In this document: one piece after another, positions 1 through 64,000 of the stretch | How positions within the stretch are numbered: position 1 is the first letter of the stretch | Layout of the letters: every line of letters starts with the position of its first letter | Assembly: GCA_031271755.1 (NCBI GenBank) | Contig: JAISVB010000034.1 | Location: forward strand, 1-64,000 | Source: Culturomica sp. | GTDB lineage: Bacteria; Bacteroidota; Bacteroidia; Bacteroidales; Marinifilaceae | Length of the DNA: 64,000 nucleotides | Direction: 5' to 3' | The notes under the pieces: model-generated | Told to the model about the DNA's origin: nothing | Databases searched by the model: none | Seen by the model: the letters and a program-made list of their open reading frames with translations, nothing else | Position numbers and translations under genes: made by a program

Positions 1-738
1 CTCAACAACATGGACAGGCAAGGGCTTTTTATTTACGGCCGGGATTGCAAAAACGTGCAGGAGCGGGTGCAACGCTTAGTCGTTGTTCCGGAAACGGCGG
101 CGTTTACCTGTGCCGGCCTGCCGGAGAGCGGGAACGGGGCCGGGATGGAAGGAGAAGAGCTGGCAGCCCGTTTGGACGGCCGGGAGTTCCGGATCCACCG
201 GGATCGCATCTCCATCCGGGGACGGCACAATTTGTACAACGCCATGGCAGCCGTACTGGCCTCCATGCGGCTGGGACTGAGCGACGAAGAGATCGCGGCC
301 GGATTGGAGAGCTTTCCGCAGGTAGAGCACCGTTTGGAGAGTGTTGCCGTCAAAAAAGGGGTCGCCTATATCAACGACTCCAAAGCCACCAATGTGGATT
401 CGGCCTGGTATGCCTTAGACAGCCTGACAGGCCCGGTGGTGTGGATAGCGGGGGGAACGGACAAGGGGAACGATTATTCGGTGCTGGAAGATTTGGTCGC
501 ACAAAAAGTGAAAGTGCTGATCGCAATGGGAGCGGATAATCAAAAATTGGTCAAAGCTTTTTCGGGGATCTGCCCGGTGGAAGATACCCATTCGCTGAAA
601 GAGGCGATGGAGCAGGTGCGGAAATACGCGGCCGCAGGGGACACTGTGCTGTTATCCCCCTGTTGCGCCAGTTTCGACCTGTTCCGGAATTACGAGGACC
701 GGGGACGGCAGTTCAAAGAACAGGTAAATCAGTTGTAA
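1..738 (+). CDS. murD: UDP-N-acetylmuramoylalanine--D-glutamate ligase (MurD), 3' part
   Basis: MurD adds D-glutamate to UDP-MurNAc-L-Ala in the cytoplasm during peptidoglycan precursor synthesis. The reading frame is open from the first base of the window, so the N-terminal UDP-binding and ATP-binding parts lie upstream and only about the last 245 residues are seen. The Mur ligase hallmark NDSKATN is present near residue 124, followed by the C-terminal Rossmann-like ligase domain and the typical ending LSPCCASFDLFRNYEDRG. The next gene, ftsW, starts 15 nt downstream, as in the standard dcw cluster of Bacteroidota. Identification is firm; the start lies outside the window. Confidence 0.95.
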   Translation, partial: LNNMDRQGLFIYGRDCKNVQERVQRLVVVPETAAFTCAGLPESGNGAGMEGEELAARLDGREFRIHRDRISIRGRHNLYNAMAAVLASMRLGLSDEEIAAGLESFPQVEHRLESVAVKKGVAYINDSKATNVDSAWYALDSLTGPVVWIAGGTDKGNDYSVLEDLVAQKVKVLIAMGADNQKLVKAFSGICPVEDTHSLKEAMEQVRKYAAAGDTVLLSPCCASFDLFRNYEDRGRQFKEQVNQL

Positions 739-752
739 AACAGCGGAGCGGC

Positions 753-1967
753 ATGGCAAACTGGAAAGAGAACGTATGGTTTAAGGGCGATCGCACGCTC
801 TGGTATGTGATCATCGGCCTGATGATCGCCTCCGTCGTCGTCGTCTACTCCTCCACCGGCCGGTTAGCCAAAGGAAACCCCATCTTTTTCTTAGGTAAAC
901 AGGTGGGGATCATTGCGGTCTGTTTTTTCCTGATCTACTGGTTACAGTCGGTTCACTACAAATATTTTCTCGGATTTGCCAAGGCGGTGTTGTGGTTGGG
1001 AATTGCGCTGCTGATCGTGGCGAAATTTGCCGGAACTACTTTGAACAGCGCAGACCGGTGGATCCGGATCCCCTGGATCGGCCTGACCTTTCAGCCTTCG
1101 GAGATCGCGAAATTGGGAGCCGTCATGTATACCGCCCGGATCCTCTCGTTCGGACAGACGGAGCGGGGGTGCGAGGACGGTGTGTTGCGCCGGATGCTTT
1201 ATGTGCTGGCGGCCATTTGCCTGATCTTTTTGGACAACTTTTCCACCTCTGTGCTGTTGGGAGCGGTTTGCCTGATCATGCTCTTTATCGGGCGGATCAG
1301 AACGGCGAAAATGCTGGCCATTCTGGCCGGGGTGACCGGAGCGGTGGCCTTGGTGGTCGCCCTTTCGTTTACCCCGAAAGTGGGGGAGATGTGGCGGCTG
1401 CCGACCATCAAATCGCGCGTAACGGCCTTCTTTTCAGGAGGAGAGGAGGAGTCCTACCAGGCGGATCAGGCCAAGATTGCCGTGGCCAAAGGCGGATTGA
1501 TCGGCACGGGGCCCGGAAACAGCGTGCAGCGGAATTTTTTGCCGCACCCCTATTCCGATTTTATTTTTGCTATTATTGTGGAGGAATACGGATTGATCGG
1601 CGGAGGTGTGATCCTGCTGCTGTTCCTGATCATACTCTACCGGGTCGGCGTGATCGTCCGGCGTTGCACGCGCACTTTTCCGGCGTTGCTGGCAGCTGGG
1701 CTTGGCATCATGATCGTCTTGCAGGCGTTGATCAACATGGGGGTTTGTGTCGGTTTTTTTCCGGTGACGGGACAACCGTTGCCGTTGGTGAGCATGGGAG
1801 GGACTTCGCTGTTGTTCACCAGTGTGGCTTTCGGCATGATCCTCAGTGTAGCCCATACATTCGACGAGGAGGGAGAGCGGGAAGAGCAGGCGGCGGAAGC
1901 GACGGCCGGCACGGCGGGAGAGGAGGAGCCGGCGGCCGTCGAGGAGAAAACGATGGAAATTCAATAA
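753..1967 (+). CDS. ftsW: FtsW, septal peptidoglycan glycosyltransferase (SEDS family)
   Basis: FtsW is the multi-pass membrane SEDS protein that polymerises lipid II at the septum. The ATG at 753 starts MANWKENVWFKGDRTL; the frame is open further upstream but that part overlaps murD. About ten hydrophobic segments are visible, with the conserved SEDS patches RWIRIPWIGLTFQPSE and, near the end, PLPLVSMGGTSLL. The C-terminal 35 residues after the last membrane segment are very rich in Glu and Ala, an acidic cytoplasmic tail longer than in many FtsW proteins. It lies between murD and murG with short gaps, consistent with one transcript. Confidence 0.95.
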   Translation: MANWKENVWFKGDRTLWYVIIGLMIASVVVVYSSTGRLAKGNPIFFLGKQVGIIAVCFFLIYWLQSVHYKYFLGFAKAVLWLGIALLIVAKFAGTTLNSADRWIRIPWIGLTFQPSEIAKLGAVMYTARILSFGQTERGCEDGVLRRMLYVLAAICLIFLDNFSTSVLLGAVCLIMLFIGRIRTAKMLAILAGVTGAVALVVALSFTPKVGEMWRLPTIKSRVTAFFSGGEEESYQADQAKIAVAKGGLIGTGPGNSVQRNFLPHPYSDFIFAIIVEEYGLIGGGVILLLFLIILYRVGVIVRRCTRTFPALLAAGLGIMIVLQALINMGVCVGFFPVTGQPLPLVSMGGTSLLFTSVAFGMILSVAHTFDEEGEREEQAAEATAGTAGEEEPAAVEEKTMEIQ

Positions 1968-1980
1968 ATACCGGTAATTT

Positions 1981-3090
1981 ATGAGAAAAGTCATTATCAG
2001 CGGCGGGGGAACGGGCGGACATATTTTTCCCGCCCTGTCGATTGCAGGCGCTTTGAAGCGATTGGATCCGGAGATAGAGATCCTGTTTGTGGGAGCGGAG
2101 GGGAAGATGGAGATGCAGAAGGTGCCCGAAGCGGGCTTTCCCATCATCGGTTTGCCCGTCATGGGATTGAAGCGGCGGTTGACGCTGGGAAATATCCGGG
2201 TGATCCTGAATCTGCTGAAGAGTTTGCGGAAAGCCCGGAGAATTGTCCGGGAATTCCGGCCGGATGCGGTGGTGGGAGTAGGCGGTTACGCCAGCGGCCC
2301 CATTGGACGGGTGGCTGCCCGGGCCGGTATCCCGTTGATCCTGCAGGAGCAAAACTCCTACGCAGGGATCACCAATCGCCTGCTGGCTAAAAAAGCAGGC
2401 TGTATCTGCGTGGCCTACGATGGAATGGAGCGGTTTTTTGAAAAAGAGAAATTGGTGTTTACCGGGAATCCGGTGCGGAAAGAGCTGTTGGAGATGGAAG
2501 GCAAGCGGGAAGAGGGGATGAAATTGTACGGATTGGATCCGGAAAAGAAGACGATCCTGGTGACCGGGGGCAGTCTGGGAGCGGGAAGCCTCAACGGGGC
2601 GGTACGCAAAAAACTGGATCTGATCGCTTCCTGGAAAAATACCCAACTGCTTTGGCAATGCGGCGGATCGTATTACGAATCCCTGCAAAAAGAGGTGGGA
2701 GGGAGTTTGCCCGCCAACGTCCGGCTGGAGGCCTTCCTGAAACGGATGGATCTGGCGTATGCCTGTGCGGATGTGGTGGTCGCCCGGGCAGGAGCCGGAA
2801 CCATTTCCGAGCTTTGCCTGCTGAAAAAAGCGGCGGTGCTGGTGCCGTCGCCCAACGTGGCGGAGGATCACCAGACCAAAAATGCGCTGGCGCTGGTTGA
2901 AAAAGGAGCCGCCCTGATGATCCGGGATGCGGAAGTTTCGGAGAGATTGGCGGATATTCTGAAAGAGTTGACGGAACAGGACGGGAAACGGGAAGAGTTG
3001 ACGGCGAACATTGCTTCGTTGGCCATACACGACTCCGATCTCCGGATCGCCGAAGAGATATTGAAAAGAATAGACGGGAAAGCGAAGTAA
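1981..3090 (+). CDS. murG: MurG, UDP-GlcNAc:lipid I N-acetylglucosaminyltransferase
   Basis: MurG transfers GlcNAc to lipid I at the inner face of the cytoplasmic membrane to make lipid II. The 369-residue protein opens with the signature SGGGTGGHIFPAL (G-loop 1) and has a second glycine loop at TGGSLGAGSLN near residue 195, plus the conserved acceptor-side sequence GVGGYASGP. Length and domain order (two GT-B Rossmann domains) are normal for the family. It is separated by 13 nt from ftsW and 3 nt from murC, so the three genes are probably translated from one message. Confidence 0.97.
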   Translation: MRKVIISGGGTGGHIFPALSIAGALKRLDPEIEILFVGAEGKMEMQKVPEAGFPIIGLPVMGLKRRLTLGNIRVILNLLKSLRKARRIVREFRPDAVVGVGGYASGPIGRVAARAGIPLILQEQNSYAGITNRLLAKKAGCICVAYDGMERFFEKEKLVFTGNPVRKELLEMEGKREEGMKLYGLDPEKKTILVTGGSLGAGSLNGAVRKKLDLIASWKNTQLLWQCGGSYYESLQKEVGGSLPANVRLEAFLKRMDLAYACADVVVARAGAGTISELCLLKKAAVLVPSPNVAEDHQTKNALALVEKGAALMIRDAEVSERLADILKELTEQDGKREELTANIASLAIHDSDLRIAEEILKRIDGKAK

Positions 3091-3093
3091 ACG

Positions 3094-4461
3094 ATGGACA
3101 GTATGCTCAAAGAACCGAAAAACGTCTATTTTGTCGGGATCGGCGGGATCGGCATGAGCGCCCTGGCGCGCTGGTTCCGGCTCCGCGGTTTCCGGGTGGG
3201 CGGTTACGACCGGACCCCTTCGCCCCTGACGGAGAAGATGCGGACGGAGGAACAGATCGAGATCAATTACCGGGACGACGCGGAAGCCATTCCCGCCGCC
3301 TACCGGAGTCCGGAAGATACGCTTCTGATCTATACGCCGGCTGTTCCGAAGGAGAGCCGGCAATTGGGCTTTTTTCTCCGGAACGGTTTTGTTCCGCACA
3401 AACGCTCCCAGGTGCTGGGCATGCTGTCCCGTTCGGGGAAGGCGCTCTGCATCGCCGGAACCCACGGAAAGACCACAACGACCACGTTGTTGGCGTATCT
3501 GCTGAAAAAATCGTCTGTCGGATGCAACGCTTTCCTGGGAGGGATATCGGTCAATTTCGGCACCAATTTGTTGACAGATCCGTCTTCCGACTACATGGTG
3601 GTGGAAGCGGACGAGTACGACCGCTCGTTTTTGCAGTTGGATCCCTGGATAGCCGGGATTACGGCGATGGATGCGGATCATTTGGACATTTACGGGGACC
3701 GGGAGTCGATGGTGGAGGCCTTTGGTGAATTTGCCGACCGGACAGCGGAAAAAGGGTTGCTTTTCCTGAAAAAAGGATTGCGCCTTACCGGCAGAAAGGC
3801 GGACGGCTATTACGCAGTGGACGAACCGGGCGATATCTGTTCCGACCACCTGCGGGTGGAGGGGATCCGCTACCGGTTTGATTACCACGGGCGCGGCAGG
3901 GAGATACCGGATCTGTTGCTGGGGATCCCCGGCCGCATCAACGTAGAGAACGCCACGCTGGCCATTGCCGTGGCGCTGGAAGCCGGAGTGACTCCGGACG
4001 AGATCCGGGCAGCGTTGCCCGGATTCCGGGGAGTGGAAAGGCGTTTCAGTATTTTGGCGGAAGGCCGGGTGACCTACATGGACGACTACGCTCACCACCC
4101 CCGGGAGATAGAAGCTGTGTTATCGTCGGCCCGGGAGATGTGGCCGGATAAAAAGCTGACGGTGGCGTTCCAGCCGCACCTTTACACCCGTACCCGCGAT
4201 CTGAGCGCCGGTTTTGCCGCTGCGCTCGACCTGGCCGACGAGGTGTTGCTGTTGGAGATCTACCCGGCCCGGGAAGAGCCGTTGCCCGGCGTGGATTCCG
4301 GACTGATCCGGAAACAATTGAAGAAACCCGGGCGTATTCTCAGCAAGGAAGCGTTGCTGAAATATGCGGAGGAGGTACGGGAAGGAGTATTCATGACGAT
4401 GGGAGCCGGAGACATCGACCGCCTGGTGCCGGCCTTGACCCGTTTGTTTGCGAAGCGGTAA
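3094..4461 (+). CDS. murC: UDP-N-acetylmuramate--L-alanine ligase (MurC)
   Basis: MurC is the first Mur ligase, joining L-alanine to UDP-MurNAc with ATP in the cytoplasm. The N-terminal nucleotide-binding loop GIGGIGMSALA is at residues 15-25, the ATP-binding P-loop GTHGKTTTTTLLAY near residue 123, and the C-terminal ligase domain carries DDYAHHPREIEA. At 455 residues it has the usual length. The ATG at 3094 follows the murG stop by 3 nt. A nearby in-frame ATG (MLKEP) at 3103 is an alternative start. Confidence 0.97.
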   Translation: MDSMLKEPKNVYFVGIGGIGMSALARWFRLRGFRVGGYDRTPSPLTEKMRTEEQIEINYRDDAEAIPAAYRSPEDTLLIYTPAVPKESRQLGFFLRNGFVPHKRSQVLGMLSRSGKALCIAGTHGKTTTTTLLAYLLKKSSVGCNAFLGGISVNFGTNLLTDPSSDYMVVEADEYDRSFLQLDPWIAGITAMDADHLDIYGDRESMVEAFGEFADRTAEKGLLFLKKGLRLTGRKADGYYAVDEPGDICSDHLRVEGIRYRFDYHGRGREIPDLLLGIPGRINVENATLAIAVALEAGVTPDEIRAALPGFRGVERRFSILAEGRVTYMDDYAHHPREIEAVLSSAREMWPDKKLTVAFQPHLYTRTRDLSAGFAAALDLADEVLLLEIYPAREEPLPGVDSGLIRKQLKKPGRILSKEALLKYAEEVREGVFMTMGAGDIDRLVPALTRLFAKR

Positions 4462-4473
4462 AACAGGAGAGAG

Positions 4474-5199
4474 ATGCGTAAGGTATGGCCCTACATAATG
4501 TTTTCCGGATTGTTGCTTTACGGAATAATTGTGCTTACCTTTGCAGGGACAAAATTAAAAACGGTGGCCTGCCGGGGATTGCAGGTAGCCGTCCGGGATG
4601 CTGCCGCAAACGCCTTCATCGACGAAAACGACGTGGAGAAGCTGATACGGCAGGGATACGGAGAAATTGAGGGGCTTTCTGTTTCCCGGTTGGACACAGA
4701 CAGCATCGAACATTTGCTTGTCAGGGATCCGATGATAAAATCGGCTCAGGTTTACTACAGTTTAGACGGTTATATCCACGTAGAGATCACGCAACGTAGG
4801 CCTGTTTTCCGCGTATTGGCAGGTAAGGGGTTTTACGTTGACGAAGAGGGTCGGACGATGCCGTTGTCCCCAAAATACACCTCCCGGGTGCCGGTGGTGA
4901 CCGGAAAGGTCACGTCGGAATTTGCCGGGGAAAAATTGTATCCCTATATCCTGTCGCTTCGCGCCGATCCGTTTTGGAATGCGTTGGTGGAGCAGATCGT
5001 GGTGGAAGACCGGGAGGAGCTTGTGCTGATCCCGAAGGTCGGAGATTTCCGGATCGTGCTGGGAACCTTGGAGAAACAGGAAGAAAAAATGGAAAAATTA
5101 CGCCTGTTTTTGAAAGAAGGTACGACGAAGAGAGGATGGAATATTTACAAAGAGATCAATCTGAAGTTTGACAAACAGGTCATAGGTGTTAAACGCTAA
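4474..5199 (+). CDS. ftsQ: FtsQ/DivIB-type cell division protein
   Basis: FtsQ is a bitopic membrane protein linking early and late divisome proteins. One membrane segment (about residues 8-26) follows a short cytoplasmic N-terminus. A periplasmic POTRA-like region follows, with DENDVEKLI and the stretch SAQVYYSLDGYIHVEITQR near residues 88-106, and then the beta domain. Sequence conservation in this family is low, so the call rests on topology, size (241 residues) and position between murC and ftsA. The gaps to the neighbours are 12 nt on each side, consistent with cotranscription. Confidence 0.9.
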   Translation: MRKVWPYIMFSGLLLYGIIVLTFAGTKLKTVACRGLQVAVRDAAANAFIDENDVEKLIRQGYGEIEGLSVSRLDTDSIEHLLVRDPMIKSAQVYYSLDGYIHVEITQRRPVFRVLAGKGFYVDEEGRTMPLSPKYTSRVPVVTGKVTSEFAGEKLYPYILSLRADPFWNALVEQIVVEDREELVLIPKVGDFRIVLGTLEKQEEKMEKLRLFLKEGTTKRGWNIYKEINLKFDKQVIGVKR

Positions 5200-5211
5200 A
5201 TAGGATTACGT

Positions 5212-6357
5212 ATGGGTTTGACTGTATCTTTGGACATGGGATCCGAAAAAATGGTGATGGCTGTCGCTGGTGAAAGCGGCGGCGCACCCAAGCTGGCTGC
5301 GATCAAGATGATCGCTTCCGCAGGCATGGAGGAGGGGGTGGTGACGGACAAGGCCAAGGTACGCTCTTACCTGGATTTTTTACTGAAAGAGGGGGCGAAA
5401 GGAGAACCTGTGGAGGTGGCGCACGTTGCCCTGAGCGGAAAATCGCTGCGGGTAACGGAACGAAAAGTGACCGTTCCGGTACAGCGCAAAATAGTGAAAG
5501 AGAGCGATTTGGCCAGAGCGGACAAAAGATGCCGGGAAACGGCGGAAGCCGGGGAAAATCCGGTATTGGATTGCTTTCCGGCAGCCTATTCTTTGGATGG
5601 AGGGAGCCCGACCCGCCGTCCTTTGGATCGTTCAGCTAAGGAGTTGACGGTGACCTACCGGGTCTATACCGCTTCCGGGAACAGCCGGCAGGAATTGGAA
5701 AAGATGTTGCTGGATCTGGGGGTGGGGCAGGTTCGTTTTTTTCCGGCCGTCCGGGCTTTTATGGAGGGTGTGGGGGTGCGGAACCGGAAAGAACGTTTTG
5801 CCCTGGTGGATCTGGGTGCTTCTCATACGGGCGTGCTGCTGTTTGCAGACAGCCTGTTGGAAAAAGAGGCGATCTTGCCGTTGGGGACGGAAACGGTGGA
5901 TACCGATATCTGCGCCGCATTTAAAATAGAGGAGCTCCGGCAAGCCCGGAAGTTGAAACAGGACGAAGGGAGCGCGCTGCGTTCCGCCTGCCGGAACGAG
6001 AAAGTGGAGATCCCCGGTCTCCGGAAACAGATCGAAAAGCGGGATTTGGCCAAAGTGATCCAGTGCCGGATGGAGGAGTTGCTGGAAGGAGCGATCTTTC
6101 AGTTGCAGCAGGCCGGGTTTACGGATCCGGAAGCGGAGATCCTGTTGACGGGGGGCGGCAGCCGCCTGGCGGACACCTTGTTGCTGGCGGAAAAATTGTC
6201 CGGGCAGCGGTGCCGGTATGCCAAAGCCCGGGGGGTACAGGCGGCGGACGACGTGTTGTCGGCTCCCTCATGCCTGATCGCTCTCGGGCTGTTGTTGTGT
6301 AAACCGTACGAACCCTTTGAAGAGCAGACCGGTTGGTTCGGCCGGTTGTTCAGGTAG
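5212..6357 (+). CDS. ftsA: FtsA, actin-like membrane tether for FtsZ
   Basis: FtsA is an actin-fold ATPase that anchors FtsZ filaments to the membrane and recruits the divisome. The phosphate-1 motif is SLDMGSEKMVMAVAG at the N-terminus. The phosphate-2 region VDLGASHTGVLLF is near residue 204 and the adenosine motif LLTGGGSRLADT near residue 315. The protein ends in GWFGRLFR, a short amphipathic helix of the kind FtsA uses as its membrane-targeting sequence. At 381 residues it is shorter than many FtsA proteins. It has two FtsZ partners encoded directly downstream, which raises the question of which one it binds. Confidence 0.92.
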   Translation: MGLTVSLDMGSEKMVMAVAGESGGAPKLAAIKMIASAGMEEGVVTDKAKVRSYLDFLLKEGAKGEPVEVAHVALSGKSLRVTERKVTVPVQRKIVKESDLARADKRCRETAEAGENPVLDCFPAAYSLDGGSPTRRPLDRSAKELTVTYRVYTASGNSRQELEKMLLDLGVGQVRFFPAVRAFMEGVGVRNRKERFALVDLGASHTGVLLFADSLLEKEAILPLGTETVDTDICAAFKIEELRQARKLKQDEGSALRSACRNEKVEIPGLRKQIEKRDLAKVIQCRMEELLEGAIFQLQQAGFTDPEAEILLTGGGSRLADTLLLAEKLSGQRCRYAKARGVQAADDVLSAPSCLIALGLLLCKPYEPFEEQTGWFGRLFR

Positions 6358-6398
6358 GCTAAACGGACAATTTTGAAATGAAGTAATACGATCGAGCA

Positions 6399-7691
6399 AT
6401 GGAGAACGGCGAACTGATACCCTGGAAACTTCCCGTACAGCAGGAGTCCATCATCAAAGTGATCGGCGTGGGCGGCGGAGGCAGCAATGCCGTGAACCAC
6501 ATGTGCCGGCAGGGGATACACGGCGTGGAGTTTGTGGTGTGCAACACGGACATACAGGCGTTGCGCCAAAGTCCGGTGAAAAACCGGATCCAGTTGGGAA
6601 AAGTCCTGACGGAGGGGCGTGGGGCAGGTTGTGTGCCGGAACGCGGGCGGAAATCGGCCGTCGAGAGCATGGATTTTATCCGCAGCATGCTGGCCCACCA
6701 GACAAAGATGGTATTCATCACCGCCGGTATGGGGGGCGGAACCGGTACGGGAGCGGCTCCGGAGATCGCCCGGCAGGCGCGGGAACTGGGGATCCTTACG
6801 ATCGGCATCGTGACTCTTCCCTTTAGTTTTGAAGGGCGCCGGAAAATGGAACAGGCCATGCAGGGGATCGATGAATTGGAAGAGGTGGTGGACGCGCTGC
6901 TGATCGTGGAAAACGACCGGTTGCCGGAGATATACGGAGACCTCAGGCTCTCCGAGGCTTTCGCCAAGGCGGACGACATCCTGGCGATCGCTGCAAAAAG
7001 TATAGCGGAGATCATCACCATCAAGGGATACATCAACGTGGATTTCGCCGATGTGAACAGCGTGATGCGGGAGAGCGGCGTGGCCCTGATGGGAGCGGGT
7101 GAGGCGGAAGGAGAGGAGCGGGCGACGCAGGCGCTGGAAGATGCGTTGGTTTCGCCCCTGTTGAGCAGTTGCGACATCCGCGGGGCTTCGAAAATATTGC
7201 TGAACATGTTGTACGGTGAAGATGCATTGACAACCAAGGAGTTGAAGTTGATCAACGAGCGATTGAAAGAGCGGGTGGGAAAGGACGATGCGGACATTAT
7301 CTGGGGAACCGGGCAAGATCACTCTTTGGGGAAAAAATTGCGGGTGGCGGTGATCGCCGTGGGCTTTAACGGCAAAACGGAACCCCTTGCCGCGCCGGGA
7401 ACGGTGCGGAAGCACACGGTCGCCGGAACTGCCGGGCAGCCGGTGGAGTTTAAGGTGGAAGATCTGCCGGAAGAGTTGGAGATGATCACCCTTCGTTCGG
7501 CGGAATTGGAGGAGGAAGCCCGGGCAAGGCGCCAGAAACAACAGGAACAGAAAACCCGGCTGTATCCGGAGGAATCTCCCCGGAGAAGGCGAAACGGCGC
7601 GAACGATATGCCGGACTCTTCCGGCTGGTTGCGGCAAAAGCTGGGCGGCATGTTCTCCGACGATACGAACCGGGACGCGGAGATGAAATAA
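6399..7691 (+). CDS. ftsZ: FtsZ paralogue 1 (divergent tail)
   Basis: This is a tubulin-fold GTPase of the division ring. The G-box GGGTGTGAAP is intact and the T7 loop reads NVDFADV, which keeps the catalytic Asp, so GTP hydrolysis looks possible. By eye the core is only about half identical to the FtsZ encoded 22 nt downstream. Differences include GAGCVPERG where the neighbour has GAGNNPEVG, and a weaker match around LLNMLYGEDAL. The linker is charged and long. The end, with SSGWLRQKLGGMF, does not resemble the EPAYNRRR tail of paralogue 2 and could form an amphipathic helix. That specialisation is inference. Confidence 0.93.
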   Translation: MENGELIPWKLPVQQESIIKVIGVGGGGSNAVNHMCRQGIHGVEFVVCNTDIQALRQSPVKNRIQLGKVLTEGRGAGCVPERGRKSAVESMDFIRSMLAHQTKMVFITAGMGGGTGTGAAPEIARQARELGILTIGIVTLPFSFEGRRKMEQAMQGIDELEEVVDALLIVENDRLPEIYGDLRLSEAFAKADDILAIAAKSIAEIITIKGYINVDFADVNSVMRESGVALMGAGEAEGEERATQALEDALVSPLLSSCDIRGASKILLNMLYGEDALTTKELKLINERLKERVGKDDADIIWGTGQDHSLGKKLRVAVIAVGFNGKTEPLAAPGTVRKHTVAGTAGQPVEFKVEDLPEELEMITLRSAELEEEARARRQKQQEQKTRLYPEESPRRRRNGANDMPDSSGWLRQKLGGMFSDDTNRDAEMK

Positions 7692-7713
7692 GATAGGCAA
7701 ATGACAGAATCAG

Positions 7714-8838
7714 ATGGAAGGACTGGTCAATTTTAACCTGCAAGAGGTTTCCCCTGCGATTATCAAGGTGATCGGCGTCGGGGGCGGAGGATGCAATGCC
7801 GTGGAGTATATGTATTCCAAAAAGATCTGCGATGTGGATTTTGTGATCTGCAACACCGATGCGCAGGTATTGGAGAGCAGGATCCCGGTGAAAATACACT
7901 TGGGAAAGAAGTTGACGGAGGGATTGGGAGCAGGCAACAATCCGGAGGTCGGGGCGCAGGCGGCCCTCGAAAGCGTAGCGGAGATCGAAGCCATGCTCCG
8001 GAAAAATACCAAAATGGCTTTTGTCACGGCGGCGATGGGAGGCGGCACCGGTACCGGTGCGGCTCCCATCGTAGCGAAAATGGCCAAGGAGCTGGGTATC
8101 CTGACCATCGGGATCGTTTCATTCCCGGCCCGTTTCGAAGGGCCGAAACGGCTGAATCAGGCCAAAGAGGGATTAAAGAACATGAAGGAGCATGTGGATT
8201 GCCTGCTGGTGATCGACAGCGAAAAGATCATGGAAATATACGACTCCTTAGAACTTCCGGAGGCTTTTGCCAAGGCGAACGAGGTGTTGAACATTGCGGC
8301 CAAGGGCATTGCGGAGATCATCACCCTTCCGGGGTACATCAACGTGGATTTTTCGGATGTGCGGACGGTGATGACCGATAGCGGGGTAGCGGTGATGGGT
8401 GCCGCCCGGGCGGCCGGAGAGGGAAGAGCCAGAAAAGCGATCGAGGAGGCGTTGGACAGTCCGCTGTTGAACAACAGCGATATCCGCGGAGCCAAAGATA
8501 TTTTATTGAATATCACCTCCGGTACGGACGAGATCCGCACCTCCGAATTGACGGAGATCACCTCCTATGTCATCCGGCAGGTCGGAGATACGGCTTCTGT
8601 TATCTGGGGGGTGGGAGTCGATGAAAGTCTGGGAAATGCGATCTCCGTCACCATCATTGCGACCGGTTTCCCGAAAGACGACATGGATTTTCAGGGCCAG
8701 GCTCCGGGCGAAGAGGGAGAAAAACCCCTGTTGAGCGCCGAAGAGGTATTGCTGAAGCCGGGGCTTTCCGCCGTCCGGTTGGAAGAACTAAAAAGTGAGC
8801 CGGCCTATAACCGGCGGAGAAATGTGAAAGTAATTTAG
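7714..8838 (+). CDS. ftsZ: FtsZ paralogue 2
   Basis: This second FtsZ of 374 residues directly follows the first. It has GGGTGTGAAP, the nucleotide loop GLGAGNNPEVG and the T7 loop NVDFSDVRTVM, so it should polymerise and hydrolyse GTP. The linker is short. The C-terminus LKSEPAYNRRRNVKVI looks like the conserved peptide through which FtsZ binds FtsA and other partners, so this copy is the better candidate for the main ring protein. The 22-nt gap from paralogue 1 implies cotranscription. The level of divergence argues for an old duplication rather than an assembly artefact. Confidence 0.94.
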   Translation: MEGLVNFNLQEVSPAIIKVIGVGGGGCNAVEYMYSKKICDVDFVICNTDAQVLESRIPVKIHLGKKLTEGLGAGNNPEVGAQAALESVAEIEAMLRKNTKMAFVTAAMGGGTGTGAAPIVAKMAKELGILTIGIVSFPARFEGPKRLNQAKEGLKNMKEHVDCLLVIDSEKIMEIYDSLELPEAFAKANEVLNIAAKGIAEIITLPGYINVDFSDVRTVMTDSGVAVMGAARAAGEGRARKAIEEALDSPLLNNSDIRGAKDILLNITSGTDEIRTSELTEITSYVIRQVGDTASVIWGVGVDESLGNAISVTIIATGFPKDDMDFQGQAPGEEGEKPLLSAEEVLLKPGLSAVRLEELKSEPAYNRRRNVKVI

Positions 8839-8858
8839 TCAGTAGATAGATCAATTAA

Positions 8859-10661
8859 ATGGAAAAATTTAGAGAATTAGGTTTAGAAGGGGAAATTTTA
8901 AAAGGAATTGCTGATCTGGGATTTGAAACACCCAGTCCGGTACAGGAAAAAGTGATCCCTGTGATTTTAGGAGAAGAGCGGGATTTGGTGGCGTTGGCGC
9001 AAACGGGTACGGGGAAAACGGCGGCTTTCGGGTTGCCTTTGCTTCAGAAATTGGACGGTGGCCTGAACAAAATACAGGTATTGATATTGAGCCCTACCAG
9101 GGAGTTGTGCGTACAGATCGGGAACGACCTGAAAAACTACTCCAAATACAGGTCTGACCTGAAGATCACCTCTGTGTACGGAGGGACCGATATCCGCCGG
9201 CAAATCCGGGAATTGGAGAAAGGCGTACACGTTTTGGTGGCCACTCCCGGACGGTTGTGCGACCTGATCAACCGGGACGCCGTCGACATCGAGGCGGTTC
9301 GGGCCGTTGTGCTGGATGAGTCCGACGAGATGCTGAACATGGGCTTTAAGGAGGATCTTAATTTTATTCTGGAAGCGACGCCGAAGGAACGGAACACCTA
9401 TCTTTTTTCCGCCACCATGCCGCGGGAAGTGGAGCGTATCGCTCGGAACTACCTGCACGATCCGATGGAGATAGCGGTGGGCAAGAAAAACCAGGGAGCG
9501 GATACGGTGAGTCACCAGTATTACCAGGTAAGGGCGAAAGATTGCTACGAAACCCTGCACCGGGTCATCGATTGCGCGCCCGATATGTATGCGATTATAT
9601 TTACCCGCACCAAAATAGACGCCCGGGAGATTGCCCACAAGCTGCAGAAGGACAGCATCGATTGCGATGCCCTGCACGGCGACCTGAGCCAGACGCAACG
9701 GGACGAGGTGATGGCCCGTTTTCGCTCCAAGCGGTTGAAGGTGCTGGTGGCGACGGACGTGGCCGCCCGCGGATTGGATGTGGACAACCTGACACACGTG
9801 ATCAACTACAACCTGCCGGAGGATGTGGAGAGCTATACCCACCGGAGCGGGCGTACCGGCCGCGCCGGACGGGAGGGGATCTCGGTGGCCATCATCAACT
9901 CCAAGGAGAAGGGAAAACTGAAACGGATAGAGCATGCGCTGAAAAAGCAATTCGAATACCGGGAGGTGCCCGGCGGAGAGGCTGTATGCCGGGCGCAGTT
10001 GCTCTGGTATGCCGACAAGATATTGGCGTCGGAACAGAAAGAGACCCTCTCCCCGTACCAGCAGGAGTTGTTTGAAAAATTCGGGGAGTTGACGAAAGAG
10101 GAGTTGATCCAGAAGATCGTATCGTACGAATTCGGGCGGTTGTTGAAAAAATACGCTGCCGTGGAAGACCTGAACCTTTCGGAGTCGGAAAGATACGGTT
10201 CCGGAGGCGGCCGGGAGAGCGGCCGGGACGGGAAGAAAAGAGGCGGCCGGGAGAGCAGCTTTACCGTATTCAACGTCAACGTAGGCCGGGACGACGATTT
10301 TACGCCCCGCGACCTGATGACGATCATCAATGAATACGCTCCGGTCAGGGGATTGGAGATCGGCGGGATCCGCATCTTCAACACCAACACAAAGTTCGAG
10401 GTGGACGTGACCGGGATCGAACGCTTCGGCTCCTATTTCCGGAATGTAAACTTCAACGGATTGCCTTTTACCCTGACGGAAACGGGAGAGCGTCCCGGCG
10501 GACTGAGAAAACCCGAAAAAGGGGGCGAAAGGGGTGGCAAATGGAACGCAACCGCCAAGTGGAAAAATGAGCGTCGTTTCGGCGAAGGGAACAGCCGCGG
10601 CCGTTTCGGCGAAAAGCGGAAAGGGATGGACAACGGCCGCCGATCGGCCAAAAAGAAATAA
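8859..10661 (+). CDS. deaD: DEAD-box ATP-dependent RNA helicase (DeaD/CsdA type)
   Basis: This protein unwinds RNA, probably in ribosome assembly or mRNA turnover. The ordered motifs are visible: Q motif FETPSPVQ, motif I AQTGTGKT, PTRELCVQ, TPGR, motif II DESD, motif III SAT, ARGLD and HRSGRTGRAG. Motif II has Ser in place of the usual Ala (DESD rather than DEAD), a tolerated change. After about residue 470 comes a DbpA-like RNA-binding domain (FTVFNVNVGRDDDF onward). The last 60 residues are a Lys/Arg/Gly-rich tail. At 600 residues it matches bacterial DeaD length. The start is 20 nt after ftsZ. Confidence 0.94.
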   Translation: MEKFRELGLEGEILKGIADLGFETPSPVQEKVIPVILGEERDLVALAQTGTGKTAAFGLPLLQKLDGGLNKIQVLILSPTRELCVQIGNDLKNYSKYRSDLKITSVYGGTDIRRQIRELEKGVHVLVATPGRLCDLINRDAVDIEAVRAVVLDESDEMLNMGFKEDLNFILEATPKERNTYLFSATMPREVERIARNYLHDPMEIAVGKKNQGADTVSHQYYQVRAKDCYETLHRVIDCAPDMYAIIFTRTKIDAREIAHKLQKDSIDCDALHGDLSQTQRDEVMARFRSKRLKVLVATDVAARGLDVDNLTHVINYNLPEDVESYTHRSGRTGRAGREGISVAIINSKEKGKLKRIEHALKKQFEYREVPGGEAVCRAQLLWYADKILASEQKETLSPYQQELFEKFGELTKEELIQKIVSYEFGRLLKKYAAVEDLNLSESERYGSGGGRESGRDGKKRGGRESSFTVFNVNVGRDDDFTPRDLMTIINEYAPVRGLEIGGIRIFNTNTKFEVDVTGIERFGSYFRNVNFNGLPFTLTETGERPGGLRKPEKGGERGGKWNATAKWKNERRFGEGNSRGRFGEKRKGMDNGRRSAKKK

Positions 10662-10670
10662 CCGGTAGCC

Positions 10671-11282
10671 ATGGGGATCAGGAAAGCGGAATTTGTGGTC
10701 AGCAACACGGATGTACGGAAATGTCCGGCGTCCGATAAGCCCGAATATGCTTTTATCGGCCGTTCGAATGTCGGGAAATCGTCGCTCATCAACATGCTGA
10801 CCAACAACAGTACGTTGGCCAAGACGGCGGCGCAGCCGGGAAAGACCCGGTTGATCAACCATTTTTTGATCAATGACAGTTGGTACATGGTGGATCTGCC
10901 GGGATACGGCTACGCCCGGGCCTCTCACTCCGATCGCGGCCAGTTCGAGAAGCTGATCCGGGATTATATCCTGAAACGGGACAACCTGGTCTGCCTTTTT
11001 GTGCTGATCGACAGCCGGCACCAACCGCTGGCGATCGACCTGGAATTTATGGAGTGGCTGGGGGAGAACGGGGTGCCTTTTGTGATGGTGTTTACCAAAG
11101 CGGATAAATTATCGGCCGTGGAACGGCGGACGGCTGTGACCGATTACCAGAACGTGATGCTGGATACCTGGGAGACCACGCCGATAGCGTTTATGACCTC
11201 TTCGGCCAAAAAAATGGGGCGGGAGGAGTTGCTGGACTACATCGATGAATTGAACGGAACCGTAAAACCGTCAGGAAAATGA
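10671..11282 (+). CDS. engB: EngB/YsxC ribosome-biogenesis GTPase
   Basis: This small GTPase is needed for late assembly of the large ribosomal subunit. G1 is GRSNVGKSS near residue 27, the G2 region is AAQPGKTR, G3 is DLPGYGYA near residue 73, and G4 is TKADK near residue 142. The 203-residue length fits the family. The 3' end overlaps the next gene by ATGA at 11279, so translation of the two is probably coupled. It follows the helicase by 9 nt. Confidence 0.95.
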   Translation: MGIRKAEFVVSNTDVRKCPASDKPEYAFIGRSNVGKSSLINMLTNNSTLAKTAAQPGKTRLINHFLINDSWYMVDLPGYGYARASHSDRGQFEKLIRDYILKRDNLVCLFVLIDSRHQPLAIDLEFMEWLGENGVPFVMVFTKADKLSAVERRTAVTDYQNVMLDTWETTPIAFMTSSAKKMGREELLDYIDELNGTVKPSGK

Positions 11283-12043
11283 AGGGTGCATACCTGATAC
11301 CGTTTGTGTGCCTGTTGCTGCACATACCGGCCGGGCAGGCGCAGGAGGGCGAGGTGAAAAAAGGCTATTATCCGGACGGAAAATTGCGTTACGAAGGCCT
11401 GTTCCTGAACGGCTTGCCGGCCGGACAGGTGACGCACTACCACGAAAACGGCCGGATCAAGGCCGTTATGAACCACAACGGCCGGGAAACAGACGCCGTG
11501 CTCTACGATACCGGCGGAGAGGTCTCCGTTTCGGGACGGTATATCGACCGGAAAAAAGAGGGGATCTGGAGCTACCGGAAAGGGGAGCGTTTGCTGATGA
11601 CCGAAAGCTATGCGGACAACCGCCTTTCCGGCCCGTCGGAGCGATTTTTTCCCGGCGGGGGAGTGGCGGAACGGAAGGAGTGGCGGGACGGCCGGCTTTC
11701 CGGCCCTTGGGAACTCTTTTACGAAGATGGAACGTTGCGTCTGGAAGCCCGGTTTTCGGACGGGAAATTGGACGGGGAGTTAAAGAGTTACGATCCGGAA
11801 GGGCGCCTGCTGGTCAAAGGGCGGTATGCCGGTAATTGGAAAGAGGGGGTGTGGGCGTATTACCGGGCCGACGGTACCTTGAAAGAGGAGCGGACGTATG
11901 TGCAGGGAGTCGCGGAAAATTCGGAGGAGGAGTTGGAAGAGAACCGGCAGTTGGATGAATTGATCCGGGAGGGCCGGCGGATCGTCGACCCGGCGGATTT
12001 TATCAACGATCCCCTGCTGTATTTGCGGGCGACCGGAGAATAA
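11279..12043 (+). CDS. MORN/YwqK-like repeat protein, probably periplasmic
   Basis: A signal peptide (about residues 1-21, ending AGQAQ) is followed by roughly seven imperfect repeats of the type YxDGxLRYEGxFxxGxxxG. Examples are YYPDGKLRYEGLFLNG, FYEDGTLRLEARFSDG and YRADGTLKEERTYVQG. These beta-hairpin repeats define the MORN and YwqK-like families, common in Bacteroidota, whose biochemical roles are poorly known. It is translationally coupled to engB by an ATGA overlap and is 6 nt from xseA, which probably reflects a shared transcript rather than a shared pathway. The function is not recognised beyond the repeat class. Confidence 0.8.
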   Translation: MKGAYLIPFVCLLLHIPAGQAQEGEVKKGYYPDGKLRYEGLFLNGLPAGQVTHYHENGRIKAVMNHNGRETDAVLYDTGGEVSVSGRYIDRKKEGIWSYRKGERLLMTESYADNRLSGPSERFFPGGGVAERKEWRDGRLSGPWELFYEDGTLRLEARFSDGKLDGELKSYDPEGRLLVKGRYAGNWKEGVWAYYRADGTLKEERTYVQGVAENSEEELEENRQLDELIREGRRIVDPADFINDPLLYLRATGE

Positions 12044-12049
12044 GAGGAG

Positions 12050-13291
12050 ATGGCTACCGTGAACTTTATTTCGTTGTACGAACTGAACTGCCGGATCCGG
12101 CAGGTGATCCGGCAAGGGTTTGAAGAATCTGTCTGGATCACGGCGGAGATCGCTTCGGTACAGGAGAACCGGGCGGGACACTGCTACTTGGAATTAGCGG
12201 ACAAAGAGGAGGGAGAGGAGAAGATCCGGGCGGTGGCGCGGGGAACCATCTGGGCGTTCACCTACCGGATGCTGAAACCCTATTTCGAGACCACGGCCGG
12301 CCGGCCGTTGGAGAAAGGCATGAAGGTACTGGTGCATGCGGAAGTCGTTTTCCACGAACTGTACGGATTTTCCCTGAACATAAAAGATATCGATCCCACC
12401 TTTACCCTGGGGGATCTGGAACGGAAAAAGCGTGAAATTCTCGGGCAATTGGAGCGGGAAGGGATCATCGATATGAACCGGAACTTAGTGTTGGCGCCGT
12501 TGCCGAAAAACATCGCGGTGATCTCCTCGCCGACCGCTGCCGGATTGGGGGATTTTCTGAACCAGTTGGCGGAAAACCCGTACGGATACCGTTTTCATGT
12601 CAAGCTTTTCCCCGCCGTGATGCAGGGAGAAAAAACCACGTCTTCTGTGATCGAAGCCCTGGAGCGGATTTACGGATATGACGCTCTGTTCGACGCGGTG
12701 GTGTTGATCCGGGGAGGCGGTTCCCAGTCCGATCTGGGCAGTTTCGATACCTACGACCTGGCAGCCAACATCGCTCAATTTCCGCTGCCGGTGATCGCCG
12801 GGATCGGTCACGAGCGGGACGATACGCTGGTAGACCGGGTGGCCTGGTTAAAGGTCAAAACGCCCACGGCCGCCGCTGCTTTCCTGATCGCCTGTTTCCA
12901 GGATTTTGACAGCCGTTTGCAGGAGTTGCAACAGGATTTTGTGCAGGGCGTTACCGCGCTGATCCGGGAAGAGAAAAGCCGGCAGGTGGGCATGCTCACC
13001 GGATTCAGGCAGTTGACGACCCTTTTTCTACAGGGACGGGAAAATCGCCTGAACTTAGCGTCGGGCCGTTTGCGGAACGGGGTGCATGCAAGTTGTGAAC
13101 GGAGCAAACACCGGTTGGAGTTGGCGGAGACAAAAATGAGGTACGCAGATCCGGTGCATGTTTTGCAACGGGGGTATTCCATCACCCGGATCCGGGGAAA
13201 GGCGCTGAAAAGCGTTTCGGAAGCGGCGGCCGGAGAGGTGCTGGAAACGTTTCTGAAAGATGGCCGGATCGAAAGCAAAGTGATAAAATAG
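12050..13291 (+). CDS. xseA: Exodeoxyribonuclease VII large subunit
   Basis: XseA is the catalytic subunit of exonuclease VII, which degrades single-stranded DNA together with several XseB subunits. The N-terminal OB-fold (residues about 5-100, with VWITAEIASVQENRAGHCYLEL) is followed by the nuclease core. The core carries the motifs SSPTAAGLGDFL, IRGGGSQSDLGSFD and IAGIGHERDDTLVDRVA. A long helical region and the C-terminal VLQRGYSITR segment follow. At 413 residues it has normal length. xseB lies 7 nt downstream, the usual pairing. Confidence 0.96.
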   Translation: MATVNFISLYELNCRIRQVIRQGFEESVWITAEIASVQENRAGHCYLELADKEEGEEKIRAVARGTIWAFTYRMLKPYFETTAGRPLEKGMKVLVHAEVVFHELYGFSLNIKDIDPTFTLGDLERKKREILGQLEREGIIDMNRNLVLAPLPKNIAVISSPTAAGLGDFLNQLAENPYGYRFHVKLFPAVMQGEKTTSSVIEALERIYGYDALFDAVVLIRGGGSQSDLGSFDTYDLAANIAQFPLPVIAGIGHERDDTLVDRVAWLKVKTPTAAAAFLIACFQDFDSRLQELQQDFVQGVTALIREEKSRQVGMLTGFRQLTTLFLQGRENRLNLASGRLRNGVHASCERSKHRLELAETKMRYADPVHVLQRGYSITRIRGKALKSVSEAAAGEVLETFLKDGRIESKVIK

Positions 13292-13298
13292 CGCTGCT

Positions 13299-13496
13299 AT
13301 GGAAAAGAAAATGAGTTACAAAGAGGCGATGGCTGAGATCGAACAGATCGTCGGCCTGCTGGAGGAGAACAAATTGGATGTGGACGAGTTGGGAGCCAAA
13401 GTAAAACGGGTATCCCAATTGATCGCTTTTTGCAGATCCAAACTGCACGATACGGAAGAGGAGGTGGAGAACATCCTGAAAACCATGGAGGAGTAA
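13299..13496 (+). CDS. xseB: Exodeoxyribonuclease VII small subunit
   Basis: XseB is a 65-residue helical protein that decorates XseA to form active exonuclease VII. It shows the family pattern SYKEAMAEIEQIVGLLEENKLDVDEL, a helical hairpin rich in Glu and Leu. Length and position directly after xseA make the call secure. Its TAA stop shares two bases with the ATG of the following dacB gene (TAATG), so the two are translationally coupled. Confidence 0.94.
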   Translation: MEKKMSYKEAMAEIEQIVGLLEENKLDVDELGAKVKRVSQLIAFCRSKLHDTEEEVENILKTMEE

Positions 13497-14872
13497 TGGC
13501 GATCGGGTTGTTCCGGACGGTATGGCTGTTGGCGCTTGCCGGATGCTTTGCGCCGGTGTGCGGACAGCAGGCCGCTGTGCAAAAGTTGTTGGGCGCTGAG
13601 GGGTTGAAAAGCGCCTCCGTGAGCATCTCCGTCAAGTCGGTGGCGGACGGAAAACTGGTGCTGGACTACCGCTCGGGCAAATCCATGCAACCCGCTTCCA
13701 TTGTCAAGTTGTTTTCCATGGCGTTGGCTCTGAAAGAAAAGGGAGAAAATTTCCGGTACAGAACGCCGGTTTGGTATACCGGTACGATCCGGGACGGCGT
13801 GCTGTACGGCGATATCGTCGTAGAGGCGTCCGGCGACCCTTCTCCCGATTCCCGCTATTTTCCGGAATACAGGTTGACGGAGCGTTTGGTGCGGGAAGTG
13901 AAGGTGGCCGGCATCGGTAAGATCCGCGGGGATATCCGGGTGGAGACCGGCGGGCTTTCTGCGGAGTTGCCCGGCTCCTGGCTTTGGGAAGACATTTCCA
14001 ACTACTACGGGAGCGGCTGGTTTCCCTTTAATTACCGGGATAATACCTACGAATTGCTCTTTACCACCGGGGCGGCAGGCGCTCCTGCCCGGTTGACAGG
14101 CGTGGAGCCGGCTGTTCCGGATGCGGAGTTTCGCTCTTCGGTGGTCGCTTCTGCGGAAAACCGGGACAATGCATGGATTTACGGCGGGCCGTATACCTGC
14201 ATTTTCCGTGTCAAAGGGACGATCCCCGCCAACCGGGCGGTGTTCCGGGTCAAGGGAGGCATGCACCGTCCCGACCGCTGTTTTTTGCAGGAGATCAGAC
14301 AACTCTTCTCCCGCGAAGGGGTGGATTGGGTACGGGATACGTTGCCCAAGCCCGGCAAGACTCCCTGGTTTGAGTTTCGCTCTCCGGCTTTGGAAGAGCT
14401 TGTTTTTCACACCAACAAAAAAAGCATCAACCTCTTTTCGGAAGCGTTGGGACGCCTCGCTGCCGGAGCGGATTTCCAGTCGGGTGTCCGGATGTTCCTG
14501 GCCGCTATCGGAAGTGATTCGACCGGGGTGGTTTTGAAGGATGCCTGCGGCCTCTCTCCTTACAACGCCGTGCCGGCTGCTGCTTTTACCGACTTGTTGG
14601 TGTGGGTTCGGAGCCAAAGCGGGGAGGCGTTGGTGCGTTCGCTTCCCGTGGCGGGGGTCGACAGTGGATTGAATGCTTATTGCCGCAACCACCCCTCGCT
14701 GAAAAACAGGTTGCGGGCCAAGACCGGTTCCTTTTCCGGCGTCCGCACGCTCTCCGGTTATCTCTCTGACCGTTCCGGCCGGCTGTTGGCTTTTACGGTG
14801 CTCATCAACCATTACGACTGTCCGCCGGCCCGGATTTGCGACGAGGTCGGGGCGTTTTTGGATGCGTTGTAG
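13496..14872 (+). CDS. dacB: D-Ala-D-Ala carboxypeptidase/endopeptidase, PBP4 (class C) family
   Basis: This periplasmic peptidase trims or cleaves cross-links in peptidoglycan. The ATG at 13496 overlaps the xseB stop and gives a signal peptide (MAIGLFRTVWLLALAGCFAPVCGQ). The active-site tetrad SIVK lies near residue 67, an SxN motif is seen in KKSINLFSE, and the KTG motif is in RAKTGSFSG. These three motifs, their spacing and the length of 458 residues fit PBP4/DacB. The last Cys before the mature part is not a clear lipobox. It is convergent with the GH92 gene, which ends 17 nt away. Confidence 0.92.
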   Translation: MAIGLFRTVWLLALAGCFAPVCGQQAAVQKLLGAEGLKSASVSISVKSVADGKLVLDYRSGKSMQPASIVKLFSMALALKEKGENFRYRTPVWYTGTIRDGVLYGDIVVEASGDPSPDSRYFPEYRLTERLVREVKVAGIGKIRGDIRVETGGLSAELPGSWLWEDISNYYGSGWFPFNYRDNTYELLFTTGAAGAPARLTGVEPAVPDAEFRSSVVASAENRDNAWIYGGPYTCIFRVKGTIPANRAVFRVKGGMHRPDRCFLQEIRQLFSREGVDWVRDTLPKPGKTPWFEFRSPALEELVFHTNKKSINLFSEALGRLAAGADFQSGVRMFLAAIGSDSTGVVLKDACGLSPYNAVPAAAFTDLLVWVRSQSGEALVRSLPVAGVDSGLNAYCRNHPSLKNRLRAKTGSFSGVRTLSGYLSDRSGRLLAFTVLINHYDCPPARICDEVGAFLDAL

Positions 14873-14889
14873 CCCGCTCTTCGGGGTTT

Positions 14890-17199
14890 CTATTTCGCGG
14901 AAAACGAATACGGGCTGTCTGCCGTTGCGGTTCCGCGCGCGGTGTCGGGTTCGGAGGTCATTTCAAACAACAGTTTTGCTCCGGAGGCGATTTCAGCGTG
15001 GGTCAGGTAATTGCGCGAAACGGTTCGGCCGTCTATTTGCAGCGATTTGACATACGGCGCTCCGGGGCTGTTGCCTGCGGCTTCGATCCCGATCCGCCGG
15101 CCGTTTTCGAGCGTGACGGTTGCTTTCGGGAAAAGCGGCGAGCCGAGGGCGTATTCTCCCGAACCGGGACACACGGGATAGAATCCGAGAGCTGAAAAGA
15201 CGTACCAGGCCGAGGTTTGGCCGTTGTCCTCGTCGCCGCAATATCCGTCCGGGGCGGAGGAGTAGAAACGATCCATTACTTCGCGTACCCAATGCTGCGT
15301 TTTCCAGGGTTGCCCGGCCCAGTCGTACAGGTAGAGCATGTGCTGGACGGGCTGGTTGCCGTGGGCATAGTTGCCCATGTTCATGACCTGCATTTCAGCG
15401 ATCTCGTGGATCCGGAATCCATAGTAGCTGTCGTCGTACACGGGGGGCACCACCATCACCGAATCGAGCATCTCCGCAAAGCGTTCCCGTCCGCCCATCA
15501 GTTCCGCCAGCCCGCCCGGGTCGTGAAATACGCTCCAGGTGTAGTGCCACGAGTTGCCTTCGGTAAAATCGCCGCCCCATTTGTACGGGTCGAACGGTTC
15601 GCTCCATGCGCCGTCCGCCTTGCGTCCGCGCATCACCCCCCTTGAAGGATCGAAAACACGGCGGTAGTTCCCAGCGCGTTCGCCGTAGACAGCTATTTCG
15701 TCCGCCGGTTTTCCCAAAGCCTTTCCGGCCTGGTAAATACACCAGTCGTCGTAAGCGTATTCCAATGTACGGGCTACATTTTCGCGGATCCCCACATCGC
15801 AGGGGACATACCCCAGCGTGTTGTAATATTCGTGTCCCAATCGGCCGGTGGAGCGCACCGCGGGATGAACGCTGTCCGTTGCGGTGAGCAGGGTGCGGTA
15901 GAGGATTTCGATATCCTCCTGCGGGATGGGAATGCCTTTCAGTATGGCGTCGGCTACTACCGATGCGGAGTTGTTTCCAACCATGCAGTCGCGGTGTCCG
16001 GGCGAGGCCCATTCGGGCAGAAAACCGCTCTCCCGCGCGGCGTTGGCAAGCCCCTGCTGGATCTCTGCGCTCACCGAGGGGTAAACTAAGTTCAACAGCG
16101 GGAACAGGCTGCGAAAGGTGTCCCAGAAACCGGTGTCGGTATACATATAACCCGGCAACACTTCGCCGTTGTAAGGACTGTAATGCACCGTTTCGCCCGT
16201 GGAAGTGATCTCGTAGAATTTGCGCGGAAAGAGCAGGCTGCGGTAGAGGCACGAATAAAAGGTGCGCAGTTGTCCGTCCGTTCCTCCTTCGACGCGGATG
16301 CGTCCCAGTACCTCGTCCCAGCGGGCTTGCGCTTTCTCTTTTACCTGTTCGAAGGAATCTTCGCCGAGCTCTTCGAGATTCCGGTACGCCTGTTCAAGGC
16401 TGATGAACGACGAGGCCACCCGTGCTGTGACCTGTTGTCCGCGACGGGTATCAAAACCGATAACGGCCCCGGCATGGTTGCCTGTAAAAACAGTGGTTTG
16501 CGGAATGATCTCGCCCCCTTCCTTCCATACCTGTCCATCGGCAAAGGGGGTGTCGAACTGCACCACGAACCAGTTGCGGAAGTTATCCGGCACCCCGCCG
16601 TGGTTGGCGGTGGTGTAGCCGACTACCGTCCGGCGTTCGGGGAGTATTTCGATGGATGAATTTCCGCGGTAAGCGTCTATTACTACCGCCGAGGAGTCAC
16701 TTTGGGGAAAAGTAAACCGCAGGATCGCCGCCCGTTCGGAAGGAGTTAATTCGGCCAGTACGTCGTGGTCGGCCAGGTAGACGTTGTAATAATAGGGGCG
16801 GGCGATCTCGCTTTTGTGCGAGAAGATGCTCGCACGGGCGTCTTCGCCGGTTTTTGTGCGCCCGTTGACAGGCATCAGCGAGAAACAGCCGTAATCGTTG
16901 ATCCACGGGCTTGGCTGGTGGGTCTGTTTCAGCCCGCGTATAGTGTGGTGATCGTAGCGGTAGGTCCACCCGTCGCCGTTCCTGCCCGTTTGGGGCGTCC
17001 AGCAGTTCATGCCCCACGGCAGGGCTGTGGCCGGGTAGGTGTTGCCCGCTGAAAAGGAGTAGTCGGAGAGCGTGCCGGCAAGGGTCGAAACGTAGTCGGA
17101 AGGGCGCATTCCATCTCCTGCCGGCCGGTTGCGGCCGGTACATCCGGCGGCAGAGATCAAGGCCGCTGTAAGTACTGCGAGTGCTATGTGCCTGTTCAT
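14890..17199 (-). CDS. GH92 alpha-mannosidase, lipoprotein
   Basis: GH92 enzymes are calcium-dependent, inverting exo-alpha-mannosidases that attack mannans and N-glycans. The N-terminus has a lipoprotein signal (ISAAGC, Cys at about residue 20), so the protein probably faces the periplasm or cell surface. Family hallmarks are FRSLFPLLNLVYP, the EGNSWHYTW motif, HGNQPVQHMLYLYDWAGQP and GYCGDEDNGQTSAWYVFSA near the C-terminus, which includes the acidic catalytic-site residues. At 769 residues the length is typical. It is the last gene of a four-gene operon, 40 nt after another GH92 gene. Linkage specificity cannot be read reliably by eye. Confidence 0.95.
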   Translation of the reverse strand: MNRHIALAVLTAALISAAGCTGRNRPAGDGMRPSDYVSTLAGTLSDYSFSAGNTYPATALPWGMNCWTPQTGRNGDGWTYRYDHHTIRGLKQTHQPSPWINDYGCFSLMPVNGRTKTGEDARASIFSHKSEIARPYYYNVYLADHDVLAELTPSERAAILRFTFPQSDSSAVVIDAYRGNSSIEILPERRTVVGYTTANHGGVPDNFRNWFVVQFDTPFADGQVWKEGGEIIPQTTVFTGNHAGAVIGFDTRRGQQVTARVASSFISLEQAYRNLEELGEDSFEQVKEKAQARWDEVLGRIRVEGGTDGQLRTFYSCLYRSLLFPRKFYEITSTGETVHYSPYNGEVLPGYMYTDTGFWDTFRSLFPLLNLVYPSVSAEIQQGLANAARESGFLPEWASPGHRDCMVGNNSASVVADAILKGIPIPQEDIEILYRTLLTATDSVHPAVRSTGRLGHEYYNTLGYVPCDVGIRENVARTLEYAYDDWCIYQAGKALGKPADEIAVYGERAGNYRRVFDPSRGVMRGRKADGAWSEPFDPYKWGGDFTEGNSWHYTWSVFHDPGGLAELMGGRERFAEMLDSVMVVPPVYDDSYYGFRIHEIAEMQVMNMGNYAHGNQPVQHMLYLYDWAGQPWKTQHWVREVMDRFYSSAPDGYCGDEDNGQTSAWYVFSALGFYPVCPGSGEYALGSPLFPKATVTLENGRRIGIEAAGNSPGAPYVKSLQIDGRTVSRNYLTHAEIASGAKLLFEMTSEPDTARGTATADSPYSFSAK

Positions 17200-17239
17200 C
17201 TTTATCGCTCGTTTTAGTTGTTTGCGAAGAGGAATTGTT

Positions 17240-19561
17240 TCATTTCCGGCTCTCCGAAAGGCCGATCGTCAGTTTTTTGCCGGTCACCAACTCCCGGTGG
17301 CCGATCCGGTAGTTTTTGACGGGCTTTCCGCCTATGTGTATGGAACGGATGTACCTGTCTGCGGGTTTTGTGCGCGGCGCTTCTATAACGATCTCTCCGG
17401 CAGGATAATAGGCTGTATCGAGAGAGAGTGTGATCTTCTCGAATGTGGGGGTCGTGAGCATATAATCGGGCTTGCCGGGACAGTCGGGATAGAGTCCCAT
17501 CATACTGAAAACCGCCCATGCCGACATCGTTCCTGCGTCGTCGTTGCCGGGGATGCCGTTCGGAGCGGTGGTGAAGCAGGTATCGAGCAACTGGGCGACC
17601 CGCCTCTGGGTGCGCCACTCTTCGCCCGGAAAATAGTTGAAAAGATAGGGATAGGCGATGTCGGGTTCGTTGGCCGGGTCGTAATACCCTTTGTCAAAAA
17701 CCGCTTCGAGTTTATCGACGAATTTCTTTGGGCCGCCCATCAGCGCCGCTAAGCCCTTGGGATCATGCGGCACATAGAAGGTGTAGTTCCACGCGCATCC
17801 TTCGTGGAATCCGGGATTCGGTTCAAAGTTCATTCCCTGTGCGGGATCGAAAGGAGCGTAAAATTTCTTGTCCGCTGTTTTTGGGCGCAGGGTGCCGAAC
17901 TGCGGGTCGTAATAATTGCGCCATCCCTCGGAACGTTTGCGGAAAAGAGCGGCGTCCTCTTTGCGGCCGAGATCTCCGGCGAGCAGCGAAAGGGCATAGT
18001 CGGCGATGTAGTACTCCAGTGCGTGCGATACCGAGTTGTCGTACTTCCCGCGCAGGGGTACATAACCCAATCGTATATAATCGTTTATGTCAGGGCGCAT
18101 GCGGTTGAATTCGCCGGTCAGGGTGGAGTAATAGGAGTCGGGCATTTCGCCCCCTTCCCTTACCCCGCTGCCGGAGAAGTCTATGCCCGGTGTGGTGGCC
18201 GATTTGAGGAATGCCTCGTAAGCCTTTTCGATATCGTACCCGCGCACCCCCTTGAGCCACGTGTCGGCGATGACGGGAATGGAGGGATCTCCTTCCATCG
18301 TCCACGTTTCGCGGCCGAACAGTTCCCACTTGGGCATCCATCCCCACTCCTCGTACATGCCGATCATGGAGCGCACCATGTCGGCCTGTTTGGCGGGATA
18401 GAGCAGTGTCATCAACTGGTGCAGGTTGCGGTAGGTGTCCCACAGCGAAAATACGGTGTACCGGGTGCCGGTCGTGGTGCCGGTGCGCCCGCTCTCCATC
18501 AGCGGATACTCGCCGTTTATATCGCTCAGTACGCTCGGGTGGATCAGCGTGTGGTACAAGGCGGTGTAGAATACCGTTTTCTGTTCTTCGGTGCCGCCTT
18601 CGACACGGACGCGTCCCAGGTGATCGTTCCAACCGGCGCGCGCCGCAGCGTGCAGGGCGTCGAAATTTTTGCCCCCGGCTTCAGCTTCCAGATTCAGGCG
18701 GGCATTTTCCGTACTAACGAACGAGAGTCCCATACGCACCTCGATCTGTTCCCCTTCCCGGGTGTCGAAGGTGAACCATGCCCCCACGTCGTCGCCCGCC
18801 AGTTCCTTTTCGTACCGGGTGTAGAGTTTGTATTTGCCCGCGTCGGTGTCCCACGCCCAGGTGACGCCCTGTGCCGGGCGCTGCTTTTTCCAGTATCCGC
18901 TCCGGGCCGGTGTTTTACTAAGCCGCATCACGAAATAGACCGGGAAGACCGCCTGCGAATTGTAGCAGAACGTACCCAGCAATTTGAAGCCTTCAATCTC
19001 TGTGTCGCTGACCCGGCGCAGCATGGCGCCGCTTTCGTTCGTCAGCCCCGTGCCCAGGTTCAGCAGAATATTTCCCTGGCCGGCGGGGAAGGTGAAGCGG
19101 GTCACTCCGCTTCGGGTGGTTGCTGTGGCTTCGGCCCGGATGCCGTAGCGTTCCAGATCGACCGAATAGTAGCCCGGAGAGGCTTTTTGGTTGGCCATCC
19201 GGCTGCCGTAGTTGCGGTAATCGGGATCCACTCCGCCGGTCGTAGCCATCACCAGCAACGAGCCCAGATCGGGGCATCCCACTCCGCTCAGGTTGACGTG
19301 CGAAAAGCCGGTCATCCACACATTGTGATATTCATAGGGGGCGCTCCACCAGACTGAATCTTTGTCGTAGCGGTTCAACACCGAGCCGCTCACATTGAAG
19401 GGCACTACCGAAGCCATGCCGTTCGGAACGATCGCGCCGGGGTTCGTAACACCCCTGTTGGTCGTACCGATAAAGGCGTTTACCCGGTCTGCAGGCTCCT
19501 GCGCCGCTGCCGGCAGCAACATGAAAAGCGAGAAATAGAAAATCAGTAATGTCCGTTTCAT
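17240..19561 (-). CDS. GH92 alpha-mannosidase, secreted
   Basis: This is a second GH92 enzyme in the operon, 773 residues with a cleavable signal peptide (MKRTLLIFYFSLFMLLPAAAQ). The frame is open upstream of the chosen ATG, but the extension is not conserved-looking and the signal peptide fixes the start. The family motifs are FSLWDTYRNLHQLMTLLYP, GCAWNYTFYVPHDPKG and the C-terminal GNDDAGTMSAWAVFSMMG. It is clearly a different paralogue from the downstream GH92 (lower similarity, signal peptide rather than lipobox), so the pair may act on different alpha-mannosyl linkages or in different compartments. It lies 37 nt after the acetyltransferase gene. Confidence 0.95.
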   Translation of the reverse strand: MKRTLLIFYFSLFMLLPAAAQEPADRVNAFIGTTNRGVTNPGAIVPNGMASVVPFNVSGSVLNRYDKDSVWWSAPYEYHNVWMTGFSHVNLSGVGCPDLGSLLVMATTGGVDPDYRNYGSRMANQKASPGYYSVDLERYGIRAEATATTRSGVTRFTFPAGQGNILLNLGTGLTNESGAMLRRVSDTEIEGFKLLGTFCYNSQAVFPVYFVMRLSKTPARSGYWKKQRPAQGVTWAWDTDAGKYKLYTRYEKELAGDDVGAWFTFDTREGEQIEVRMGLSFVSTENARLNLEAEAGGKNFDALHAAARAGWNDHLGRVRVEGGTEEQKTVFYTALYHTLIHPSVLSDINGEYPLMESGRTGTTTGTRYTVFSLWDTYRNLHQLMTLLYPAKQADMVRSMIGMYEEWGWMPKWELFGRETWTMEGDPSIPVIADTWLKGVRGYDIEKAYEAFLKSATTPGIDFSGSGVREGGEMPDSYYSTLTGEFNRMRPDINDYIRLGYVPLRGKYDNSVSHALEYYIADYALSLLAGDLGRKEDAALFRKRSEGWRNYYDPQFGTLRPKTADKKFYAPFDPAQGMNFEPNPGFHEGCAWNYTFYVPHDPKGLAALMGGPKKFVDKLEAVFDKGYYDPANEPDIAYPYLFNYFPGEEWRTQRRVAQLLDTCFTTAPNGIPGNDDAGTMSAWAVFSMMGLYPDCPGKPDYMLTTPTFEKITLSLDTAYYPAGEIVIEAPRTKPADRYIRSIHIGGKPVKNYRIGHRELVTGKKLTIGLSESRK

Positions 19562-19598
19562 GGTTAAGGATATTGTTTTTTTATATTCGATGATCTTG

Positions 19599-20711
19599 TC
19601 AGATCTTGATGCAAATCTGTTTCCGGTAGAGGAGGTGTCCGACGCACCATACAAAGAGCACAAAAAGGATGGAGTAGGCGAAGGAACCGCCGTATGCCCC
19701 GAAGCACGGTTCCAGGATCTCCCGGTATACAAAGTGTTTTACGCTGATCGTTTTGTCGTCGTAATGAAATGTGATCCCGGACAGGAAAATGGCAAAGACC
19801 TCGGCAAAGACGTAGATAAACAACGGGTTGACCCCGAACGATTCAAAGAAACGGCTCCATTTTTTGCACCCTTTGGCGTCGATGATCCAGGCCAGCAGGG
19901 CTAATAAAGTCGCTCCCATACCGCAGGTGACCAGCACAAAGGTGGAGGACCAGATCTTTTTGTTGATGGGACAACCGTAGCTCAACAGGAATCCGGCAAA
20001 TGTGAGCGCGGCGCCGGTCACAAACAACCGGGTGATCTGCTTGCCGGCGTCATTCGTTTCCCGGATCATTTTTCCGCAGAGGAATCCGATCAGTACGTTA
20101 CACAGCGCCGAAACGGTGCTCAGGATCCCTTCGGGGTCAAAATCGGGCGTATGCAGGTGATTGGAACCTAAAATGGCTTTGTCCGTCAGGCCGATGAGGT
20201 TGTTTTCTCCGGAAACCGTTCCGTTTCCGAGCCACATCAACAGGGCGTAACCGGTCAGGAGGAAGGCGGTGATGTACGGGATGTATTTGTGCTTGATCCC
20301 AATAGCCACGAAGGAGGCGAGGCAGAAGGTGACGGCCAAACGTTGCAAAACGCCCGGAATGCGCAGGTGGGAGAAGCCGGCCAGCGTGTGGCTCCGGAAA
20401 CACAATCCGATCCACGCAATGGCCAGCCCGAGGCCGAAAATGACGCATGTACGCCTGATGATTTTGTATACCAGCGCTTTATTCGCCCGGAAGTGGTACT
20501 TTTGGAGGGAGAAAAAGGTAGATATTCCCATGATGAACAGGAAGAAGGGGAAAACCAGATCGGTCGGCGTCAGGCCGTCCCAGCCGGCGTGGCGCAGTGG
20601 AGCGTAGACATAGTTCCAGTTCCCGGCATTGTTCACTAAGATCATACCGGCGATGGTGATCCCCCTCAACACATCCAGTGACAACAAGCGTTTTTCGCTA
20701 ATTTTTTCCAT
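19599..20711 (-). CDS. HGSNAT-like (DUF5009/NagX type) membrane acyltransferase
   Basis: The 370-residue polytopic membrane protein has about ten hydrophobic helices. Its first 60 residues match the pattern of the eukaryotic lysosomal heparan-alpha-glucosaminide N-acetyltransferase: RLLSLDVLRG, then LRHAGWDGLTPTDLVFPFFLFIMG. His41 sits where the human enzyme has its catalytic His in KHASWNGLT (from memory). The human protein moves an acetyl group from cytosolic acetyl-CoA to terminal glucosamine across the membrane. The gene begins 9 nt after a GH89 alpha-N-acetylglucosaminidase gene, the enzyme acting next in the lysosomal pathway. A periplasmic amino-sugar acetylation role is inferred. Confidence 0.82.
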   Translation of the reverse strand: MEKISEKRLLSLDVLRGITIAGMILVNNAGNWNYVYAPLRHAGWDGLTPTDLVFPFFLFIMGISTFFSLQKYHFRANKALVYKIIRRTCVIFGLGLAIAWIGLCFRSHTLAGFSHLRIPGVLQRLAVTFCLASFVAIGIKHKYIPYITAFLLTGYALLMWLGNGTVSGENNLIGLTDKAILGSNHLHTPDFDPEGILSTVSALCNVLIGFLCGKMIRETNDAGKQITRLFVTGAALTFAGFLLSYGCPINKKIWSSTFVLVTCGMGATLLALLAWIIDAKGCKKWSRFFESFGVNPLFIYVFAEVFAIFLSGITFHYDDKTISVKHFVYREILEPCFGAYGGSFAYSILFVLFVWCVGHLLYRKQICIKI

Positions 20712-20720
20712 ATCTGTTGT

Positions 20721-22895
20721 TTAGAAAATACCCGCTTCCGCACAGATCCGTCTGACCGTCGGGATCACCTCTTGTTGCGGGGTATCCGGGTATGTTTTGC
20801 GTTCGTTTGTCCAAGCCTCTTCCACCGCGTAAAAATCAATTTCTCCGGGTGTTTTCCGGTGCATTTTTTCGGATAAATAATTGAAAAAGAGTTCCCACCG
20901 CAGGCGGTAAAGGTCCTTTAACACGCCGTTCCACTCCCGGTGGGCGTAGTCGTGCAGCCCTCCCTGATCGGCTGCCGTGCGGTTTCCCCAGGTGGTGATC
21001 TGCGTGCGGGCGTTCCATTCGTACAACTCCTTCTCCTGGGCTGTTTGTCCGAGGTTCCGGGCATCCCGGATCCAACTGCCCAGCATAAATTCCGGGCGGG
21101 TGGAGAGCAGTTCGTCCTGCAGCTCTATCAGGCGGAGGAATTTCTTCGTTGTCCGTTCGAAAGCATACCGGTCCCGGGCGCGGTATGCAGCCGTCACTTC
21201 CAATTGGGTGCGGCGTCCCTGTTCGGCGACAGCCTGCCGGACCAGATCGACCAGATCGTACTCGAAGTTGTTGTTCCCCTGGAACTCGCCGGCGGCCGAC
21301 AGCATGAGCCGGGCAGCCAAAAGAATGGAATCCGCTTCGTAGTAGACGTCCGATTCCGACCAACTGGAAACGGTATTGACCACTTCTGCCGGACGGGCGC
21401 AGAAAACAGATTCCGTTGTGCCCTGCTGGGTGGATTCGGCCGGACAGTTGTAAATGGAATTGGATAACAATTTCCAGGCTTCCCATACGGCGGGCGTTGT
21501 TTTTCCGTAGCGGGCTTTGACATACCGGTGCAGCCAGTCGTCTTTGTCGAAACGTGTTTCGCCCCTCCAGGGGAGTTCGCACAGGAGTTCGTACATGACG
21601 GGGTTGTTCTCAATGCCTTCCATGGTTAGACCGACGCCGCGCAGTGTCTGTCCGAAGGGGCTTTCCTTTGCTTTGTAAAACTCGTCGATCAGGTGGGACA
21701 TTTTTCCGTGCAGTCCGACATTTCCGCCGAAGTTCAGCAACATGCAGCAGATCCAGTTGTGTTGCCCGAATCCCTTCTCCCTTTTCCAGGTGGAAGCAGT
21801 ATCTCCCCATTGCGGGCGGCTTTCGGAAAAGAGATCCAACACCAGCATCTCTCCCTGCCGGATGTTCCGGATCATTTGCGGGCGGGGGTTGGCGCCCCAG
21901 GCCTGTATGACCCACGCCGCTTTCGGGTTGTTTTTCCGCATCGCTTGCAGGATGGCCTGTCCGGTGGCGTCAAGATCCACCCCTTTCGTATCCCCGCCTT
22001 CGTGGAAAGGATCCATGCTGTAAAAATTCGCTTTGCCGAACAGTTTGTTCATCTCCTTGTAATACAGGGAGGCTATTTTCTGAAAATTCGGATCGGTGGG
22101 TTGCAGAAAGGCCGGCCGGCGGTAACTGCACCACAACCCCGGATCGGCTACGTCCAATCCCAATTTTGCTTTGGCATTGTTGGGCAACATGCCGGAATAG
22201 CCGGGCAGAACAGGTTCTATACCGTATTCGCGCATCCGCCGGACAATGTTTTGTTGCAACGTGGCCTGTTGCCTGTACCAACTGTCCGGATTGGGACCTC
22301 CCCATCCTTCGAGGTTGTTCATCTGCCACCAGGCCAAAAAGCCCGGACCGGCGATAAATTCGTTGATCTCCTGCCGGGTGTAACCCAGTTCGCGCAAGAG
22401 GTTGTACCAAACGGTTTCGGCGCCGGTGATGGCCAGAGACAAATTGATGCCGTGGAGCGCCATCCAGTCGATCTCCTGCTGCCAGCGTTCCCAGTCCCAG
22501 AAAGCCATGGAGTAAGAAAATGTACAGTAGTTCAGGTAATAGCGAAGGGTATGGGTGGTTTCATGCCTCTCTTTTTGCGGAACTACCGGGAGTTCCGCAG
22601 GCAATTTCGCTCTCATCCCGTTCCACGAAAGATGTATACCGGCGTAGTATTTCAGGTACCAGTTGATACCCGTCGCGATGTTGACATAGGTATTTCCCCG
22701 GACGACTACTTTCTCCCCTTGTTGATCCAGTTCAAAAAAGTCGGCGGCCTGATCGGATTTGACCAGTTCGACCGTAAACTTTCGGGAAGCGCCCGGGTCG
22801 ATCCGTTCCAGCAACCCCGTGATCGGATGGGCCTGGAGGAACGAGCCCGAAGAAATAGCGATCATGAGGAATAAAAATAGTTTTTTCAACTTCAT
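20721..22895 (-). CDS. GH89 alpha-N-acetylglucosaminidase (NAGLU-like)
   Basis: GH89 enzymes release terminal alpha-linked GlcNAc, for example from heparan sulfate or from GlcNAc-alpha-1,4-Gal caps on mucin. A signal peptide (MKLKKLFLFLMIAISSGSFLQA) leads to an N-terminal domain and then the catalytic barrel. The barrel shows LNYCTFSYSMAFWDWERWQ, WQMNNLEGWGGPNPDSWY, MDPFHEGGDTKGVD and GLTMEGIENNPVMYELL. By analogy with human NAGLU, the Glu residues in FHEGG and TMEGIENN are the likely catalytic pair. An in-frame ATG at 22904 is an alternative start. It is the first gene of the operon. Confidence 0.94.
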   Translation of the reverse strand: MKLKKLFLFLMIAISSGSFLQAHPITGLLERIDPGASRKFTVELVKSDQAADFFELDQQGEKVVVRGNTYVNIATGINWYLKYYAGIHLSWNGMRAKLPAELPVVPQKERHETTHTLRYYLNYCTFSYSMAFWDWERWQQEIDWMALHGINLSLAITGAETVWYNLLRELGYTRQEINEFIAGPGFLAWWQMNNLEGWGGPNPDSWYRQQATLQQNIVRRMREYGIEPVLPGYSGMLPNNAKAKLGLDVADPGLWCSYRRPAFLQPTDPNFQKIASLYYKEMNKLFGKANFYSMDPFHEGGDTKGVDLDATGQAILQAMRKNNPKAAWVIQAWGANPRPQMIRNIRQGEMLVLDLFSESRPQWGDTASTWKREKGFGQHNWICCMLLNFGGNVGLHGKMSHLIDEFYKAKESPFGQTLRGVGLTMEGIENNPVMYELLCELPWRGETRFDKDDWLHRYVKARYGKTTPAVWEAWKLLSNSIYNCPAESTQQGTTESVFCARPAEVVNTVSSWSESDVYYEADSILLAARLMLSAAGEFQGNNNFEYDLVDLVRQAVAEQGRRTQLEVTAAYRARDRYAFERTTKKFLRLIELQDELLSTRPEFMLGSWIRDARNLGQTAQEKELYEWNARTQITTWGNRTAADQGGLHDYAHREWNGVLKDLYRLRWELFFNYLSEKMHRKTPGEIDFYAVEEAWTNERKTYPDTPQQEVIPTVRRICAEAGIF

Positions 22896-23212
22896 AACTG
22901 TCATTTTATGCAGGGCGAATATACAGTATTTTACCCGTTGTACCTTTAAACAGGTGTATAAAAAAGTTGTTCCTGTCGGATATCATCTGTGTATTTGTTT
23001 GAATTTCATTCAGAAAACACACTTGCTACCGCTTTCTTTCGCTATTCTGCCTTTAGTATACCGTAAGAATACGCGTAAAATGGAACAAGGGTGGCCGTGT
23101 TATCGGGATTGCTTGATAGCGAAATCACTGTAGTTGTGAATATAGGTATTATGCGTGCCTTATTGGTGTATTAAAAATAAAATGTTACTTTGCGTCCTGA
23201 AAAACGTTCACT
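22896..23212. other. Divergent intergenic region, no gene seen
   Basis: About 300 nt separate the start of the GH89 operon (leftward) from queD (rightward). It is AT-rich compared with its flanks. I see a promoter for queD at its right side (listed separately). A one-mismatch -7 box for the leftward operon lies at 22917-22924 (TATATTCG on the - strand). No open frame of convincing composition and no clear RNA fold is present. Confidence 0.6.
23162..23192 (+). promoter_or_regulatory. Bacteroidota-type promoter for queD
   Basis: ATTG at 23162-23165 and TTACTTTG at 23185-23192 are separated by 19 nt. This resembles the Bacteroidota sigma-ABfr pattern of a TTTG -33 element and a TAnnTTTG -7 element, with one mismatch in each. 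The queD start codon lies 20 nt downstream, giving a short leader without a Shine-Dalgarno sequence. Confidence 0.5.
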
Positions 23213-23566
23213 ATGTACAAAATCAGCAAACAGTTCTCTTTTTCGGCTTCGCACATGCTCAATTGCTTAGGGGCGGAACACCCGTGCGCCCGCATACACG
23301 GCCATAATTATGTCGTTACCATTCACCTGAAATCGGAAACGCTGGACCAATACGGTTTCGTCAAAGACTTTAAGTCCTTGCAAACGGTCAAACAGTTCAT
23401 TGACGAAACACTGGATCATCGCCACCTGAATGACATCCTGCCCGACACCCCCACTTCGGAACACATTGCCCGCTTCCTGTATGAGCATTTCAAACCCGAA
23501 CTTCCGGAACTTTATGCGGTAGAGATAAGCGAAACGCCGCAAACATCCTGTATATATGAACCTTAA
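23213..23566 (+). CDS. queD: 6-carboxy-5,6,7,8-tetrahydropterin synthase (QueD)
   Basis: QueD converts 7,8-dihydroneopterin triphosphate to 6-carboxytetrahydropterin, the second step towards 7-deazaguanine (queuosine) nucleosides. The 117-residue protein has the zinc ligands in FSASH (His14) and in RIHGHNY (His29 and His31), with the catalytic Cys25 just before in HPCARIHGH. The later DHRHLND and PTSEHIARFL motifs are typical. It overlaps queE by 11 nt, so the two are translated from one message. Eukaryotic PTPS-like activity is unlikely given the neighbouring queE. Confidence 0.94.
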   Translation: MYKISKQFSFSASHMLNCLGAEHPCARIHGHNYVVTIHLKSETLDQYGFVKDFKSLQTVKQFIDETLDHRHLNDILPDTPTSEHIARFLYEHFKPELPELYAVEISETPQTSCIYEP

Positions 23567-24143
23567 TGTAAAGGAAATATTCTATTCGCTGCAGGGAGAG
23601 GGAGGGCGACAGGGAGAAGCCTCCATCTTTATCCGGTTGGCAGGTTGTAACTTGCATTGCAGTTTTTGCGATACGGATCACGGGGAGGGATCGGAAATGG
23701 AACTTACCGCGATCTTATCTTACATCCGGCCGTTCCCTGCCAAGTGGATTGTATGGACAGGCGGGGAACCTTCCCTGCAACTAAACAATGAAGTATTGTC
23801 GTTTTTCCGGAAAGAGGGGTACCTTCAGGCGATAGAAAGCAACGGAACCCGGCCGTTGCCGGAATTACTGGATTACCGGGTGATCAGCCCCAAGGGGGCG
23901 AATCCTGCGTATGCTAAGGCGTTAAATCCCCGGGCGGAAGAAGTGCGCTTGCCTGTTAAAAAGGGGGATCCGTTGCCTCCGGTAGAGCTCCTGCCTCAGG
24001 CTTCCTGTTATTTCCTCAGTCCCGTTTTTGAGGAACAAGAGGCAAAAACCCGTGAAAACATCTTGTATTGCGTAGCGTGCATCAAAGAGCATCCTCACTG
24101 GCGCTTGAGCCTTCAAATGCACAAACTGATCGGGATCGAATAA
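23556..24143 (+). CDS. queE: 7-carboxy-7-deazaguanine synthase (QueE)
   Basis: QueE is a radical SAM enzyme that contracts 6-carboxytetrahydropterin to 7-carboxy-7-deazaguanine. The N-terminus MNLNVKEIFYSLQGEG is diagnostic, followed by the iron-sulfur cluster motif CNLHCSFCD (CxxxCxxC) at about residues 31-38 and TGGEPSLQ. At 195 residues it belongs to the short QueE group. It overlaps the end of queD by 11 nt. queC and queF are not in the window. Confidence 0.94.
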   Translation: MNLNVKEIFYSLQGEGGRQGEASIFIRLAGCNLHCSFCDTDHGEGSEMELTAILSYIRPFPAKWIVWTGGEPSLQLNNEVLSFFRKEGYLQAIESNGTRPLPELLDYRVISPKGANPAYAKALNPRAEEVRLPVKKGDPLPPVELLPQASCYFLSPVFEEQEAKTRENILYCVACIKEHPHWRLSLQMHKLIGIE

Positions 24144-24275
24144 TTCAAACTCTGTGATTTTCAGAGCGTTGCACGTGTCGTTCCTACGAGGCCAAAGTAT
24201 ATAATTCTGCGGGATAAAAACAAGTCACGGGAAGTATTTTTTCTGAAGAAAGACCGGATTTTCGTATCACTACCG

Positions 24276-24283
24276 TATATTTG
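24276..24283 (+). promoter_or_regulatory. -7 box TATATTTG upstream of the radical SAM gene
   Basis: A perfect TAnnTTTG box (TATATTTG) lies 108 nt before the start codon of the radical SAM gene at 24391. A clear TTG at the -33 position is missing, so the promoter may be weak or need an activator. The implied 5' leader of about 100 nt holds no obvious hairpin. Confidence 0.4.
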
Positions 24284-24390
24284 TGGCTGATAGCGTATCG
24301 TTTTGATTAGAAATAATGCTATGTATTACGAGGAAAATTGAAGTTATGTACAAGCGGCGCACAGCGTAGCCGAACAATAAGATCGTGTGA

Positions 24391-25254
24391 ATGATGCATT
24401 ACCAAAAAGTATCCGGCATATTGAACAACAACGGGATGAACCTCTATCGCGGGTGCACCCACGGCTGTATTTACTGCGACTCAAGGAGCAAATGCTACCG
24501 GATAAACCACGATTTTGAAGATGTTTTAGTCAAGGAAAACGCCATCGAATTGCTGGAAACAGCCTTGAAGAAAAAACGCAAAAAATGTATGATCGGGACC
24601 GGTTCCATGACCGATCCCTATTGTCATGCGGAGGATGTCGCACAAATGACGCGAAAAAGCCTGGAAGTCATTTACAAATATGGGTTTGGCGTCAACATCA
24701 TCACCAAATCGACCAAACTGCTCCACGATCTGGATCTGCTCAAAAAGATCAATGAAAAAGCCAAAGCCGTCGTTGACGTAACCTTAACGACGGACGATGA
24801 AGAGCTCTGTAAAAAATTAGAGCCCCATGTATCTACCACCCGGGAAAGATACGAAATGCTGAAAACTTTACGGGATAACCACATCCCGACCATCGTCTGG
24901 TTATCCCCCATTTTGCCCTTCATCAACGACACCGAAGAAAATATTTCGGCAATCTTAGACGCCTGTATAGACGCAAAAGTTTACGGAATACTCTGTTTCG
25001 GCATGGGACTTACGTTAAGAGAAGGAAATCGCGAATATTTCTATCAAAACCTGGAGAGACATTTTCCCGGATTAAAAGAAAAATACATCCGTACATACGG
25101 AAACAATTACAGCATCATCAGCCCCAACCAAAACAGACTGATGAAGATCTTTACAGACAAATGCAAAAGCGGCAACATCGAAACAGACATAAAAAAACTG
25201 TTTGCATTTATGCACCATCTCCCCGAAAAAACGGCGCAATTAACGTTGTTTTAG
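24391..25254 (+). CDS. Radical SAM protein, SPL-like (spore photoproduct lyase family)
   Basis: The 287-residue protein opens with the SAM-radical cluster motif CTHGCIYCD (CxxxCxxC) at residues 22-28, within the context NLYRGCTHGCIYCDSR. This is typical of the SPL-like radical SAM group found outside spore formers. Downstream patches GTGSMTDPY, NIITKS and WLSPILPFIND fit the partial TIM barrel. Family members are often annotated as DNA-repair-like, but the substrate is unknown here. Composition is more AT-rich than the dcw region, and the gene sits at the left edge of an accessory island. No partner gene is adjacent. Confidence 0.8.
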   Translation: MMHYQKVSGILNNNGMNLYRGCTHGCIYCDSRSKCYRINHDFEDVLVKENAIELLETALKKKRKKCMIGTGSMTDPYCHAEDVAQMTRKSLEVIYKYGFGVNIITKSTKLLHDLDLLKKINEKAKAVVDVTLTTDDEELCKKLEPHVSTTRERYEMLKTLRDNHIPTIVWLSPILPFINDTEENISAILDACIDAKVYGILCFGMGLTLREGNREYFYQNLERHFPGLKEKYIRTYGNNYSIISPNQNRLMKIFTDKCKSGNIETDIKKLFAFMHHLPEKTAQLTLF

Positions 25255-25471
25255 AGAGTAGTAAGATCGTTCAATCGGAATATTTTAATCTGTTAAAGAA
25301 AAGCCCCCTTGTCAAACAGCTACTTTCGCTATACTTTCTTTTGATCAAAGTCGGCACTCATTCGGCACTTATTCGAAATAAAGACCGCCATTGCCGGATT
25401 TATTCCGTATAAACAGAACCTTTTTTCACTATTTTATCCGATCTTTGTATGGAGCAAATAGGACAAAAGTT

Positions 25472-26098
25472 ATGGCAAGAGCAACAGACGAATTAAAAAA
25501 CATCAGCGGAACCTTGGGAAACCTGGTGTTCTACCAGCGCAACGGAGCTACTTACGTACGGACCAAACCGACCACTTATCGCGACGCAAAAACCGAAAAG
25601 CAGTTGCTGCTGCGCGGACGTTTTGCCGGATGCAACTATCTTTACAAGTGTTTACAGGCGGACATTTTCAGGCGGGTGTGGAAAATGGCTGCTAAGGGTA
25701 CCGGAAAAAATGCCAAAAACATGTTTGTACGGCACAATATCCACGCTTTCGGAAAGGAGCAGGAGATCACGGATTACCAACGCCTGCATTTCAGTACGGG
25801 TTTACTGCCGTTACCCCGTAATCTGGAACTGGAATGTCGCAACACCCACGATTGTCTGTTGCATTGGGAATACGATCCGCAGGAAGCGATCGGTTCTCCC
25901 GGCGACCGGCTCTACTTGGTTGAATTTCAATCGAATCTCAGAATTAGAATCCACGAAACCGGTGTTTGCCGCCGGGAAAGAGAAGCCCTTTTTTCTACAT
26001 TTTACACCATCGACAAGGGCACCCATCTGTATGCCTTCTGGGGAAACGAAACGGGAACAAGCTTTTCTCCTTCTTACTATTTCCCGTTGGGGCGGTAG
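25472..26098 (+). CDS. DUF6266-like hypothetical protein
   Basis: The ATG at 25472 begins MARATDELKNISGTLGNLVFYQRNG and is preferred to the open upstream extension. The N-terminal layout, a short basic start, a Gly-containing turn, then a 'y.r.kp' strand and a Thr/Asn-rich helix, resembles the DUF6266 family that is abundant in Bacteroidota. The rest (208 residues in all) is predicted to be beta-rich, with several aromatic strands (LYLVEFQSNLRIRI, HLYAFWGNETG). No signal peptide is seen. No function is known. The family assignment is from memory of the N-terminal pattern only. Confidence 0.55.
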   Translation: MARATDELKNISGTLGNLVFYQRNGATYVRTKPTTYRDAKTEKQLLLRGRFAGCNYLYKCLQADIFRRVWKMAAKGTGKNAKNMFVRHNIHAFGKEQEITDYQRLHFSTGLLPLPRNLELECRNTHDCLLHWEYDPQEAIGSPGDRLYLVEFQSNLRIRIHETGVCRREREALFSTFYTIDKGTHLYAFWGNETGTSFSPSYYFPLGR

Positions 26099-26174
26099 TG
26101 GAGGAATAGAAAAACAATAAAAGAAAATCAACACAAGCAAAAGCGTTTTTATGGGAAAAAATGGAGGGAAAAAG

Positions 26175-26182
26175 TATCTTTG
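26175..26182 (+). promoter_or_regulatory. -7 box TATCTTTG before the restriction remnant
   Basis: A perfect TAnnTTTG box lies about 45 nt upstream of the HsdS tail fragment, in an A-rich stretch, without a clear -33 TTG. It may once have driven a gene lost from this spot, or be chance in AT-rich DNA. Confidence 0.3.
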
Positions 26183-26226
26183 TAACTACACTCAAATACA
26201 GGCAATACTCAAAACATAACACATGA

Positions 26227-26400
26227 CAGGAAAAACAATTACCAATTCAACTGCAAATATCTGCTTTGATTCAAGAAAGTTTTGCGCTTCGTAAAGAAAG
26301 CGAAAGTTTGCTGTCTGAAGCAAAGGAAATGGTGGAGAGAGATAGAGAGAATTTGATTTCGATGCGTTATTTTAGTGAAAAAAATAATAGAAATTTCTAA
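26227..26400 (+). pseudogene. Remnant of a type I restriction specificity subunit (HsdS C-terminus)
   Basis: The frame closed by TAA at 26398 encodes 57 residues reading QEKQLPIQLQISALIQES then FALRKESESLLSEAKEMVE. This is the helical C-terminus typical of HsdS: a Q-rich turn, 'aliqesfalrkes' and 'lleeAkemve'. A stop codon (TGA at 26224) lies immediately upstream and no target-recognition domain remains, so it is a truncated fragment. The intact hsdM, hsdR and the rest of hsdS are absent from the window. RhuM, a frequent passenger of type I loci, is 370 nt downstream. Confidence 0.65.
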
Positions 26401-26408
26401 TTTTATAG

Positions 26409-26709
26409 AACAAAATAAAATGCTATTGGTTTCGTCCGTCTGCGCCCGTTGATGGTTTTGGTGAGCGGTCAAACAGTTCTATTTATACAGAAGTAATTAA
26501 ATATTCAACATTATTGCAACGTGCAAAATTAAGAAATAAGGTGTTTATTGATAAACTTGACAAAGGAATTCACGAAACTACACTATGCCCAAACTCCTAA
26601 ACAAAACTCTAGTTTAGCGAATGAAATCAATATTTACTTGGAATTTTTCAAACGAGAAAAGTTTGGAAAAAGCACAGTACGAGACTATCTGAAAAGTATG
26701 ATAAAGTAA
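26409..26709 (+). pseudogene. Frameshifted coding remnant, family not recognised
   Basis: One frame reads PVDGFGERSNSSIYTEVIKY and goes on to RNKVFIDKLDK before a stop. The next frame continues LTKEFTKLHYAQTPKQN and ends YLEFFKREKFGKSTVRDYLK-SMIK at TAA 26707. The two halves join well if one base is inserted or lost near 26560, so this looks like the 3' end of one degraded gene. I do not recognise the family. Its place between the HsdS fragment and RhuM suggests it belonged to the same restriction or defence locus. Confidence 0.45.
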
Positions 26710-26766
26710 AACAGAAAAGAAATAAAAACAACAAAAGTCGAATGGACTGAAAAAAGGAAACTGAAA

Positions 26767-27864
26767 ATGGCAAAAAAACAGCAAAATAGTATACCTCAAA
26801 CGCTCGACAACCAACTTGTTGAATGGCGGAAAGAGTTTGCAAAAGAAATTCCGGAACGTGTCGGCCTGGCTTTTTATACGAATGAAAAAGGCGAGACCGA
26901 GGTTGAGGCTTATTTTGCCGATGATAATATGTGGCTGAGCCGAGAAACGATGTCGCAACTTTTTGATATTGACACTCGAACAATTAGCGAACATATCATA
27001 AATATCTACAAGTCAGAAGAATTAGACGAAGATTCAACTCGCCGGAAAATCCGGCGAGTTCAAACCGAAGGCACACGTACGGTTACCCGTGAAATTGATT
27101 TTTACAACCTCGATATGGTTATTTCGGTCGGTTATCGTGTCAATTCCTATAAGGCAACGCAATTCCGCAAATTTGCCACGCGCATTTTACACGAATACAT
27201 TCAAAAAGGCTTTGTAATCAACGATAACCGCTTTAAAAACGGCAGTAAATTCGACGAAAGTTATTTTCGGGAAATGCTCGAACGCATTCGCGAAATCCGC
27301 CTTTCGGAACGCCGTATTTATCTAAAAATAACCGATATATTCGCCCTCTCGTCCGATTACGACAAAAACAGCGAAATAGCGCGGCATTTTTTTGCCTTTA
27401 TTCAAAACCAACTGCATTTTGCCGTTGCAGGCGGTACGGCTGCTGAAATCATCTTTGACCGCGCCGATAGAACCAAGGACAATATGGGCTTAACCACCTG
27501 GAAGTATGCGCCCGATGGAAAAATAGTAAGAACCGATGTGACTGTTGCAAAAAATTACCTGGAAGAGAAAGAGTTAAAGCGTTTGGCATTGGTCGTTTCG
27601 GCATTTTTGGATATGGCAGAACTTCGTTCCGAACAGCAATTGCCGACCACGATGCAACAGTGGATTGAATTTATGAACGGCTATTTGCAGTTGAATAACT
27701 TCCCTGTTTTAAAAGGTTTAGGAACAAAAACAAAAGAGCAGGCAGATGAAAAAGCATTGGCAGAATACACAGAATTCCGCGTTATTCAAGACCGAAACTA
27801 TATGGGCGATTTTGAAAAAATGATGCAGCAAATTGAAAAAACAAAGAATAAACCGGATAATTAA
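26767..27864 (+). CDS. RhuM-family protein
   Basis: RhuM proteins (named from a Salmonella pathogenicity island gene) are common next to type I restriction genes, but their biochemical role is not settled. The 365-residue sequence shows the expected core: FADDNMWLSRETMSQLFDID (a helix-turn-helix-like region near residues 60-80), then TREIDFYNLDMVISVGYRVNS and RKFATRILHEYIQKGFVIND. A helical C-terminus follows, with IFALSSDYDKNSEIARHFF. The gene is intact and more AT-rich than the host core. With the HsdS remnant upstream it marks a decayed defence locus. Confidence 0.88.
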   Translation: MAKKQQNSIPQTLDNQLVEWRKEFAKEIPERVGLAFYTNEKGETEVEAYFADDNMWLSRETMSQLFDIDTRTISEHIINIYKSEELDEDSTRRKIRRVQTEGTRTVTREIDFYNLDMVISVGYRVNSYKATQFRKFATRILHEYIQKGFVINDNRFKNGSKFDESYFREMLERIREIRLSERRIYLKITDIFALSSDYDKNSEIARHFFAFIQNQLHFAVAGGTAAEIIFDRADRTKDNMGLTTWKYAPDGKIVRTDVTVAKNYLEEKELKRLALVVSAFLDMAELRSEQQLPTTMQQWIEFMNGYLQLNNFPVLKGLGTKTKEQADEKALAEYTEFRVIQDRNYMGDFEKMMQQIEKTKNKPDN

Positions 27865-27891
27865 ATAAAATACAGAAGAAAAAGGACAACG

Positions 27892-28609
27892 TTATTTTAG
27901 ACTGTTACTTCCCGAACGGATCTGCTTCTTTTTACCATTGACTACCAACGTATATGTTTCATTGCTGTTAACATTGATCGTGTCCGTTGCGGCGTCGTAA
28001 ACAATGTCGGTCACTACACTTCCGAATTTGAGGTTCTGAATACCGTGTGTTCCGTTGGATTTCTTAAGATTCCAGACGACAGTCTTGGTCAATCCGTCAA
28101 CCTGCCGAAACCCCATGCTGTTTTCAATAAACAGAGAGGTGGGGCTTAACGCTGACCATCCGCAGAAATCAGGCCTTGCACGGCGTCCGCATTCGGTCGA
28201 AGGCTGGACGGTTTGTAACACTCCCATATCGTATGAGGCTCCACCGCGTGGCAGGTGCGCAACTGCTGGTCGAGCACCTTCCGCGCCAACTCGTAATGCC
28301 CGTATTTTTCCAACGCCTTGGTGTCCGCGTAAGTCATTGGTAACCATGCGTCTATCGGATAACAGTCACCGGTTGCATGGTTATAATCTTTATCGTCCCT
28401 TGCCAGCGAGTTCCAGGGATACTCCTCGCCCATGTACCTCTCCGAACGCAGGTATTCCGTCATCCCACATACAGCTCCACCAGCGCCTTGTCCGGAAATA
28501 CCACTCTCGGGATCTCTTTCCGCCAATCGGGATTGGCGGCGTCACTCGGTTGCTGGCCCCATGCCCACACGGGGAACAGGCAAAGGAGCAGGTTGACATA
28601 CTTGTTCAT
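27892..28609 (-). pseudogene. Glycoside hydrolase pseudogene (GH63/MGH1-like), deleted and frameshifted
   Basis: An ATG at 28609 starts a signal peptide (MNKYVNLLLCLFPVWAWGQ) and the start of a mature enzyme, NPDWRKEIPRVVFPDKALVELY, which then hits TGA. A second frame continues with YLRSERYMGEEYPWNSL through GDCYPIDAWLPMTYADTKAL and stops. The third frame resumes at PDFCGWSALSPTSLFIENSM and runs to the stop at 27892. These pieces look like the two ends of a GH63/MGH1-like hydrolase that lost its middle (most of the catalytic barrel) and gained a frameshift near 28147. The family call is moderate. Confidence 0.65.
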
Positions 28610-28627
28610 AGGAAGCGATCGATGTGT

Positions 28628-29845
28628 TTACGCCCGCAGTTTTTGCGCGTCCGATTTTTTCATTTTTTCTTCGGCGTACGCTTTGGTGACCCGCACCTTT
28701 TTTTTGTTTTGCGACGGAACTTCGTACATCAGGTCGGTCATGATCGCTTCGCAAATGGAACGCAATCCCCTGGCTCCCAATTTAAATTCAACCGCTTTGT
28801 CCACGATGTATTCGTACACCTCTTCGTCAAAGCTGAGTTCGATGCCGTCAATTTCGAACAACTTGACATACTGCCGGATGATGGCGTTTTTGGGTTCGGT
28901 CAGGATGCTGCGCAAGGTCTTCCGGTCCAAGGGCTCCAGATAGGTCAATACCGGCAGGCGCCCGATGATCTCCGGGATCAGGCCGAACGCTTTCAGGTCT
29001 AACGGGGAGATGTATTGCAGGAAATTGTCCCGGTTGATGCCCTCCGTCGCCTGGCTGGCGTTAAAGCCGACCACTTTGGTGTTGAGCCGCAGGGCGATCT
29101 TCCGCTCGATGCCGTCGAACGCCCCTCCGCAGATAAAGAGAATGTTCTTGGTGTTGACGGGGATCATTTTCTGTTCCGGATGCTTGCGGCCGCCCTGGGG
29201 CGGAACGTTGACGACGGAGCCTTCCAACAGCTTCAGCAGCCCCTGTTGCACCCCTTCTCCGCTCACGTCGCGGGTGATGGAGGGGGAGTCTCCCTTGCGG
29301 GCGATTTTGTCCAGTTCGTCGATGAATACGATCCCCTTTTCGGCCGCCTCCACGTCGTAGTCGGCCGCCTGCAGCAGGCGGGTCAGAATGGATTCAATGT
29401 CTTCTCCCACATAGCCGGCTTCCGTCAGGACCGTGGCGTCCACAATGGTGAACGGGACGTGGAGCATTTTCGCAATGGTGCGGGCCAGCAGGGTTTTTCC
29501 GGTACCGGTACGCCCCACCAGGATGATATTCGATTTTTCGATCTCTACGCCGTCCTCTTTCGCATCTGCCTGGAACAACCGTTTGTAGTGGTTGTACACG
29601 GCCACGGCGATGCGCTTTTTAGCCTCGTCCTGCCCGACCACATACTGATCCAAAAATGCTTTGATCTCTTGCGGTTTTTTAACGGAGGAGGGTTTGATCT
29701 CAAAAGTAGAGCGGCTTTTCTGATCTTCCTGTACAATCTCAAATGCCTGCGTGGCGCACTGGTCGCAGATCGACCCGCTTATGCCGTCTATCAACAACTC
29801 CACTTCGTTCCGGCTGCGTCCGCAAAATGTACATTTATCCTTCAT
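28628..29845 (-). CDS. clpX: ClpX, ATPase subunit of the Clp protease
   Basis: ClpX unfolds substrates and feeds them to ClpP. An N-terminal zinc-binding domain has four Cys (CTFCG near residue 5 and CDQC near residue 27). The Walker A motif is GRTGTGKT near residue 114, with Walker B IVFIDELDKI, the pore loop GYVGED and a sensor arginine region GRLPV. At 405 residues the length is standard. It follows clpP by 12 nt on the same strand, the usual operon order, and is followed by a glycosidase pseudogene. Confidence 0.97.
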   Translation of the reverse strand: MKDKCTFCGRSRNEVELLIDGISGSICDQCATQAFEIVQEDQKSRSTFEIKPSSVKKPQEIKAFLDQYVVGQDEAKKRIAVAVYNHYKRLFQADAKEDGVEIEKSNIILVGRTGTGKTLLARTIAKMLHVPFTIVDATVLTEAGYVGEDIESILTRLLQAADYDVEAAEKGIVFIDELDKIARKGDSPSITRDVSGEGVQQGLLKLLEGSVVNVPPQGGRKHPEQKMIPVNTKNILFICGGAFDGIERKIALRLNTKVVGFNASQATEGINRDNFLQYISPLDLKAFGLIPEIIGRLPVLTYLEPLDRKTLRSILTEPKNAIIRQYVKLFEIDGIELSFDEEVYEYIVDKAVEFKLGARGLRSICEAIMTDLMYEVPSQNKKKVRVTKAYAEEKMKKSDAQKLRA

Positions 29846-29857
29846 TCGTCGTATCTT

Positions 29858-30556
29858 TTATTTCGTTTCCCGGATCAGGATCTTGTCGATCATTCCGTAC
29901 TTTTGGGCCTCTTCCGCCGTCATCCAGTAATCCCGGTCGGAATCCTTTTCGATCTTTTTTACATTGTTCCCGGTGTGTTCCGCCAGTATTTTATACAGTT
30001 CCGCTTTCAGTTTCTGGATCTCCCGTACCGTGATCTCCATATCGGCTGCCTGTCCCTGCGCTCCGCCCATCGGTTGGTGGATCATTACCCGGGAGTGGCG
30101 CAGAGCCGACCGTTTTCCCTTGGTACCGGCAGCCAGCAGCACGGAACTCATGGAAGCGGCCAGCCCGGTACAGGTGGTGGCGATGTCGCAGGCGATGTAT
30201 TGCATGGTATCGTAAATTCCGAGACCGGCATAGACCGATCCCCCCGGGGAGTTGAAATAAATTTGAATGTCCTTTCCGGGATCGGAAGTCTCTAAGAAGA
30301 GCAACTGTGCCATGATGATGTTCGCCACATCGTCGTCTATCGGTACACCCAGAAAGATGATGCGATCCATCATCAACCTGGAAAAGACATCCATGGAGGC
30401 GACGTTCAGTTGGCGTTCTTCGATGATATTGGGGGTGAGGTAACTGTTAAAAGTGGATTCAAACCGGCCGAGTGTCAGGCTGTTAATGCCTTTGTGGCGG
30501 GTAGCGTATCTTTTAAATTCGTCTTGTGGGATCATGTTGTATCGTTTTGATTTCAA
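29858..30556 (-). CDS. clpP: ClpP, proteolytic subunit of the Clp protease
   Basis: ClpP forms the tetradecameric serine protease chamber. The catalytic Ser lies in GLAASMSS (Ser135 of this frame), the His in HSRVMIHQP (His160) and the Asp in the following conserved region around DSDRDYWM. The frame starts MKSKRYNMIPQDEFKRYA. The second ATG at 30535 gives MIPQDEF and is equally plausible, since many relatives begin near this point. The gene lies 50 nt after the Wzi-like gene on the same strand; trigger factor is not adjacent. Confidence 0.96.
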   Translation of the reverse strand: MKSKRYNMIPQDEFKRYATRHKGINSLTLGRFESTFNSYLTPNIIEERQLNVASMDVFSRLMMDRIIFLGVPIDDDVANIIMAQLLFLETSDPGKDIQIYFNSPGGSVYAGLGIYDTMQYIACDIATTCTGLAASMSSVLLAAGTKGKRSALRHSRVMIHQPMGGAQGQAADMEITVREIQKLKAELYKILAEHTGNNVKKIEKDSDRDYWMTAEEAQKYGMIDKILIRETK

Positions 30557-30606
30557 ACCGCTAAATTACAAAAAAAGCGACCGACGGGCAAGATCGCGAC
30601 GGGATT

Positions 30607-32094
30607 TTAACGCCCGATTTTTCCGAACCGGTACAGCTTCAGGCCGACGCCGATGTTCCGGCCTGAAAATGGGCCAAAATCTCCGTAGATCCCCAAATCT
30701 ATTCGAAAAGGCACTCCGCAGTGTGGCAGGGTTGCCTCCAAACCACAGGAAAATTGCTCCTGCGGGGCGTCGGGCAGCGGTTCGCTGTACCTTCCGTAGT
30801 TCAGGGTATAGGTCAGCAGCGCCTTGTACGGGATCCGGGAAAAAGCTGTTCCTTTCAGGCCGATGTGGTGTCCCAGCACCCGGTTGTTGAAGATCCCCGG
30901 GCTGATGCCGTCTTCACCGGGCGTTCCGGCCGTCATCAGCGGGGAACCGATGGCGCGTCCGTGGAATGTCCACCCGCTCCGGTACTCTCCGTTGTTGAAA
31001 TAGTCGTCGTTCCCACCCAGCATTTCCCGGTTATCCTCCGGATCCCGGCCTGTCATCTCTTCGGGGGTGCGGAGCCGGTCGTGGTATTTGCCCGACTGGC
31101 GTTTGGTGTAATGAAATTCGTACAGAGCGGCATCGATCCAGTTCCCGGAACGGTGCTTCCGGTAATGGAGTGTATAGGTGCCGTCCGGGAAGTTTTGAAA
31201 CCTGGAACCGGAGCCGTCCTCAAACGGAATATCGTGGTAAAAAGAGAGCGAGTACGCGTCTGCCGAGTAGCTGACCTGTACATGCTGCCTGCCCAAATGG
31301 TTCCCCAGCACATTGATTTGGTCGCTGACCGTAGCGTCACTGCCGCCTTCCCGGCCGGCAACAATCCGCAGGTAATCGAGAAAAGAAGCGGGTTGTTTGC
31401 TGCCGTCGGGAAATGTACCTCCCCACTGGGCGGCATGCTCCAGCCCGACAACCACCTCCCAACGCCGGTGCGGGACAATCCGCAAAAAAAGCGATTTGTT
31501 GTGGAGGAGCGTGTTCTTGACGTAGCGTTTGTCGTTCATCAGGTAATCGCTCCAACTGCCTTTAAAGGAGAGCACCCCCTTGGTGCCGGGAACGAAGATG
31601 TATCCGGTGCTGAATGTATAGCCCGGCAGGGAACGGGTGTTGCCGGACCAGAGGATGTTCCCGTTGGTGGCGGACAAGCCGTCCAGTATGGTTTCCCGGT
31701 GGATGATCCCCAGATCCAGCCGGATCTTTTTCCAGTTGGCGCTTGCAAACAGTTGGTCGATGAACAGGTTGTTTTCCTCTTCGGAAAACTGTCCTGCAGC
31801 CGATACCCCGTAAGCGAAACGGATAGCCCGGCCGGAAACAAAACCGGAAAAGATCCCGGCCTCCAGCACACCCCCGTTCGTTGTGGGGACGATACCGTGC
31901 CGGTTGGATACAGCCCAGAAGGGCAGTTGTTTTTCCCCACTCAGAAAACCCGAAACGGCAGCCCGGTAGTTAAATTCCCTCTCCTGGCCAAGTCCGGCCG
32001 GAGGACACACGCACACACATAAAATACACAGAACTAACTCATTAATCCATCTTGCACACCCTCGTTCCACGCTGTCAATCTTTTTTCGATCCAT
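30607..32094 (-). CDS. Capsule assembly Wzi-family outer-membrane protein
   Basis: The 495-residue product has a signal-like segment (residues about 19-37, LVLCILCVCVCPPAGLGQ) and then a long series of amphipathic beta strands with aromatic girdles. It ends in a terminal strand NIGVGLKLYRFGKIGR, as expected for an outer-membrane barrel. The pattern (ERxFNYRAAVSGFLSGEKQLPFWAVSNRHGIVP near the mature N-terminus) is that of Bacteroidota capsule assembly Wzi proteins. The only convincing ATG, at 32094, lies inside ispD and makes an overlap of 61 nt. No capsule synthesis genes are nearby, so the ligand is uncertain. Confidence 0.75.
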   Translation of the reverse strand: MDRKKIDSVERGCARWINELVLCILCVCVCPPAGLGQEREFNYRAAVSGFLSGEKQLPFWAVSNRHGIVPTTNGGVLEAGIFSGFVSGRAIRFAYGVSAAGQFSEEENNLFIDQLFASANWKKIRLDLGIIHRETILDGLSATNGNILWSGNTRSLPGYTFSTGYIFVPGTKGVLSFKGSWSDYLMNDKRYVKNTLLHNKSLFLRIVPHRRWEVVVGLEHAAQWGGTFPDGSKQPASFLDYLRIVAGREGGSDATVSDQINVLGNHLGRQHVQVSYSADAYSLSFYHDIPFEDGSGSRFQNFPDGTYTLHYRKHRSGNWIDAALYEFHYTKRQSGKYHDRLRTPEEMTGRDPEDNREMLGGNDDYFNNGEYRSGWTFHGRAIGSPLMTAGTPGEDGISPGIFNNRVLGHHIGLKGTAFSRIPYKALLTYTLNYGRYSEPLPDAPQEQFSCGLEATLPHCGVPFRIDLGIYGDFGPFSGRNIGVGLKLYRFGKIGR

Positions 32095-32762
32095 ACTAAA
32101 TCTTCCGGCCACGTCAGCTTGATATTGGAAATTTCCCCCCGGATCAAGATGACGGGTTCTCCCGGCAGGTATTTTTTTACGACCCCGCAATCGTCCGTCG
32201 CTGTAAACGCCGGATCGGCCAACGCCTTGTCAAAAGCCCGTTGCAGCACTTCGCGGTCGAATCCCTGCGGGGTTTGCATCCGGAAGAGCCGGGAACGGTC
32301 AAGGATCTGCCGGATCTGCCGGGTATCCGGATCTGCTTCCGCTACCGTATCGATTTCCGGGATGGCGGCGCCTGCCGCCCGGTTGTGTTGCAAAGCCGCC
32401 AGAAGATCGTCGATGATCCGGGCGGAGACCAAAGGGCGTACGGCGTCGTGGATCAGTAAATTACAGGTACGATCCCGGTAGGCACGCAACGCACGCAACG
32501 TGGAGTGATAGCGTTCTTTCCCTCCGTCCAAAATATGCGTGATCTTGCGGAATGCTTTCCCGGCTAAAATTTTTTCCGTTTTCTCCCGGTAACCGGGATG
32601 AACGACCAGGGCGATCTCGTCTATGCCCGGATGCTTTTCAAAAACAGCGAGGGTGTGTTCCAGAACGGTTTTACCGGCAATCGACAAAAATTGCTTGGGA
32701 AGTTCTTTTCCCATTCGCAATCCGGATCCTCCGGCTAACAGGACGGCCACATTTTGCTTCAC
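32034..32762 (-). CDS. ispD: 2-C-methyl-D-erythritol 4-phosphate cytidylyltransferase (IspD)
   Basis: IspD couples CTP to MEP in the non-mevalonate isoprenoid pathway. The CTP-binding loop LLAGGSGLRMGKELPKQFL is at residues 8-26. LIHDAVRPLVS, TVAEAD and MQTPQGF follow, and the sequence ends with TWPEDLVWIEKRL. No ATG fits. The start is taken as GTG at 32762, which overlaps the TGA stop of the GH92 gene as GTGA and gives MKQNVAVLLAGG, the correct family N-terminus. At 242 residues the length is normal. An essential housekeeping gene translated by coupling to a glycosidase gene is unusual. Confidence 0.93.
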   Translation of the reverse strand: MKQNVAVLLAGGSGLRMGKELPKQFLSIAGKTVLEHTLAVFEKHPGIDEIALVVHPGYREKTEKILAGKAFRKITHILDGGKERYHSTLRALRAYRDRTCNLLIHDAVRPLVSARIIDDLLAALQHNRAAGAAIPEIDTVAEADPDTRQIRQILDRSRLFRMQTPQGFDREVLQRAFDKALADPAFTATDDCGVVKKYLPGEPVILIRGEISNIKLTWPEDLVWIEKRLTAWNEGVQDGLMS

Positions 32763-34969
32763 GGCTGTTGATCTGTCAATACAAATTCCAGCGATCCGCC
32801 CTGCATGATCTCCTCGTGCGTGATCCAGCTCCGATCCAACTCTTTGCCGTTCAGCAGCGCTTTTGTCACATAGATGTGGCCGGGAGTCTCTTTGTTGGCG
32901 GTCACGGTAAACTTTCGTTCCGGCCCGGTCCGGATGGTTACCCGGTCGAACAGGGGAGTACCCAACTGGTATTTTCCTTCCGCCGGATTGACCGGATAGA
33001 ACCCCATGGCAGAGAAGACAAACCAGGCGGACATCTGGCCGCAATCTTCGTTTCCGCACAACCCTTCCGGACCGGTTTTATAAAGCTCCCGCATGATCCG
33101 GTTCAGGTAAAACTGGGCTTTGTGGGGAGCCCCCGCGTAGTTGTAAAGGTACGCTACGTGGTGGGAAGGTTCGTTCCCCTGGGCATACTGCCCGATCATT
33201 CCGCTGATATCGGGAGAGGCTTCTTCCCCTTCCAACACCGAAGAGATGGTAAACAGGGAGTCCAATTTCCGGACAAATGCTTCCTCTCCTCCGTGCAGGG
33301 CGATCAATCCGCTCACATCGTGCGGTACGAACCAGGAGTATTGCCAGGCATTGCCTTCGGTGTATTCGTCGTCCCGGTGTTTGGAGTAAACAGGGGAGAA
33401 GGGAGTCTTCCATTCGCCTCCGGACGATTTACCCCGCATAAAACCGGTGGAAGGATCGAACAGGTTGGCGTAGTTCTTGGATTCCTTCATAAAGAACAGG
33501 TAATCCTCCTCTTTGTCCAGCGCCTTGGCGAATTGCGCCACACACCAGTCGTCGTAAGCGTATTCCAATGTTTTGGATACCGATTCATTCTCCTGATCGT
33601 ACGGAATGTACCCGTATCGACGCAGGAGGGGGATCCCCGCTTTTCCGGCTAAGGCTGTTGTTTTAACCGCCTCGTACGCCTGTTCCGCATTGAAATCCCG
33701 GATCCCTTTCAGGTAAGCCTCCACAATGACGGAGATGGCGTGGTTGCCGATCATGCAGTTGGTTTCGTTCCCGGCCAGTTCCCAAACCGGCAACAACCCG
33801 GTCGCTTCGTAGTGTTTCAGCAGGGAACGGATCATCTCTCCGACCCGTCTTTTCTGGGTGATGGTGAAGAGCGGGTGAGTAGCCCGGAAGGTATCCCAGA
33901 GGGAGAATACCGTGTATTGCGCGTTTTTTTTGTTGCTGTGGATCTCCCCGTCCGGCCCTTTGAAATTGCCGTGGATATCGGAAAAAAGATAGGGGGCTGT
34001 ATAAGCGTGATAAAGGGCTGTGTAGAAAACCTTTAACAGCTCCTCGTCCCGGCTTTCCGCCCGGGTTTTCAGCAACTCTTTTCTCCAGGCCTGCCGGGCA
34101 TCCCGTTTCACTTTGTCGAAACTCCAGTGGGGAAGTTCTTTGTTCAGATTGGCTTCTGCGCCTTCGCAATTGGCGGACGAAAGGCTTATTTTCGCCAATA
34201 TTTTGTTGGTGTTGGAACCGAAATCGATCCAGGCATAGCAACTGTCTGCGGTGATCTTTTGCCCGTTCTGCAACGGACGCAACCGGTTTTTACCTGCCAG
34301 CACCTCTACATCCTGGGAAAATTCGATCACAAAATAGACCCGTTGGTCTCTGGCCCAGCCTCTGGATTTCCGGTGTCCCTGCAACGTGCGGTTGTTCACC
34401 TTTTTTAAACTGGCCTCCGCTGTCCGGTCCCAGTTGCGGGCCGTGGTCAGGTCTAACACCAATCCCTGTACCGGATTGGCCGGGAACTGGTAGTAATGAA
34501 ACCCGCAACGTTCGGTAACAGAAAGTTCCGTCACGATACCGTTGTCGAACTGCACCCGGTAATAGCCGGGTTCCGCCTCTTCGTTTTGGTGCGAAAAGCG
34601 GGCGTAGTTCTCCTGTATGTAGCGGGCGGCGGGGATCGCGCTGTCCGGCCGGGTCAGAACCGGCAGAAAACGAATGTCCTGAAGGTCGCCGATCCCGGTT
34701 CCGCTCAGGTGGGTGTGGGAGAAGGAGGAGATGATGCTGTCCGACCAGTGATAACCGGAACACCAATCCCAATCGCTTCTCGGGTTGTCCGGGCTGAGCT
34801 GGATGCCGCCGAACGGAACGGTCGCTCCGGGGAAGCAATGGCCATGCCCCCCCGTACCGATGAACGGATCGACATACTCTACCAGTTTAACCTCCTTTTC
34901 ATGGGAGTTGCAGGCACTCGGTAAAAACAGAAGAAGCAGAAAACAGGCGAGCGTCAGGTGTTTTTTCAT
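32759..34969 (-). CDS. GH92 alpha-mannosidase, lipoprotein (third copy)
   Basis: This third GH92 enzyme has 736 residues, with a lipoprotein signal (LLFLPSAC, Cys at about residue 20). The mature part starts VEYVDPFIGTGGHGHCFPGA, the standard GH92 opening. FSLWDTFRATHPLFTI, EGNAWQYSWFVPHDVSG and GNEDCGQMSAWFVFSAMG follow. It resembles the canonical family pattern more closely than the two GH92 genes at 14890-19561. It is 2 nt after the ROK kinase gene and shares a GTGA overlap with ispD, so all three are on one message. Substrate linkage is not assigned. Confidence 0.95.
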   Translation of the reverse strand: MKKHLTLACFLLLLFLPSACNSHEKEVKLVEYVDPFIGTGGHGHCFPGATVPFGGIQLSPDNPRSDWDWCSGYHWSDSIISSFSHTHLSGTGIGDLQDIRFLPVLTRPDSAIPAARYIQENYARFSHQNEEAEPGYYRVQFDNGIVTELSVTERCGFHYYQFPANPVQGLVLDLTTARNWDRTAEASLKKVNNRTLQGHRKSRGWARDQRVYFVIEFSQDVEVLAGKNRLRPLQNGQKITADSCYAWIDFGSNTNKILAKISLSSANCEGAEANLNKELPHWSFDKVKRDARQAWRKELLKTRAESRDEELLKVFYTALYHAYTAPYLFSDIHGNFKGPDGEIHSNKKNAQYTVFSLWDTFRATHPLFTITQKRRVGEMIRSLLKHYEATGLLPVWELAGNETNCMIGNHAISVIVEAYLKGIRDFNAEQAYEAVKTTALAGKAGIPLLRRYGYIPYDQENESVSKTLEYAYDDWCVAQFAKALDKEEDYLFFMKESKNYANLFDPSTGFMRGKSSGGEWKTPFSPVYSKHRDDEYTEGNAWQYSWFVPHDVSGLIALHGGEEAFVRKLDSLFTISSVLEGEEASPDISGMIGQYAQGNEPSHHVAYLYNYAGAPHKAQFYLNRIMRELYKTGPEGLCGNEDCGQMSAWFVFSAMGFYPVNPAEGKYQLGTPLFDRVTIRTGPERKFTVTANKETPGHIYVTKALLNGKELDRSWITHEEIMQGGSLEFVLTDQQP

Positions 34970-34971
34970 GT

Positions 34972-35934
34972 TTATTTTTTCAGTTCGTTCCAGACAAGAG
35001 CCGCCGCTCCGTAAATGGCAGCGTTTTTATCCAATTGGGAAGGCAGCAATTTGACTTTGTTGGAAAATATCTTCAACATGTTCATTTCCATGTAGTCTTT
35101 GGTCGGTTTGAAGATCAGGTCTCCGGCCTTGGCCAGGCCGCCGAACAGGAAGATCGCTTCCGGGCTGGTAATGGCTACGGTGTTGGCCAATGCTTCGCCC
35201 AGCATCTTGCCGGTGTAGTCGAATGTATATTTGGCGATCATATCCCCCCGGTGAGCCGCGTCGGCGACCATTTTAGAGGTCATGTCGTTAAAGGGTATCG
35301 ACCGCAATTCGCTGGGATCGTTGTATTTGGCCATCATTTTATAGGCGGTTCTCTTGACCCCGGTGGCCGAAACATAGGTTTCCAAACATCCTTTCCGGCC
35401 GCATCCGCACTGCCTGCCGTTGGGGGATACAATGGTGTGTCCCAGTTCGCCGGCGAATCCGTCGTGTCCGTAAATCAACGCTCCGTTGGCGACATATCCG
35501 CTTCCTAAGCCGGTTCCCAGCGTCACCATCACAAAATCTTTCATGTTTTTAGCGCCTCCGTAGACCATCTCTCCGATAGCGGCTGCGTTGGCGTCGTTGG
35601 TCAGGAATACCGGCAAGGCAGGGTAATATTCTTTCATCAGGTCGCAGAGCGGAAGTACTCCCTGCCACCGGAGATTGGGAGCGAATTCGATAGCTCCGGT
35701 ATAGTAATTGCCGTTCGGCGCGCCGATCCCGATCCCCACCAGTTCCACGCCGTCGCGTATGGTATTGAGCACCTTTTCGATGGCTAAGTGCAACTCTTTC
35801 AAGTAGTCGTTGATATCTTCGTGTTTCTGCGTTTCGATGTGTCCATCCGCCAAATAGTTGCCTTCTTTGTCAATAAAACCGAACGGGGTATTTATTCCAC
35901 CGATATCGATACCCAATGCTACTTGTTTTTTCAT
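34972..35934 (-). CDS. ROK-family sugar kinase (glucokinase-like)
   Basis: ROK proteins phosphorylate hexoses such as glucose, mannose or N-acetylmannosamine in the cytoplasm. The N-terminal ATP loop is GIDIGGINTPFGFID, with LTNDANAAAIGE (catalytic Asp in the sugar site), GTGLGSGYV and the ROK zinc motif CGCGRKGCLETY near residue 168. There is no helix-turn-helix N-terminus, so it is a kinase rather than a repressor. Its position immediately before a GH92 alpha-mannosidase suggests it phosphorylates the released hexose; that link is inference. At 320 residues the length is typical. Confidence 0.92.
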   Translation of the reverse strand: MKKQVALGIDIGGINTPFGFIDKEGNYLADGHIETQKHEDINDYLKELHLAIEKVLNTIRDGVELVGIGIGAPNGNYYTGAIEFAPNLRWQGVLPLCDLMKEYYPALPVFLTNDANAAAIGEMVYGGAKNMKDFVMVTLGTGLGSGYVANGALIYGHDGFAGELGHTIVSPNGRQCGCGRKGCLETYVSATGVKRTAYKMMAKYNDPSELRSIPFNDMTSKMVADAAHRGDMIAKYTFDYTGKMLGEALANTVAITSPEAIFLFGGLAKAGDLIFKPTKDYMEMNMLKIFSNKVKLLPSQLDKNAAIYGAAALVWNELKK

Positions 35935-35977
35935 GTCTGTTTCTTTTTTATGTTATAATCATATACAGAGTAAGGGA

Positions 35978-35985
35978 CAAATATA
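35978..35985 (-). promoter_or_regulatory. -7 box TATATTTG for the ROK-GH92-ispD operon
   Basis: Read on the - strand, TATATTTG is a perfect TAnnTTTG box about 45 nt before the ROK start codon, just after the U-run of the terminator at 35987-36022. No TTG element is seen at -33, where the terminator stem sits. Confidence 0.4.
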
Positions 35986-35986
35986 G

Positions 35987-36022
35987 AAAAAAAATAAGAG
36001 ATCGGGTGTCCGACCTCTTATT
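35987..36022 (-). terminator. Intrinsic terminator / attenuator hairpin upstream of ROK
   Basis: On the - strand an 8-bp stem (AATAAGAG with CTCTTATT), a single mismatch and 4 more base pairs close a four-base loop. The stem is followed by eight T residues. It is a good intrinsic terminator. It lies in the leader of the ROK operon if transcription starts at the promoter at 36094-36122, or it ends a short RNA from that promoter, or it ends readthrough from the gene at 36205. Confidence 0.7.
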
Positions 36023-36088
36023 AATTACTAACTACTAACCTAAACATACAAACTCATGAAAAAAACTCCTTTTTTCAAATCGTTTTGC
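35987..36088 (-). ncRNA. Candidate small RNA or attenuator leader
   Basis: A strong promoter (36094-36122) and an intrinsic terminator (ending at 35987) delimit an RNA of about 100 nt on the - strand. Within it GGAG (36066-36069) sits in the loop of an A6/T6-7 hairpin. Eight nt later a five-codon ORF reads MSLYV-stop (36040-36057). Next comes a run of stop triplets in all frames (TAG, TAG, TAG, TAA, TAA), and then the terminator stem. It could be an independent small RNA or a translation-linked attenuator for the ROK operon. I do not recognise a named RNA family with certainty. Confidence 0.4.
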
Positions 36089-36093
36089 TGGTA

Positions 36094-36122
36094 CAAAGAT
36101 ATAGAAATTTTTAATATAACAA
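36094..36122 (-). promoter_or_regulatory. Strong Bacteroidota promoter (- strand)
   Basis: On the - strand TTGTTG (reading down from 36125) is followed, 18 nt after its last G, by TATCTTTG at 36101-36094, a perfect TAnnTTTG box with a proper -33 TTG. It is one of the best matches in the window. It drives the candidate small RNA or leader ahead of the ROK operon. Confidence 0.6.
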
Positions 36123-36204
36123 CAATTTGATTGTTAAAAATTTTAATTATCTGGAAAATTAGAGGAAAAAAGAAGCACCACAGAACCAAGATATTTTCTT
36201 ATTT

Positions 36205-36780
36205 TTATAATGGTGTTTCTTCTCCTTCCCAAAGGTTGATGGATTCGTTCATCAGATAAGAACGCGTATATGTTTTGCTTTGGTAGGTTGTTGCCGTATT
36301 TTGTACAAATTGCCCCTGCTCATTAATTACATAGCTAATATCTTGTCTGTATCCGCTGAAACTTGAGAACGTTGCCAACGGAATAGAAACTGTTGAGACA
36401 GGCTTGATGGTGGTGACTATGATTTGATTTTGTGCATCAATTCGGAATTGCTTAACATATACGTCTGTTACACAAACGGCGGCTTCCAATGTACTCACAA
36501 CTATTCCAAAGGTATTTACAACACACAGTACATCCGTTCGCCAGTCTGTGGCTCCTCCGAATGAAACAGCTAATAATACATTGCTACTACCGGGAATCAT
36601 AAATTTTCTGAAGGATGACGCTCCTAATTCAGGGTCTGTAGATGCACTCACATATTGAGTCAGTTGCATATTATCATATAGTCTGTCTGGAATGACATTA
36701 TTTTGATTTTCAACCCCATAAGCGTGTCCTTTAAATTGAGTTTCCTTCGTTGCGTTAAACGGGAGACTTTGTGTCGGCAT
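36205..36780 (-). CDS. Hypothetical protein, unknown family
   Basis: The ATG at 36780 gives 191 residues starting MPTQSLPFNATKETQFKGHA; a TTG at 36855 extends the frame but that extension looks unconvincing. There is no signal peptide and no membrane segment. The sequence is rich in beta-prone Thr, Val and Ser stretches (SSFRKFMIPGSSNVLLAVSFGG) and ends ESINLWEGEETPL. I do not recognise it. It is AT-rich relative to both the host core and the phage late genes. It lies next to the presumed left end of the Mu-like prophage, so it could be a host gene or prophage cargo. Confidence 0.55.
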   Translation of the reverse strand: MPTQSLPFNATKETQFKGHAYGVENQNNVIPDRLYDNMQLTQYVSASTDPELGASSFRKFMIPGSSNVLLAVSFGGATDWRTDVLCVVNTFGIVVSTLEAAVCVTDVYVKQFRIDAQNQIIVTTIKPVSTVSIPLATFSSFSGYRQDISYVINEQGQFVQNTATTYQSKTYTRSYLMNESINLWEGEETPL

Positions 36781-37020
36781 TTTGCTTATAACTTCTTTTA
36801 TTGGCAGATCTGCAAAGCAGATTATGGAGTAACAGGCAAAATGAGAATTTTTCAATAGAGGCTTAAAATGATGAAAATGTCAATAAATACAGGGAGTTTG
36901 AGGGATTTAAGAACGAAAAAATGATGAATGAGAATTTTCAAAAAGTACCTGTTTTCTGCAAAATAGGTGTACGATGACGGTAAAATAGCTGTCAATTCTT
37001 TCAAAAACCTTTCAAATCCC

Positions 37021-37061
37021 TTTAAATACGCCTTTAAGCGGGTTTTAAACGATTTTTAAAA
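37021..37061. repeat. Phased TTTAAA array 1 (intergenic)
   Basis: Four TTTAAA-like steps are centred near 37024, 37036, 37047 and 37058, spaced 11-12 bp, about one helical turn. It is in non-coding DNA next to the presumed left end. Four similar arrays occur elsewhere in the prophage. Confidence 0.6.
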
Positions 37062-37120
37062 GCGAGGCAAAAACGTAAAAAGAAGAGGTTTTTTGAGTTT
37101 TCTCCACCCTCACCCTCTTG

Positions 37121-37213
37121 AGTTGGGCTTACAAGTTGGGCTTACATTTTTAGGTATTGGGCTTACAAGTTGGGCTTACATTTTGGACGGACATTTTAGG
37201 CATTGGGATTGAC
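37121..37213. repeat. 13-bp repeats AGTTGGGCTTACA near the prophage left end
   Basis: Exact copies of AGTTGGGCTTACA lie at 37121-37133, 37134-37146 and 37168-37180. A 12-bp variant ATTGGGCTTACA is at 37156-37167 and a degenerate copy ATTGGGATTGAC at 37202-37213. The copies form head-to-tail pairs separated by the related spacer TTTTAGG. Their place just beyond the repressor gene fits transposase end-binding sites (as MuA L1-L3 in Mu) or repressor operators. Which of these is unknown. Confidence 0.7.
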
Positions 37214-37266
37214 TTTTGCCGCCCGGTCAAGAGTACCTATGACACCTGACGATAAAACAATAGGCC

Positions 37267-37695
37267 TTATCCAAATCCTACCTTTTTTACAGCATCCTTT
37301 GCACCCTCCACAGCCCCTTTTTGATTCGTAGATTCCAACGCCCCGATGTATTTATTTAACCTTGCAATTTCTTCATCTTTCTCCTTCAATTCCGATTTAA
37401 GGAATGCCACTATTCCATCGTTTTCTGGCTGCCTATCTTTACAAACACTTTCCTGCACTATTAACCCATTATCATCACGAAGCATCTGGCCGTTACCGGT
37501 GAGTAGCCAGATCGGATTGATATCAGGAAATTTAACTATGATTTTAGCAATTACAACATCCGAAACCGTCGATTTTAGTTTGTCTGAATCCAATAACCCT
37601 CGTTTTATTCCTAAAATATCGTAAAATTTAGCAATCTTAATCTTTTTAAAATCAAGATATTGTAAAATCCTATTCTTTGTAGTATCTAAAATCAT
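37267..37695 (-). CDS. Prophage repressor-like HTH protein
   Basis: The 142-residue protein is divergent from the early phage genes, in the position of the Mu c repressor. The N-terminal half (residues about 3-65) is a lambda-type helix-turn-helix, with KIAKFYDILGIKRGLLDSDKLK and the motif INPIWLLTGNGQML that commonly ends such domains in Bacteroidota phage repressors. The C-terminal half is a charged coiled coil (KSELKEKDEEIARLNKYIGALE), probably for oligomerisation. There is no S24 autoprotease domain, so induction would not be by simple RecA-stimulated self-cleavage. Confidence 0.78.
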   Translation of the reverse strand: MILDTTKNRILQYLDFKKIKIAKFYDILGIKRGLLDSDKLKSTVSDVVIAKIIVKFPDINPIWLLTGNGQMLRDDNGLIVQESVCKDRQPENDGIVAFLKSELKEKDEEIARLNKYIGALESTNQKGAVEGAKDAVKKVGFG

Positions 37696-37743
37696 AGTTT
37701 ATTTCTTGATTTGTAGCTAAGATTATAGTAATATTGCAGTACA

Positions 37744-37756
37744 TTTACGGCGTAAA
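37744..37756. promoter_or_regulatory. Candidate operator between the repressor and early genes
   Basis: The divergent intergenic region contains TTTAC-GGC-GTAAA, a 5-bp inverted repeat with a 3-bp spacer, followed by ACGGCCTAAAGGTAC, which partly repeats it. It sits between the divergent repressor and Ner-like starts, where operators are expected. The extent of the site is uncertain. Confidence 0.4.
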
Positions 37757-37798
37757 TACGGCCTAAAGGTACGAAATAAACACTAAAACAGCAAAGCG

Positions 37799-37969
37799 AT
37801 GAATGAGATCATGTTACCAACGCCCCAACGGAAGGAGCTGGAGAAGATTTTTAAGGTTTCCCGGATGACCATCTGGCAGGCACTAAAGGGAAGGAGCAAC
37901 AGTCCGATGGCGCAACGGATCCGGAAGGCAGCCCTTGAAAAGGGCGGGAAAGAGTTTATTAACGCTTAA
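37799..37969 (+). CDS. Small HTH protein, Ner-like early regulator
   Basis: A 56-residue protein starts MNEIMLPTPQRKELEKIFKVSR, and its second helix-turn-helix part reads SRMTIWQALKGRSNSPMAQRIR. The pattern 'v...tvwqaLkgrsnsp.a.rIR..Al..Gg' is a compact DNA-binding fold seen in small Bacteroidota phage regulators. As the first rightward early gene opposite the repressor it holds the place of Mu ner, which turns down early and repressor transcription. The role is inferred from position and fold. Confidence 0.65.
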   Translation: MNEIMLPTPQRKELEKIFKVSRMTIWQALKGRSNSPMAQRIRKAALEKGGKEFINA

Positions 37970-37980
37970 ATCACAATCCC

Positions 37981-38145
37981 ATGTATTGGTACAAAGACAA
38001 TTGGAACGGTGGCATTCATGAGTTTAAAACACTTTCCGCCGCCAAAAAAGCCGCGAAAGATGAGTGTGGATGTACGATTTACATCCACAAAAAAGGTTCC
38101 GGCATTATCCATACAGTTAAGGCATCCGGGTATTGTTACCCATGA
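37981..38145 (+). CDS. Small hypothetical phage protein (54 aa)
   Basis: An ATG at 37981 begins MYWYKDNWNGGIHEFKTLSA and the frame ends SGYCYP-stop at 38145. It contains CGCTIYIH and YCYP, so three or four Cys could bind a metal, but no known fold is recognised. It starts 11 nt after the Ner-like gene and ends just before a structured non-coding segment. It is judged real from its codon-like composition and tight spacing, with modest confidence. Confidence 0.5.
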   Translation: MYWYKDNWNGGIHEFKTLSAAKKAAKDECGCTIYIHKKGSGIIHTVKASGYCYP

Positions 38146-38162
38146 ATCTAAGAGGTTAACTT

Positions 38163-38208
38163 TTCCCGGATGGTCAGAGAGGTGGTTCGATTCCACCTCC
38201 GGGAACCA
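38163..38208 (+). other. tRNA-like minihelix (acceptor stem + T-arm + CCA, no anticodon arm)
   Basis: TTCCCGGA (38163-38170) pairs perfectly with TCCGGGAA (38198-38205), which is followed by CCA (206-208). Inside lies a canonical T-arm, GGTGG-TTCGATT-CCACC (38181-38197), with the invariant G53-C61-type closing pair and TTCGA loop. Only ten bases (TGGTCAGAGA, D-loop-like) link the acceptor to the T-arm. The D stem, anticodon arm and variable loop are therefore missing; the element is 46 nt against about 75 nt for a tRNA. It lies 16 nt before the transposase start codon. Confidence 0.7.
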
Positions 38209-38224
38209 AAAACACAAAAAACAC

Positions 38225-40216
38225 ATGCGTGTAGACGAATACAACAGGATTTTGATAGGTTACGAGGAGGTGGTGCCGGTAGTTTTCAAAAAAGGTACCT
38301 ACGATATTGCACTGCATCGGCAAAGCATCATCACCACCTGTCGTGGTGGCTGTGGCCGGGAGGTGGAGATCATTTACGACGAATGCTCTCCTTCGTATCA
38401 GACCAAAATCCGCGCCGTGTTGGGTGATCCGCGTGAGATGTTGGGCCTTGTGAAAAAGGGCGAACCTGTTCTGCCGCTCTCGGAACTCTCCGACCGTGAA
38501 TTTTCCATCTGCCAGGCGCGTTATACGCTGGTAAACAGTTACCGGGATTATGCAGCAGAGCACAAGGCGCGGGCGAAGGGTACCGTGAATGCGAAGCAGG
38601 AGTTTGTCGACCTTGTGAACAGCGGACTGCTCTGTGATGCAGCTTATGCCGTTACCGGTGATGTGTCCTTTAAGACACTGGAGCGGTGGAGTAAGCGCCT
38701 GAGGGACTTCGGAGAAGAGATGAACGCTCTTGTTCCTGAGCGTAAGCGCAGTAATGCCACCTCGACCACCCTCTCTGCGGCGGAGCAGGAGCTTCTTATA
38801 AAGATCATCCGGAACCACTATTGCCAACCCGTACAGCCAACCCTTGCAGACTCTTTACGCATCGTGGAGGCTGTTTTCAAATCTTTCCATATGCCGGTAC
38901 CGGGTGAGGCAAAATGCCGCCGTTTTATGCGTCGGTGGATCGAGCAGAACGGCGCCCTTGTGGAAGCGGCCCGGCGCGGTGTAAAAGCAATGAAAGACAA
39001 ATTTATGCCTTATGTGGAGCGTGATCCGGAGAGCATCCGGTTCCTGGACGTATTGGTGGCGGACGGCCACGTGATGAATTTCCAGGTGGAATACACGGTA
39101 CCGGACAAATCGGGCCGCGAGGTTACGCGGACGGGCCGGCCGACAATGATCGCCTGGCAGGACATGCGCACGGGCGCGATCATGGGGTTTGAGTTGATGA
39201 TGACGGAGAACACCCTCTGCGTTGCGAGCTCCTTCCGCCTGGCGTGCATGCAGGCGGCGCGGATGTGCGGGAGCACGCAGTCGGCGGTGCTGCCGCGGAT
39301 GGTGTATTTGGACAACGGTAAAGCCTTTAAGAACAAGTTTTTCAATGAGACGGTGAACCTGAAGAACAGCGTCGGTGGCCTCTTTGAACAGTTGAAAGCA
39401 CACGGGTTCGAGGGTGTGCAGTACGCCCTTCCCTATAACGCCCAGACAAAGACCATAGAGCGCTCCTGGCGTAATTTCTTAGAGGTTGAAAAGCAGGCGG
39501 TGTATTACACCGGTAACTGCATAGACAATAAACCGGCGTACCTCCAGCGCAACGAAACGTGGCACCGGGAGGCGCTGCAAAATGAGATAAGCAAAAAGGG
39601 TATGCTCACCCTCCCGGGCGCCTACGCCATGATCGCCCGGTGGGTGGAGGAGTATAACGCCCGGGAGGGAAGCGGCAAATACCTTGCCGGCAGCAGCCCT
39701 GCGGGGTTGGCTGCACAGCAACTCCCGGATGTGGATCTGCGGGGCCGGATCCTGCCGGCGGATACACTCAACTACATGATCATGCAGCGGAGGACCTGCA
39801 CGATCAAAAGGAACGGCGTACAGGTGAACGGGGCGTGGTATTACAACGCGGCGGAGATGGCCTTACTCCCCAAAAACGAGATCGACGTGATCGTTAAATA
39901 CGACATGTTCAATCCTGATAAAGTGTACGTTTTCCGCACGGACGGCACCTATTGGTGTGAGGCGGGTTACTTTATCGGGCAGAAGGTGCATGCAATGTAT
40001 AAGCTGGGCTCCGAATCACAGCAGCGGGCAGCGAAGGCGGCCATCGGGACGGTGGAGCGGATTATTCACACGGCCTCCAACATGGCAAAGAACCTCAAGA
40101 ACGGAGGGCAGGTGCTTGATTACCGGATCGGGGAGTTGGATGTTGCACCGGCGGTTCGGCAGCTTGGGACCACTCCCCAGGTGGATGACGGCCTGGATGA
40201 CATCCGGATGTACTAA
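38225..40216 (+). CDS. Mu-like DDE transposase (MuA type)
   Basis: This protein catalyses strand transfer for replicative transposition of the prophage. The ATG at 38225 gives 663 residues. The frame is open upstream but that part covers the tRNA-like element and an earlier gene. The catalytic core has the DDE triad as D280 (LVADGHVMNF), D363 (VYLDNGKAFKN) and E412 (TKTIERSWRNF). The N-terminal third contains a Cys pair region (TTCRGGCGRE) and winged-helix DNA-binding segments. The C-terminal third would contact MuB. It is followed 43 nt later by the MuB-like gene. Confidence 0.93.
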   Translation: MRVDEYNRILIGYEEVVPVVFKKGTYDIALHRQSIITTCRGGCGREVEIIYDECSPSYQTKIRAVLGDPREMLGLVKKGEPVLPLSELSDREFSICQARYTLVNSYRDYAAEHKARAKGTVNAKQEFVDLVNSGLLCDAAYAVTGDVSFKTLERWSKRLRDFGEEMNALVPERKRSNATSTTLSAAEQELLIKIIRNHYCQPVQPTLADSLRIVEAVFKSFHMPVPGEAKCRRFMRRWIEQNGALVEAARRGVKAMKDKFMPYVERDPESIRFLDVLVADGHVMNFQVEYTVPDKSGREVTRTGRPTMIAWQDMRTGAIMGFELMMTENTLCVASSFRLACMQAARMCGSTQSAVLPRMVYLDNGKAFKNKFFNETVNLKNSVGGLFEQLKAHGFEGVQYALPYNAQTKTIERSWRNFLEVEKQAVYYTGNCIDNKPAYLQRNETWHREALQNEISKKGMLTLPGAYAMIARWVEEYNAREGSGKYLAGSSPAGLAAQQLPDVDLRGRILPADTLNYMIMQRRTCTIKRNGVQVNGAWYYNAAEMALLPKNEIDVIVKYDMFNPDKVYVFRTDGTYWCEAGYFIGQKVHAMYKLGSESQQRAAKAAIGTVERIIHTASNMAKNLKNGGQVLDYRIGELDVAPAVRQLGTTPQVDDGLDDIRMY

Positions 40217-40259
40217 TCTTTGTTACAAATGGGAATAATAACGACTTAAATAGCTAATT

Positions 40260-41183
40260 ATGGCAAATTTACGGAAACAATTAGAGGCGCACCTTTCGGA
40301 CCACGGCTTTAGCCAGGAGGGTGTGGCAAAGGCGCTGGGTATCACGGGGGCTGTCCTTTCGGGCTGGCGCCGGGGCACGTACAAGGGTGATAACGGGCGT
40401 ATCGACGCGCTGGTGGAGGCATACCTTTCGCGTGCGGCGAGTATCGCCAAAAAATCGGAGGGCGTCTATAAGGACTTTGATTTCGTGGAAACGAGCGTGT
40501 ACGACAAGATCGTTAAAGGCATCGAACTGGCGGAAATCCGCGGCAGCATCCGCGTTGTGACGGGTGATTCGGGTGTGGGCAAGACAACGGCTTTAAAGCG
40601 GCTCAAGGAGCAAAACGAGAGCATGATTCTGCTCCAGGCCTATCCGGGTATCCGGAAAAACCGGGTGCTGGCAAAATTGGCCAAAGAGGCCGGTTTTTCG
40701 CTCCGCGGCTCCTTTGATGATCTTTTCGAGGAGTTGACGGAGCGCCTGGAGGGCAGCGGGCGGCTGATCGCTGTTGACGAAGCGGAACACCTTCCGATCG
40801 AGGCAGTGGACGCGATCCGGCGGCTGAATGACTTTACCGGGTGTCCGGTTGTTCTGGTGGGCCTTCCGGTGTTCTACGACATGCTGCGGGGGCACCAGCA
40901 CGATTATGCCTATGTGTATAACCGCATTTCGATCCCGATCCGTTCGGAGCGCCTTTTGAAGGAGGACGTAGCGCGGATGGTGGCAACGATCCTTCGTTCG
41001 GATGTGGATGCGGAGGTGTGGCTTTCGGCCTGCGGCGGCATCGGGCGGGATTTGAGGGAGGTGGTGCTGGAGAGCATCCGGGTGGCCGGTGTAAACGGGA
41101 TTACCCCGGACGATACGGAAAAATTCTTAAAGGTGATCCGGCGGGTGACCAAGGAGTTAAGCAGAACGGCTAATATGAGGTAA
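40260..41183 (+). CDS. MuB-like target-selection AAA+ ATPase
   Basis: MuB binds target DNA, activates the transposase and confers target immunity. The 307-residue protein has an N-terminal Xre-type helix-turn-helix (residues about 5-55, FSQEGVAKALGITGAVLSGW). An AAA+ domain follows, with Walker A GDSGVGKT at 102-109 and Walker B LIAVDEAEHL (Asp173-Glu174). The HTH plus ATPase architecture is that of MuB. It is 43 nt after the transposase gene and 2 nt before the next gene. Confidence 0.9.
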   Translation: MANLRKQLEAHLSDHGFSQEGVAKALGITGAVLSGWRRGTYKGDNGRIDALVEAYLSRAASIAKKSEGVYKDFDFVETSVYDKIVKGIELAEIRGSIRVVTGDSGVGKTTALKRLKEQNESMILLQAYPGIRKNRVLAKLAKEAGFSLRGSFDDLFEELTERLEGSGRLIAVDEAEHLPIEAVDAIRRLNDFTGCPVVLVGLPVFYDMLRGHQHDYAYVYNRISIPIRSERLLKEDVARMVATILRSDVDAEVWLSACGGIGRDLREVVLESIRVAGVNGITPDDTEKFLKVIRRVTKELSRTANMR

Positions 41184-41185
41184 TT

Positions 41186-41758
41186 ATGGACACGGCTTGC
41201 ACACAAAAACAAAACGGCCGGATTCACGCCCTGTTCAGCGATCTGGGGTGGAACGAGTTCGTGTATGGCAGCTGGCTCAAGGCTTACTATCATGTGGAAT
41301 GTCCGGGTGATCTGACCGGAGGGGAGGCTTCCCGGCTCATTCGGGAGCTCTCGGAGATCTTAAAGAACCAGCGGCGGAACCAGGAGGCCGGTGATGGCGA
41401 AAGGATGATCACATCGAAGCAGGAGACCTATTTAAAAACGCTCTGGCTTGGTGTTGACTATTCGAAGGGTGACAGCGGGGATAAACACCTGTCACAGTTC
41501 CTTTTGAAGCGGTTCCGGGTGAGGAAGGCGGGTGATTTGACGTGCCGGCAGGCGATCGCGTGCATTGCAATGATTAAATCCATGATCGCGCAGGCCGAGA
41601 AGCGTGCCGGTCGTACCACGGTACTGGATAAGAAGAGCCGTTGCCGGTATTGCGACGCCCTCATCATGTGGGTGCAGTTGCAGGACGGGCGGCGTATGGC
41701 GTTTGATTTTGATGATCAAAACCAGGCGACGAATTTCCATGAATGCGTAAAATCATGA
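41186..41758 (+). CDS. GemA-like (Mu gp16, DUF1018-like) protein
   Basis: The 190-residue protein has a central MITSKQETYLKTLWLGVDYSKG segment followed by a helical DLTCRQAIACIAMIKSMIAQ, similar in plan to the GemA/gp16 family that modulates host gene expression in Mu. The C-terminus carries CRYCDALIMWVQLQDGRRMAFD, a small CxxC knuckle of the type found in phage single-strand or RNA-binding proteins. The family match is moderate. The TGA stop overlaps the ATG of the Mor-like gene (ATGA), implying coupled translation. Confidence 0.6.
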   Translation: MDTACTQKQNGRIHALFSDLGWNEFVYGSWLKAYYHVECPGDLTGGEASRLIRELSEILKNQRRNQEAGDGERMITSKQETYLKTLWLGVDYSKGDSGDKHLSQFLLKRFRVRKAGDLTCRQAIACIAMIKSMIAQAEKRAGRTTVLDKKSRCRYCDALIMWVQLQDGRRMAFDFDDQNQATNFHECVKS

Positions 41759-42039
41759 GTGCGTTAAGTAGGGATATGCAGCTTGTGGCCGAGGTGATCG
41801 GCGAGGATGCGACGCTGAGGCTGATGAGTCGCCTGGGCGGTGTGAATGTGTACATTCCGCGTCCGGGGGCGGATGATATTCTTTCCCACCTGCGGAACAA
41901 TGCGATGGACGTGAAGGTAACGGCGGCGGAGCTGGGCGTGAGCCAGAGTAAGGTATACCGGGTATTGAAAGAATACCGGGAGAGCCTTCCGGACCGGCGG
42001 CAGTTGACCATTTTCGACAGCCCGGATTACACGGTATAA
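41755..42039 (+). CDS. Mor-like middle transcription activator
   Basis: In Mu, Mor activates middle transcription after early replication. The ATG at 41755 overlaps the previous stop and gives 94 residues. An N-terminal dimerisation part reads LVAEVIGEDATLRLMSRLGG-VNVYIPRP, in which the 'vyIP' strand is characteristic of Mor/C proteins. The C-terminal helix-turn-helix reads VTAAELGVSQSKVYRVLKEY. An upstream in-frame ATG at 41743 is less likely. Position after transposition genes supports the role; the target promoter is not identified. Confidence 0.8.
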   Translation: MSALSRDMQLVAEVIGEDATLRLMSRLGGVNVYIPRPGADDILSHLRNNAMDVKVTAAELGVSQSKVYRVLKEYRESLPDRRQLTIFDSPDYTV

Positions 42040-42051
42040 ACAGATAAAGAG

Positions 42052-42366
42052 ATGAGTAAAAACATTTTAATCCGGAATTTGACGGACAGGCAAAACGAAC
42101 GGCTTTTACAGCTACAAAACAAATTCGGAATAAAAACGAACTCACAGGCGTTGTTGATGTTGTTGGACCACTGTGTTTTTGTAGATGATGAGATAACTAC
42201 CCTCATGGAGTTGTACGAGCAATTCGGAGCCGTTGCGTTTGAAGGGTTCCTGCTGATGAATGGCGCCGGACAACGGGAAACAGCAGAAAAACTAAAAACT
42301 TTAGTCGAAGCCGCTATACGGATAACGCAAAAATTAAACTACCTGTTGAAGACGAGGCGAAAATGA
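42052..42366 (+). CDS. Hypothetical phage protein, helical
   Basis: The 104-residue protein starts MSKNILIRNLTDRQNERLLQ, with a basic start and then 'KFGIKTNSQALLMLLDH', a layout reminiscent of ribbon-helix-helix proteins, followed by a long helical C-terminus ending LKTRRK. It is more AT-rich than its neighbours. No family is recognised. It lies in the early/middle operon, 12 nt after the Mor-like gene, so a regulatory role is possible. Confidence 0.55.
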   Translation: MSKNILIRNLTDRQNERLLQLQNKFGIKTNSQALLMLLDHCVFVDDEITTLMELYEQFGAVAFEGFLLMNGAGQRETAEKLKTLVEAAIRITQKLNYLLKTRRK

Positions 42367-42408
42367 TAACATTTCAATGGAAACCAAGATTTGATAACAC
42401 ATTGTAAA

Positions 42409-42681
42409 ATGAACGAATACAAGTACAAGTTTACCGACGGGGAGATGGTGGCCGATCTTCGGGCCTTTGGCCTTCGGGTGGAGGAGCGGGATATTGAGAA
42501 GAACAGCGGGCAGATGGTCAGCCTGATGCGGATGTGGATGGTTTACAACCCGGGATCGCGCCGGTGGGTTCCGGCCGTTCGGGTGTACACGGCGCTCCTG
42601 GGTGAGGGCTTCAAGAGGGCCGCCCTCGGCGGTATCAACAGGTTGGATATTATTAACATCTTAAAAAATAACAGGTTATGA
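42409..42681 (+). CDS. Hypothetical early phage protein
   Basis: The ATG at 42409 gives 90 residues (MNEYKYKFTDGEMVADLRAF). Two blocks of alpha/beta pattern are seen (VSLMRMWMVYNPGSRRWVPA, RVYTALLGEGFKRAALGGIN). No known domain is recognised. It ends in an ATGA overlap with the DUF3164 gene, so it is translated together with it. Its companion and its position before DUF3164 recur in Mu-like phages, which suggests a replication or early role, but this is inference. Confidence 0.6.
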   Translation: MNEYKYKFTDGEMVADLRAFGLRVEERDIEKNSGQMVSLMRMWMVYNPGSRRWVPAVRVYTALLGEGFKRAALGGINRLDIINILKNNRL

Positions 42682-43325
42682 TTAATTTAGATGCATTAAC
42701 TCCTGAGCAGCGGGAGGAGCTGCGGCGGGAAGTGCTGGCGAGCGAAAAGGCAAAACAGGCCAGGCAGGAAGAGGAACGGCGGACGTACAAGGAACTCTCC
42801 GGCGCCGTAGTGGATGATCTTTTCCCCCTCCTGGAGGAAACCAGCCGGAGCCTTGTGGCGGCCAAAAAGAAGGTATACGTTGCCTTCGCTGCGGCTCTGG
42901 AAATGAAGCGGGGTCTTTACGACGTTGCCACCGACCAGGCCACGCACACTTTTATCAATGCGGCCCATACCAGGCGCATCACGCTCGGTATCTACATGGT
43001 CGACAGTTACGACAATACAGCAAATGAAGGGGTGGCGATCGTGAAGGAGTATATCTCTGCCCTGGCCAAAGACGAAGATAGCCGAATGCTGGTCAAAACG
43101 GTATTGAAGCTGCTCGCTAAAGACAAAAAGGGCAATCTGAAGCCTTCGCGGATTATTTTGCTCCGGCAGCTTGCCAACGAGCGGGGCGATGAGCGCTTTA
43201 TCGAGGGCGTTCGGGTGATTGAAAACGCCTACAAGCCGGAACCTTCCAAAACGTTCGTCAAGGCCGAATACAAGGATGAACTGGGCGCCTGGAAGGTTAT
43301 AGCGCTGGGCATGACGGAAGCGTAA
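42678..43325 (+). CDS. DUF3164 family phage protein
   Basis: The 215-residue protein begins with a highly charged helix (LTPEQREELRREVLASEKAKQ). The core includes DLFPLLEETSRSLVAAKKKVYVAF and QATHTFINAAHTRRITLGIYMVDSYDNTANEG. These match the DUF3164 family found in Mu-like and other transposable phages next to early genes. The biochemical function is unknown. It is coupled by ATGA to the upstream gene. A gap of 84 nt separates it from the next small gene. Confidence 0.75.
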   Translation: MINLDALTPEQREELRREVLASEKAKQARQEEERRTYKELSGAVVDDLFPLLEETSRSLVAAKKKVYVAFAAALEMKRGLYDVATDQATHTFINAAHTRRITLGIYMVDSYDNTANEGVAIVKEYISALAKDEDSRMLVKTVLKLLAKDKKGNLKPSRIILLRQLANERGDERFIEGVRVIENAYKPEPSKTFVKAEYKDELGAWKVIALGMTEA

Positions 43326-43409
43326 AAATAGGTGATAGAGGGCTACATTCCTACCAAAAATCAGGCAAGAATCAGCTTTGAAGAAAACCAATAGACTAAA
43401 AATGAGACC

Positions 43410-43649
43410 ATGAAGAAAGAAATAAAATTATTACACGATGTAGACAAATCAGGGTGTCAATTCAAAAAGGGGGAGCGATTTATCGTCCAACTTTTAAAAA
43501 CAGATGTTGCCGGATATATTCAACGCTATGACCGTGATTTCACTATGGAAAGCAATTTTGGCTATTACGCCTTGGTCGAATTTGAAAACGGTAAAATAAT
43601 GACATTTCGGATAGACAGCGAGATTCATATCGTAGGAAACGCAGAATGA
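43410..43649 (+). CDS. Small hypothetical phage protein (79 aa)
   Basis: It starts MKKEIKLLHDVDKSGCQFKKGE and is predicted to be a small beta barrel (FIVQLLKTDVAGYIQRYD, YYALVEFENGKIMTFRIDSE), similar in feel to SH3-like or OB-like phage accessory proteins. No family is assigned. It is AT-rich relative to its neighbours. It is probably the last gene of the early transcript. Confidence 0.5.
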   Translation: MKKEIKLLHDVDKSGCQFKKGERFIVQLLKTDVAGYIQRYDRDFTMESNFGYYALVEFENGKIMTFRIDSEIHIVGNAE

Positions 43650-43724
43650 CTGAGCTATGAACACCACCCTTGCAAAGACGTTCGTCAAGGCGGGGGGCTG
43701 ACTGTAATGTACAAAAATAACCCC

Positions 43725-43732
43725 TATCTTTG
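43725..43732 (+). promoter_or_regulatory. Host-type -7 box TATCTTTG inside the prophage
   Basis: A perfect TAnnTTTG box lies 20 nt before the ATG at 43752, so the small gene at 43752-43982 appears to have its own host-type promoter. No TTG is visible at -33. Use of a host promoter would allow expression from the prophage state. Confidence 0.45.
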
Positions 43733-43751
43733 TGGGAAAAACATGCATATA

Positions 43752-43982
43752 ATGGAAAAGATAATAACACACGAAGAGCGCCGCGAAGGCTTTGAACTGT
43801 TTTTTAAGCTGCATCGGGAAGGAAAATCCCTCACTCCGGAGGAGATGGTGCGTATGGAGTACCTGATCGATCTGGCGGCGGAAGCGGACTACCTGACCCT
43901 TGGGCGTCCGGCTGATGATCCTTACAAAGAAGAACGAAAAAGAGCCATAAAGGCCACGTATGAGCGGGATTTATGGGTTTAG
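43752..43982 (+). CDS. Small helical protein, independently promoted
   Basis: The 76-residue product MEKIITHEERREGFELFFKL is a charged helical protein with EEMVRMEYLIDLAAEADYLTLG. The start at 43752 is chosen because the -7 box at 43725-43732 would leave any more upstream start untranscribed; an ATG at 43743 is also possible. It ends tail-to-tail with, and overlaps by 4 nt, the leftward minor head/ADP-ribosyltransferase gene. Function is unknown. Its promoter and position raise the possibility of a lysogenic or protective role. Confidence 0.5.
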   Translation: MEKIITHEERREGFELFFKLHREGKSLTPEEMVRMEYLIDLAAEADYLTLGRPADDPYKEERKRAIKATYERDLWV

Positions 43983-45352
43983 ATTTCTTCCATTGTCACG
44001 ACCACCTGTTGTCCCACCGTTTCCGATTTTACTACTTTAAGCCTTGTTCCCGGCAGGAGCAGGGCTTCCTTTTCGTCAGCATCTTTCGATACACTTTCTA
44101 TGTCCCGTGCTGTTTTCGCATGTATAACAAGGCGCACCTCACGGTTTGCATGTACATCCGGTGATTTGGTGGTGGATGAGAATCCGTCCCACTCGATGAC
44201 GGCGTCCGGTGTTGTAAACTGCTTCACAACATCCGCCGGAAGTTTATCCAAATTCCGGTAGACCACGCCTTCGACTTTTGGCAGTTTGGACACGGCTTTC
44301 GTAAGGTCTTTTTTGAAGGTAGCGAGCCTGTTTTTGTCCCACGCCTGTAGCTCCCCGCCGTAGTGCAGGCGTGCCATATCTGCCGAGAGGCCGTTTTCAA
44401 AGTCCGTATAGGCATAGGTGCGGAAGGTGTCGGCCTTTGTGAGGCCTGCCTCCGCTCCCGCCTTTTGCACGCGGGTGTTGGAGAGGAACTCCTTTTCTAT
44501 GCGCTTGATGTCGGCATCCCTGAAAAACTCCTTGGCCGATTCGTATTCCAGATTGCGAATCTCCTCTTTCATGACGTCGAATGCCTGGTCGATCAGCTTG
44601 CGTGTTGCCTGATCGGCCTCCTTGTACTGCTCGGCGATCCACTCCATGAACTTTTGCTGCTTGCTTCCGGCAAAGGCTTTGCTTTCGAGGTTGTCGTATA
44701 ACTTCTGTCTGTCCCTTCCTGTGGGCATGTCGTCTTTTGGGTAGCGTCCGGCCTGACGGGCGGTAAGCAGGATGGCGGTACAGCGGCACCGGAAGTCGAG
44801 GGGTGGGAAAAAGGTAAAATCCCCTGTCCGGAAGATCTTGCCGTGGAGTGCGGCGTGCTTGGGGCGTGTCTTTCCGTCGAGTACGGCGGAGTACTTCCAG
44901 AAGGGGAAGTCTTCGGCCGTTTCCACCATCTTTTGCATCTGTCCGCCGGCATAGGCCAGGGAGACGTTTGTTTCGTAGATGTTTTGGATTTGGTGGGTCG
45001 AGAGGCGGGTGAGGCCTGCGCGGTCAAATTCAGCGTCGACGGTCTTTTCAAATTCGCGGTACCCCTGGCCTCTTTTGATGTTCCCCGAAAGGGCTGCCTT
45101 CATGCGGGTGCGTATGCGGGCATCCTGGACGGCGGCGGTGGTAAAGGCCTGGAATTTAAAGAAGGAGGTGGCCGTGGGGTTTCCCTCGCCGAGGGCCGCC
45201 GTGAGTTCTTCGGCCGAGAAATCGCCTCTGCGCTTTTTAAGGAGGTTTAAAACGCTTTTTTCCCCTCTTTTAAAGGCGTTTAAAAGAACGTTTAAAAGGG
45301 CATTGGAAAGGTTGTTTACAAAGGCTTCATCTGGTGTATCACTGGTCAGTCC
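43979..45352 (-). CDS. Mu gpF-like minor head protein with C-terminal ADP-ribosyltransferase domain
   Basis: The MuF head-morphogenesis domain runs to about half the frame and ends with the typical FPPLDFRCRCTAILLTARQAG. The C-terminal 110 residues form an R-S-E ADP-ribosyltransferase: Arg in GVVYRNLD, the STS-like FSSTTKSP and the catalytic ExE in DEKEALLLPGTRLKVV. There is no ATG, GTG or TTG upstream of the ATG at 45103. That ATG would remove about 80 residues, including the conserved start of the MuF domain (FFKFQAFTTAAVQDARIR). The frame instead continues back to the portal stop, -1 to the portal frame, so translation by ribosomal frameshifting is proposed. Confidence 0.85.
   Translation of the reverse strand, partial: GLTSDTPDEAFVNNLSNALLNVLLNAFKRGEKSVLNLLKKRRGDFSAEELTAALGEGNPTATSFFKFQAFTTAAVQDARIRTRMKAALSGNIKRGQGYREFEKTVDAEFDRAGLTRLSTHQIQNIYETNVSLAYAGGQMQKMVETAEDFPFWKYSAVLDGKTRPKHAALHGKIFRTGDFTFFPPLDFRCRCTAILLTARQAGRYPKDDMPTGRDRQKLYDNLESKAFAGSKQQKFMEWIAEQYKEADQATRKLIDQAFDVMKEEIRNLEYESAKEFFRDADIKRIEKEFLSNTRVQKAGAEAGLTKADTFRTYAYTDFENGLSADMARLHYGGELQAWDKNRLATFKKDLTKAVSKLPKVEGVVYRNLDKLPADVVKQFTTPDAVIEWDGFSSTTKSPDVHANREVRLVIHAKTARDIESVSKDADEKEALLLPGTRLKVVKSETVGQQVVVTMEEI
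45234..45297. repeat. Phased TTTAAA array 2 (coding)
   Basis: TTTAAA-like steps are centred near 45239, 45249, 45272, 45282 and 45294, with a T6 run near 45257 filling the gap, so the spacing is 10-12 bp. Here the array is inside the minor head gene and is read as Leu/Asn/Lys/Phe-rich helices. Confidence 0.6.
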
Positions 45353-46587
45353 TTTTTTTTTATTGCTTCCCGGTAGGCATCGAAGGCGCTGATCAGCGGC
45401 TCTACCTCCTCCGGAAGAGCGGAAAAGTCTGCATTCTTTGCTTCTCCGGTCCCCGCGGGCGCTTCTATAAAAAAGTCCTCTTCGGCATATCCGCGTTTTT
45501 TAAAGAGCTCTTTTGTGGGTTTGAGGCCGGCGCCGAAGTATACGGCGTCGGTGTCGGCGATGTATTTTGAGAGCGCCCGCGGCATCTGGAGGGTAACCTC
45601 GGGCACCTCCGGGAGGTTGTTCACGCCACAGATGATCCGCACGAGCTGCCTTACGGCCGAGAGGGCAAGTGTTTTACCCTCTTCGAGGGCGTCCTCGCGG
45701 ATCATCAGGCCCGATTCCGAGGAGGCGTAGCCGCCTTTTCCGTCTACCTGCATCGTAAGGTCGGTGCCCGTCCAGAGTTTTTCGACCTTCCTGCGGAGCA
45801 TTTCGTCGATGTTGCGGTAGAGGTCGTTCGAGGACTGCCGGCCGGTCATGGCCTGGGGTTCCGCGGACATTCCTTCGGGGATGGCCATTACACCGTTGTT
45901 GCGGAGTGCGACCAGCTTTGAAAGGAGGTCGTTAATCTCCTCCTGTTTGGCTCCCGGCTGGTACTTTCCTATCCACTTGTCCCGCCCGTCGTCTTCGGCG
46001 AACTGCATCATGAACTCAAAATTCCCGTTCAATCCCACCGCGATCCAAAAGGCAACATCCAATAACCCAACGCCGTAGGGGTTCGTGAGTGTGGCTTCAT
46101 TCTGGCAGACAATAAAGCGATCCGGCCAGGTGGTCAGGATGTCTATGCCGTTCGGCTGTGCGTTTGACTGTAGGAGCGGCGCCCTTTCGCGCGAGAAGCG
46201 GAACCACTCCGGTGGGCATAGTTCTACTTTCACGGGAAAGACATACCCCTTTACCTCCTCCCATTCGGTGACCTCCAAAATGGCAAACCCGTAATCGCGG
46301 GCGGCCGCGGCGTTGCGGAAGAGTTCCCGCGCGGAAAAGCGCTTAAAAAAAGCGGTCAGGAGGTCATCTACCGATTTGTTTTCGGCTGTAACAATGGGTT
46401 GAAGACTGCACAGGGCTGCTTTGTAGGAACCGATCTGGGGGAATATATCTGGGTGTTTGGCCACGCGGTGAAACAGTTCCATCGTGGCCGATTTGCTTTT
46501 GAGGACGGCCGATGGGTTTGGGAGCACGGAGAGTGCTTTGTCAAGATGCTGGGAGAGCGTTAAAGAAGAATTTTCAGGTAGCTTCAT
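45346..46587 (-). CDS. Portal protein, Mu gp29-like (DUF935)
   Basis: The portal dodecamer forms the DNA entry vertex of the capsid. The 413-residue protein has the DUF935 landmarks: AARDYGFAILEVTEWEE, PPEWFRFSRE and NPYGVGLLDVAFWIAVGLNG. They are followed by FAEDDGRDKWIGKYQPGA and SSESGLMIREDALEEGKTLAL. The start ATG overlaps the stop of the upstream gpG-like gene. It ends one codon after an A AAA AAG heptamer, with the minor head frame open in -1, so a fraction of ribosomes may make a portal-head fusion. Confidence 0.93.
   Translation of the reverse strand: MKLPENSSLTLSQHLDKALSVLPNPSAVLKSKSATMELFHRVAKHPDIFPQIGSYKAALCSLQPIVTAENKSVDDLLTAFFKRFSARELFRNAAAARDYGFAILEVTEWEEVKGYVFPVKVELCPPEWFRFSRERAPLLQSNAQPNGIDILTTWPDRFIVCQNEATLTNPYGVGLLDVAFWIAVGLNGNFEFMMQFAEDDGRDKWIGKYQPGAKQEEINDLLSKLVALRNNGVMAIPEGMSAEPQAMTGRQSSNDLYRNIDEMLRRKVEKLWTGTDLTMQVDGKGGYASSESGLMIREDALEEGKTLALSAVRQLVRIICGVNNLPEVPEVTLQMPRALSKYIADTDAVYFGAGLKPTKELFKKRGYAEEDFFIEAPAGTGEAKNADFSALPEEVEPLISAFDAYREAIKKKD
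45352..45358 (-). other. Slippery heptamer A AAA AAG at the end of the portal gene
   Basis: On the - strand the portal frame reads ATA AAA AAA AAG GAC TGA. The heptamer A AAA AAG is in the correct phase for -1 slippage (as in dnaX). After a slip the next codons are GGA CTG ACC AGT GAT and stay open into the minor head frame. The stop codon is one codon downstream. No strong downstream pseudoknot is evident by eye. Confidence 0.6.
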
Positions 46588-47048
46588 GAGAGGTTCTTGT
46601 TAAGTTGTTCAAATCGGCGGATTAAAAAGTCCTGTATGTCTTCGCGGTCGTCGTTGGAGACTGTGAAGACAGGCCGCTCGGGAATGCCTGCGCGCGGAGC
46701 GCCGTACTGGTGGTGCTTAATGATCCGAATGCCGGTGAGGGTGAGTTCCCCGTCTGCCACTTCGTGCGAGAGGCTTCGGCGCATCAGTCCGGTTCTCTGG
46801 AGGGGCTTTGTGGAATACCCCTTTTTGCTTTTCCATCGCCGTGTGGCCGGCTTTAAAAGCGTGTAGGAGGTGCCGTCTGCTCCCCCGTCTTCGAGGTTCT
46901 GTTTACCGCGGGCGGCAAGCAGCTGCCCCACGGAATCGAGGAATTTCTTTTCTTTTGTCACCTTCCGGGCTGCTTCTGGCAGGCTTCCCAGCGCCTCTTC
47001 GAGGCGGCGGAGCTCCGATGCGTTGATTTTAAAGAATGTCCTGCTCAT
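46584..47048 (-). CDS. Phage virion morphogenesis protein (Mu gpG-like)
   Basis: Members of this family take part in tail completion or head-tail joining. The ATG at 47048 gives MSRTFFKINASELRRLEEAL; a TTG at 47057 is less likely. Landmarks are DGTSYTLLKPATRRWKSKKGY, PLQRTGLMRRSLSHEV and HQYGAPRAGIPERPVF, typical of PF05069-type proteins, in which the residue pattern 'h..G......iPaRpf' is diagnostic. The stop overlaps the portal start by 4 nt. It starts 5 nt after the terminase stop. Confidence 0.88.
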   Translation of the reverse strand: MSRTFFKINASELRRLEEALGSLPEAARKVTKEKKFLDSVGQLLAARGKQNLEDGGADGTSYTLLKPATRRWKSKKGYSTKPLQRTGLMRRSLSHEVADGELTLTGIRIIKHHQYGAPRAGIPERPVFTVSNDDREDIQDFLIRRFEQLNKNLS

Positions 47049-47053
47049 AACGG

Positions 47054-48451
47054 TCAATAGTCTTTTTTCCAGCCGGAGAGTATGTTGTCGAGGCGCCGGG
47101 TAAGGTCGTTTTGACTTTTAGCCACGTGCACGGCGGGCGGGACATAGGCCCCTTCGGCGGCGGCTTCGAGCGTGAGGGCTGCCGCCCAGAAGCGGTCGGC
47201 GTGTGAATCGTTCTTTGTCCCGGCCGACAGGCGGATGTTTCCGCTTGTGGTCACGTCCTGCTTTATCAGTTGGAAATCGTCGTAGATCACCCGGTCGGCG
47301 GGGATCAGGAAGGAGTGATCCTCCAGTTGCTTTTTCAGGCGGAAGGCCATGACCTCTTTTGTGGCGGCGGTAAAGGTTACCCCCTCGACGCGAGCCGTCC
47401 CGAAGCGCTCCTGCAAAAAGTCGGTGAGCCCGATCCCCATGCCGGTAGCGTCGGTACACAGCCGGCGCAGGTTGGGAAGTTCTGCGAGTACCTCCCCGAT
47501 CTTTTCGTTCTGTCTGGTAAAGGCTTCGCCCTGGAGGGCCAGAATGTAGCGTGTAACGGAGAGCGTAGAGGTTACCTTTTCGTTGAGCCAAAGGAGGGAG
47601 AAGTTTTTCTTCCGGGCAATGTCGAGGCCGCCGTATAGCTCTCTGCATTCGCGCAATTGAGAGAACGGGAGAAGTTCGGCCCCGGAGGCATACTCCAGGA
47701 GGGAAAACGGGATAAACGTTTCGTTTTCGTCCTGCGGTTCGCACATGAACTGCTGCGACCAGATGTAGGGGTCTCCAACGGACTTTTTAATCTTTTCGAT
47801 GTAGGCGTCCTGTTCTTCCGGGGTACACTTTTTCTTTAGTGCCTTATCGGCCAGTCCCTGCCTTACGGCCTCGACAAATGTCGTGCGGTGGTGGCTCCAG
47901 GTGAGTTCCCCCCTCTCCAGGCGCTTTACGAACGAATAGAATACGGACTGTTTGCCCCGGTGTGTGGAAATGATCCGGATGGGGTACCCCCACACCAGGG
48001 CGGCGGGGGAGGCCGCCTCCCACACCTCCAGTTCGTTGTCGCGCCGTGCAAATTCGTCGAGGACGATCTTTCCTCCCTTCCCGTGCAGCTGGTTTGGGGA
48101 AGAGGAAAGGGCGGTGATCTTTTTGCCGTTTGAAAAGGTGATCACAAAGGTATTGGCGTCGGCCTCGTCGAGAAGCGTCCTCTGTGTTTCGCTTTTGATC
48201 ACAGCATTGAGGGCGGAAGCGTATTTCTTGCAGTAGTCGATGTACTCGCGGGCGTTGGTCGTGTTGTTGGAGGAAAACCAGACGTTGAACTTTCCGAAAA
48301 TGGCAGCGTCCAGCACGTCCTCGAACGCCTGGGCGTAGGTCAGGCCGATACGCCTCGATTTCTCGTAGAGTTTAATCTGTGAGGTGTCTTCGAGCCAGGC
48401 GATCTGGTAGGGCAGGAAGCCAAATTTCCGGTAGTCGATTTTCCGTTCCAT
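47054..48451 (-). CDS. Terminase large subunit (Mu gp28-like)
   Basis: The packaging motor ATPase and nuclease drives headful DNA packaging. The 465-residue protein has a deviant Walker A in YEKSRRIGLTYAQAFED (residues about 29-45), Walker B GGKIVLDEFARRD (about 127-139) and coupling motif RIISTHRG. A C-terminal RNase H-like nuclease follows, with LYGGLDIARKKNFSLLW, LCTDATGMGIG and NDSHADRFWAAAL supplying the acidic residues. The N-terminus FGFLPYQIAWLED is typical. It lies between the small subunit and gpG, on the - strand with the other packaging genes. Confidence 0.93.
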   Translation of the reverse strand: MERKIDYRKFGFLPYQIAWLEDTSQIKLYEKSRRIGLTYAQAFEDVLDAAIFGKFNVWFSSNNTTNAREYIDYCKKYASALNAVIKSETQRTLLDEADANTFVITFSNGKKITALSSSPNQLHGKGGKIVLDEFARRDNELEVWEAASPAALVWGYPIRIISTHRGKQSVFYSFVKRLERGELTWSHHRTTFVEAVRQGLADKALKKKCTPEEQDAYIEKIKKSVGDPYIWSQQFMCEPQDENETFIPFSLLEYASGAELLPFSQLRECRELYGGLDIARKKNFSLLWLNEKVTSTLSVTRYILALQGEAFTRQNEKIGEVLAELPNLRRLCTDATGMGIGLTDFLQERFGTARVEGVTFTAATKEVMAFRLKKQLEDHSFLIPADRVIYDDFQLIKQDVTTSGNIRLSAGTKNDSHADRFWAAALTLEAAAEGAYVPPAVHVAKSQNDLTRRLDNILSGWKKDY

Positions 48452-48454
48452 GCG

Positions 48455-48871
48455 TCAAATAAGGTCTACACCGAACGTTTCCCGGAACTGGGCGAGGGCC
48501 GCCTCTTTCGCTTTGCTGCTGTCTACCTCCCCGGAGAGGTCGCTCTCTACCTCTTTTTCGTAGGCGTGTGCCTGGAGGAGTGTCGAGGCAATGCGGGTAA
48601 AGGCGTTCAGGAGGTGCGCTGCCGGTACGATCTCCTCCTGGAGTTGCCCTTTTATCATCTCCCCCATGAGGGCGGCGATTTCGCGGGCGTTGTCGGAAAG
48701 GCTCTCTTTGTTTTCAAGTAAACGCTTTCGGCGAACGTCCCAGCGTCCTTCCGCCGCCCAGTTCCGCAGGGTACGGGGGGAGCAGTCGAGAGCCGCCGCG
48801 ATGGATTCGTAGGTGCGCATCTCGTTTACATACAGGTTCTCCGCCTTTTCGTAGAGGAGGTCTTTTTTCAT
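48455..48871 (-). CDS. Terminase small subunit-like protein (DUF1804/gp27 type)
   Basis: The 138-residue protein starts with a helix-turn-helix (MKKDLLYEKAENLYVNEMRT then SIAAALDCSPRTLRNWAAEGRWDVRRKRLL), as in small terminase subunits that recognise the packaging start. A helical oligomerisation region and the C-terminal FRETFGVDLI follow. It is directly upstream of the large subunit (3-nt gap). The DUF1804 assignment is from pattern and position. Confidence 0.8.
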   Translation of the reverse strand: MKKDLLYEKAENLYVNEMRTYESIAAALDCSPRTLRNWAAEGRWDVRRKRLLENKESLSDNAREIAALMGEMIKGQLQEEIVPAAHLLNAFTRIASTLLQAHAYEKEVESDLSGEVDSSKAKEAALAQFRETFGVDLI

Positions 48872-49113
48872 AGCAGCCGCTTGTATTTAGCTACTTCAAG
48901 GTCAATGGACCGAATCCGGTCGATGGATTTCGAGAGTTCGGAAACTGCCAGGGAAAGTTTCTCCACGTCGATCTCCTCCGGCTTGAACAGTGGGGAGGCC
49001 TCCTGGCGGATGGCGATGATGTTCATTTCGACCTTTAGCTCCTCGCCTGCGCGTTCCTTTAAGAGGATGGCGATCTTACTCTCTATCTGTAGTTTTTCGG
49101 TCTGCAATGACAT
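48868..49113 (-). CDS. Small coiled-coil phage protein (DUF2730-like position)
   Basis: The ATG at 49113 gives 81 residues, MSLQTEKLQIESKIAILLKE through SKSIDRIRSIDLEVAKYKRLL, almost entirely helical with heptad-like Leu/Ile spacing. Mu-like phages carry one or two such small helical genes just before the terminase small subunit. The function is unknown. It overlaps the stop of the upstream gene by 38 nt in a different frame and overlaps the terS-like start by ATGA. Confidence 0.6.
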   Translation of the reverse strand: MSLQTEKLQIESKIAILLKERAGEELKVEMNIIAIRQEASPLFKPEEIDVEKLSLAVSELSKSIDRIRSIDLEVAKYKRLL

Positions 49114-49324
49114 ACTTTTCAATGATGTAGGTGAGTTTCTTTACTTCGGAGATCAGCTTGTTGGTTGTCTCCTGGTGTTGCGTAATGCGCTCGTCGCGCT
49201 TTTCGATCAGGGCGCGCCACTGTCCGCGCTCTTCGACGTGATCCTTGCGGATTGTGACCCACTGGTAAAAGAGTACTGCGGCCAGCGGCATACCCGGCAA
49301 CAGTCCTGTGATGATTTCCTGCAT
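49076..49324 (-). CDS. Membrane-anchored coiled-coil protein (holin- or spanin-like)
   Basis: The 82-residue protein has one N-terminal membrane segment (about residues 3-22, EIITGLLPGMPLAAVLFYQW) and then a charged coiled coil (WRALIEKRDERITQHQETTN and onward). This layout is shared by BhlA/UviB-type holin-like proteins and by inner-membrane spanins. No lysis gene is adjacent on this strand; the endolysin is 3 kb away on the other strand. It is the first gene of the leftward packaging operon. Confidence 0.5.
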   Translation of the reverse strand: MQEIITGLLPGMPLAAVLFYQWVTIRKDHVEERGQWRALIEKRDERITQHQETTNKLISEVKKLTYIIEKYVIADRKTTDRE

Positions 49325-49387
49325 AGTGATTCGTGTTTAAAATTACACCACAAAAGACGCCAATTTTAGAGAGGTAAATTAGTGTCA

Positions 49388-50356
49388 ATGAGAATAATTT
49401 ACCCCGTTGATCTTCCCGATTTTTGTGTGGTTGATCCGTCCTTCCAAGCGGCGGCGATGTTAAACCCAAAAACAGATGAGAACATGGTTATACGATTATT
49501 TACTGCCGGCACTCACAAGGGCCTTTCTTTTTCTAACGAACAGATTGACCGGATTGCTGCCGACACTGCGGCGGGCCCTTTGGAGCGGATTCCCATTGTG
49601 CTCGGCCACCCTAAAAACGACCTTCCGGTGCTTGGGTATCTCCCCAAAGCAGCCATCCGGAAGTACCGGGAGGGCGAAAAAACGTCGATCGGTTTTGCCC
49701 GGGGAGACGCCGAACTGGCCGACGAAGCAATGGAGGCTATCCGTGCGCTGGGCCGCAACAAGATATCTATCCGCCTTCAGGACGGCAAGGTTAAACACAT
49801 CGGCCTTGTCCGGGATGCTGCGGTGGAGGAGAATAATGCACAGGATTTTGCGGCACTGACGGGTGATTTTGCAGCCCTTGACGATCTGGAAGAAAAACGC
49901 TCCGAAGGCGGGGCGCTGGAGTTTATTAAAAACCTATTTAAAACAACCAACAAAACAGATTTTTCTATGGAAAAGAAAGAGGAAAAAAAGAACGAAGAGA
50001 AGCTGAATGCTGACTTTGCTGCGCTCAAAGACGACGTGGCGAAGATCGGCGAGGCCGTCGAGAAGCTTTCCGGGATGATAACGGGCCAGGAGGGGGAAAA
50101 GCGGAAAGCGGCCCTCACGGCCGATTTCGCAAAAGCGGAGTACTCCCACCTCACCGACGAGCAGAAAGCGAAGGCGGTGGACTTCTGCGCAAAGATGACC
50201 GACGAAGCGGACGTGGAAGCCTACAAGGCGATGCTTCAGGCAGGGAACAAAAAGGAAAAGCCCACCGGTGGCAGCAAGGCACTGGATTTCGGGAAGAAAA
50301 CGGGCGATGAAAAGACAGCGGAAGACCTGATCCGCGAGCAGATAGCAGGAATTTAA
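49388..50356 (+). CDS. Head maturation protease / scaffold (Mu gpI-like)
   Basis: This protein both scaffolds and proteolytically matures the Mu-type capsid. The frame encodes FTAGTHKGLSFSNEQIDRIA then IPIVLGHPKNDLPVLGYLPKA, the protease part. A helical scaffold half follows, rich in Lys/Glu/Ala (EKRKAALTADFAKAEYSHLT and onward), ending ADLIREQIAGI-like. Three starts are possible: ATG at 49388, at 49460 or at 49484 (MVIRLFTAG). By family N-terminus the last may be the true one. It begins the rightward late operon, 18 nt before the capsid gene. Confidence 0.8.
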   Translation: MRIIYPVDLPDFCVVDPSFQAAAMLNPKTDENMVIRLFTAGTHKGLSFSNEQIDRIAADTAAGPLERIPIVLGHPKNDLPVLGYLPKAAIRKYREGEKTSIGFARGDAELADEAMEAIRALGRNKISIRLQDGKVKHIGLVRDAAVEENNAQDFAALTGDFAALDDLEEKRSEGGALEFIKNLFKTTNKTDFSMEKKEEKKNEEKLNADFAALKDDVAKIGEAVEKLSGMITGQEGEKRKAALTADFAKAEYSHLTDEQKAKAVDFCAKMTDEADVEAYKAMLQAGNKKEKPTGGSKALDFGKKTGDEKTAEDLIREQIAGI

Positions 50357-50373
50357 CAAAAAACAAAAGCAGT

Positions 50374-51327
50374 ATGAGATTTACAGAGATTGCAGCGGGC
50401 GATGACCTGACCCGCAAAATGGCCCAGGAGGTGGTAAAGAAAAGCCCCCTTCTGGCCTCGTACATTGAATTTTTCAAGAAGCCGGGCAATTCGGTGTCCG
50501 TCCGCGCCGGCGGCACGGTTGACGGCGTGGTGGGCCAGACGCGGGCTCTGGGCGGCAAGTATGCCGAAAAGACGGTGGCGCCGACATACGCTACCGGACA
50601 GCGCAAAATGCTCGGTGATACGGTGCGCATTGATGTGGCCTATGAACGCATGGGCTACGATCTTTCGAGCGAACTTACCGCCCAGCTTACACGCAGGGTA
50701 CGGGAGGTGGGGTACGCATTTAACTACATGCTTATCAAAGGCAATCCGGCGGCCGAGGGCCACGACACTGAGTTTACAGGGCTTGCAAAGCTGATAGACA
50801 GTAAGCGGGTGGTTACGGCAGCAACGAACGGATTGGCCCTTCTGCTCGGTAACAGCGATACCGCCAAAAAGGCGCAGCAGACCTTCCTCGAAAAGCTGGA
50901 CGAAACGATCGCTCTCTGCCAGGGGACGAACAAGGTGATCATCACCAATGCGCGCGTTCTGGCCCGGCTGAACGCCGTAGCGAGGGAATACCTCACAATC
51001 TCGAAAAACGAGTTCGGGGTGCCCATCACGCATTACAACCACGTGCCGCTCATCGACGCGGGGGATTACCTCTCTGCAAAGGATACCTTCTCTCCGGTGA
51101 TCGGCTTTAACGAAACGGTGGGAACGGCTACGACTTGCGGATCGCTTTACGTGGCCAGCTTTGAAGAGGAGGACGGCCTCTCCTTCGCCACCTGCGACGG
51201 GGGCTTTACGGTCTATCCGGTGCAGCAGACCGGTAACTGGCTGGAGTGCATGTTCGAGCTGATCGCCGACAGTATGCTGGTTCGTTCATCGGCGCTTTCG
51301 AAGCTGGAAGGCTTAAAAATGGAATAG
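50374..51327 (+). CDS. Major capsid protein
   Basis: The 317-residue protein has an HK97-like coat layout. An N-terminal helical arm (DDLTRKMAQEVVKKSPLLASY) is followed by a long extended segment (GGTVDGVVGQTRALGGKYAEK) and an alpha/beta core. The C-terminal domain includes ITNARVLARLNAVAREYLTIS and FEEEDGLSFATCDGGFTVYP. It directly follows the protease/scaffold gene, the standard place for the coat gene. There is no signal peptide or enzyme motif. The family name (Mu gpT-like or another HK97 group) is not settled by eye. Confidence 0.82.
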   Translation: MRFTEIAAGDDLTRKMAQEVVKKSPLLASYIEFFKKPGNSVSVRAGGTVDGVVGQTRALGGKYAEKTVAPTYATGQRKMLGDTVRIDVAYERMGYDLSSELTAQLTRRVREVGYAFNYMLIKGNPAAEGHDTEFTGLAKLIDSKRVVTAATNGLALLLGNSDTAKKAQQTFLEKLDETIALCQGTNKVIITNARVLARLNAVAREYLTISKNEFGVPITHYNHVPLIDAGDYLSAKDTFSPVIGFNETVGTATTCGSLYVASFEEEDGLSFATCDGGFTVYPVQQTGNWLECMFELIADSMLVRSSALSKLEGLKME

Positions 51328-51331
51328 CCCC

Positions 51332-51586
51332 ATGAAATTTGCCATAATAGAAAACCATTTGAAGGGGCTGGGAAAGGCGCGATCGTGGACGGTTGAAGGT
51401 CTTACGAACAAGGTAAATGCCCTTACCGCAGAGATGTGCCTCCCGCCTTTTTCGGATGGTGAAATGAAAGCGCTGGCGCGGCAGTTTTGCGAGCCGTCCG
51501 CGGAGCCTCCGGTGGCAGAAATGGCGCCGGAAACAGAAACTTCAAATAAGCCCAAAAAACGCGCCCGCCGGAAAGCGGCGGAGTAA
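51332..51586 (+). CDS. Small phage protein with basic C-terminal tail
   Basis: The 84-residue protein MKFAIIENHLKGLGKARSWT has a short alpha/beta start, a Pro/Glu-rich middle and a Lys/Arg tail (KPKKRARRKAAE). It lies 4 nt after the capsid gene, where Mu-like phages often keep a head-fibre or head-tail joining gene. No family is recognised. It is followed by about 60 nt of non-coding DNA with a TTTAAA array. Confidence 0.55.
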   Translation: MKFAIIENHLKGLGKARSWTVEGLTNKVNALTAEMCLPPFSDGEMKALARQFCEPSAEPPVAEMAPETETSNKPKKRARRKAAE

Positions 51587-51601
51587 CACTCCGATTAAAA
51601 G

Positions 51602-51641
51602 TTTTTAAAGGGGCTTAAAGGGCTGTTTAAACGATTTTAAA
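51602..51641. repeat. Phased TTTAAA array 3 (intergenic)
   Basis: Four steps, TTTAAA, CTTAAA, TTTAAA and TTTAAA, are centred near 51607, 51617, 51629 and 51639 (10-12 bp apart). They fill the gap between the small post-capsid gene and the gp36-like gene. Confidence 0.65.
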
Positions 51642-51653
51642 GGGGTTTTGAGT

Positions 51654-52097
51654 ATGGAATACATCACGACGGAGGAATTTTACGGGTTTATGGTCAAAGA
51701 CCAGGTGGCAAGGCTTACGGACAAATTGGACGGGGAGCCCAACATGGCGGTACTTGAAAAGATCAACACGGACGCCGTGAGCGAGATCAACGGTTACCTC
51801 CGCGGGCTTTATCAGCTTCCGCTTCCGGAACCGGTCGATCCGATCCTTAAAACCATTGCCGGCGACCTGATGCGCTTTCGGCTCCTTACCCGGCGGGACG
51901 TACAGAACCAGAAGGACAGTTCCGTTTTTGAACTCTACAAAATGGTACTCGCCCGCCTTCGGGACATTCAGCAGAAAAAGGTTATCCTCGACGCGCCGGG
52001 CGCCGGCGGAGACAGCGCCCCGGTTACCTCCGGAACGGTACAGAGCTGGACGCCCACCCAAAAATTCGGAAATCACTTTACGGGTTTCGATCAATAA
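51654..52097 (+). CDS. Mu gp36-like head-tail connector (DUF1320)
   Basis: The ATG at 51654 gives 147 residues (MEYITTEEFYGFMVKDQVAR). The pattern 'yit.eel...v.....l' at the start, AVSEINGYLRGLYQLPLPEPVDPILKTIAGDLMRFRLL in the middle and a variable C-terminus is that of the gp36/DUF1320 family, adaptor proteins at the neck of Mu-like phages. A TTG at 51648 is a less likely start. It precedes the lysis pair and the tail terminator. Confidence 0.85.
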   Translation: MEYITTEEFYGFMVKDQVARLTDKLDGEPNMAVLEKINTDAVSEINGYLRGLYQLPLPEPVDPILKTIAGDLMRFRLLTRRDVQNQKDSSVFELYKMVLARLRDIQQKKVILDAPGAGGDSAPVTSGTVQSWTPTQKFGNHFTGFDQ

Positions 52098-52124
52098 GTT
52101 TAACCAATTAAAAAAGAAAGAATT

Positions 52125-52634
52125 ATGAAACAGATTTTAGGATTATTATTGCTTTTGACAATGTTTCTGGCCAGCTCGTGTACAACGCTCCGCTCTACCC
52201 AGACGGAGCGGGTAACCATTCGCGCGGACACCATTGTCCGGACAGACACCATTGAAAACAGGGTGATCATTCCCGGGGAGGAACGGGTGGTTTATTTCGA
52301 CCGGATCGACACGGTGTTTCTTCCCCGTTTTGTCCGGGAGGTACAAACAGGACGCTTTTCCATAGACACGCTCTTTGTGCGTTCAACGCATGCTACCGCC
52401 TGGTTTGGGGTACGAAACAACCGGCCGTTTATGGGGATCACACAGGAGCCGATCGAGGTTATTTTACAGAATTACATCCAGCGGATCACCGTGCTGGAGC
52501 AGCAATTACAGGAGCGGGAGAAAGTAGTGGTCAAGCGGTATCTGTTTTACGAAAACGTCTGGTTTTGGGCCTTTATGGCCTTACTGTCCCTTGTTGCCGG
52601 CTGTGTCCTCTGGTCTTTTAAAAAGAGGGTTTAA
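52125..52634 (+). CDS. Candidate unimolecular spanin (lipoprotein with C-terminal membrane anchor)
   Basis: The 169-residue protein has a lipoprotein signal (LLTMFLASSC, Cys19), a periplasmic beta-rich and coiled-coil part (QNYIQRITVLEQQLQEREKV) and one C-terminal membrane segment (VWFWAFMALLSLVAGCVLW) with a basic end. A protein lipid-anchored in the outer membrane and spanning the inner membrane at its C-terminus is the architecture of unimolecular spanins such as T1 gp11. The endolysin gene follows 35 nt downstream, which supports a lysis role. No sequence family is recognised. Confidence 0.65.
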   Translation: MKQILGLLLLLTMFLASSCTTLRSTQTERVTIRADTIVRTDTIENRVIIPGEERVVYFDRIDTVFLPRFVREVQTGRFSIDTLFVRSTHATAWFGVRNNRPFMGITQEPIEVILQNYIQRITVLEQQLQEREKVVVKRYLFYENVWFWAFMALLSLVAGCVLWSFKKRV

Positions 52635-52668
52635 AACCCTTTAAAACGGCTTTAAAGACCCTTTAAAA
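52615..52668. repeat. Phased TTTAAA array 4 (spanning a gene end and a gap)
   Basis: Five TTTAAA steps are centred near 52621, 52633, 52643, 52654 and 52665 (10-12 bp apart). The array begins inside the last codons of the spanin candidate and continues through the intergenic gap up to the endolysin start codon. Confidence 0.7.
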
Positions 52669-52669
52669 C

Positions 52670-53149
52670 ATGGAAAACATGGAAAAAATCAGTTTAAACC
52701 TCACGCTGGCGGAGGCTGTAAAGATCCAGAATGCGATCCGCGCCGGCCTTGACAACGTGCCCTCCGCCGAAGAACTGGAGCGGATGGTGTATGTGGCCAA
52801 CAGAATATTCGAGCCCGTCAGGCATGCCGTGTGCGGTGACCGGCCGCTGGCCGTAACATCGTTCTTCCGCTCTCCGGCCGTAAATCGCCTCGTGGGTGGA
52901 TCCTCCAACTCGCAGCACTGCAAGGGGGAGGCGATGGATCTCGACGCCGACGTGTACGGCAACGGTGGGAACCGCTCGATCTTTGAATACATCCGGGATC
53001 ACCTCTCCTTCGACCAGCTTATCTGGGAGTTTGGCAATGACAAAGAACCCGCCTGGGTGCATGTATCGGTGACGTCGGTCGGTAACCGCGGGCAGGTACT
53101 TCGCTCCTTGCGCGGCGAGGGTGGTAAAACAATTTACGTGCAGGTATGA
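52670..53149 (+). CDS. Endolysin, M15-family peptidase
   Basis: The 159-residue protein has the M15_3 zinc-peptidase motifs: SFFRSPAVNRLVGG, SSNSQHCKGEAMDLDAD (SxHxxGxAxD) and the final WVHVS His ligand. Such enzymes cut peptidoglycan cross-bridges or stem peptides and serve as endolysins in many phages. There is no signal peptide, so export would need a holin. It is preceded by the candidate spanin and overlaps the tail terminator start by ATGA. An internal ATG at 52679 is possible. Confidence 0.88.
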   Translation: MENMEKISLNLTLAEAVKIQNAIRAGLDNVPSAEELERMVYVANRIFEPVRHAVCGDRPLAVTSFFRSPAVNRLVGGSSNSQHCKGEAMDLDADVYGNGGNRSIFEYIRDHLSFDQLIWEFGNDKEPAWVHVSVTSVGNRGQVLRSLRGEGGKTIYVQV

Positions 53150-53589
53150 ACGCGGAAGCGCTGGAAGCGGCCATTGTGAAGGAGATCGAGGCACTGGGGA
53201 TTCCTGCCGGGCTCTATCCCCAAAAGCCGGGGGAGTACATCCCGGCGGCCTACCCGGGCGAGGTTCTGGTGCGGTATACCGGGACAACGTATGCGGCGGC
53301 GGATGTTTCCTCTGCCCGGAAGGAGCGGACGCAGGTCGTAGAGATCGTTGTGGTGAGCCAGGAGCTCCGGGGAGAGGCGGGCGCCTACACCTGGCTGGAC
53401 CGCATCCGGATGGCGCTGGAGGGGCTGGTGCTCCTCAATACTGCAGGCACCCTTCGCCTCGAAGCGGAGGAGTTCCTCGACGAATATGGCGGCACCTGGC
53501 AGTTCGGCCAAAAATGGAACCTGACAACAAATTACATCTATGAGTACCAAGACGACTACGCAGAGCGATCCCTTTCCACTTCTCATTAA
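53146..53589 (+). CDS. Tail terminator, Mu gp37-like
   Basis: The 147-residue protein starts MNAEALEAAIVKEIEALGIP and contains the pattern of gp37 proteins, GEVLVRYTGTTY, RTQVVEIVVVSQELRGE and YTWLDRIRMALEGLVLLN. These cap the end of contractile tails. The start is coupled to the endolysin stop (ATGA) and the 3' end overlaps the gp25-like gene by 50 nt in another frame. The family call is by pattern and position. Confidence 0.8.
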   Translation: MNAEALEAAIVKEIEALGIPAGLYPQKPGEYIPAAYPGEVLVRYTGTTYAAADVSSARKERTQVVEIVVVSQELRGEAGAYTWLDRIRMALEGLVLLNTAGTLRLEAEEFLDEYGGTWQFGQKWNLTTNYIYEYQDDYAERSLSTSH

Positions 53590-53878
53590 GGATCACGGGG
53601 AGAGCATCCGGCAAAACATCCGGACGATCCTTTTGACCACCCGCGGGGCGGTACCCTTCCGCCCGGGCTTCGGCCTGGGGGCGGAGCAGCTCCTGGGCGG
53701 TAACATGAAGAGCATTGATCTGGCCTACGAGGTGACCGACCAGCTTTCGCAGTACGAAAAGCGCATCCGCGTAAAGCAGGTGCTTTCCCGGGAGATCGCC
53801 CCCGGACATGTAGAGGTAGAGATACGGTACGAGATTGTGGCTACGGGAGAAACGGAGAGCGTGGTAATTAGAAACTAA
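53540..53878 (+). CDS. Baseplate wedge protein, gp25/GPW-like
   Basis: The 112-residue protein has the gp25 hallmark: an N-terminal DPFPLLIKDHGESIRQNIRTIL, the glycine turn PFRPGFGLGAEQLLGGN, a helix QLSQYEKRIRVKQV and paired strands VEVEIRYEIV. gp25 is a lysozyme-like baseplate wedge subunit of contractile injection systems. The 50-nt overlap with the preceding gene is unusually long but both frames carry family motifs, so both are real. It is followed by the sheath gene. Confidence 0.9.
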   Translation: MSTKTTTQSDPFPLLIKDHGESIRQNIRTILLTTRGAVPFRPGFGLGAEQLLGGNMKSIDLAYEVTDQLSQYEKRIRVKQVLSREIAPGHVEVEIRYEIVATGETESVVIRN

Positions 53879-53907
53879 GCAATTTTTTAACAAACAATTT
53901 AAACAGT

Positions 53908-55122
53908 ATGAGTGATTATTTACATGGAATTGAGATTAAAGAGGGCGAGAAAAAGGTGGTGATCCAAGCAGGAAACACCTCGGTTATCGCTCTGGTGGGT
54001 ACGGCCCCCAAAGGCGCCGTAAACGAAGTGAAGCTGATTACCTCCCTTTCGGCGGGTAAGGCGGAGTATGGCGACGATATCGCCGGCTTTACCATCCCGG
54101 GGGCGCTGGAGGTGATCTTCGGAAGCATGAACGCGAAAGTCCTCGTGGTAAACGTGCTTGCAAGGGAGAAAGCCGGTGTGCTCCTGGAGGAGGACGGCCG
54201 CATGACCCGTGACGAGAGCGGTAAGGTGGTAACGCACCTCTACAAACCGGTTCTTCCGGAGGCGGTGGATTATACGGCGGCAGCAGTGGGTGGCATCGCC
54301 CTTTTGGAAAACTGCGGCGATACGCTCGGGGTAAAACCCAACGTGATCATTGCGCCGGGGTACAGCCAGCTGGCGCCGGTGGCCGCCAGGATGGTGGCCG
54401 TGGCCGAGAAATTGAACGGCTTTGCGGTCGTCGACGTGGTGGCCGACAGTGTACAGGCGGCGCTGACAGCCCGCAATACGGGTGTGTACAACATTACTTC
54501 TCCGGCAGCCGTGCTGTGCTTCCCGGTTGTAATGCGGTATAACTCGCACGAGGGCATAAATGCAGAGATCGGCCTGTCGGCCTTCTGGGCGGGGGCAAAG
54601 GCGCTCCGGGATGCAGAGAAGGGGTACCACATCTCCCCCTCCAATACGGAACTCCTCGGGATCGCGGGCCTTACGGTAGAGGTGACGTCGAGCCTCACGG
54701 ACACGGCAGCGGACAGTAACCTTCTGAACGGCGCCGGCATCGTAACGGTGTTTCGTAAACCGGGCGCCGGTACGCGCCTCTGGGGAAACTGGACGGCGGC
54801 CTACCCGGCAGCAAAGACGCCCGACGGTATGATCGCCCCCCGGGCTGTCCGTATGGCCATACGGGAGGCACTCGTGGATGCAACGCTTAATTATGTGGAC
54901 AAGACGCCGACGAAGATCGCTATCGACATGGTGACCGAGGACGTGAATGCCTTCCTGCGGGGCCTTGCCGGAAAGGATGCGATCGTAGAGGGGGAATGCC
55001 GCTTTGCCCCGGAGAAGAACCCGGCCGCCGAAGTGGCTCAGGGAAAGCTGACGTTCGTTCTGGCGGTAGAGTACCAGTCCTCCCTGGAGCGGCTGACGTT
55101 TGAAGAAACAGTAGAATATTAA
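53908..55122 (+). CDS. Contractile tail sheath protein (Mu gpL-like)
   Basis: The 404-residue protein has the typical start MSDYLHGIEIKEGEKKVVIQ, the early ALVGTAPKGAVNEV segment and the conserved C-terminal domain (KIAIDMVTEDVNAFLRGLAG then EYQSSLERLTFEETVEY). Sheath proteins form the contracting outer tube, which shows that the prophage is a myovirus. It is followed by the tube gene 20 nt later, the usual pair. Confidence 0.93.
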   Translation: MSDYLHGIEIKEGEKKVVIQAGNTSVIALVGTAPKGAVNEVKLITSLSAGKAEYGDDIAGFTIPGALEVIFGSMNAKVLVVNVLAREKAGVLLEEDGRMTRDESGKVVTHLYKPVLPEAVDYTAAAVGGIALLENCGDTLGVKPNVIIAPGYSQLAPVAARMVAVAEKLNGFAVVDVVADSVQAALTARNTGVYNITSPAAVLCFPVVMRYNSHEGINAEIGLSAFWAGAKALRDAEKGYHISPSNTELLGIAGLTVEVTSSLTDTAADSNLLNGAGIVTVFRKPGAGTRLWGNWTAAYPAAKTPDGMIAPRAVRMAIREALVDATLNYVDKTPTKIAIDMVTEDVNAFLRGLAGKDAIVEGECRFAPEKNPAAEVAQGKLTFVLAVEYQSSLERLTFEETVEY

Positions 55123-55142
55123 CCGGTTAAATCAAAACAAGT

Positions 55143-55646
55143 ATGATAAACAGTATTACAAATGCGAATGCTTACCTCAATGGGAACAAGCTTGCCGGCA
55201 AGCTGGAAGAGTTGGAACTGCCGGCCATTAAAATGAAGATGGAGGATGTGTCGGCCTTAGGCCTCTACGGGGATACGGAGATACCCGTGGGCATGGAGAA
55301 GCTGGAGGCAAAGTTCAAGTGGAACTCCGTCTACCGGGAGAACTGGAAGGATCAGAGCCCCTTCCAGGCAACGCGCCTGACCGTCAAAAGCGACATGGTG
55401 ACAAACGCCGCCGGCGGACAGGTACAGCACAATCCCGTCACGGTGACCATTGCCGGAACGTTTAAGGAGTTCCCGCTGGGAACCTTAAAGGCGGGCGCCA
55501 AGCAGGACGGACTGGAGCACACGATGACCGTCACCTACCTGAAGGTCGAAGTCGGCGGACAGCCGCTCTACGAGGTGGACGTGTTTAACAACGTCTACAA
55601 GGTAGGGGGTACGGATCAGCTTTCGGGGTTTAAATCGAACACCTGA
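55143..55646 (+). CDS. Tail tube protein (Mu/P2 FII-like)
   Basis: The 167-residue protein starts MINSITNANAYLNGNKLAGK and has the 'ALGLYGDTEIPVGMEKLEAKFKW' region and VTVTIAGTFKEFPLG, typical of the FII major tail tube family. It would polymerise inside the sheath. Its TGA stop shares bases with the next gene's ATG (TGATG), so the two are coupled. Confidence 0.92.
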   Translation: MINSITNANAYLNGNKLAGKLEELELPAIKMKMEDVSALGLYGDTEIPVGMEKLEAKFKWNSVYRENWKDQSPFQATRLTVKSDMVTNAAGGQVQHNPVTVTIAGTFKEFPLGTLKAGAKQDGLEHTMTVTYLKVEVGGQPLYEVDVFNNVYKVGGTDQLSGFKSNT

Positions 55647-55855
55647 TGTTTTTTAAGGAAGAAGGTGCGGAGAGTTACAACTGGGAAGAAGGCGGGATCG
55701 ACGTCCTGATGGAGTACGATCCCGTCGAGGGGGGGATAGACGGAAGAAGTAACGTGCAGGCAAAAACGCTTGCACTCCGCACCCGGAACCTCCACGACCG
55801 GGTGAAAGAGTTGGAGGAAAAGATTGCCGCTTTGGAAGCGGCGTTAACAAAGTAA
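55646..55855 (+). CDS. Small acidic phage protein with coiled-coil end
   Basis: The 69-residue protein MFFKEEGAESYNWEEGGIDV has a Gly/Asp-rich start and a helical end (HDRVKELEEKIAALEAALTK). It lies between the tube and the assembly chaperone. No family is recognised. It is TGATG-coupled to the tube gene, so it is probably translated in similar amounts or serves as a relay for coupling. Confidence 0.55.
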   Translation: MFFKEEGAESYNWEEGGIDVLMEYDPVEGGIDGRSNVQAKTLALRTRNLHDRVKELEEKIAALEAALTK

Positions 55856-55874
55856 CTATCTAAAGAACAAAGAA

Positions 55875-56186
55875 ATGAAAATTACAGTAGCAAAAAAGAC
55901 CCAGGGGACAGCCATCAAAGAGGTAAAGATCAACCCCGTGACGGTTCAGGACATTATCGACGCTTCGCGCCTTTCGGGCGGCATGGAGGGGGCGGCATTC
56001 ATGGCAGCCCTCCTCTCCCAGATCTGTGAGTTTGACGGGGAAAAGAAAACCTACGAAGATGTAACAGGGCTCGCGGCGGCGGTTTTTTTCGACTTATCGG
56101 CAGCGTTGGTGACGTCCGGGGTGCTGCCGTCAGAAGGGGCGCTTTCTACCTTATCCGGGAAGGACACTTCTCCTACGAAGGGGTAA
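55875..56186 (+). CDS. Tail assembly chaperone, zero-frame product
   Basis: The 103-residue protein lies between the tube and tape measure genes, the universal place of tail assembly chaperones. It starts MKITVAKKTQGTAIKEVKIN and has DIIDASRLSGGMEGAAFMAAL. Near the 3' end GTT TTT TTC contains the slippery heptamer T TTT TTC at 56084-56090. The -1 frame is then open to 56266, as in the G/GT and E/E' systems. The zero-frame protein would be the abundant form. Confidence 0.8.
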   Translation: MKITVAKKTQGTAIKEVKINPVTVQDIIDASRLSGGMEGAAFMAALLSQICEFDGEKKTYEDVTGLAAAVFFDLSAALVTSGVLPSEGALSTLSGKDTSPTKG

Positions 56187-56266
56187 TGAAAATGCAGATG
56201 CCGGAACTGGCTGGGTGGATAGAGGAACTGAACGGGTTTTATGAAGAAAGGAAAGGGAAGAGATAG
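56090..56266 (+). CDS. Tail assembly chaperone, -1 frameshift extension
   Basis: After slippage at T TTT TTC (56084-56090) the -1 frame reads RLIGSVGDVRG, then FYLIREGHFSYEGVMKMQMP and ELAGWIEELNGFYEERKGKR before TAG at 56264. It has no stop in between. The extension resembles the T part of other chaperones, with aromatic and charged helix 'yliregh.sye.v..mp..el..wi..l..f', and would contact the tape measure. An ATG within it (56186) is an unlikely independent start. Confidence 0.7.
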   Translation, partial: RLIGSVGDVRGAAVRRGAFYLIREGHFSYEGVMKMQMPELAGWIEELNGFYEERKGKR

Positions 56267-56273
56267 AAGGGGG

Positions 56274-56489
56274 TTACCGGAAACTCTTCCCACCGTTAAA
56301 AATGTTAACGAAAAGGAAAAGCCCAAACATGATCAGAAAGACGATATCCCAAAACCAACTGATGAAGGGGTGTCCGGAGTCTATCACTATTGTAACATAC
56401 GGGATCAATAGAATGGCAACTGTCAGGATGATTTTCACAACATCCTTGAGACGTGCCTTAGCCTTTTTGTATTCCTTATCTGTCATCAT
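56274..56489 (-). CDS. Small two-segment membrane protein on the opposite strand
   Basis: Between the chaperone and tape measure genes a leftward ORF encodes about 71 residues. It starts MMTDKEYKKAKARLKDVVKI and has two hydrophobic segments (IILTVAILLIPYVTIVI and FWDIVFLIMFGLFLFVNIF) with a basic C-terminus. The DNA is AT-rich relative to the flanking late genes. A near-consensus box TATCTTTA lies just upstream of the start on its strand. An antiparallel small membrane protein in a late operon looks like a moron, for example for superinfection exclusion; that role is inference. Confidence 0.55.
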   Translation of the reverse strand: MMTDKEYKKAKARLKDVVKIILTVAILLIPYVTIVIDSGHPFISWFWDIVFLIMFGLFLFVNIFNGGKSFR

Positions 56490-56514
56490 AACGCTGTAAA
56501 GATAGAAATTATTT

Positions 56515-59226
56515 ATGATATTATCGGTTGTTTTTGAATATTTCGACAAGGCAACGGCTCCGATAAAAAAAACGGAGGCGACATTAAATGGTTTCAAAAA
56601 GACCATTGATGCAACCCAAACCTGTCTTTGGAAATTTAATCAGACGGCGGAACTGTTTGAGCAGGCGGGGAGCACGATAGAGCGGCTGGCGCAGCCGGGG
56701 TTGGAGTTCGAGGCAGCAATGGCGGAGCTGTCGTCCATTACAGGGATCGCGGGCAGAGAGCTGGAAGACCTGGGCAATGTAGCCAGACGGACAGGGAAAG
56801 CCTCGGGTCTTGGAGCGGCAGGGGCGGCAAACGCCTTCGCCATCCTGGCCTCGCAGATCGACGTTTCCAAAATCGGGATGCAGGGCCTTCAGGAACTGCA
56901 ACAAAAGACGATCACCCTCGCGCAGGCTTCGGGCCTCGGCATGCAGGAGGCTGCAGACGCGATGGCCGGGACTATTAATCAATTCGGCCTGGAGGCAGAT
57001 GCTGCCGGACGGATCATCAACGTGTTGGCTGCCGGCTCAAAATACGGAGCGGCGGAAATCCCGGATTTGGCGCAGTCGTTTAAAGTGGTGGGCGCCGCGG
57101 CCAACGCAGCGGGGTTAAGCGTAGAGCAGACGGCCGGGGCTATTGAGGTGCTTTCCCAGAACAACCTCAAAGGCGCCGAAGCGGGTACCGCCCTTCGCAA
57201 CATCGTACTCAAGATGCAGACCGCTCTCGGCGTTGACTTCCGGAAGACTTCTTTGGAGGAAGCCCTCACGCGGCTAAAGCCGCACCTCCGTGATGCTACC
57301 TATATGTCAAAACTTTTCGGGATGGAGAACGTAGCGGCAGCGCAGTTCCTTGTGGCTAACGCGGCGGACATTGGGGAGATGACGGCGGCAGTGACGGACA
57401 CAAGCGTGGCAACTGAACAGGCCGCTGTCCGCATGGATACCTGGGGGCAGCGAATCAAGGTAAATGCCGCTTATTGGAACGACTGGGCCATCGGTGTCCA
57501 AAAGAATTTTGGCAACCTGATGTACGGTTTGCAGGTCGTAGGACAGGGCCTTAGCGGGGCGATGTCGCTTGCGCCTATTTACAAGTTGGTGGTTGGAACC
57601 GGCAAGGGCGCCTGGTCGGCAGCGATGGGAGTCGTGAAATTCGGCAGTACATTGCGCATGCTTTCCATCGCCAAAGCCACGCGCTCGGCGGACGTGTATG
57701 CACGGGCGGTACAGCGGTGTGGCCGGATGGGGCGCATCGCCTCCGGAGTGCTGTCGGTTTACAATGCTGTGCTCAGTAAAGCGTTTTGGATCACTCTTAA
57801 AAACAGTATTGCAACAAAGCTCTCGGCTGCTGCCCTGTGGCTAAAGAACAAGGCTCTGACTGCCGGCTCGGTGATCGGGAAGGCCTGGAATGCCATCACC
57901 GCCCAATCCACCTGGATCCAGATGCGTCAGACGATGGCCACCAAATTGCAGACCGTCTGGACATTTATCAGTTCCAAGGCCATGCTTGCAGCCGGAGTAG
58001 CGACTGCGGCCTGGAGTAAGGCAACCGCAGCCGCTGCCTGGGTACAGGGAGGGCTTGCAAAAGCACTTATGGTTTGCCGTACGGTGATGACCGGCACCCT
58101 TCTTCCGGCGCTTACCGGAGTGATCGCTTCGACGTGGGCGTGGACGGCGGCACTCCTGGCGAACCCGTTAACGTGGATTGTCGGTCTCATCGGGGCGCTT
58201 GTTTGGGTGCTTGTTGCATGCTGGAATAAATTCGCCGGCTTCCGGGCTTTTCTACTCACCATTTGGGACGCGGTAAAAGGATTCGGGGAAGCTATCTACA
58301 ACTGGCTGGTGGCTCCTTTTAAGGAGGCCTGGGAGATAGTTGCCGGTATTGGAAAAGCGATCAAGACACTTTTTAGCGGTGGCTCCTGGAGCGATGCCGG
58401 TAAGGAACTAAAGGATGGCTTTACCGCCAGTGCAGAGGCTTATGTGGACAGCAGAAACAAGGCGGCTCATGGATTCGTCGATACGGCAAAGGGCATCGGC
58501 GGGAACTACAAAATGCACTTAAAAGAGGAGCGGGCCAAACAGGAGGCGAAGGAAAAGACAGGAAATGTAGCAGTACCTGCGGCTCCTGTTGTAAACATCG
58601 CTGCCGCGGGTCCGGCGGTGCCACCGGCAGAAGTGGCCGTTTACCCCGAGGCGTCCGGCATGGAGCTTCCGGGGATGGTTCTACCGGATGTCAGTGTATC
58701 CGCTCCCGCTCTTCCGGAAGGATCCGTTTCCCCGAAGGCGCCCCTCACGCCTCCCCCGGAGCCGGTCGTGCCGGTGGTCAGGCTGCCGCACCCGGAAGAG
58801 GCGGCCGTTTACACCGAAGCAGCCGGCACGGAACTTCCGGAGGTGGTTATGCCGGATATCAACATGCCGGGTTTCGCCCCCGAAGAGCTCGCCATGTACC
58901 CGGAATTAAACCAGCCGGCGCCCCTTATGCCGGACATTCTCGGCCTGGGTGATCCCGGGAACTACTCGGTAGAGGTTGCGCGCCAGGTGGGGCGGACAAA
59001 CAGCTATCCTGCCGCCGACACCCCCTCTTCACCGGCGACCGCCGGCGCTTCGGATGGCGCCAGAGTGTCGATCAACTTCCAGCCGGTGATCAACATCTCG
59101 GCCGAAATGACCCAGAAGGCAAAGGAAGACCTGTGGCAGGTGCTTAAAAGCCTCGGAGCGGAGATCGCCCGCCTCGTAGGAGAAGAACAGCGTAAGGAAG
59201 GGAGGACGGCGTATGCAGTTTCTTAG
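56515..59226 (+). CDS. Tail tape measure protein
   Basis: The 903-residue protein sets tail length. It has an N-terminal helical region with LEFEAAMAELSSITGIAGRE, the recurrent tape measure segment. Long helices rich in Ala, Lys and Trp follow, then a hydrophobic stretch (about residues 535-580, STWAWTAALLANPLTWIVGL). The Pro-rich region carries imperfect repeats (AVYPEASGMELPGMVLPD, AVYTEAAGTELPEVVMPD). The C-terminal domain has ARVSINFQPVINISAEMTQK. The gene begins 26 nt downstream of the opposite-strand membrane gene's start codon. It overlaps the gpU-like gene by 14 nt. Confidence 0.9.
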   Translation: MILSVVFEYFDKATAPIKKTEATLNGFKKTIDATQTCLWKFNQTAELFEQAGSTIERLAQPGLEFEAAMAELSSITGIAGRELEDLGNVARRTGKASGLGAAGAANAFAILASQIDVSKIGMQGLQELQQKTITLAQASGLGMQEAADAMAGTINQFGLEADAAGRIINVLAAGSKYGAAEIPDLAQSFKVVGAAANAAGLSVEQTAGAIEVLSQNNLKGAEAGTALRNIVLKMQTALGVDFRKTSLEEALTRLKPHLRDATYMSKLFGMENVAAAQFLVANAADIGEMTAAVTDTSVATEQAAVRMDTWGQRIKVNAAYWNDWAIGVQKNFGNLMYGLQVVGQGLSGAMSLAPIYKLVVGTGKGAWSAAMGVVKFGSTLRMLSIAKATRSADVYARAVQRCGRMGRIASGVLSVYNAVLSKAFWITLKNSIATKLSAAALWLKNKALTAGSVIGKAWNAITAQSTWIQMRQTMATKLQTVWTFISSKAMLAAGVATAAWSKATAAAAWVQGGLAKALMVCRTVMTGTLLPALTGVIASTWAWTAALLANPLTWIVGLIGALVWVLVACWNKFAGFRAFLLTIWDAVKGFGEAIYNWLVAPFKEAWEIVAGIGKAIKTLFSGGSWSDAGKELKDGFTASAEAYVDSRNKAAHGFVDTAKGIGGNYKMHLKEERAKQEAKEKTGNVAVPAAPVVNIAAAGPAVPPAEVAVYPEASGMELPGMVLPDVSVSAPALPEGSVSPKAPLTPPPEPVVPVVRLPHPEEAAVYTEAAGTELPEVVMPDINMPGFAPEELAMYPELNQPAPLMPDILGLGDPGNYSVEVARQVGRTNSYPAADTPSSPATAGASDGARVSINFQPVINISAEMTQKAKEDLWQVLKSLGAEIARLVGEEQRKEGRTAYAVS

Positions 59227-59668
59227 ATTTGGAAAAATGGAACTCACGGCGCTGGACGGTGTGAGCGCCTTTGAGGAAACCGCCGGCTACACCTTTTCGG
59301 AGCAGGCGATCGCAACCGGGAAGCCTGTCCTCCAGGCGATGGGCGAAACCCTCTCCGAGGTAACGCTCAGTATCACCCTCCGGAAACAGTTGGGCCACGA
59401 TGTAACCGACTTCCTTTCCCGGATCAATACCCTCCGGAAAAGCGGTAAGCCCCAGCGCCTGGTTTTCGGAAGCGGAACCTACCAGGGGGATTATGTCATA
59501 ACGGGGATCACAACGTCCGTTATCAAGACGTCGGCGACCGGTGAGATCGTGGCGGCTGATCTCCAGCTCTCGCTCAAAGAACATGCCGACCGGGTGGTGA
59601 TCGCACAGAAAAACGTTGAATCCAGGCCGTCCGGGGAGGCTTCTAACAGAAAGGTAACAGAGAAATGA
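59213..59668 (+). CDS. P2 gpU-like tail protein
   Basis: The 151-residue protein MQFLRFGKMELTALDGVSAF has the gpU pattern. It starts with a short strand, then 'sEvtLSitLrkqlg.dvtdFLsrintLrksGkpqrLvfGsGtyqGdyvI', followed by a 'LQLSLKEHAD' strand. In P2 gpU lies at the tail terminus or baseplate region. It overlaps the tape measure stop and is coupled to the gpX gene by ATGA. Confidence 0.85.
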   Translation: MQFLRFGKMELTALDGVSAFEETAGYTFSEQAIATGKPVLQAMGETLSEVTLSITLRKQLGHDVTDFLSRINTLRKSGKPQRLVFGSGTYQGDYVITGITTSVIKTSATGEIVAADLQLSLKEHADRVVIAQKNVESRPSGEASNRKVTEK

Positions 59669-59877
59669 AGGTGACAGTAACAAAATTCGGCGACCGGTGG
59701 GATCTTTTGGCCTACGATCTTTTGGGATCGGCCGGCCGGGTGGCCGAACTCATGGCCGCCAATCCCCACCTTATAAGCCTCTCCGAGGACACACTCCCGG
59801 AAGGGGTGGAAATCATCATCCCCGAGATAACGGCGGAAGAAGAAACGATCACAAAAGTAAAAGCCCCGTGGAGGTAG
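59665..59877 (+). CDS. Tail protein X (gpX, LysM-like)
   Basis: The 70-residue protein starts MKVTVTKFGDRWDLLAYDLL and contains AELMAANPHLISLSEDTLPEGVEIIIPEI. This is a LysM-like fold, as in P2 gpX and the Mu counterpart, that helps attach the baseplate hub. It is ATGA-coupled to gpU and 4 nt from gpD. The short length is normal. Confidence 0.88.
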   Translation: MKVTVTKFGDRWDLLAYDLLGSAGRVAELMAANPHLISLSEDTLPEGVEIIIPEITAEEETITKVKAPWR

Positions 59878-59881
59878 ATGT

Positions 59882-60862
59882 ATGAAAGGATTGAAACCGG
59901 TTGTAATTATCCGCTATGCGGACAAAAACGTGACGTCGGACTTCGCGCCGATCCTTACAGGTGTTTCCTTCCGGGACTACCTCGAAGGCCGCGCCTCTTC
60001 GATCGAATTACAGTTGTCAAATGCCAAAGGCTTCTTTTTCGGCGACTGGTACCCGGAGGTGGCCGATAAGATTTCACTCCGGATCGGCTACGAGGGTTTG
60101 GAGATGATGGACTGCGGCACCTTCTGGGTGGACGAAATAAAACTAACCGGCGGCCGGGGAGGTGATGAGTGTACCATCTCGGCGATGTCGATCAAGCCGG
60201 GCGCCCTGCACGGCCCCAAGAAACGCATCCACCACCCCATCGGGGAGCTAAAGGACTTTGCCGGGAAGGTAGCTGCGGAGCTGGAGTTAAAGGTGGCGGG
60301 CGATATGGCCGGAACGTGGGGCGGCTTTCAAAAGGACGAAACGGACATAGAGCTCTGTTACCGCATCGCCAAAGAAACGGGATGTGTTCTAAAGGTCGAA
60401 GGGGACACACTCGTGTTCACAGGCCTCTACGCCATCCAGAAGCAGAAGGAAGAGCCGGAGAAAGTGCTGGAGATACCCCGGGGGAACGTTCTTTCCTACG
60501 ATGTCAGTAACAAAGCGGCCGGCCGGATCACCGGGTGTACGGTGAAATGGCGGGATGTAAAGACAAAAAAAGAGTACTCCGGAAGTTACGACGCCGGTCT
60601 CCCGGGCGGAGGCAGCGCCCTCATCTGGGAAGAGGTGGACAGTGACAGCGCCGCCGCCCAGAAGGCAAAAGACTATGTCACTGACCGCAATAAAAAAGGC
60701 GAGGAGTTTTCGATGTCACTCATGGGAGATGTCAGGCTTCGCGCCGGGATATGTGTCCGACTGAAAGGGTTCGGGCGGTTTGATAAGAGTTACTACATCG
60801 CGGAGGCGACACATTCGATCTCTTCTTCGGGCTACACAACAAACATTACACTGCGGGTATGA
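59882..60862 (+). CDS. Baseplate hub protein (late control gpD family)
   Basis: The 326-residue protein carries the gpD/gp27-like hub domains. A first barrel reads PILTGVSFRDYLEGRASSIELQLSNAKGFFFGDWYP, and the middle has FWVDEIKLTGGRGGDECTISAMS. A LysM-like or helical part follows, with KDFAGKVAAELELKV and ELCYRIAKETGCVLKVEGD. The C-terminal strand region is SYYIAEATHSISSSGYTT. It lies between gpX and gpV as in Mu and P2. The stop overlaps gpV by ATGA. Confidence 0.92.
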   Translation: MKGLKPVVIIRYADKNVTSDFAPILTGVSFRDYLEGRASSIELQLSNAKGFFFGDWYPEVADKISLRIGYEGLEMMDCGTFWVDEIKLTGGRGGDECTISAMSIKPGALHGPKKRIHHPIGELKDFAGKVAAELELKVAGDMAGTWGGFQKDETDIELCYRIAKETGCVLKVEGDTLVFTGLYAIQKQKEEPEKVLEIPRGNVLSYDVSNKAAGRITGCTVKWRDVKTKKEYSGSYDAGLPGGGSALIWEEVDSDSAAAQKAKDYVTDRNKKGEEFSMSLMGDVRLRAGICVRLKGFGRFDKSYYIAEATHSISSSGYTTNITLRV

Positions 60863-61380
60863 CGGGAGGTATGATCGAAACGGGCGAAGTAAAGGAGAGG
60901 AAAGAAAACGGGGTTGTCCTCGTGGAATTTTCGCAGCTTGGAACCGAAGGTGAGTGCCTCGTACTCCAGCCGACAACGGGACAAAACAATGTCTTTGTAC
61001 TGCCGTCGGTGGGTACACAGGTAGTTTGCTGGCTCGAAAGCGGGAAAAACATTTGCCTCGGGGCCCTCTTTTCCGCCGAGGAGAAGGCGCCCGACGGCGC
61101 TGATCCGGACGGAGAGCTCCGGCAGTTCGGTGACTCGGAACTGCAATTAAAGGAGGGGGCTGCCTCGGTGAAGCAGGGAGAGGCGGCGCTGGAACTTTCC
61201 GGGGGAAAGGCGGGCTTAAAAAATGCCGACACGGATTTAAAGACCATTTTAAAGGAGGTTTTAAAGGCTTTAAAAGGCCTTACGGTCGCGACCTCTATGG
61301 GGCCCTCCGGAACGCCTCTCCCTCCCACACAGCAGGCAGTTAGTAAGATAGAACAATTGGTCGATAAACTATTAAATTAA
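60859..61380 (+). CDS. Baseplate spike protein (gpV-like)
   Basis: The 173-residue protein has the gpV OB-fold (ETGEVKERKENGVVLVEFSQ, LVLQPTTGQNNVFVLPSVGTQVVCWLESG). A repetitive strand region follows (ELQLKEGAASVKQGEAALELSGGKAGLKNADTD), as expected for a beta-helical membrane-piercing spike. The C-terminus is helical (TILKEVLKALKGLTV) and is encoded by a TTTAAA-rich array. gpV punctures the outer membrane after sheath contraction. It is coupled to gpD by ATGA. Confidence 0.9.
   Translation: MTGGMIETGEVKERKENGVVLVEFSQLGTEGECLVLQPTTGQNNVFVLPSVGTQVVCWLESGKNICLGALFSAEEKAPDGADPDGELRQFGDSELQLKEGAASVKQGEAALELSGGKAGLKNADTDLKTILKEVLKALKGLTVATSMGPSGTPLPPTQQAVSKIEQLVDKLLN
61235..61275. repeat. Phased TTTAAA array 5 (coding)
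   Basis: TTTAAA-like steps are centred near 61238, 61250, 61261 and 61271 (10-12 bp apart), with another CTTAAA 20 bp upstream. The array is inside the gpV gene, where it is read as a Leu/Lys helix. Confidence 0.6.
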
Positions 61381-61387
61381 ACCGGGT

Positions 61388-61621
61388 ATGGCTTTAGTTG
61401 TAAGTACATTAAAAGCGGATCTTCTCTCTATCTTGACAGAGATGCGGAAGAAAACAGAGGTCGCAGACGATGAGATCGCCGGAAAGCTGGCGGCGGCCTT
61501 CGACAAATACATCAAGACGGCAACGGTGACGGTGGCGGCAGGGATAGCGGTTTCCACAGCGGGAAGCCCGTCGGCACAGACCGGGGCTACGACAGCCCCC
61601 GGAACAGGTACAATTAGCTAA
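61388..61621 (+). CDS. Small hypothetical phage protein (77 aa)
   Basis: The protein starts MALVVSTLKADLLSILTEMR, has a helical front half and a low-complexity Ala/Thr/Gly/Ser tail (AGSPSAQTGATTAPGTGTIS). It lies between the spike and baseplate J genes, 7 nt and 11 nt away. No domain is recognised. The position suggests a structural or assembly accessory. Confidence 0.6.
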   Translation: MALVVSTLKADLLSILTEMRKKTEVADDEIAGKLAAAFDKYIKTATVTVAAGIAVSTAGSPSAQTGATTAPGTGTIS

Positions 61622-61632
61622 ACACACACAAG

Positions 61633-62469
61633 ATGGCAGATATTGAATTTATAAGCAAAGCCCCGGAGATGATCCTGGAAGAGATGATCGCCGAGTACCA
61701 GCGCCTTGCCGGAGTGAAGCTCCAGCCGGCGGACGCTGAGATGATACTCATTAATTGCATGGCCTACCGGGAGGTGATCCTCAGGGGCGGGATGGAGAAC
61801 CTAATGCGGCAGAATTTTGTGCAGTACGCAACCGGAGAGAACCTCGACAACTGGGGCGCCCTCTGGGGGACAGGAAGGGAACAGGGCGAAACGGACGACG
61901 AATACCGGGTACGCATCCTTTCGGTGGCCAAAGGAACCATCGGCACAAAGGCTGCCTATTTCGCCCGGATCAAAGCCGTGCCCGGCGTGTCGGACATCCT
62001 GATCATTCAAAAGTTCGAGGAGAGCATACTCCCGCCGGGCTACGTTCGCCTCATCCCTATCATGGAAACAACCTCTGCAAATATGGTTTCAGGTGGCGGG
62101 GTGCACGATGCCGCCCTGGAGAGAAGCGTTCTGGAATCCATCACGGCCAAAGATTTCGGTATCGTTGGGCCGGTATTTGTGTTTCAGGCAGCCGTGCCCG
62201 TGCCGGTGAGTGGCAGTGTAGAGGTGCGGCAGGTTTACGGTTCCACCGATGAGCAGGTAAAGCGTAATGTGGCCCTTAAAATAGAGGAGTATTTCGGGGA
62301 GATCTCTAAAACCTTTAGCGGCAAATTCGGCGTGTTTGACCTGGAAAGAAAGGTGCTCGAAGCCGAAGGGGTCAGCCGGGTGACACGCATGGATTTTTTC
62401 GATATTCCGGTGACTGATACGGGCGAGTTTTATTCACAGGGTAATGTAATCGTAAACTTAAACAAATGA
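61633..62469 (+). CDS. Baseplate protein J (Mu gp47-like)
   Basis: The 278-residue protein has the baseplate J pattern. An N-terminal arm leads into AYREVILRGGMENLMRQNFV and the conserved ATGENLDNWGALWGTGREQGETDDEYRVRIL. KAYF-like alpha/beta segments (GTIGTKAAYFARIKAVPGVSDILI) and a C-terminal domain ending RVTRMDFFDIPVTDTGEFYS follow. It forms the outer part of the baseplate wedge. The start of the gp48-like gene overlaps the stop by 4 nt. Confidence 0.92.
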   Translation: MADIEFISKAPEMILEEMIAEYQRLAGVKLQPADAEMILINCMAYREVILRGGMENLMRQNFVQYATGENLDNWGALWGTGREQGETDDEYRVRILSVAKGTIGTKAAYFARIKAVPGVSDILIIQKFEESILPPGYVRLIPIMETTSANMVSGGGVHDAALERSVLESITAKDFGIVGPVFVFQAAVPVPVSGSVEVRQVYGSTDEQVKRNVALKIEEYFGEISKTFSGKFGVFDLERKVLEAEGVSRVTRMDFFDIPVTDTGEFYSQGNVIVNLNK

Positions 62470-63023
62470 CACTGATCCCCGAAAGCATAGAAGCGTACAA
62501 CACGCGAGCACTGGATATAACCTTTAAAAACCGGCTTATAAATACCGGCCCGCAGGGGCTGCGTATTGATCTCGAAAAAGAGACTGACCTTGTGAAGCTC
62601 GGCCTGTGGCTGGAACAGTTTGGAATCCCGTCGGAACTCCTGCCCGATGATCTGTCGGAGTTTGGCTTCCGGGTACTCTTGCAAAAAGTGATGCGGATTT
62701 ACCGCCTCTCCGGAACGCCGCTCTCGATTGTGTTGCTGGCGGAAGCATTACAGGCCAGTGGAGCGAAAGTGGGCAGGAGTTGTTATGTCGTGTCATACGA
62801 CGGCGGGATCCGGCACAATAGCGCCTTCCGGTACGATGCAGGACAGGAGTTCAAATCGTTTGCCGTCGATGTGCATGTAGATGGTATAAGCGAGGCCGGG
62901 AAGGCGGAGTTTGAAACCCGCTTCCGTTCACTGTTCCGGGTTTTCCAGCCGGTAGGCCTGTTCCTTCGGGAGGTGAATTTTTCAGGCGTTTTTGATGTGA
63001 CATTTGATTCAACTTTTAACTAA
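62466..63023 (+). CDS. Baseplate wedge tail protein I (Mu gp48-like)
   Basis: The 185-residue protein starts MTLIPESIEAYNTRALDITF, has LWLEQFGIPSELLPDDLSEFGFR and RIYRLSGTPLSIVLLAEALQ, and ends with a beta-rich part with FRVFQPVGLFLREVNFSG. The layout and place between gp47 and the tail fibre fit the tail protein I group, which connects fibres to the baseplate. ATGA-type coupling with gp47 supports a joint complex. Conservation is too low for a fully firm name. Confidence 0.82.
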   Translation: MTLIPESIEAYNTRALDITFKNRLINTGPQGLRIDLEKETDLVKLGLWLEQFGIPSELLPDDLSEFGFRVLLQKVMRIYRLSGTPLSIVLLAEALQASGAKVGRSCYVVSYDGGIRHNSAFRYDAGQEFKSFAVDVHVDGISEAGKAEFETRFRSLFRVFQPVGLFLREVNFSGVFDVTFDSTFN

Positions 63024-63029
63024 ATAAAA

Positions 63030-64000
63030 ATGAGTGCGTTAATAAACAACATTAAGCGACTGGCCGGCATGGTCAGGAACGAAACAGCATCGGGCGGGAA
63101 TAATGCTCACCGGGTGGGTGGTCTCTTCGAAGAGATCGCCGCGGAACTGGAGATGAAGTACGACAAAAAAGAGATGGACAACTTCGTCAAAGACTTGTCC
63201 TACAAAAAACTGGACAAAACGGGTGACGGGAAAGAGGTAACAGTAACCTTTGCCGGTGCCGGAGCACGTGAAAACGCCGCCTCCGGTGATACACTGGCCG
63301 TACTTTTCGGCAAGGTGCAAAAGTGGTTTACAGACCTTAAAAGTGTGGCATTCTCGGGAGAGGCAAAGGACCTCTCGACAGATGCTTCGCACCGCTTAGT
63401 GTCGGACGAAGAAAAGGCCGGATGGAACGGCAAGGCCGCCGGATCGCACCGGCACCCGGCCGGCCAGATTGACGAAGAAGAGGACAGACGTTTTATGACG
63501 GACGCAGAACGGGTGAAGGTGGCGGATACCTACACAAAGGAGGAAACGTACACCCGCGGGGAAGTGAACACCGGGGATGCCGGAGTGCTGGCGCTGGCAA
63601 AGGAGTACGCCAGCCAAAAGATAGCGGAAGTGATCGGCAGTTCACCGGAGGCATTGAATACGCTGTATGAATTAGCAACCGCCCTGAACAACGACCCGAA
63701 TTTTGCAACAAGCATTATGGCACTGATTGCAGGGAAAGCGGACGGATGGCACCAGCACACACGGGCGCAAATAACCGATTTTCCGACCTCTCTACCTGCT
63801 TCCGACGTGTACGACTGGGCAAAACAACCGGGCAAGCCGGGATATACACCGGGAGAGGTCGGCGCCGCCACTTCTGACCATAATCACGACGACACTTATC
63901 AGCCGGCGGGAAACTATGCCCCTGATGTTCACCGACACAACTGGAACGAAATAGATGCTGTGCCGGACTTTACAGATTCCATTAAGCCGGGTACCCTGCC
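63030..64000 (+). CDS. Tail fibre protein, 5' part (runs off the window)
   Basis: The frame opens at ATG 63030 and stays open to the last base, about 323 codons, so only the N-terminal part is seen. It starts MSALINNIKRLAGMVRNETA, followed by helices and repeated short units (VSDEEKAGWNGKAAGSHRHP, MTDAERVKVADTYTKEETYT, GHTH-like WHQHTRAQITDFPTSLPA, HNHDDTYQPAG, HRHNWNEI). His-x-His turns and 'aqItdfP' units of this type are typical of trimeric fibre shafts. It follows gp48 by 6 nt. The receptor-binding end lies beyond the window. Confidence 0.85.
   Translation, partial: MSALINNIKRLAGMVRNETASGGNNAHRVGGLFEEIAAELEMKYDKKEMDNFVKDLSYKKLDKTGDGKEVTVTFAGAGARENAASGDTLAVLFGKVQKWFTDLKSVAFSGEAKDLSTDASHRLVSDEEKAGWNGKAAGSHRHPAGQIDEEEDRRFMTDAERVKVADTYTKEETYTRGEVNTGDAGVLALAKEYASQKIAEVIGSSPEALNTLYELATALNNDPNFATSIMALIAGKADGWHQHTRAQITDFPTSLPASDVYDWAKQPGKPGYTPGEVGAATSDHNHDDTYQPAGNYAPDVHRHNWNEIDAVPDFTDSIKPGTL

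Follow-up and report, generated by a model that had tools for sequence, protein, structure and literature searches.

Within the window, i.e. the whole 64,000-nt stretch of DNA that was analysed, from a gut-type member of the Bacteroidales, four minus-strand genes lie in the order GH89, acetyltransferase, GH92 a and GH92 b with gaps of 9, 34 and 40 nt, and appear to form one operon-like run (Table 1). The preliminary description had placed homologues of GH89 and HGSNAT 9 nt apart in one operon, which the ORFs and domains confirmed on the minus strand; the span it gave, 19599-22895, is right at its start and stops 9 nt before the first ATG, which the ORF caller took as the start of GH89 (22904). 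For GH92 a, the ATG at 19564 (MKRTLLIFYFSLFMLLPAAAQ), 34 nt past the acetyltransferase gene, was preferred, because with the called TTG at 19732 the two genes would overlap. A divergent queD/queE pair lies upstream of GH89, and convergent plus-strand genes, including exonuclease VII, lie downstream of the GH92 genes. One further minus-strand ORF (13316-14812) was at first counted in the operon and then rejected; it has no Pfam match and is taken for the antisense shadow of a plus-strand ORF.

Table 1. Features of the GH89-acetyltransferase-GH92 run in the window
Feature	Position	Strand	Basis
GH89 alpha-N-acetylglucosaminidase, 727 aa (putative activity)	20721..22904	-	Pfam NAGLU N/barrel/C
Intergenic gap, 9 nt, GH89 / acetyltransferase	20712..20720	-	ORF coordinates
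HGSNAT/NagX-type transmembrane (TmAT fold) acetyltransferase, 370 aa, predicted	19599..20711	-	PF07786, alignment, model
GH92 alpha-mannosidase a, secreted	17240..19564	-	GH92 domains; nearest PDB 6f8z, 378 bits
GH92 alpha-mannosidase b, lipoprotein-like N-terminus	14890..17199	-	GH92 domains; 1101 bits to 2wvx/2wzs

All three Pfam domains of the GH89 protein, NAGLU_N, NAGLU and NAGLU_C, scored above their cut-offs (E = 5e-28, 2e-132 and 6e-86), and the protein aligns to CpGH89 (2vc9, E = 2.5e-145) and also to human NAGLU (4xwh). Its N-terminus reads as what we take to be a signal peptide. Residues E302 and E429 correspond to E483 and E601 of CpGH89, and both glutamates are invariant in our alignment (A1); we assume that the CpGH89 roles, acid/base for E483 and nucleophile for E601, carry over to them. 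Family and catalytic glutamates are thus common to the window enzyme, CpGH89, Bf0576 and Bt3590; the last three have no partner acetyltransferase in the published descriptions examined. One loop segment has 50 residues, the length in CpGH89, versus 43 in human NAGLU; this loop, of the length found in CpGH89 and Bf0576 and with the Trp of CpGH89, is absent from the human enzyme. A loop of this type is also reported to be absent from Bt3590, which is active on heparosan oligosaccharides (PMC8225759). Since loop length does not tell NagX-linked from unlinked GH89 proteins, it is weak evidence only.

The acetyltransferase matched HGSNAT_cat (PF07786) with 30.4 bits (cut-off 22) and is the only such match in the window genome. 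Its score for DUF5009 (PF16401), 19.3 bits, falls below the gathering score of 25, and its full-length match to the NagX equivalog (NCBIfam NF046061), 133 bits, falls below the cut-off of 480. The preliminary description had noted that the His of the human HASWNGLT motif is kept, and alignment to human HGSNAT bears this out (RHAGWDGLT versus KHASWNGLT, His41 = His297) with six more functional residues, so that all seven that were checked are conserved: R16, N27, H41, D51, R87, R117 and E194 align with human R275, N286, H297, D307, R345, R372 and E499. In the human enzyme H297 and D307 form the catalytic dyad, R275 and R345 contact the CoA diphosphate, and R372 and E499 contact glucosamine (PMC11199644). 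An AlphaFold2 model (mean pLDDT 94.4, pTM 0.92) gave human HGSNAT as the best Foldseek match (TM 0.81), and the VIA comparison with HGSNAT 8vli yielded Z = 41.5 and an rmsd of 2.1 Å over 339 residues. The only other strong fold match was GWT1, a transmembrane acyltransferase (Z about 22); matches outside this superfamily reached Z of about 6 or less, and transporters about 4. The earlier reading depended on an acetyl-CoA pocket of the human type, and by the model and the conserved residues the protein has the HGSNAT fold and the pocket is not lost; the luminal domain and TM1 of human HGSNAT are missing.

To determine how often the two genes occur together, genomes were sampled evenly at order and at phylum level, and 48 of the sampled Bacteroidota genomes carry GH89. 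NagX directly adjoins GH89 in nine of these, from eight genera (G000, G145, G099, G144, G277, G230, G296, G335 and G211), and in further sampled genomes it sits a few kb away. Were gene order free, with a chance of 0.1% per genome, nine adjacencies would have a binomial p of about 1e-18 (n = 47; relatedness ignored). A genome-collection scan for relatives of the window GH89 gave 80 loci, with NagX as direct same-strand neighbour in 37 and within 10.5 kb in 42; gaps within the pair are often -4 to 35 nt. Hence the adjacency on which the earlier reading relied is conserved in Bacteroidota, and the pairing is no accident. On the GH89 tree the NagX-link label needs 17 changes (40 in shuffles), 15 of them forced by well-supported branches, which indicates that the pairing was gained or lost repeatedly. 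Most GH89 genes have no NagX neighbour, among them those of Bacteroides fragilis and Parabacteroides that are 66-69% identical to the window's, and many Prevotellaceae carry the pair as a lone two-gene unit amid housekeeping genes, e.g. cca and mnmA. The window acetyltransferase itself groups outside the GH89-linked clade, with proteins of NamZ/MurK/MurQ-type operons (SH-aLRT 90) in which its nearest relatives (56%) sit; thus the pairing in the window may be a separate event. NagX has already been proposed as a periplasmic glucosamine acetyltransferase (Price 2022, PMC9007349), and according to a 2025 paper a function has yet to be confirmed for any DUF5009 protein (PMC12423673). For the GH89-NagX pairing, for inositol-glycan loci such as GIPC loci and for DUF5009 with GH89 we found no prior account in the literature searched (preprints and most subscription journals lay outside its scope).

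Mannosidases, GH28, phosphatases and inositol oxygenase are over-represented in loci that carry the pair; sulfatases and lyases are not. GH92 was present in 15 of 42 NagX-linked loci versus 2 of 38 unlinked ones (p = 0.0009), and GH28 in 8 of 42 versus 0 of 38 (p = 0.006; Fisher tests, relatedness ignored); sulfatase-like genes, flagged by motif regex and not by family search, are rare beside the pair. The company elsewhere comprises GH92, GH28 (or GH115), GH2, GH51, phosphatases, SusC/D and myo-inositol oxygenase (MIOX). Some Prevotellaceae have SusC-SusD-GH92-GH92-GH89-NagX, i.e. the four enzyme types of the window in another order, and loci outside Bacteroidales add MIOX (PF05153), a sodium/solute symporter, calcineurin-like phosphoesterases and mannonate dehydratase. 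Among 392 genomes, MIOX scored above its cut-off in 16 of 28 with GH89 versus 17 of 364 others (p = 2e-12, uncorrected for relatedness), and for 13 of those 16 the distance between MIOX and GH89 is no more than 30 kb, nine of these being one genus. Two contiguous loci (L030 and L031) together hold, in this order, GH89, SusC, SusD, two GH92, a phosphoesterase, HTCS, MIOX, GH2, NagX, an SSF symporter, two GH28 and GH51, and a Dysgonomonas macrotermitis locus (L098) reads HTCS-GH89-NagX-GH92-GH28-GH28-His_Phos_2-GH51-GH2. The set of candidate alpha-uronidase (GH28/GH115), phosphatase and SusC/D is present in L030/L031 and partial in L098, L002, L022 and L026. In L028 the place of the GH28 of other loci is taken by GH115, a family in which alpha-1,2-glucuronidases are known; to our knowledge, characterised GH28 members act on galacturonides. 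In L145 a Ca-dependent PI-PLC domain (PI-PLC-C1) lies beside MIOX and GH92. For the plant sphingolipid head Ara-Gal-Man-GlcN(Ac)-GlcA-inositol-P, the enzymes of one full locus would account for each residue. In most MIOX-bearing loci NagX is of a second subtype, which lacks the equivalent of the N286 asparagine.

From gene identities, fold, residue conservation, recurrent pairing and gene company, as given by sequence, model and neighbourhood, we infer the activity, orientation, order of action and substrate of the window module. The acetylate-then-cleave logic of the pair appears well supported by these comparisons, and that the two proteins form a periplasmic module of this kind is the reading towards which we lean, by a modest degree. 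In such a module, the GH92 enzymes would first strip the alpha-mannose that caps glucosamine. The acetyl group of cytosolic acetyl-CoA would then pass through the pore of the membrane acetyltransferase to the periplasmic side, where a terminal alpha-glucosamine of an oligosaccharide would accept it on its free amine; H41 would act as general base with D51, N27 would hold the acetyl carbonyl, and R117 and E194 would bind the sugar. GH89, which requires the N-acetyl group, would then release GlcNAc. The pair resembles human HGSNAT and NAGLU in its two consecutive reactions (here deduced from the genes and the model), in enzyme homology, in fold and in catalytic and ligand residues; it differs in that the bacterial genes share one operon-like run, and the human substrate is a sulfated GAG, whereas the bacterial neighbours suggest glycans with mannose and inositol. 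The pair is a bacterial counterpart of the Sanfilippo B/C enzymes and could become a tractable model of HGSNAT.

In the full loci, GH51 arabinofuranosidase, GH2, GH92, NagX with GH89, GH28/GH115, phosphatase and MIOX would each remove one residue in turn. Since the pair recurs across the phylum amid genes that handle mannose, uronic acid, phosphate and inositol, it probably serves inositol-linked glycans, e.g. plant sphingolipid heads, rather than heparan sulfate. The best-fitting substrates would be plant GIPC heads (Man-GlcN/GlcNAc-alpha1,4-GlcA-alpha1,2-inositol-P) or GPI cores (Man3-GlcN-alpha1,6-inositol). The GPI core is Man-alpha1,2-Man-alpha1,6-Man-alpha1,4-GlcN-alpha1,6-inositol. Catabolism of GIPC or GPI glycans is most strongly indicated for the full loci, and for the window it can only be suggested by extension. 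We tentatively propose that Bacteroidota loci dismantle the GIPC (possibly GPI) head to inositol, with the HGSNAT-type protein acetylating free-amine GlcN for GH89 and MIOX oxidising inositol in aerobes, and that the window holds a reduced anaerobic version. Soluble GIPC head glycans do exist in nature, since Botrytis phospholipase C releases inositol phosphate glycans from plants (PMC11496612), and GIPCs have been described as major sphingolipids on Earth (PMC11907402). No bacterial route for the GIPC head glycan was found in the literature searched, and the gene set presents a directly testable pathway.

An inositol glycan as the substrate in the window is likewise a possible reading, held with some reserve. 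Of the features that mark such loci, the run has GH89, NagX and GH92, and the domain search at the locus found in it no alpha-uronidase, GH28/GH115, phosphatase, SusC/D or MIOX. MIOX had no match in the whole window genome either (no internal positive control, the same method having found it in other genomes), which is expected in an anaerobe because the enzyme requires oxygen. The two window GH92 proteins share only about 30-35% identity with those of the full loci and are not orthologues. GH92 b very closely resembles putative alpha-1,2-mannosidases of solved structure (2wvx/2wzs), and a 56% identical homologue directly adjoins two GH89 genes in L024. With no alpha-uronidase at the locus and two mannosidases, one of them near putative alpha-1,2-mannosidases, a GPI core may fit the window at least as well as a GIPC head. 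The single GH28 of the window genome, in the pectin-type locus L063, was dropped as a partner of the pair on account of its pectin-type neighbours and its identity of only 27-31% to the GH28s of the pair-bearing loci; the genes beside it presumably encode a glucuronate isomerase and a pectate lyase, as read from their sequences.

Ordered coupling with GH89 would not be needed if NagX acted, within an amino-sugar operon, on free glucosamine released elsewhere, as suggested by the fitness phenotypes that it shows in five bacteria on glucosamine (PMC9007349). We consider this unlikely for the window, because direct pairing with GH89 is repeated, the domain search of the run turned up neither nag transport nor nag kinase genes, and the product of GH89, being already acetylated, would not feed NagX. 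NagX (NF046061; Shewanella SO_3504; Price et al. 2022) and the window protein share the TmAT fold and the conserved catalytic His; however, the proposed acceptor of NagX is free glucosamine, whereas the window protein, at 133 versus 480 bits, is linked to a glycosidase of bound alpha-GlcNAc, and so its acceptor is likely glycan-bound glucosamine. The same acceptor is likely for this putative group of membrane acetyltransferases.

Somewhat less probable still is trimming of mucin and N-glycans, with GH89 acting on the GlcNAc-alpha1,4-Gal of gastric mucin, GH92 on N-glycan mannose and the acetyltransferase being incidental. The CpGH89-length loop with its Trp, the closeness of GH92 b to solved alpha-1,2-mannosidases and the NagX-free GH89 relatives in Bacteroides fragilis and Parabacteroides would suit it, but mucin alpha-GlcNAc requires no acetylation, and an incidental NagX accords poorly with a 9-nt gap and a recurrent pairing.

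The preliminary description implied a heparan sulfate pathway; the matching alternative is salvage of heparan sulfate or heparosan as in the lysosome, with an HGSNAT-like enzyme followed by GH89 on GlcN-alpha1,4-GlcA ends. The acetylate-then-cut reading of that description is upheld by the fold, the residues, the secreted GH89 with its two catalytic glutamates and the recurrent adjacency; the heparan sulfate pathway is not, and we regard it as improbable. The enzyme pair and the disaccharide linkage are the same, and one GH89, Bt3590, does act on heparosan oligosaccharides (PMC8225759). However, the GlcN-alpha1,4-GlcA linkage is common to GIPC and heparan sulfate, which would explain the same two enzymes, and the genes linked to the pair are mannosidases, with few sulfatase-like genes. 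Elsewhere in the window genome, Hepar_II_III (PF07940) had no match, and the two PF00884 matches, an S-type sulfatase and a membrane protein resembling LtaS, are both unlinked to the pair. The genome does have two GH88-family matches, but the better one lies on contig C37 with the pectin-type GH28 locus. The window GH89 also differs from human NAGLU in loop length. Each of these genome and loop points is weak when taken alone.

Least probable of all is an import role, in which the membrane protein would be a transporter of amino sugars similar to MurT, kin to Tannerella TfMurT, and would take up GlcNAc released by GH89: its nearest relatives are the TfMurT-like proteins of murTKQ-type operons, and TfMurT is described, as cited in PMC9007349, as a putative MurNAc transporter, but the strong fold matches are acyltransferases only, and the window genome gave no MurQ match with the query used (no internal positive control), unlike the peptidoglycan amino-sugar salvage context of those relatives. 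The transporter role of the MurT-type proteins is itself put in question. They have the catalytic residues in common with the window protein, the His and Asp being kept in all 38 aligned proteins, MurT-type ones included.

The nearest relatives of the window acetyltransferase are housed in NamZ/BadF-kinase/SIS-etherase (murTKQ-like) operons, namely the NagX genes of L042, L043, L044 and L045 (L-numbers denote loci in other genomes), and residues H297, D307, N286, R372 and E499 of human HGSNAT are all retained in the proteins they encode. Proteins of the MurT type, kin of the putative MurNAc transporter TfMurT of Tannerella, may be amino-sugar acetyltransferases and not transporters. In a second NagX subtype, which scored 313-370 bits against the NagX model in the copies measured, the acetyl-binding Asn286 of HGSNAT is replaced by a GE-containing stretch, whereas the His, Asp, Arg and Glu are retained.

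The gene set of L145, in which no GH89 is in view over the tabulated interval, is consistent with use of inositol-phospholipid glycans. The third GH92 of the window adjoins a ROK-family kinase gene ∼12 kb from the GH89/acetyltransferase pair, and it matches at 47% the GH92s of L040 and L041, loci with GH89 but without NagX. A conserved protein recurs close to GH92 at four loci, and its L002 copy has no Pfam match.

Positions of the features described
Feature	Locus	Position	Content
Third GH92, beside ROK-family kinase gene	window	32759-35934	
Mu-like prophage	window	38009-64000	transposase, AAA protein, portal, terminase, tail sheath, tape measure
Mu F-like phage head protein	window	43979-45103	
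Second NagX subtype	L006, L022, L023, L025, L026, L031, L033		
Conserved protein, ∼190 aa	L002	7382-7954	
	L005	11702-12259	
	L031	235-843	
	L033	1300-1914	
L145 gene set	L145	739-12043	GH92, SASA esterase, PI-PLC-C1, phosphoesterase, HTCS, MIOX (myo-inositol oxygenase), symporter

The window also carries a Mu-like prophage, and the C-terminus of its Mu F-like head protein gave a weak arginine ADP-ribosyltransferase match (E 0.00027, below the cut-off).

Follow-up and report, generated by a model that had tools for sequence, protein, structure and literature searches.

What is a structure resembling a miniature tRNA doing immediately upstream of a Mu-type transposase gene? The question is raised by positions 38163-38208 of the window, the whole 64,000-nucleotide stretch of a Culturomica sp. 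contig (JAISVB010000034.1) that was analysed. The element lies in the early region of a Mu-like prophage, between the third and the fourth of the following features:

37267..37695, minus strand: divergent repressor-like ORF, named from its position only, with no Pfam match
37799..37969, plus strand: 56-aa HTH-like (Ner-like) ORF at the start of the early operon, named from position and the look of its sequence only
37981..38145, plus strand: 54-aa ORF, the upstream cistron of the early operon, ending 18 nt before the minihelix; an ORF only, with no family
38225..40216, plus strand: MuA-type transposase, 663 aa (PF09299, Mu-transpos_C; phrog_310, E 3e-77)
40260..41183, plus strand: MuB-type AAA transposition protein (AAA_22; phrog_296, E 2e-56)
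41186..41758, plus strand: GemA (PF06252)

The bases at 38163-38208 matched the earlier description, and the fold was as described. The element is 43 bases long, other members of its family being about 43 nt, and was parsed as follows, all on the plus strand:

38164..38168: 5' acceptor strand UCCCG, N+1 to N+5 (N+1 = T38164, then CCCG at 38165-38168); its pairs covary family-wide
38169..38175: mini D-arm, a single pair G38169-C38175 closing AUGGU (38170-38174); the closing pair is kept across the family
38176-38178: linker AGA
38179..38199: T-arm, a 7-bp stem GAGGTGG (38179-38185)/CCACCTC (38193-38199) with the loop TTCGATT (38186-38192), seen in sequence, folding and family pairing
38200..38204: 3' acceptor strand CGGGA (CGGG at 38200-38203, N72 = A38204), ending at stacked position 12, to which pairing is selected
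38205..38208: discriminator A73 (A38205) and C74 C75 A76 (38206-38208), of which C74 alone is conserved family-wide

The MuA start codon, an ATG at 38225, stands 18 nt after C74. The window element has 12 stacked base pairs (5+7). The 7+5 reading of the earlier note draws on the same bases; the eighth pair of what it called an 8-bp acceptor stem, T38163-A38205, joins N-1 to N73 and is not conserved in the family. The 10 nt joining the acceptor and T-arm strands, with no anticodon arm, were confirmed. The encoded CCA noted earlier is present in the window and also in L060; it is not a family feature, since positions 75-76 vary. By analogy with G18/G19, we propose that the GG of the mini D-loop docks on the T-loop. 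An ORF antisense to the element (38174-38827, minus strand) ends in VPGGGIEPPL, an artefact of the antisense T-arm that may be mistaken for a gene in automated annotation.

The element shares canonical features with tRNA, namely a UUCRANY T-loop, G53-C61, the 12-bp acceptor/T stack and N73. It does not form a cloverleaf with an anticodon arm: ARAGORN found no tRNA gene at the element, and RF00005 gave no match there, although the earlier note had expected a weak one from tRNA models. Among 4227 families of Rfam 15, none matched at the gathering score; the best sub-threshold match was Plastid-ycf2 on the minus strand (22.1 bits versus a gathering score of 65.7). ARAGORN likewise detected no tmRNA, with its tRNA-like domain and tag ORF, and the tmRNA model gave only a 17-nt sub-threshold match to the T-arm (12.7 bits, gathering score 84). 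The folding energy of the hairpin is unremarkable when taken alone (z about -1.8, weak and not decisive). The element is more than chance because of comparative evidence: a covariance model from whose training the window and its nearest look-alikes had been removed found it with 63.5 bits (E 8e-11).

Within its own genome, the window element is the sole full-scoring copy under the covariance model R1, and its exact 3' half is unique. The other R1 match in that genome is a 91-nt tRNA-Leu (28.8 bits). DNA searches of viral contigs, phages, and plasmids for the exact element gave no copy; the plasmid matches that were checked turned out to be 3' halves of true tRNAs and were rejected.

Comparison of sequences indicates that the window element is a member of a widespread family of predicted phage RNAs. 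The consensus comprises a 4-6-bp acceptor stem, a mini D-arm with a single pair (N-AYGGU-N'), a T-arm with a UUCRANU loop, a discriminator, and C74; loops and linkers vary among members. When the element was compared with phages by blastn, matches with the same layout and different stems were obtained in unrelated phages, including Mycobacterium phage Conspiracy and a saliva caudovirus. The pattern CCCGNATGGTN{7,11}GTTCGANTC matched 68 IMG/VR stretches, as compared to 5 for a control with a reversed T-loop, and the complementary CGGG was located directly 3' of the T-stem in 52 of the 59 distinct viral sequences tallied. A prospective scan with the acceptor changed to CCTG matched 91 stretches, and CAGG was in the correct place in 53 of 77 distinct ones. 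At an E limit of 1, R1, which was built from 17 members, yielded 111 matches spread over 63 loci; among them were the unsought acceptors GCCTG/CAGGC, GCGCC/GGCGC, GCTCC/GGAGC, and CCCAT/ATGGG. Most of the weak genome matches of R1 were 90-nt class-II tRNAs, which were set aside.

In an alignment of 84 distinct members, fitted to the covariance model, 98.5% of cells were paired and all three helices covaried, with a score of 0.816 versus 0.157 for shuffled alignments and at most 0.123 for all slid controls. Double changes numbered 346 versus 93 in shuffles and were present in 12 of the 13 pairs. An ungapped alignment of 17 sequences, which is independent of the model and whose members were preselected for CGGG and a regular layout, gave 99.5% paired and a score of 0.658 versus 0.130. 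G53-C61 was found in 84/84 members, and the pair closing AUGGU was formed in 82 of 83 (A-U 34, G-C 27, U-A 15, C-G 3, U-G 2, G-U 1; one mismatch). The discovery patterns fixed part of the motif, and conservation of CCCG, ATGGT, and GTTCGA in the first set is thus by construction; the covariation outside the fixed letters and the model matches with other acceptors are not. By eye, loop position 59 possibly correlates with N9. We also observed larger variants with longer D-arms (L017:6800-6900, L121:253-315, and L019:6215-6268), which are possible intermediates between tRNA and minihelix.

These data bear on whether the element is a relic of a tRNA gene, as the earlier note had suggested, or of an attachment site. 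The host tRNA-Leu, the only other R1 match in the genome, begins with GCCCGAATGGTG and ends with TTTCGGGCAC, and the ends of such a gene are similar to those of the element (GCCCGAATGGTG...CGGGCAC). However, compensatory changes, multicopy arrays, and a D-loop motif and lengths conserved across unrelated phages exclude decay: copies that covary, form arrays, and occur phage-wide are not decay products. Covariation rules the relic out in our judgment, leaving it a very slim chance at most, while ultimate descent from tRNA-Leu is possible. It is just as improbable that the element acts as DNA, for example as an operator, inverted repeats bound by MuA or Ner, or a recombination site, with an accidental RNA structure. 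An inverted repeat near MuA would suit such a site, as would the copies flanking an inserted module in LittleE (described below); yet the stem sequence is free, whereas its pairing, the asymmetric loops (UUCRA, AYGGU), and the orientation of the element with respect to the genes are kept constant, and the strand-specific loops together with the covariation contradict a DNA site.

The ends of the element were defined by the extent of pairing. Stacked position 12 was paired in a fraction of 0.83 versus 0.40 in shuffles, while position 13 was at chance (0.23 versus 0.27), and the limit fell at position 12 whether the 5' strand breaks as 5+7 or 6+6. These 12 stacked base pairs are the tRNA ruler. 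Position 13 (N73) is mostly A, position 14 (C74) is C in 81 of 111 copies and in 71 of the 84 distinct aligned members, and positions 75-76 are unconserved. On the 5' side, N+1 is G in 48/84; A-1 is the commonest preceding base and there is no preference for U-1, owing to stop codons, often TAG, that adjoin the element. Bacterial RNase P has been described to read the 12-bp stack, the contact region of the D- and T-loops, and RCC(A) (PMC11143913, PMC4919922).

The same ends might instead point to processing mainly on the 3' side, by RNase Z or by RNase P and RNase Z, which would free the minihelix or leave a tRNA-like 3' end on the upstream RNA. In the manner of a plant-virus TLS, such an end may receive a CCA extension and shield the RNA from 3' exonucleases, and the downstream mRNA would start right after the minihelix. 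The ruler indeed ends at N72 with a discriminator-like A next, and a second small hairpin lies 0-4 nt after C74 in 24 of 111 copies versus 3.4 in shuffles, as if it capped a new 5' end. However, C74 is conserved, and C74 and C75 are unfavorable to bacterial RNase Z; the window has an A-rich spacer in place of such a hairpin. We regard processing chiefly on the 3' side as unlikely. The second hairpin hints that a 3' cut matters too in some phages.

An HMM search placed a phrog_310 transposase directly downstream of the element in 10 divergent Mu-like phages (the window, L053, L060, L066, L075, L077, L082, L088, L089, and L190), whose transposases share ~20-40% pairwise identity where detectable. 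The distance from the element to the MuA start is 5-25 nt, except for 73 nt in L053. Four further Bacteroidales chromosome matches that we checked, all in Mu-like early regions, were located upstream of a phrog_310 transposase frame (L095), between MuB and phrog_846 (L096), and after phrog_846 genes (L100 and L103); in the window gap 43326-43409, which follows the homologue of the gene preceding the L100 and L103 copies, no degenerate copy was seen. Beyond the element's own genome, a scan of 395 Bacteroidota genomes detected no other copy at E below 1e-7, under strict filters and with only 15 candidates scored per genome, so that weak copies are lost. The element is rare in chromosomes and behaves as an accessory phage element.

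Searches with exact peptide patterns returned no close MuA relatives initially and few later. The closest ones (40-44% identity) had no clear copy in the MuA leader: none was recognised in L011, L012, L018, or L017, the first three having only a weak look-alike and L017 having no room before MuA. Thus, the conservation in related prophages that the earlier note had called for was found at this position in nine other Mu-like phages but not in the closest MuA relatives. Before MuA in L019 (1994-2037), TTCCAG-13 nt-CCGGGG(ATTGCGC)CCCCGG-CTGGAA-CCA forms 12 bp without a canonical T-loop, and a genuine copy is located at 6215, 4 kb beyond this look-alike.

In a crude ORF survey, copies occupied the spaces separating co-directional genes; the preceding stop codon was often 0-20 nt away and the next start 0-70 nt away. 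Mycobacterium phage Cuke carries 12 copies (10 strong, 2 weak), each of them on the coding strand. Gaps hold 8 of the 10 strong ones, as compared to a random mean of 1.4, and 10 of the 15 gaps longer than 60 nt hold a copy. Most acceptors in Cuke lie 8-10 nt past a stop codon; the two strong copies outside gaps likewise start 8-10 nt beyond a stop and are overlapped by annotated gene starts. The annotated starts of Cuke genes 43 and 44 (NC_048696.1 32429 and 32661) overlap minihelices, and the true starts are probably downstream. Arrays of 9, 9, 7, and 7 copies were found in four other contigs. This intergenic, co-directional, and arrayed placement is consistent with a tRNA-like fold at the gene borders of a predicted longer transcript.

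Placement 0-70 nt before start codons and near upstream stops would also suit an elbow mimic whose ligand is a regulator or part of the translation machinery (an RNA-modifying enzyme, EF-Tu, the ribosome, or a phage protein) and which controls or insulates translation of the next gene without cleavage. Proteins that bind the elbow recognise the T-loop and GG, and the variable loops and linkers leave room for a protein or ribosomal ligand. However, elbow binding alone needs neither the exact 12-bp ruler nor N73-C74, and in Cuke the copies are positioned no less closely with respect to the upstream stop than to the downstream start. We consider such a role without cleavage quite improbable.

Several copies have conspicuous surroundings. 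At LittleE (L125) genes 33-35, a module of two minus-strand genes is flanked by four minihelices on the same strand; the module is inserted between the tape measure and minor tail genes and is absent in KashFlow. The annotated gene 35 overlaps two of the minihelices in antisense and is probably spurious. Pentanucleotide (GGCNN)n-like repeats surround minihelices in L125 (LittleE 24.3-26.3 kb) and L078:1700-2250, and L073 is similar near 7000. In Conspiracy (L016; 49984-50025, minus strand), a minihelix is separated by 3 nt from the preceding stop of gene 87 and is followed immediately by the promoter-like sequence TTGACA-N17-TTTGAT.

The reading we favor is that the minihelix mimics tRNA and probably serves as processing punctuation, cut by host RNase P, that separates phage mRNAs. 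A polycistronic phage RNA would run through the element and fold into the 12-bp acceptor/T-arm stack, with the T-loop capped by the GG-bearing mini D-loop, presenting the tRNA elbow and ruler without an anticodon arm. Host RNase P would cut between N-1 and N+1, that is, between 38163 and 38164, which would free the upstream early mRNA and leave the transposase mRNA with a structured 5' end, 18 nt before the MuA start. In some phages, there may also be cleavage or trimming 3' of N73, by RNase Z or exonucleases, the involvement of RNase Z being less sure than that of RNase P. The purpose might be independent stability and translation of each cistron. Separation of the early transcript from the transposase mRNA would fit the 12-bp stack, the T-loop, the GG of the mini D-loop, N73-C74, and the pre-MuA and intergenic positions. 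The earlier idea that tRNA enzymes separate these two RNAs is thus supported by the comparison, from which we infer the cleavage. Against punctuation stand the 3' motif, only NC and not RCCA in most members, the lack of preference for U-1, and the closest MuA relatives without a clear leader copy. More broadly, arrays of anticodon-less mini-tRNAs may well be the means by which many unrelated phages punctuate their polycistronic mRNAs, using RNase P/Z of the host, the transposase mRNA being split from the early regulator in Mu-like ones.

We found no description of such a phage minihelix family in the open-access literature, subscription papers and bioRxiv being outside the search, and the family is apparently undescribed. 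It would represent a new structured phage RNA family with strong covariation and clear gene-border placement, a testable general mechanism by which phages cut one transcript into separate mRNAs, and a natural source of minimal substrates for enzymes that read the elbow, RNase P and RNase Z among them. A search model could improve phage annotation, in which these elements are overlain by misplaced start codons and by antisense ORFs that are spurious.

Several known systems resemble this family in part. In mitochondrial tRNA punctuation and plant mitochondrial t-elements, tRNAs or tRNA-like folds also lie between genes of a polycistronic RNA and are cut by tRNA-processing enzymes, as we infer for the phage elements; the latter are, in contrast, phage-borne, ~43 nt long, and have no anticodon arm and a one-pair D-arm. 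MALAT1 mascRNA and MEN-beta menRNA are likewise small tRNA-like folds inside longer transcripts. These are elements of eukaryotic lncRNAs for which cleavage by RNase P and RNase Z has been demonstrated, whereas the phage ones are smaller, intergenic, arrayed, and found in bacterial viruses. Artificial minihelix substrates of RNase P share the acceptor and T-arm on a 12-bp stack as a minimal model substrate but are man-made, while the phage family is natural and covarying and has an added mini D-loop. Phage C4 antisense RNA and phi80 M3 RNA are phage RNAs processed by RNase P; their structure differs from the minihelix, and they are not repeated intergenic minihelices. The tRNA-like domain of tmRNA and plant-virus TLSs also mimic the T-arm and acceptor without a normal anticodon arm, but the phage element has another architecture, with no resume ORF, no pseudoknotted acceptor, and no Rfam match. 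If the proposed reading is true, the family would be to viruses what tRNA punctuation is to mitochondria, and its members would be the smallest tRNA mimics in nature that keep the elbow intact.
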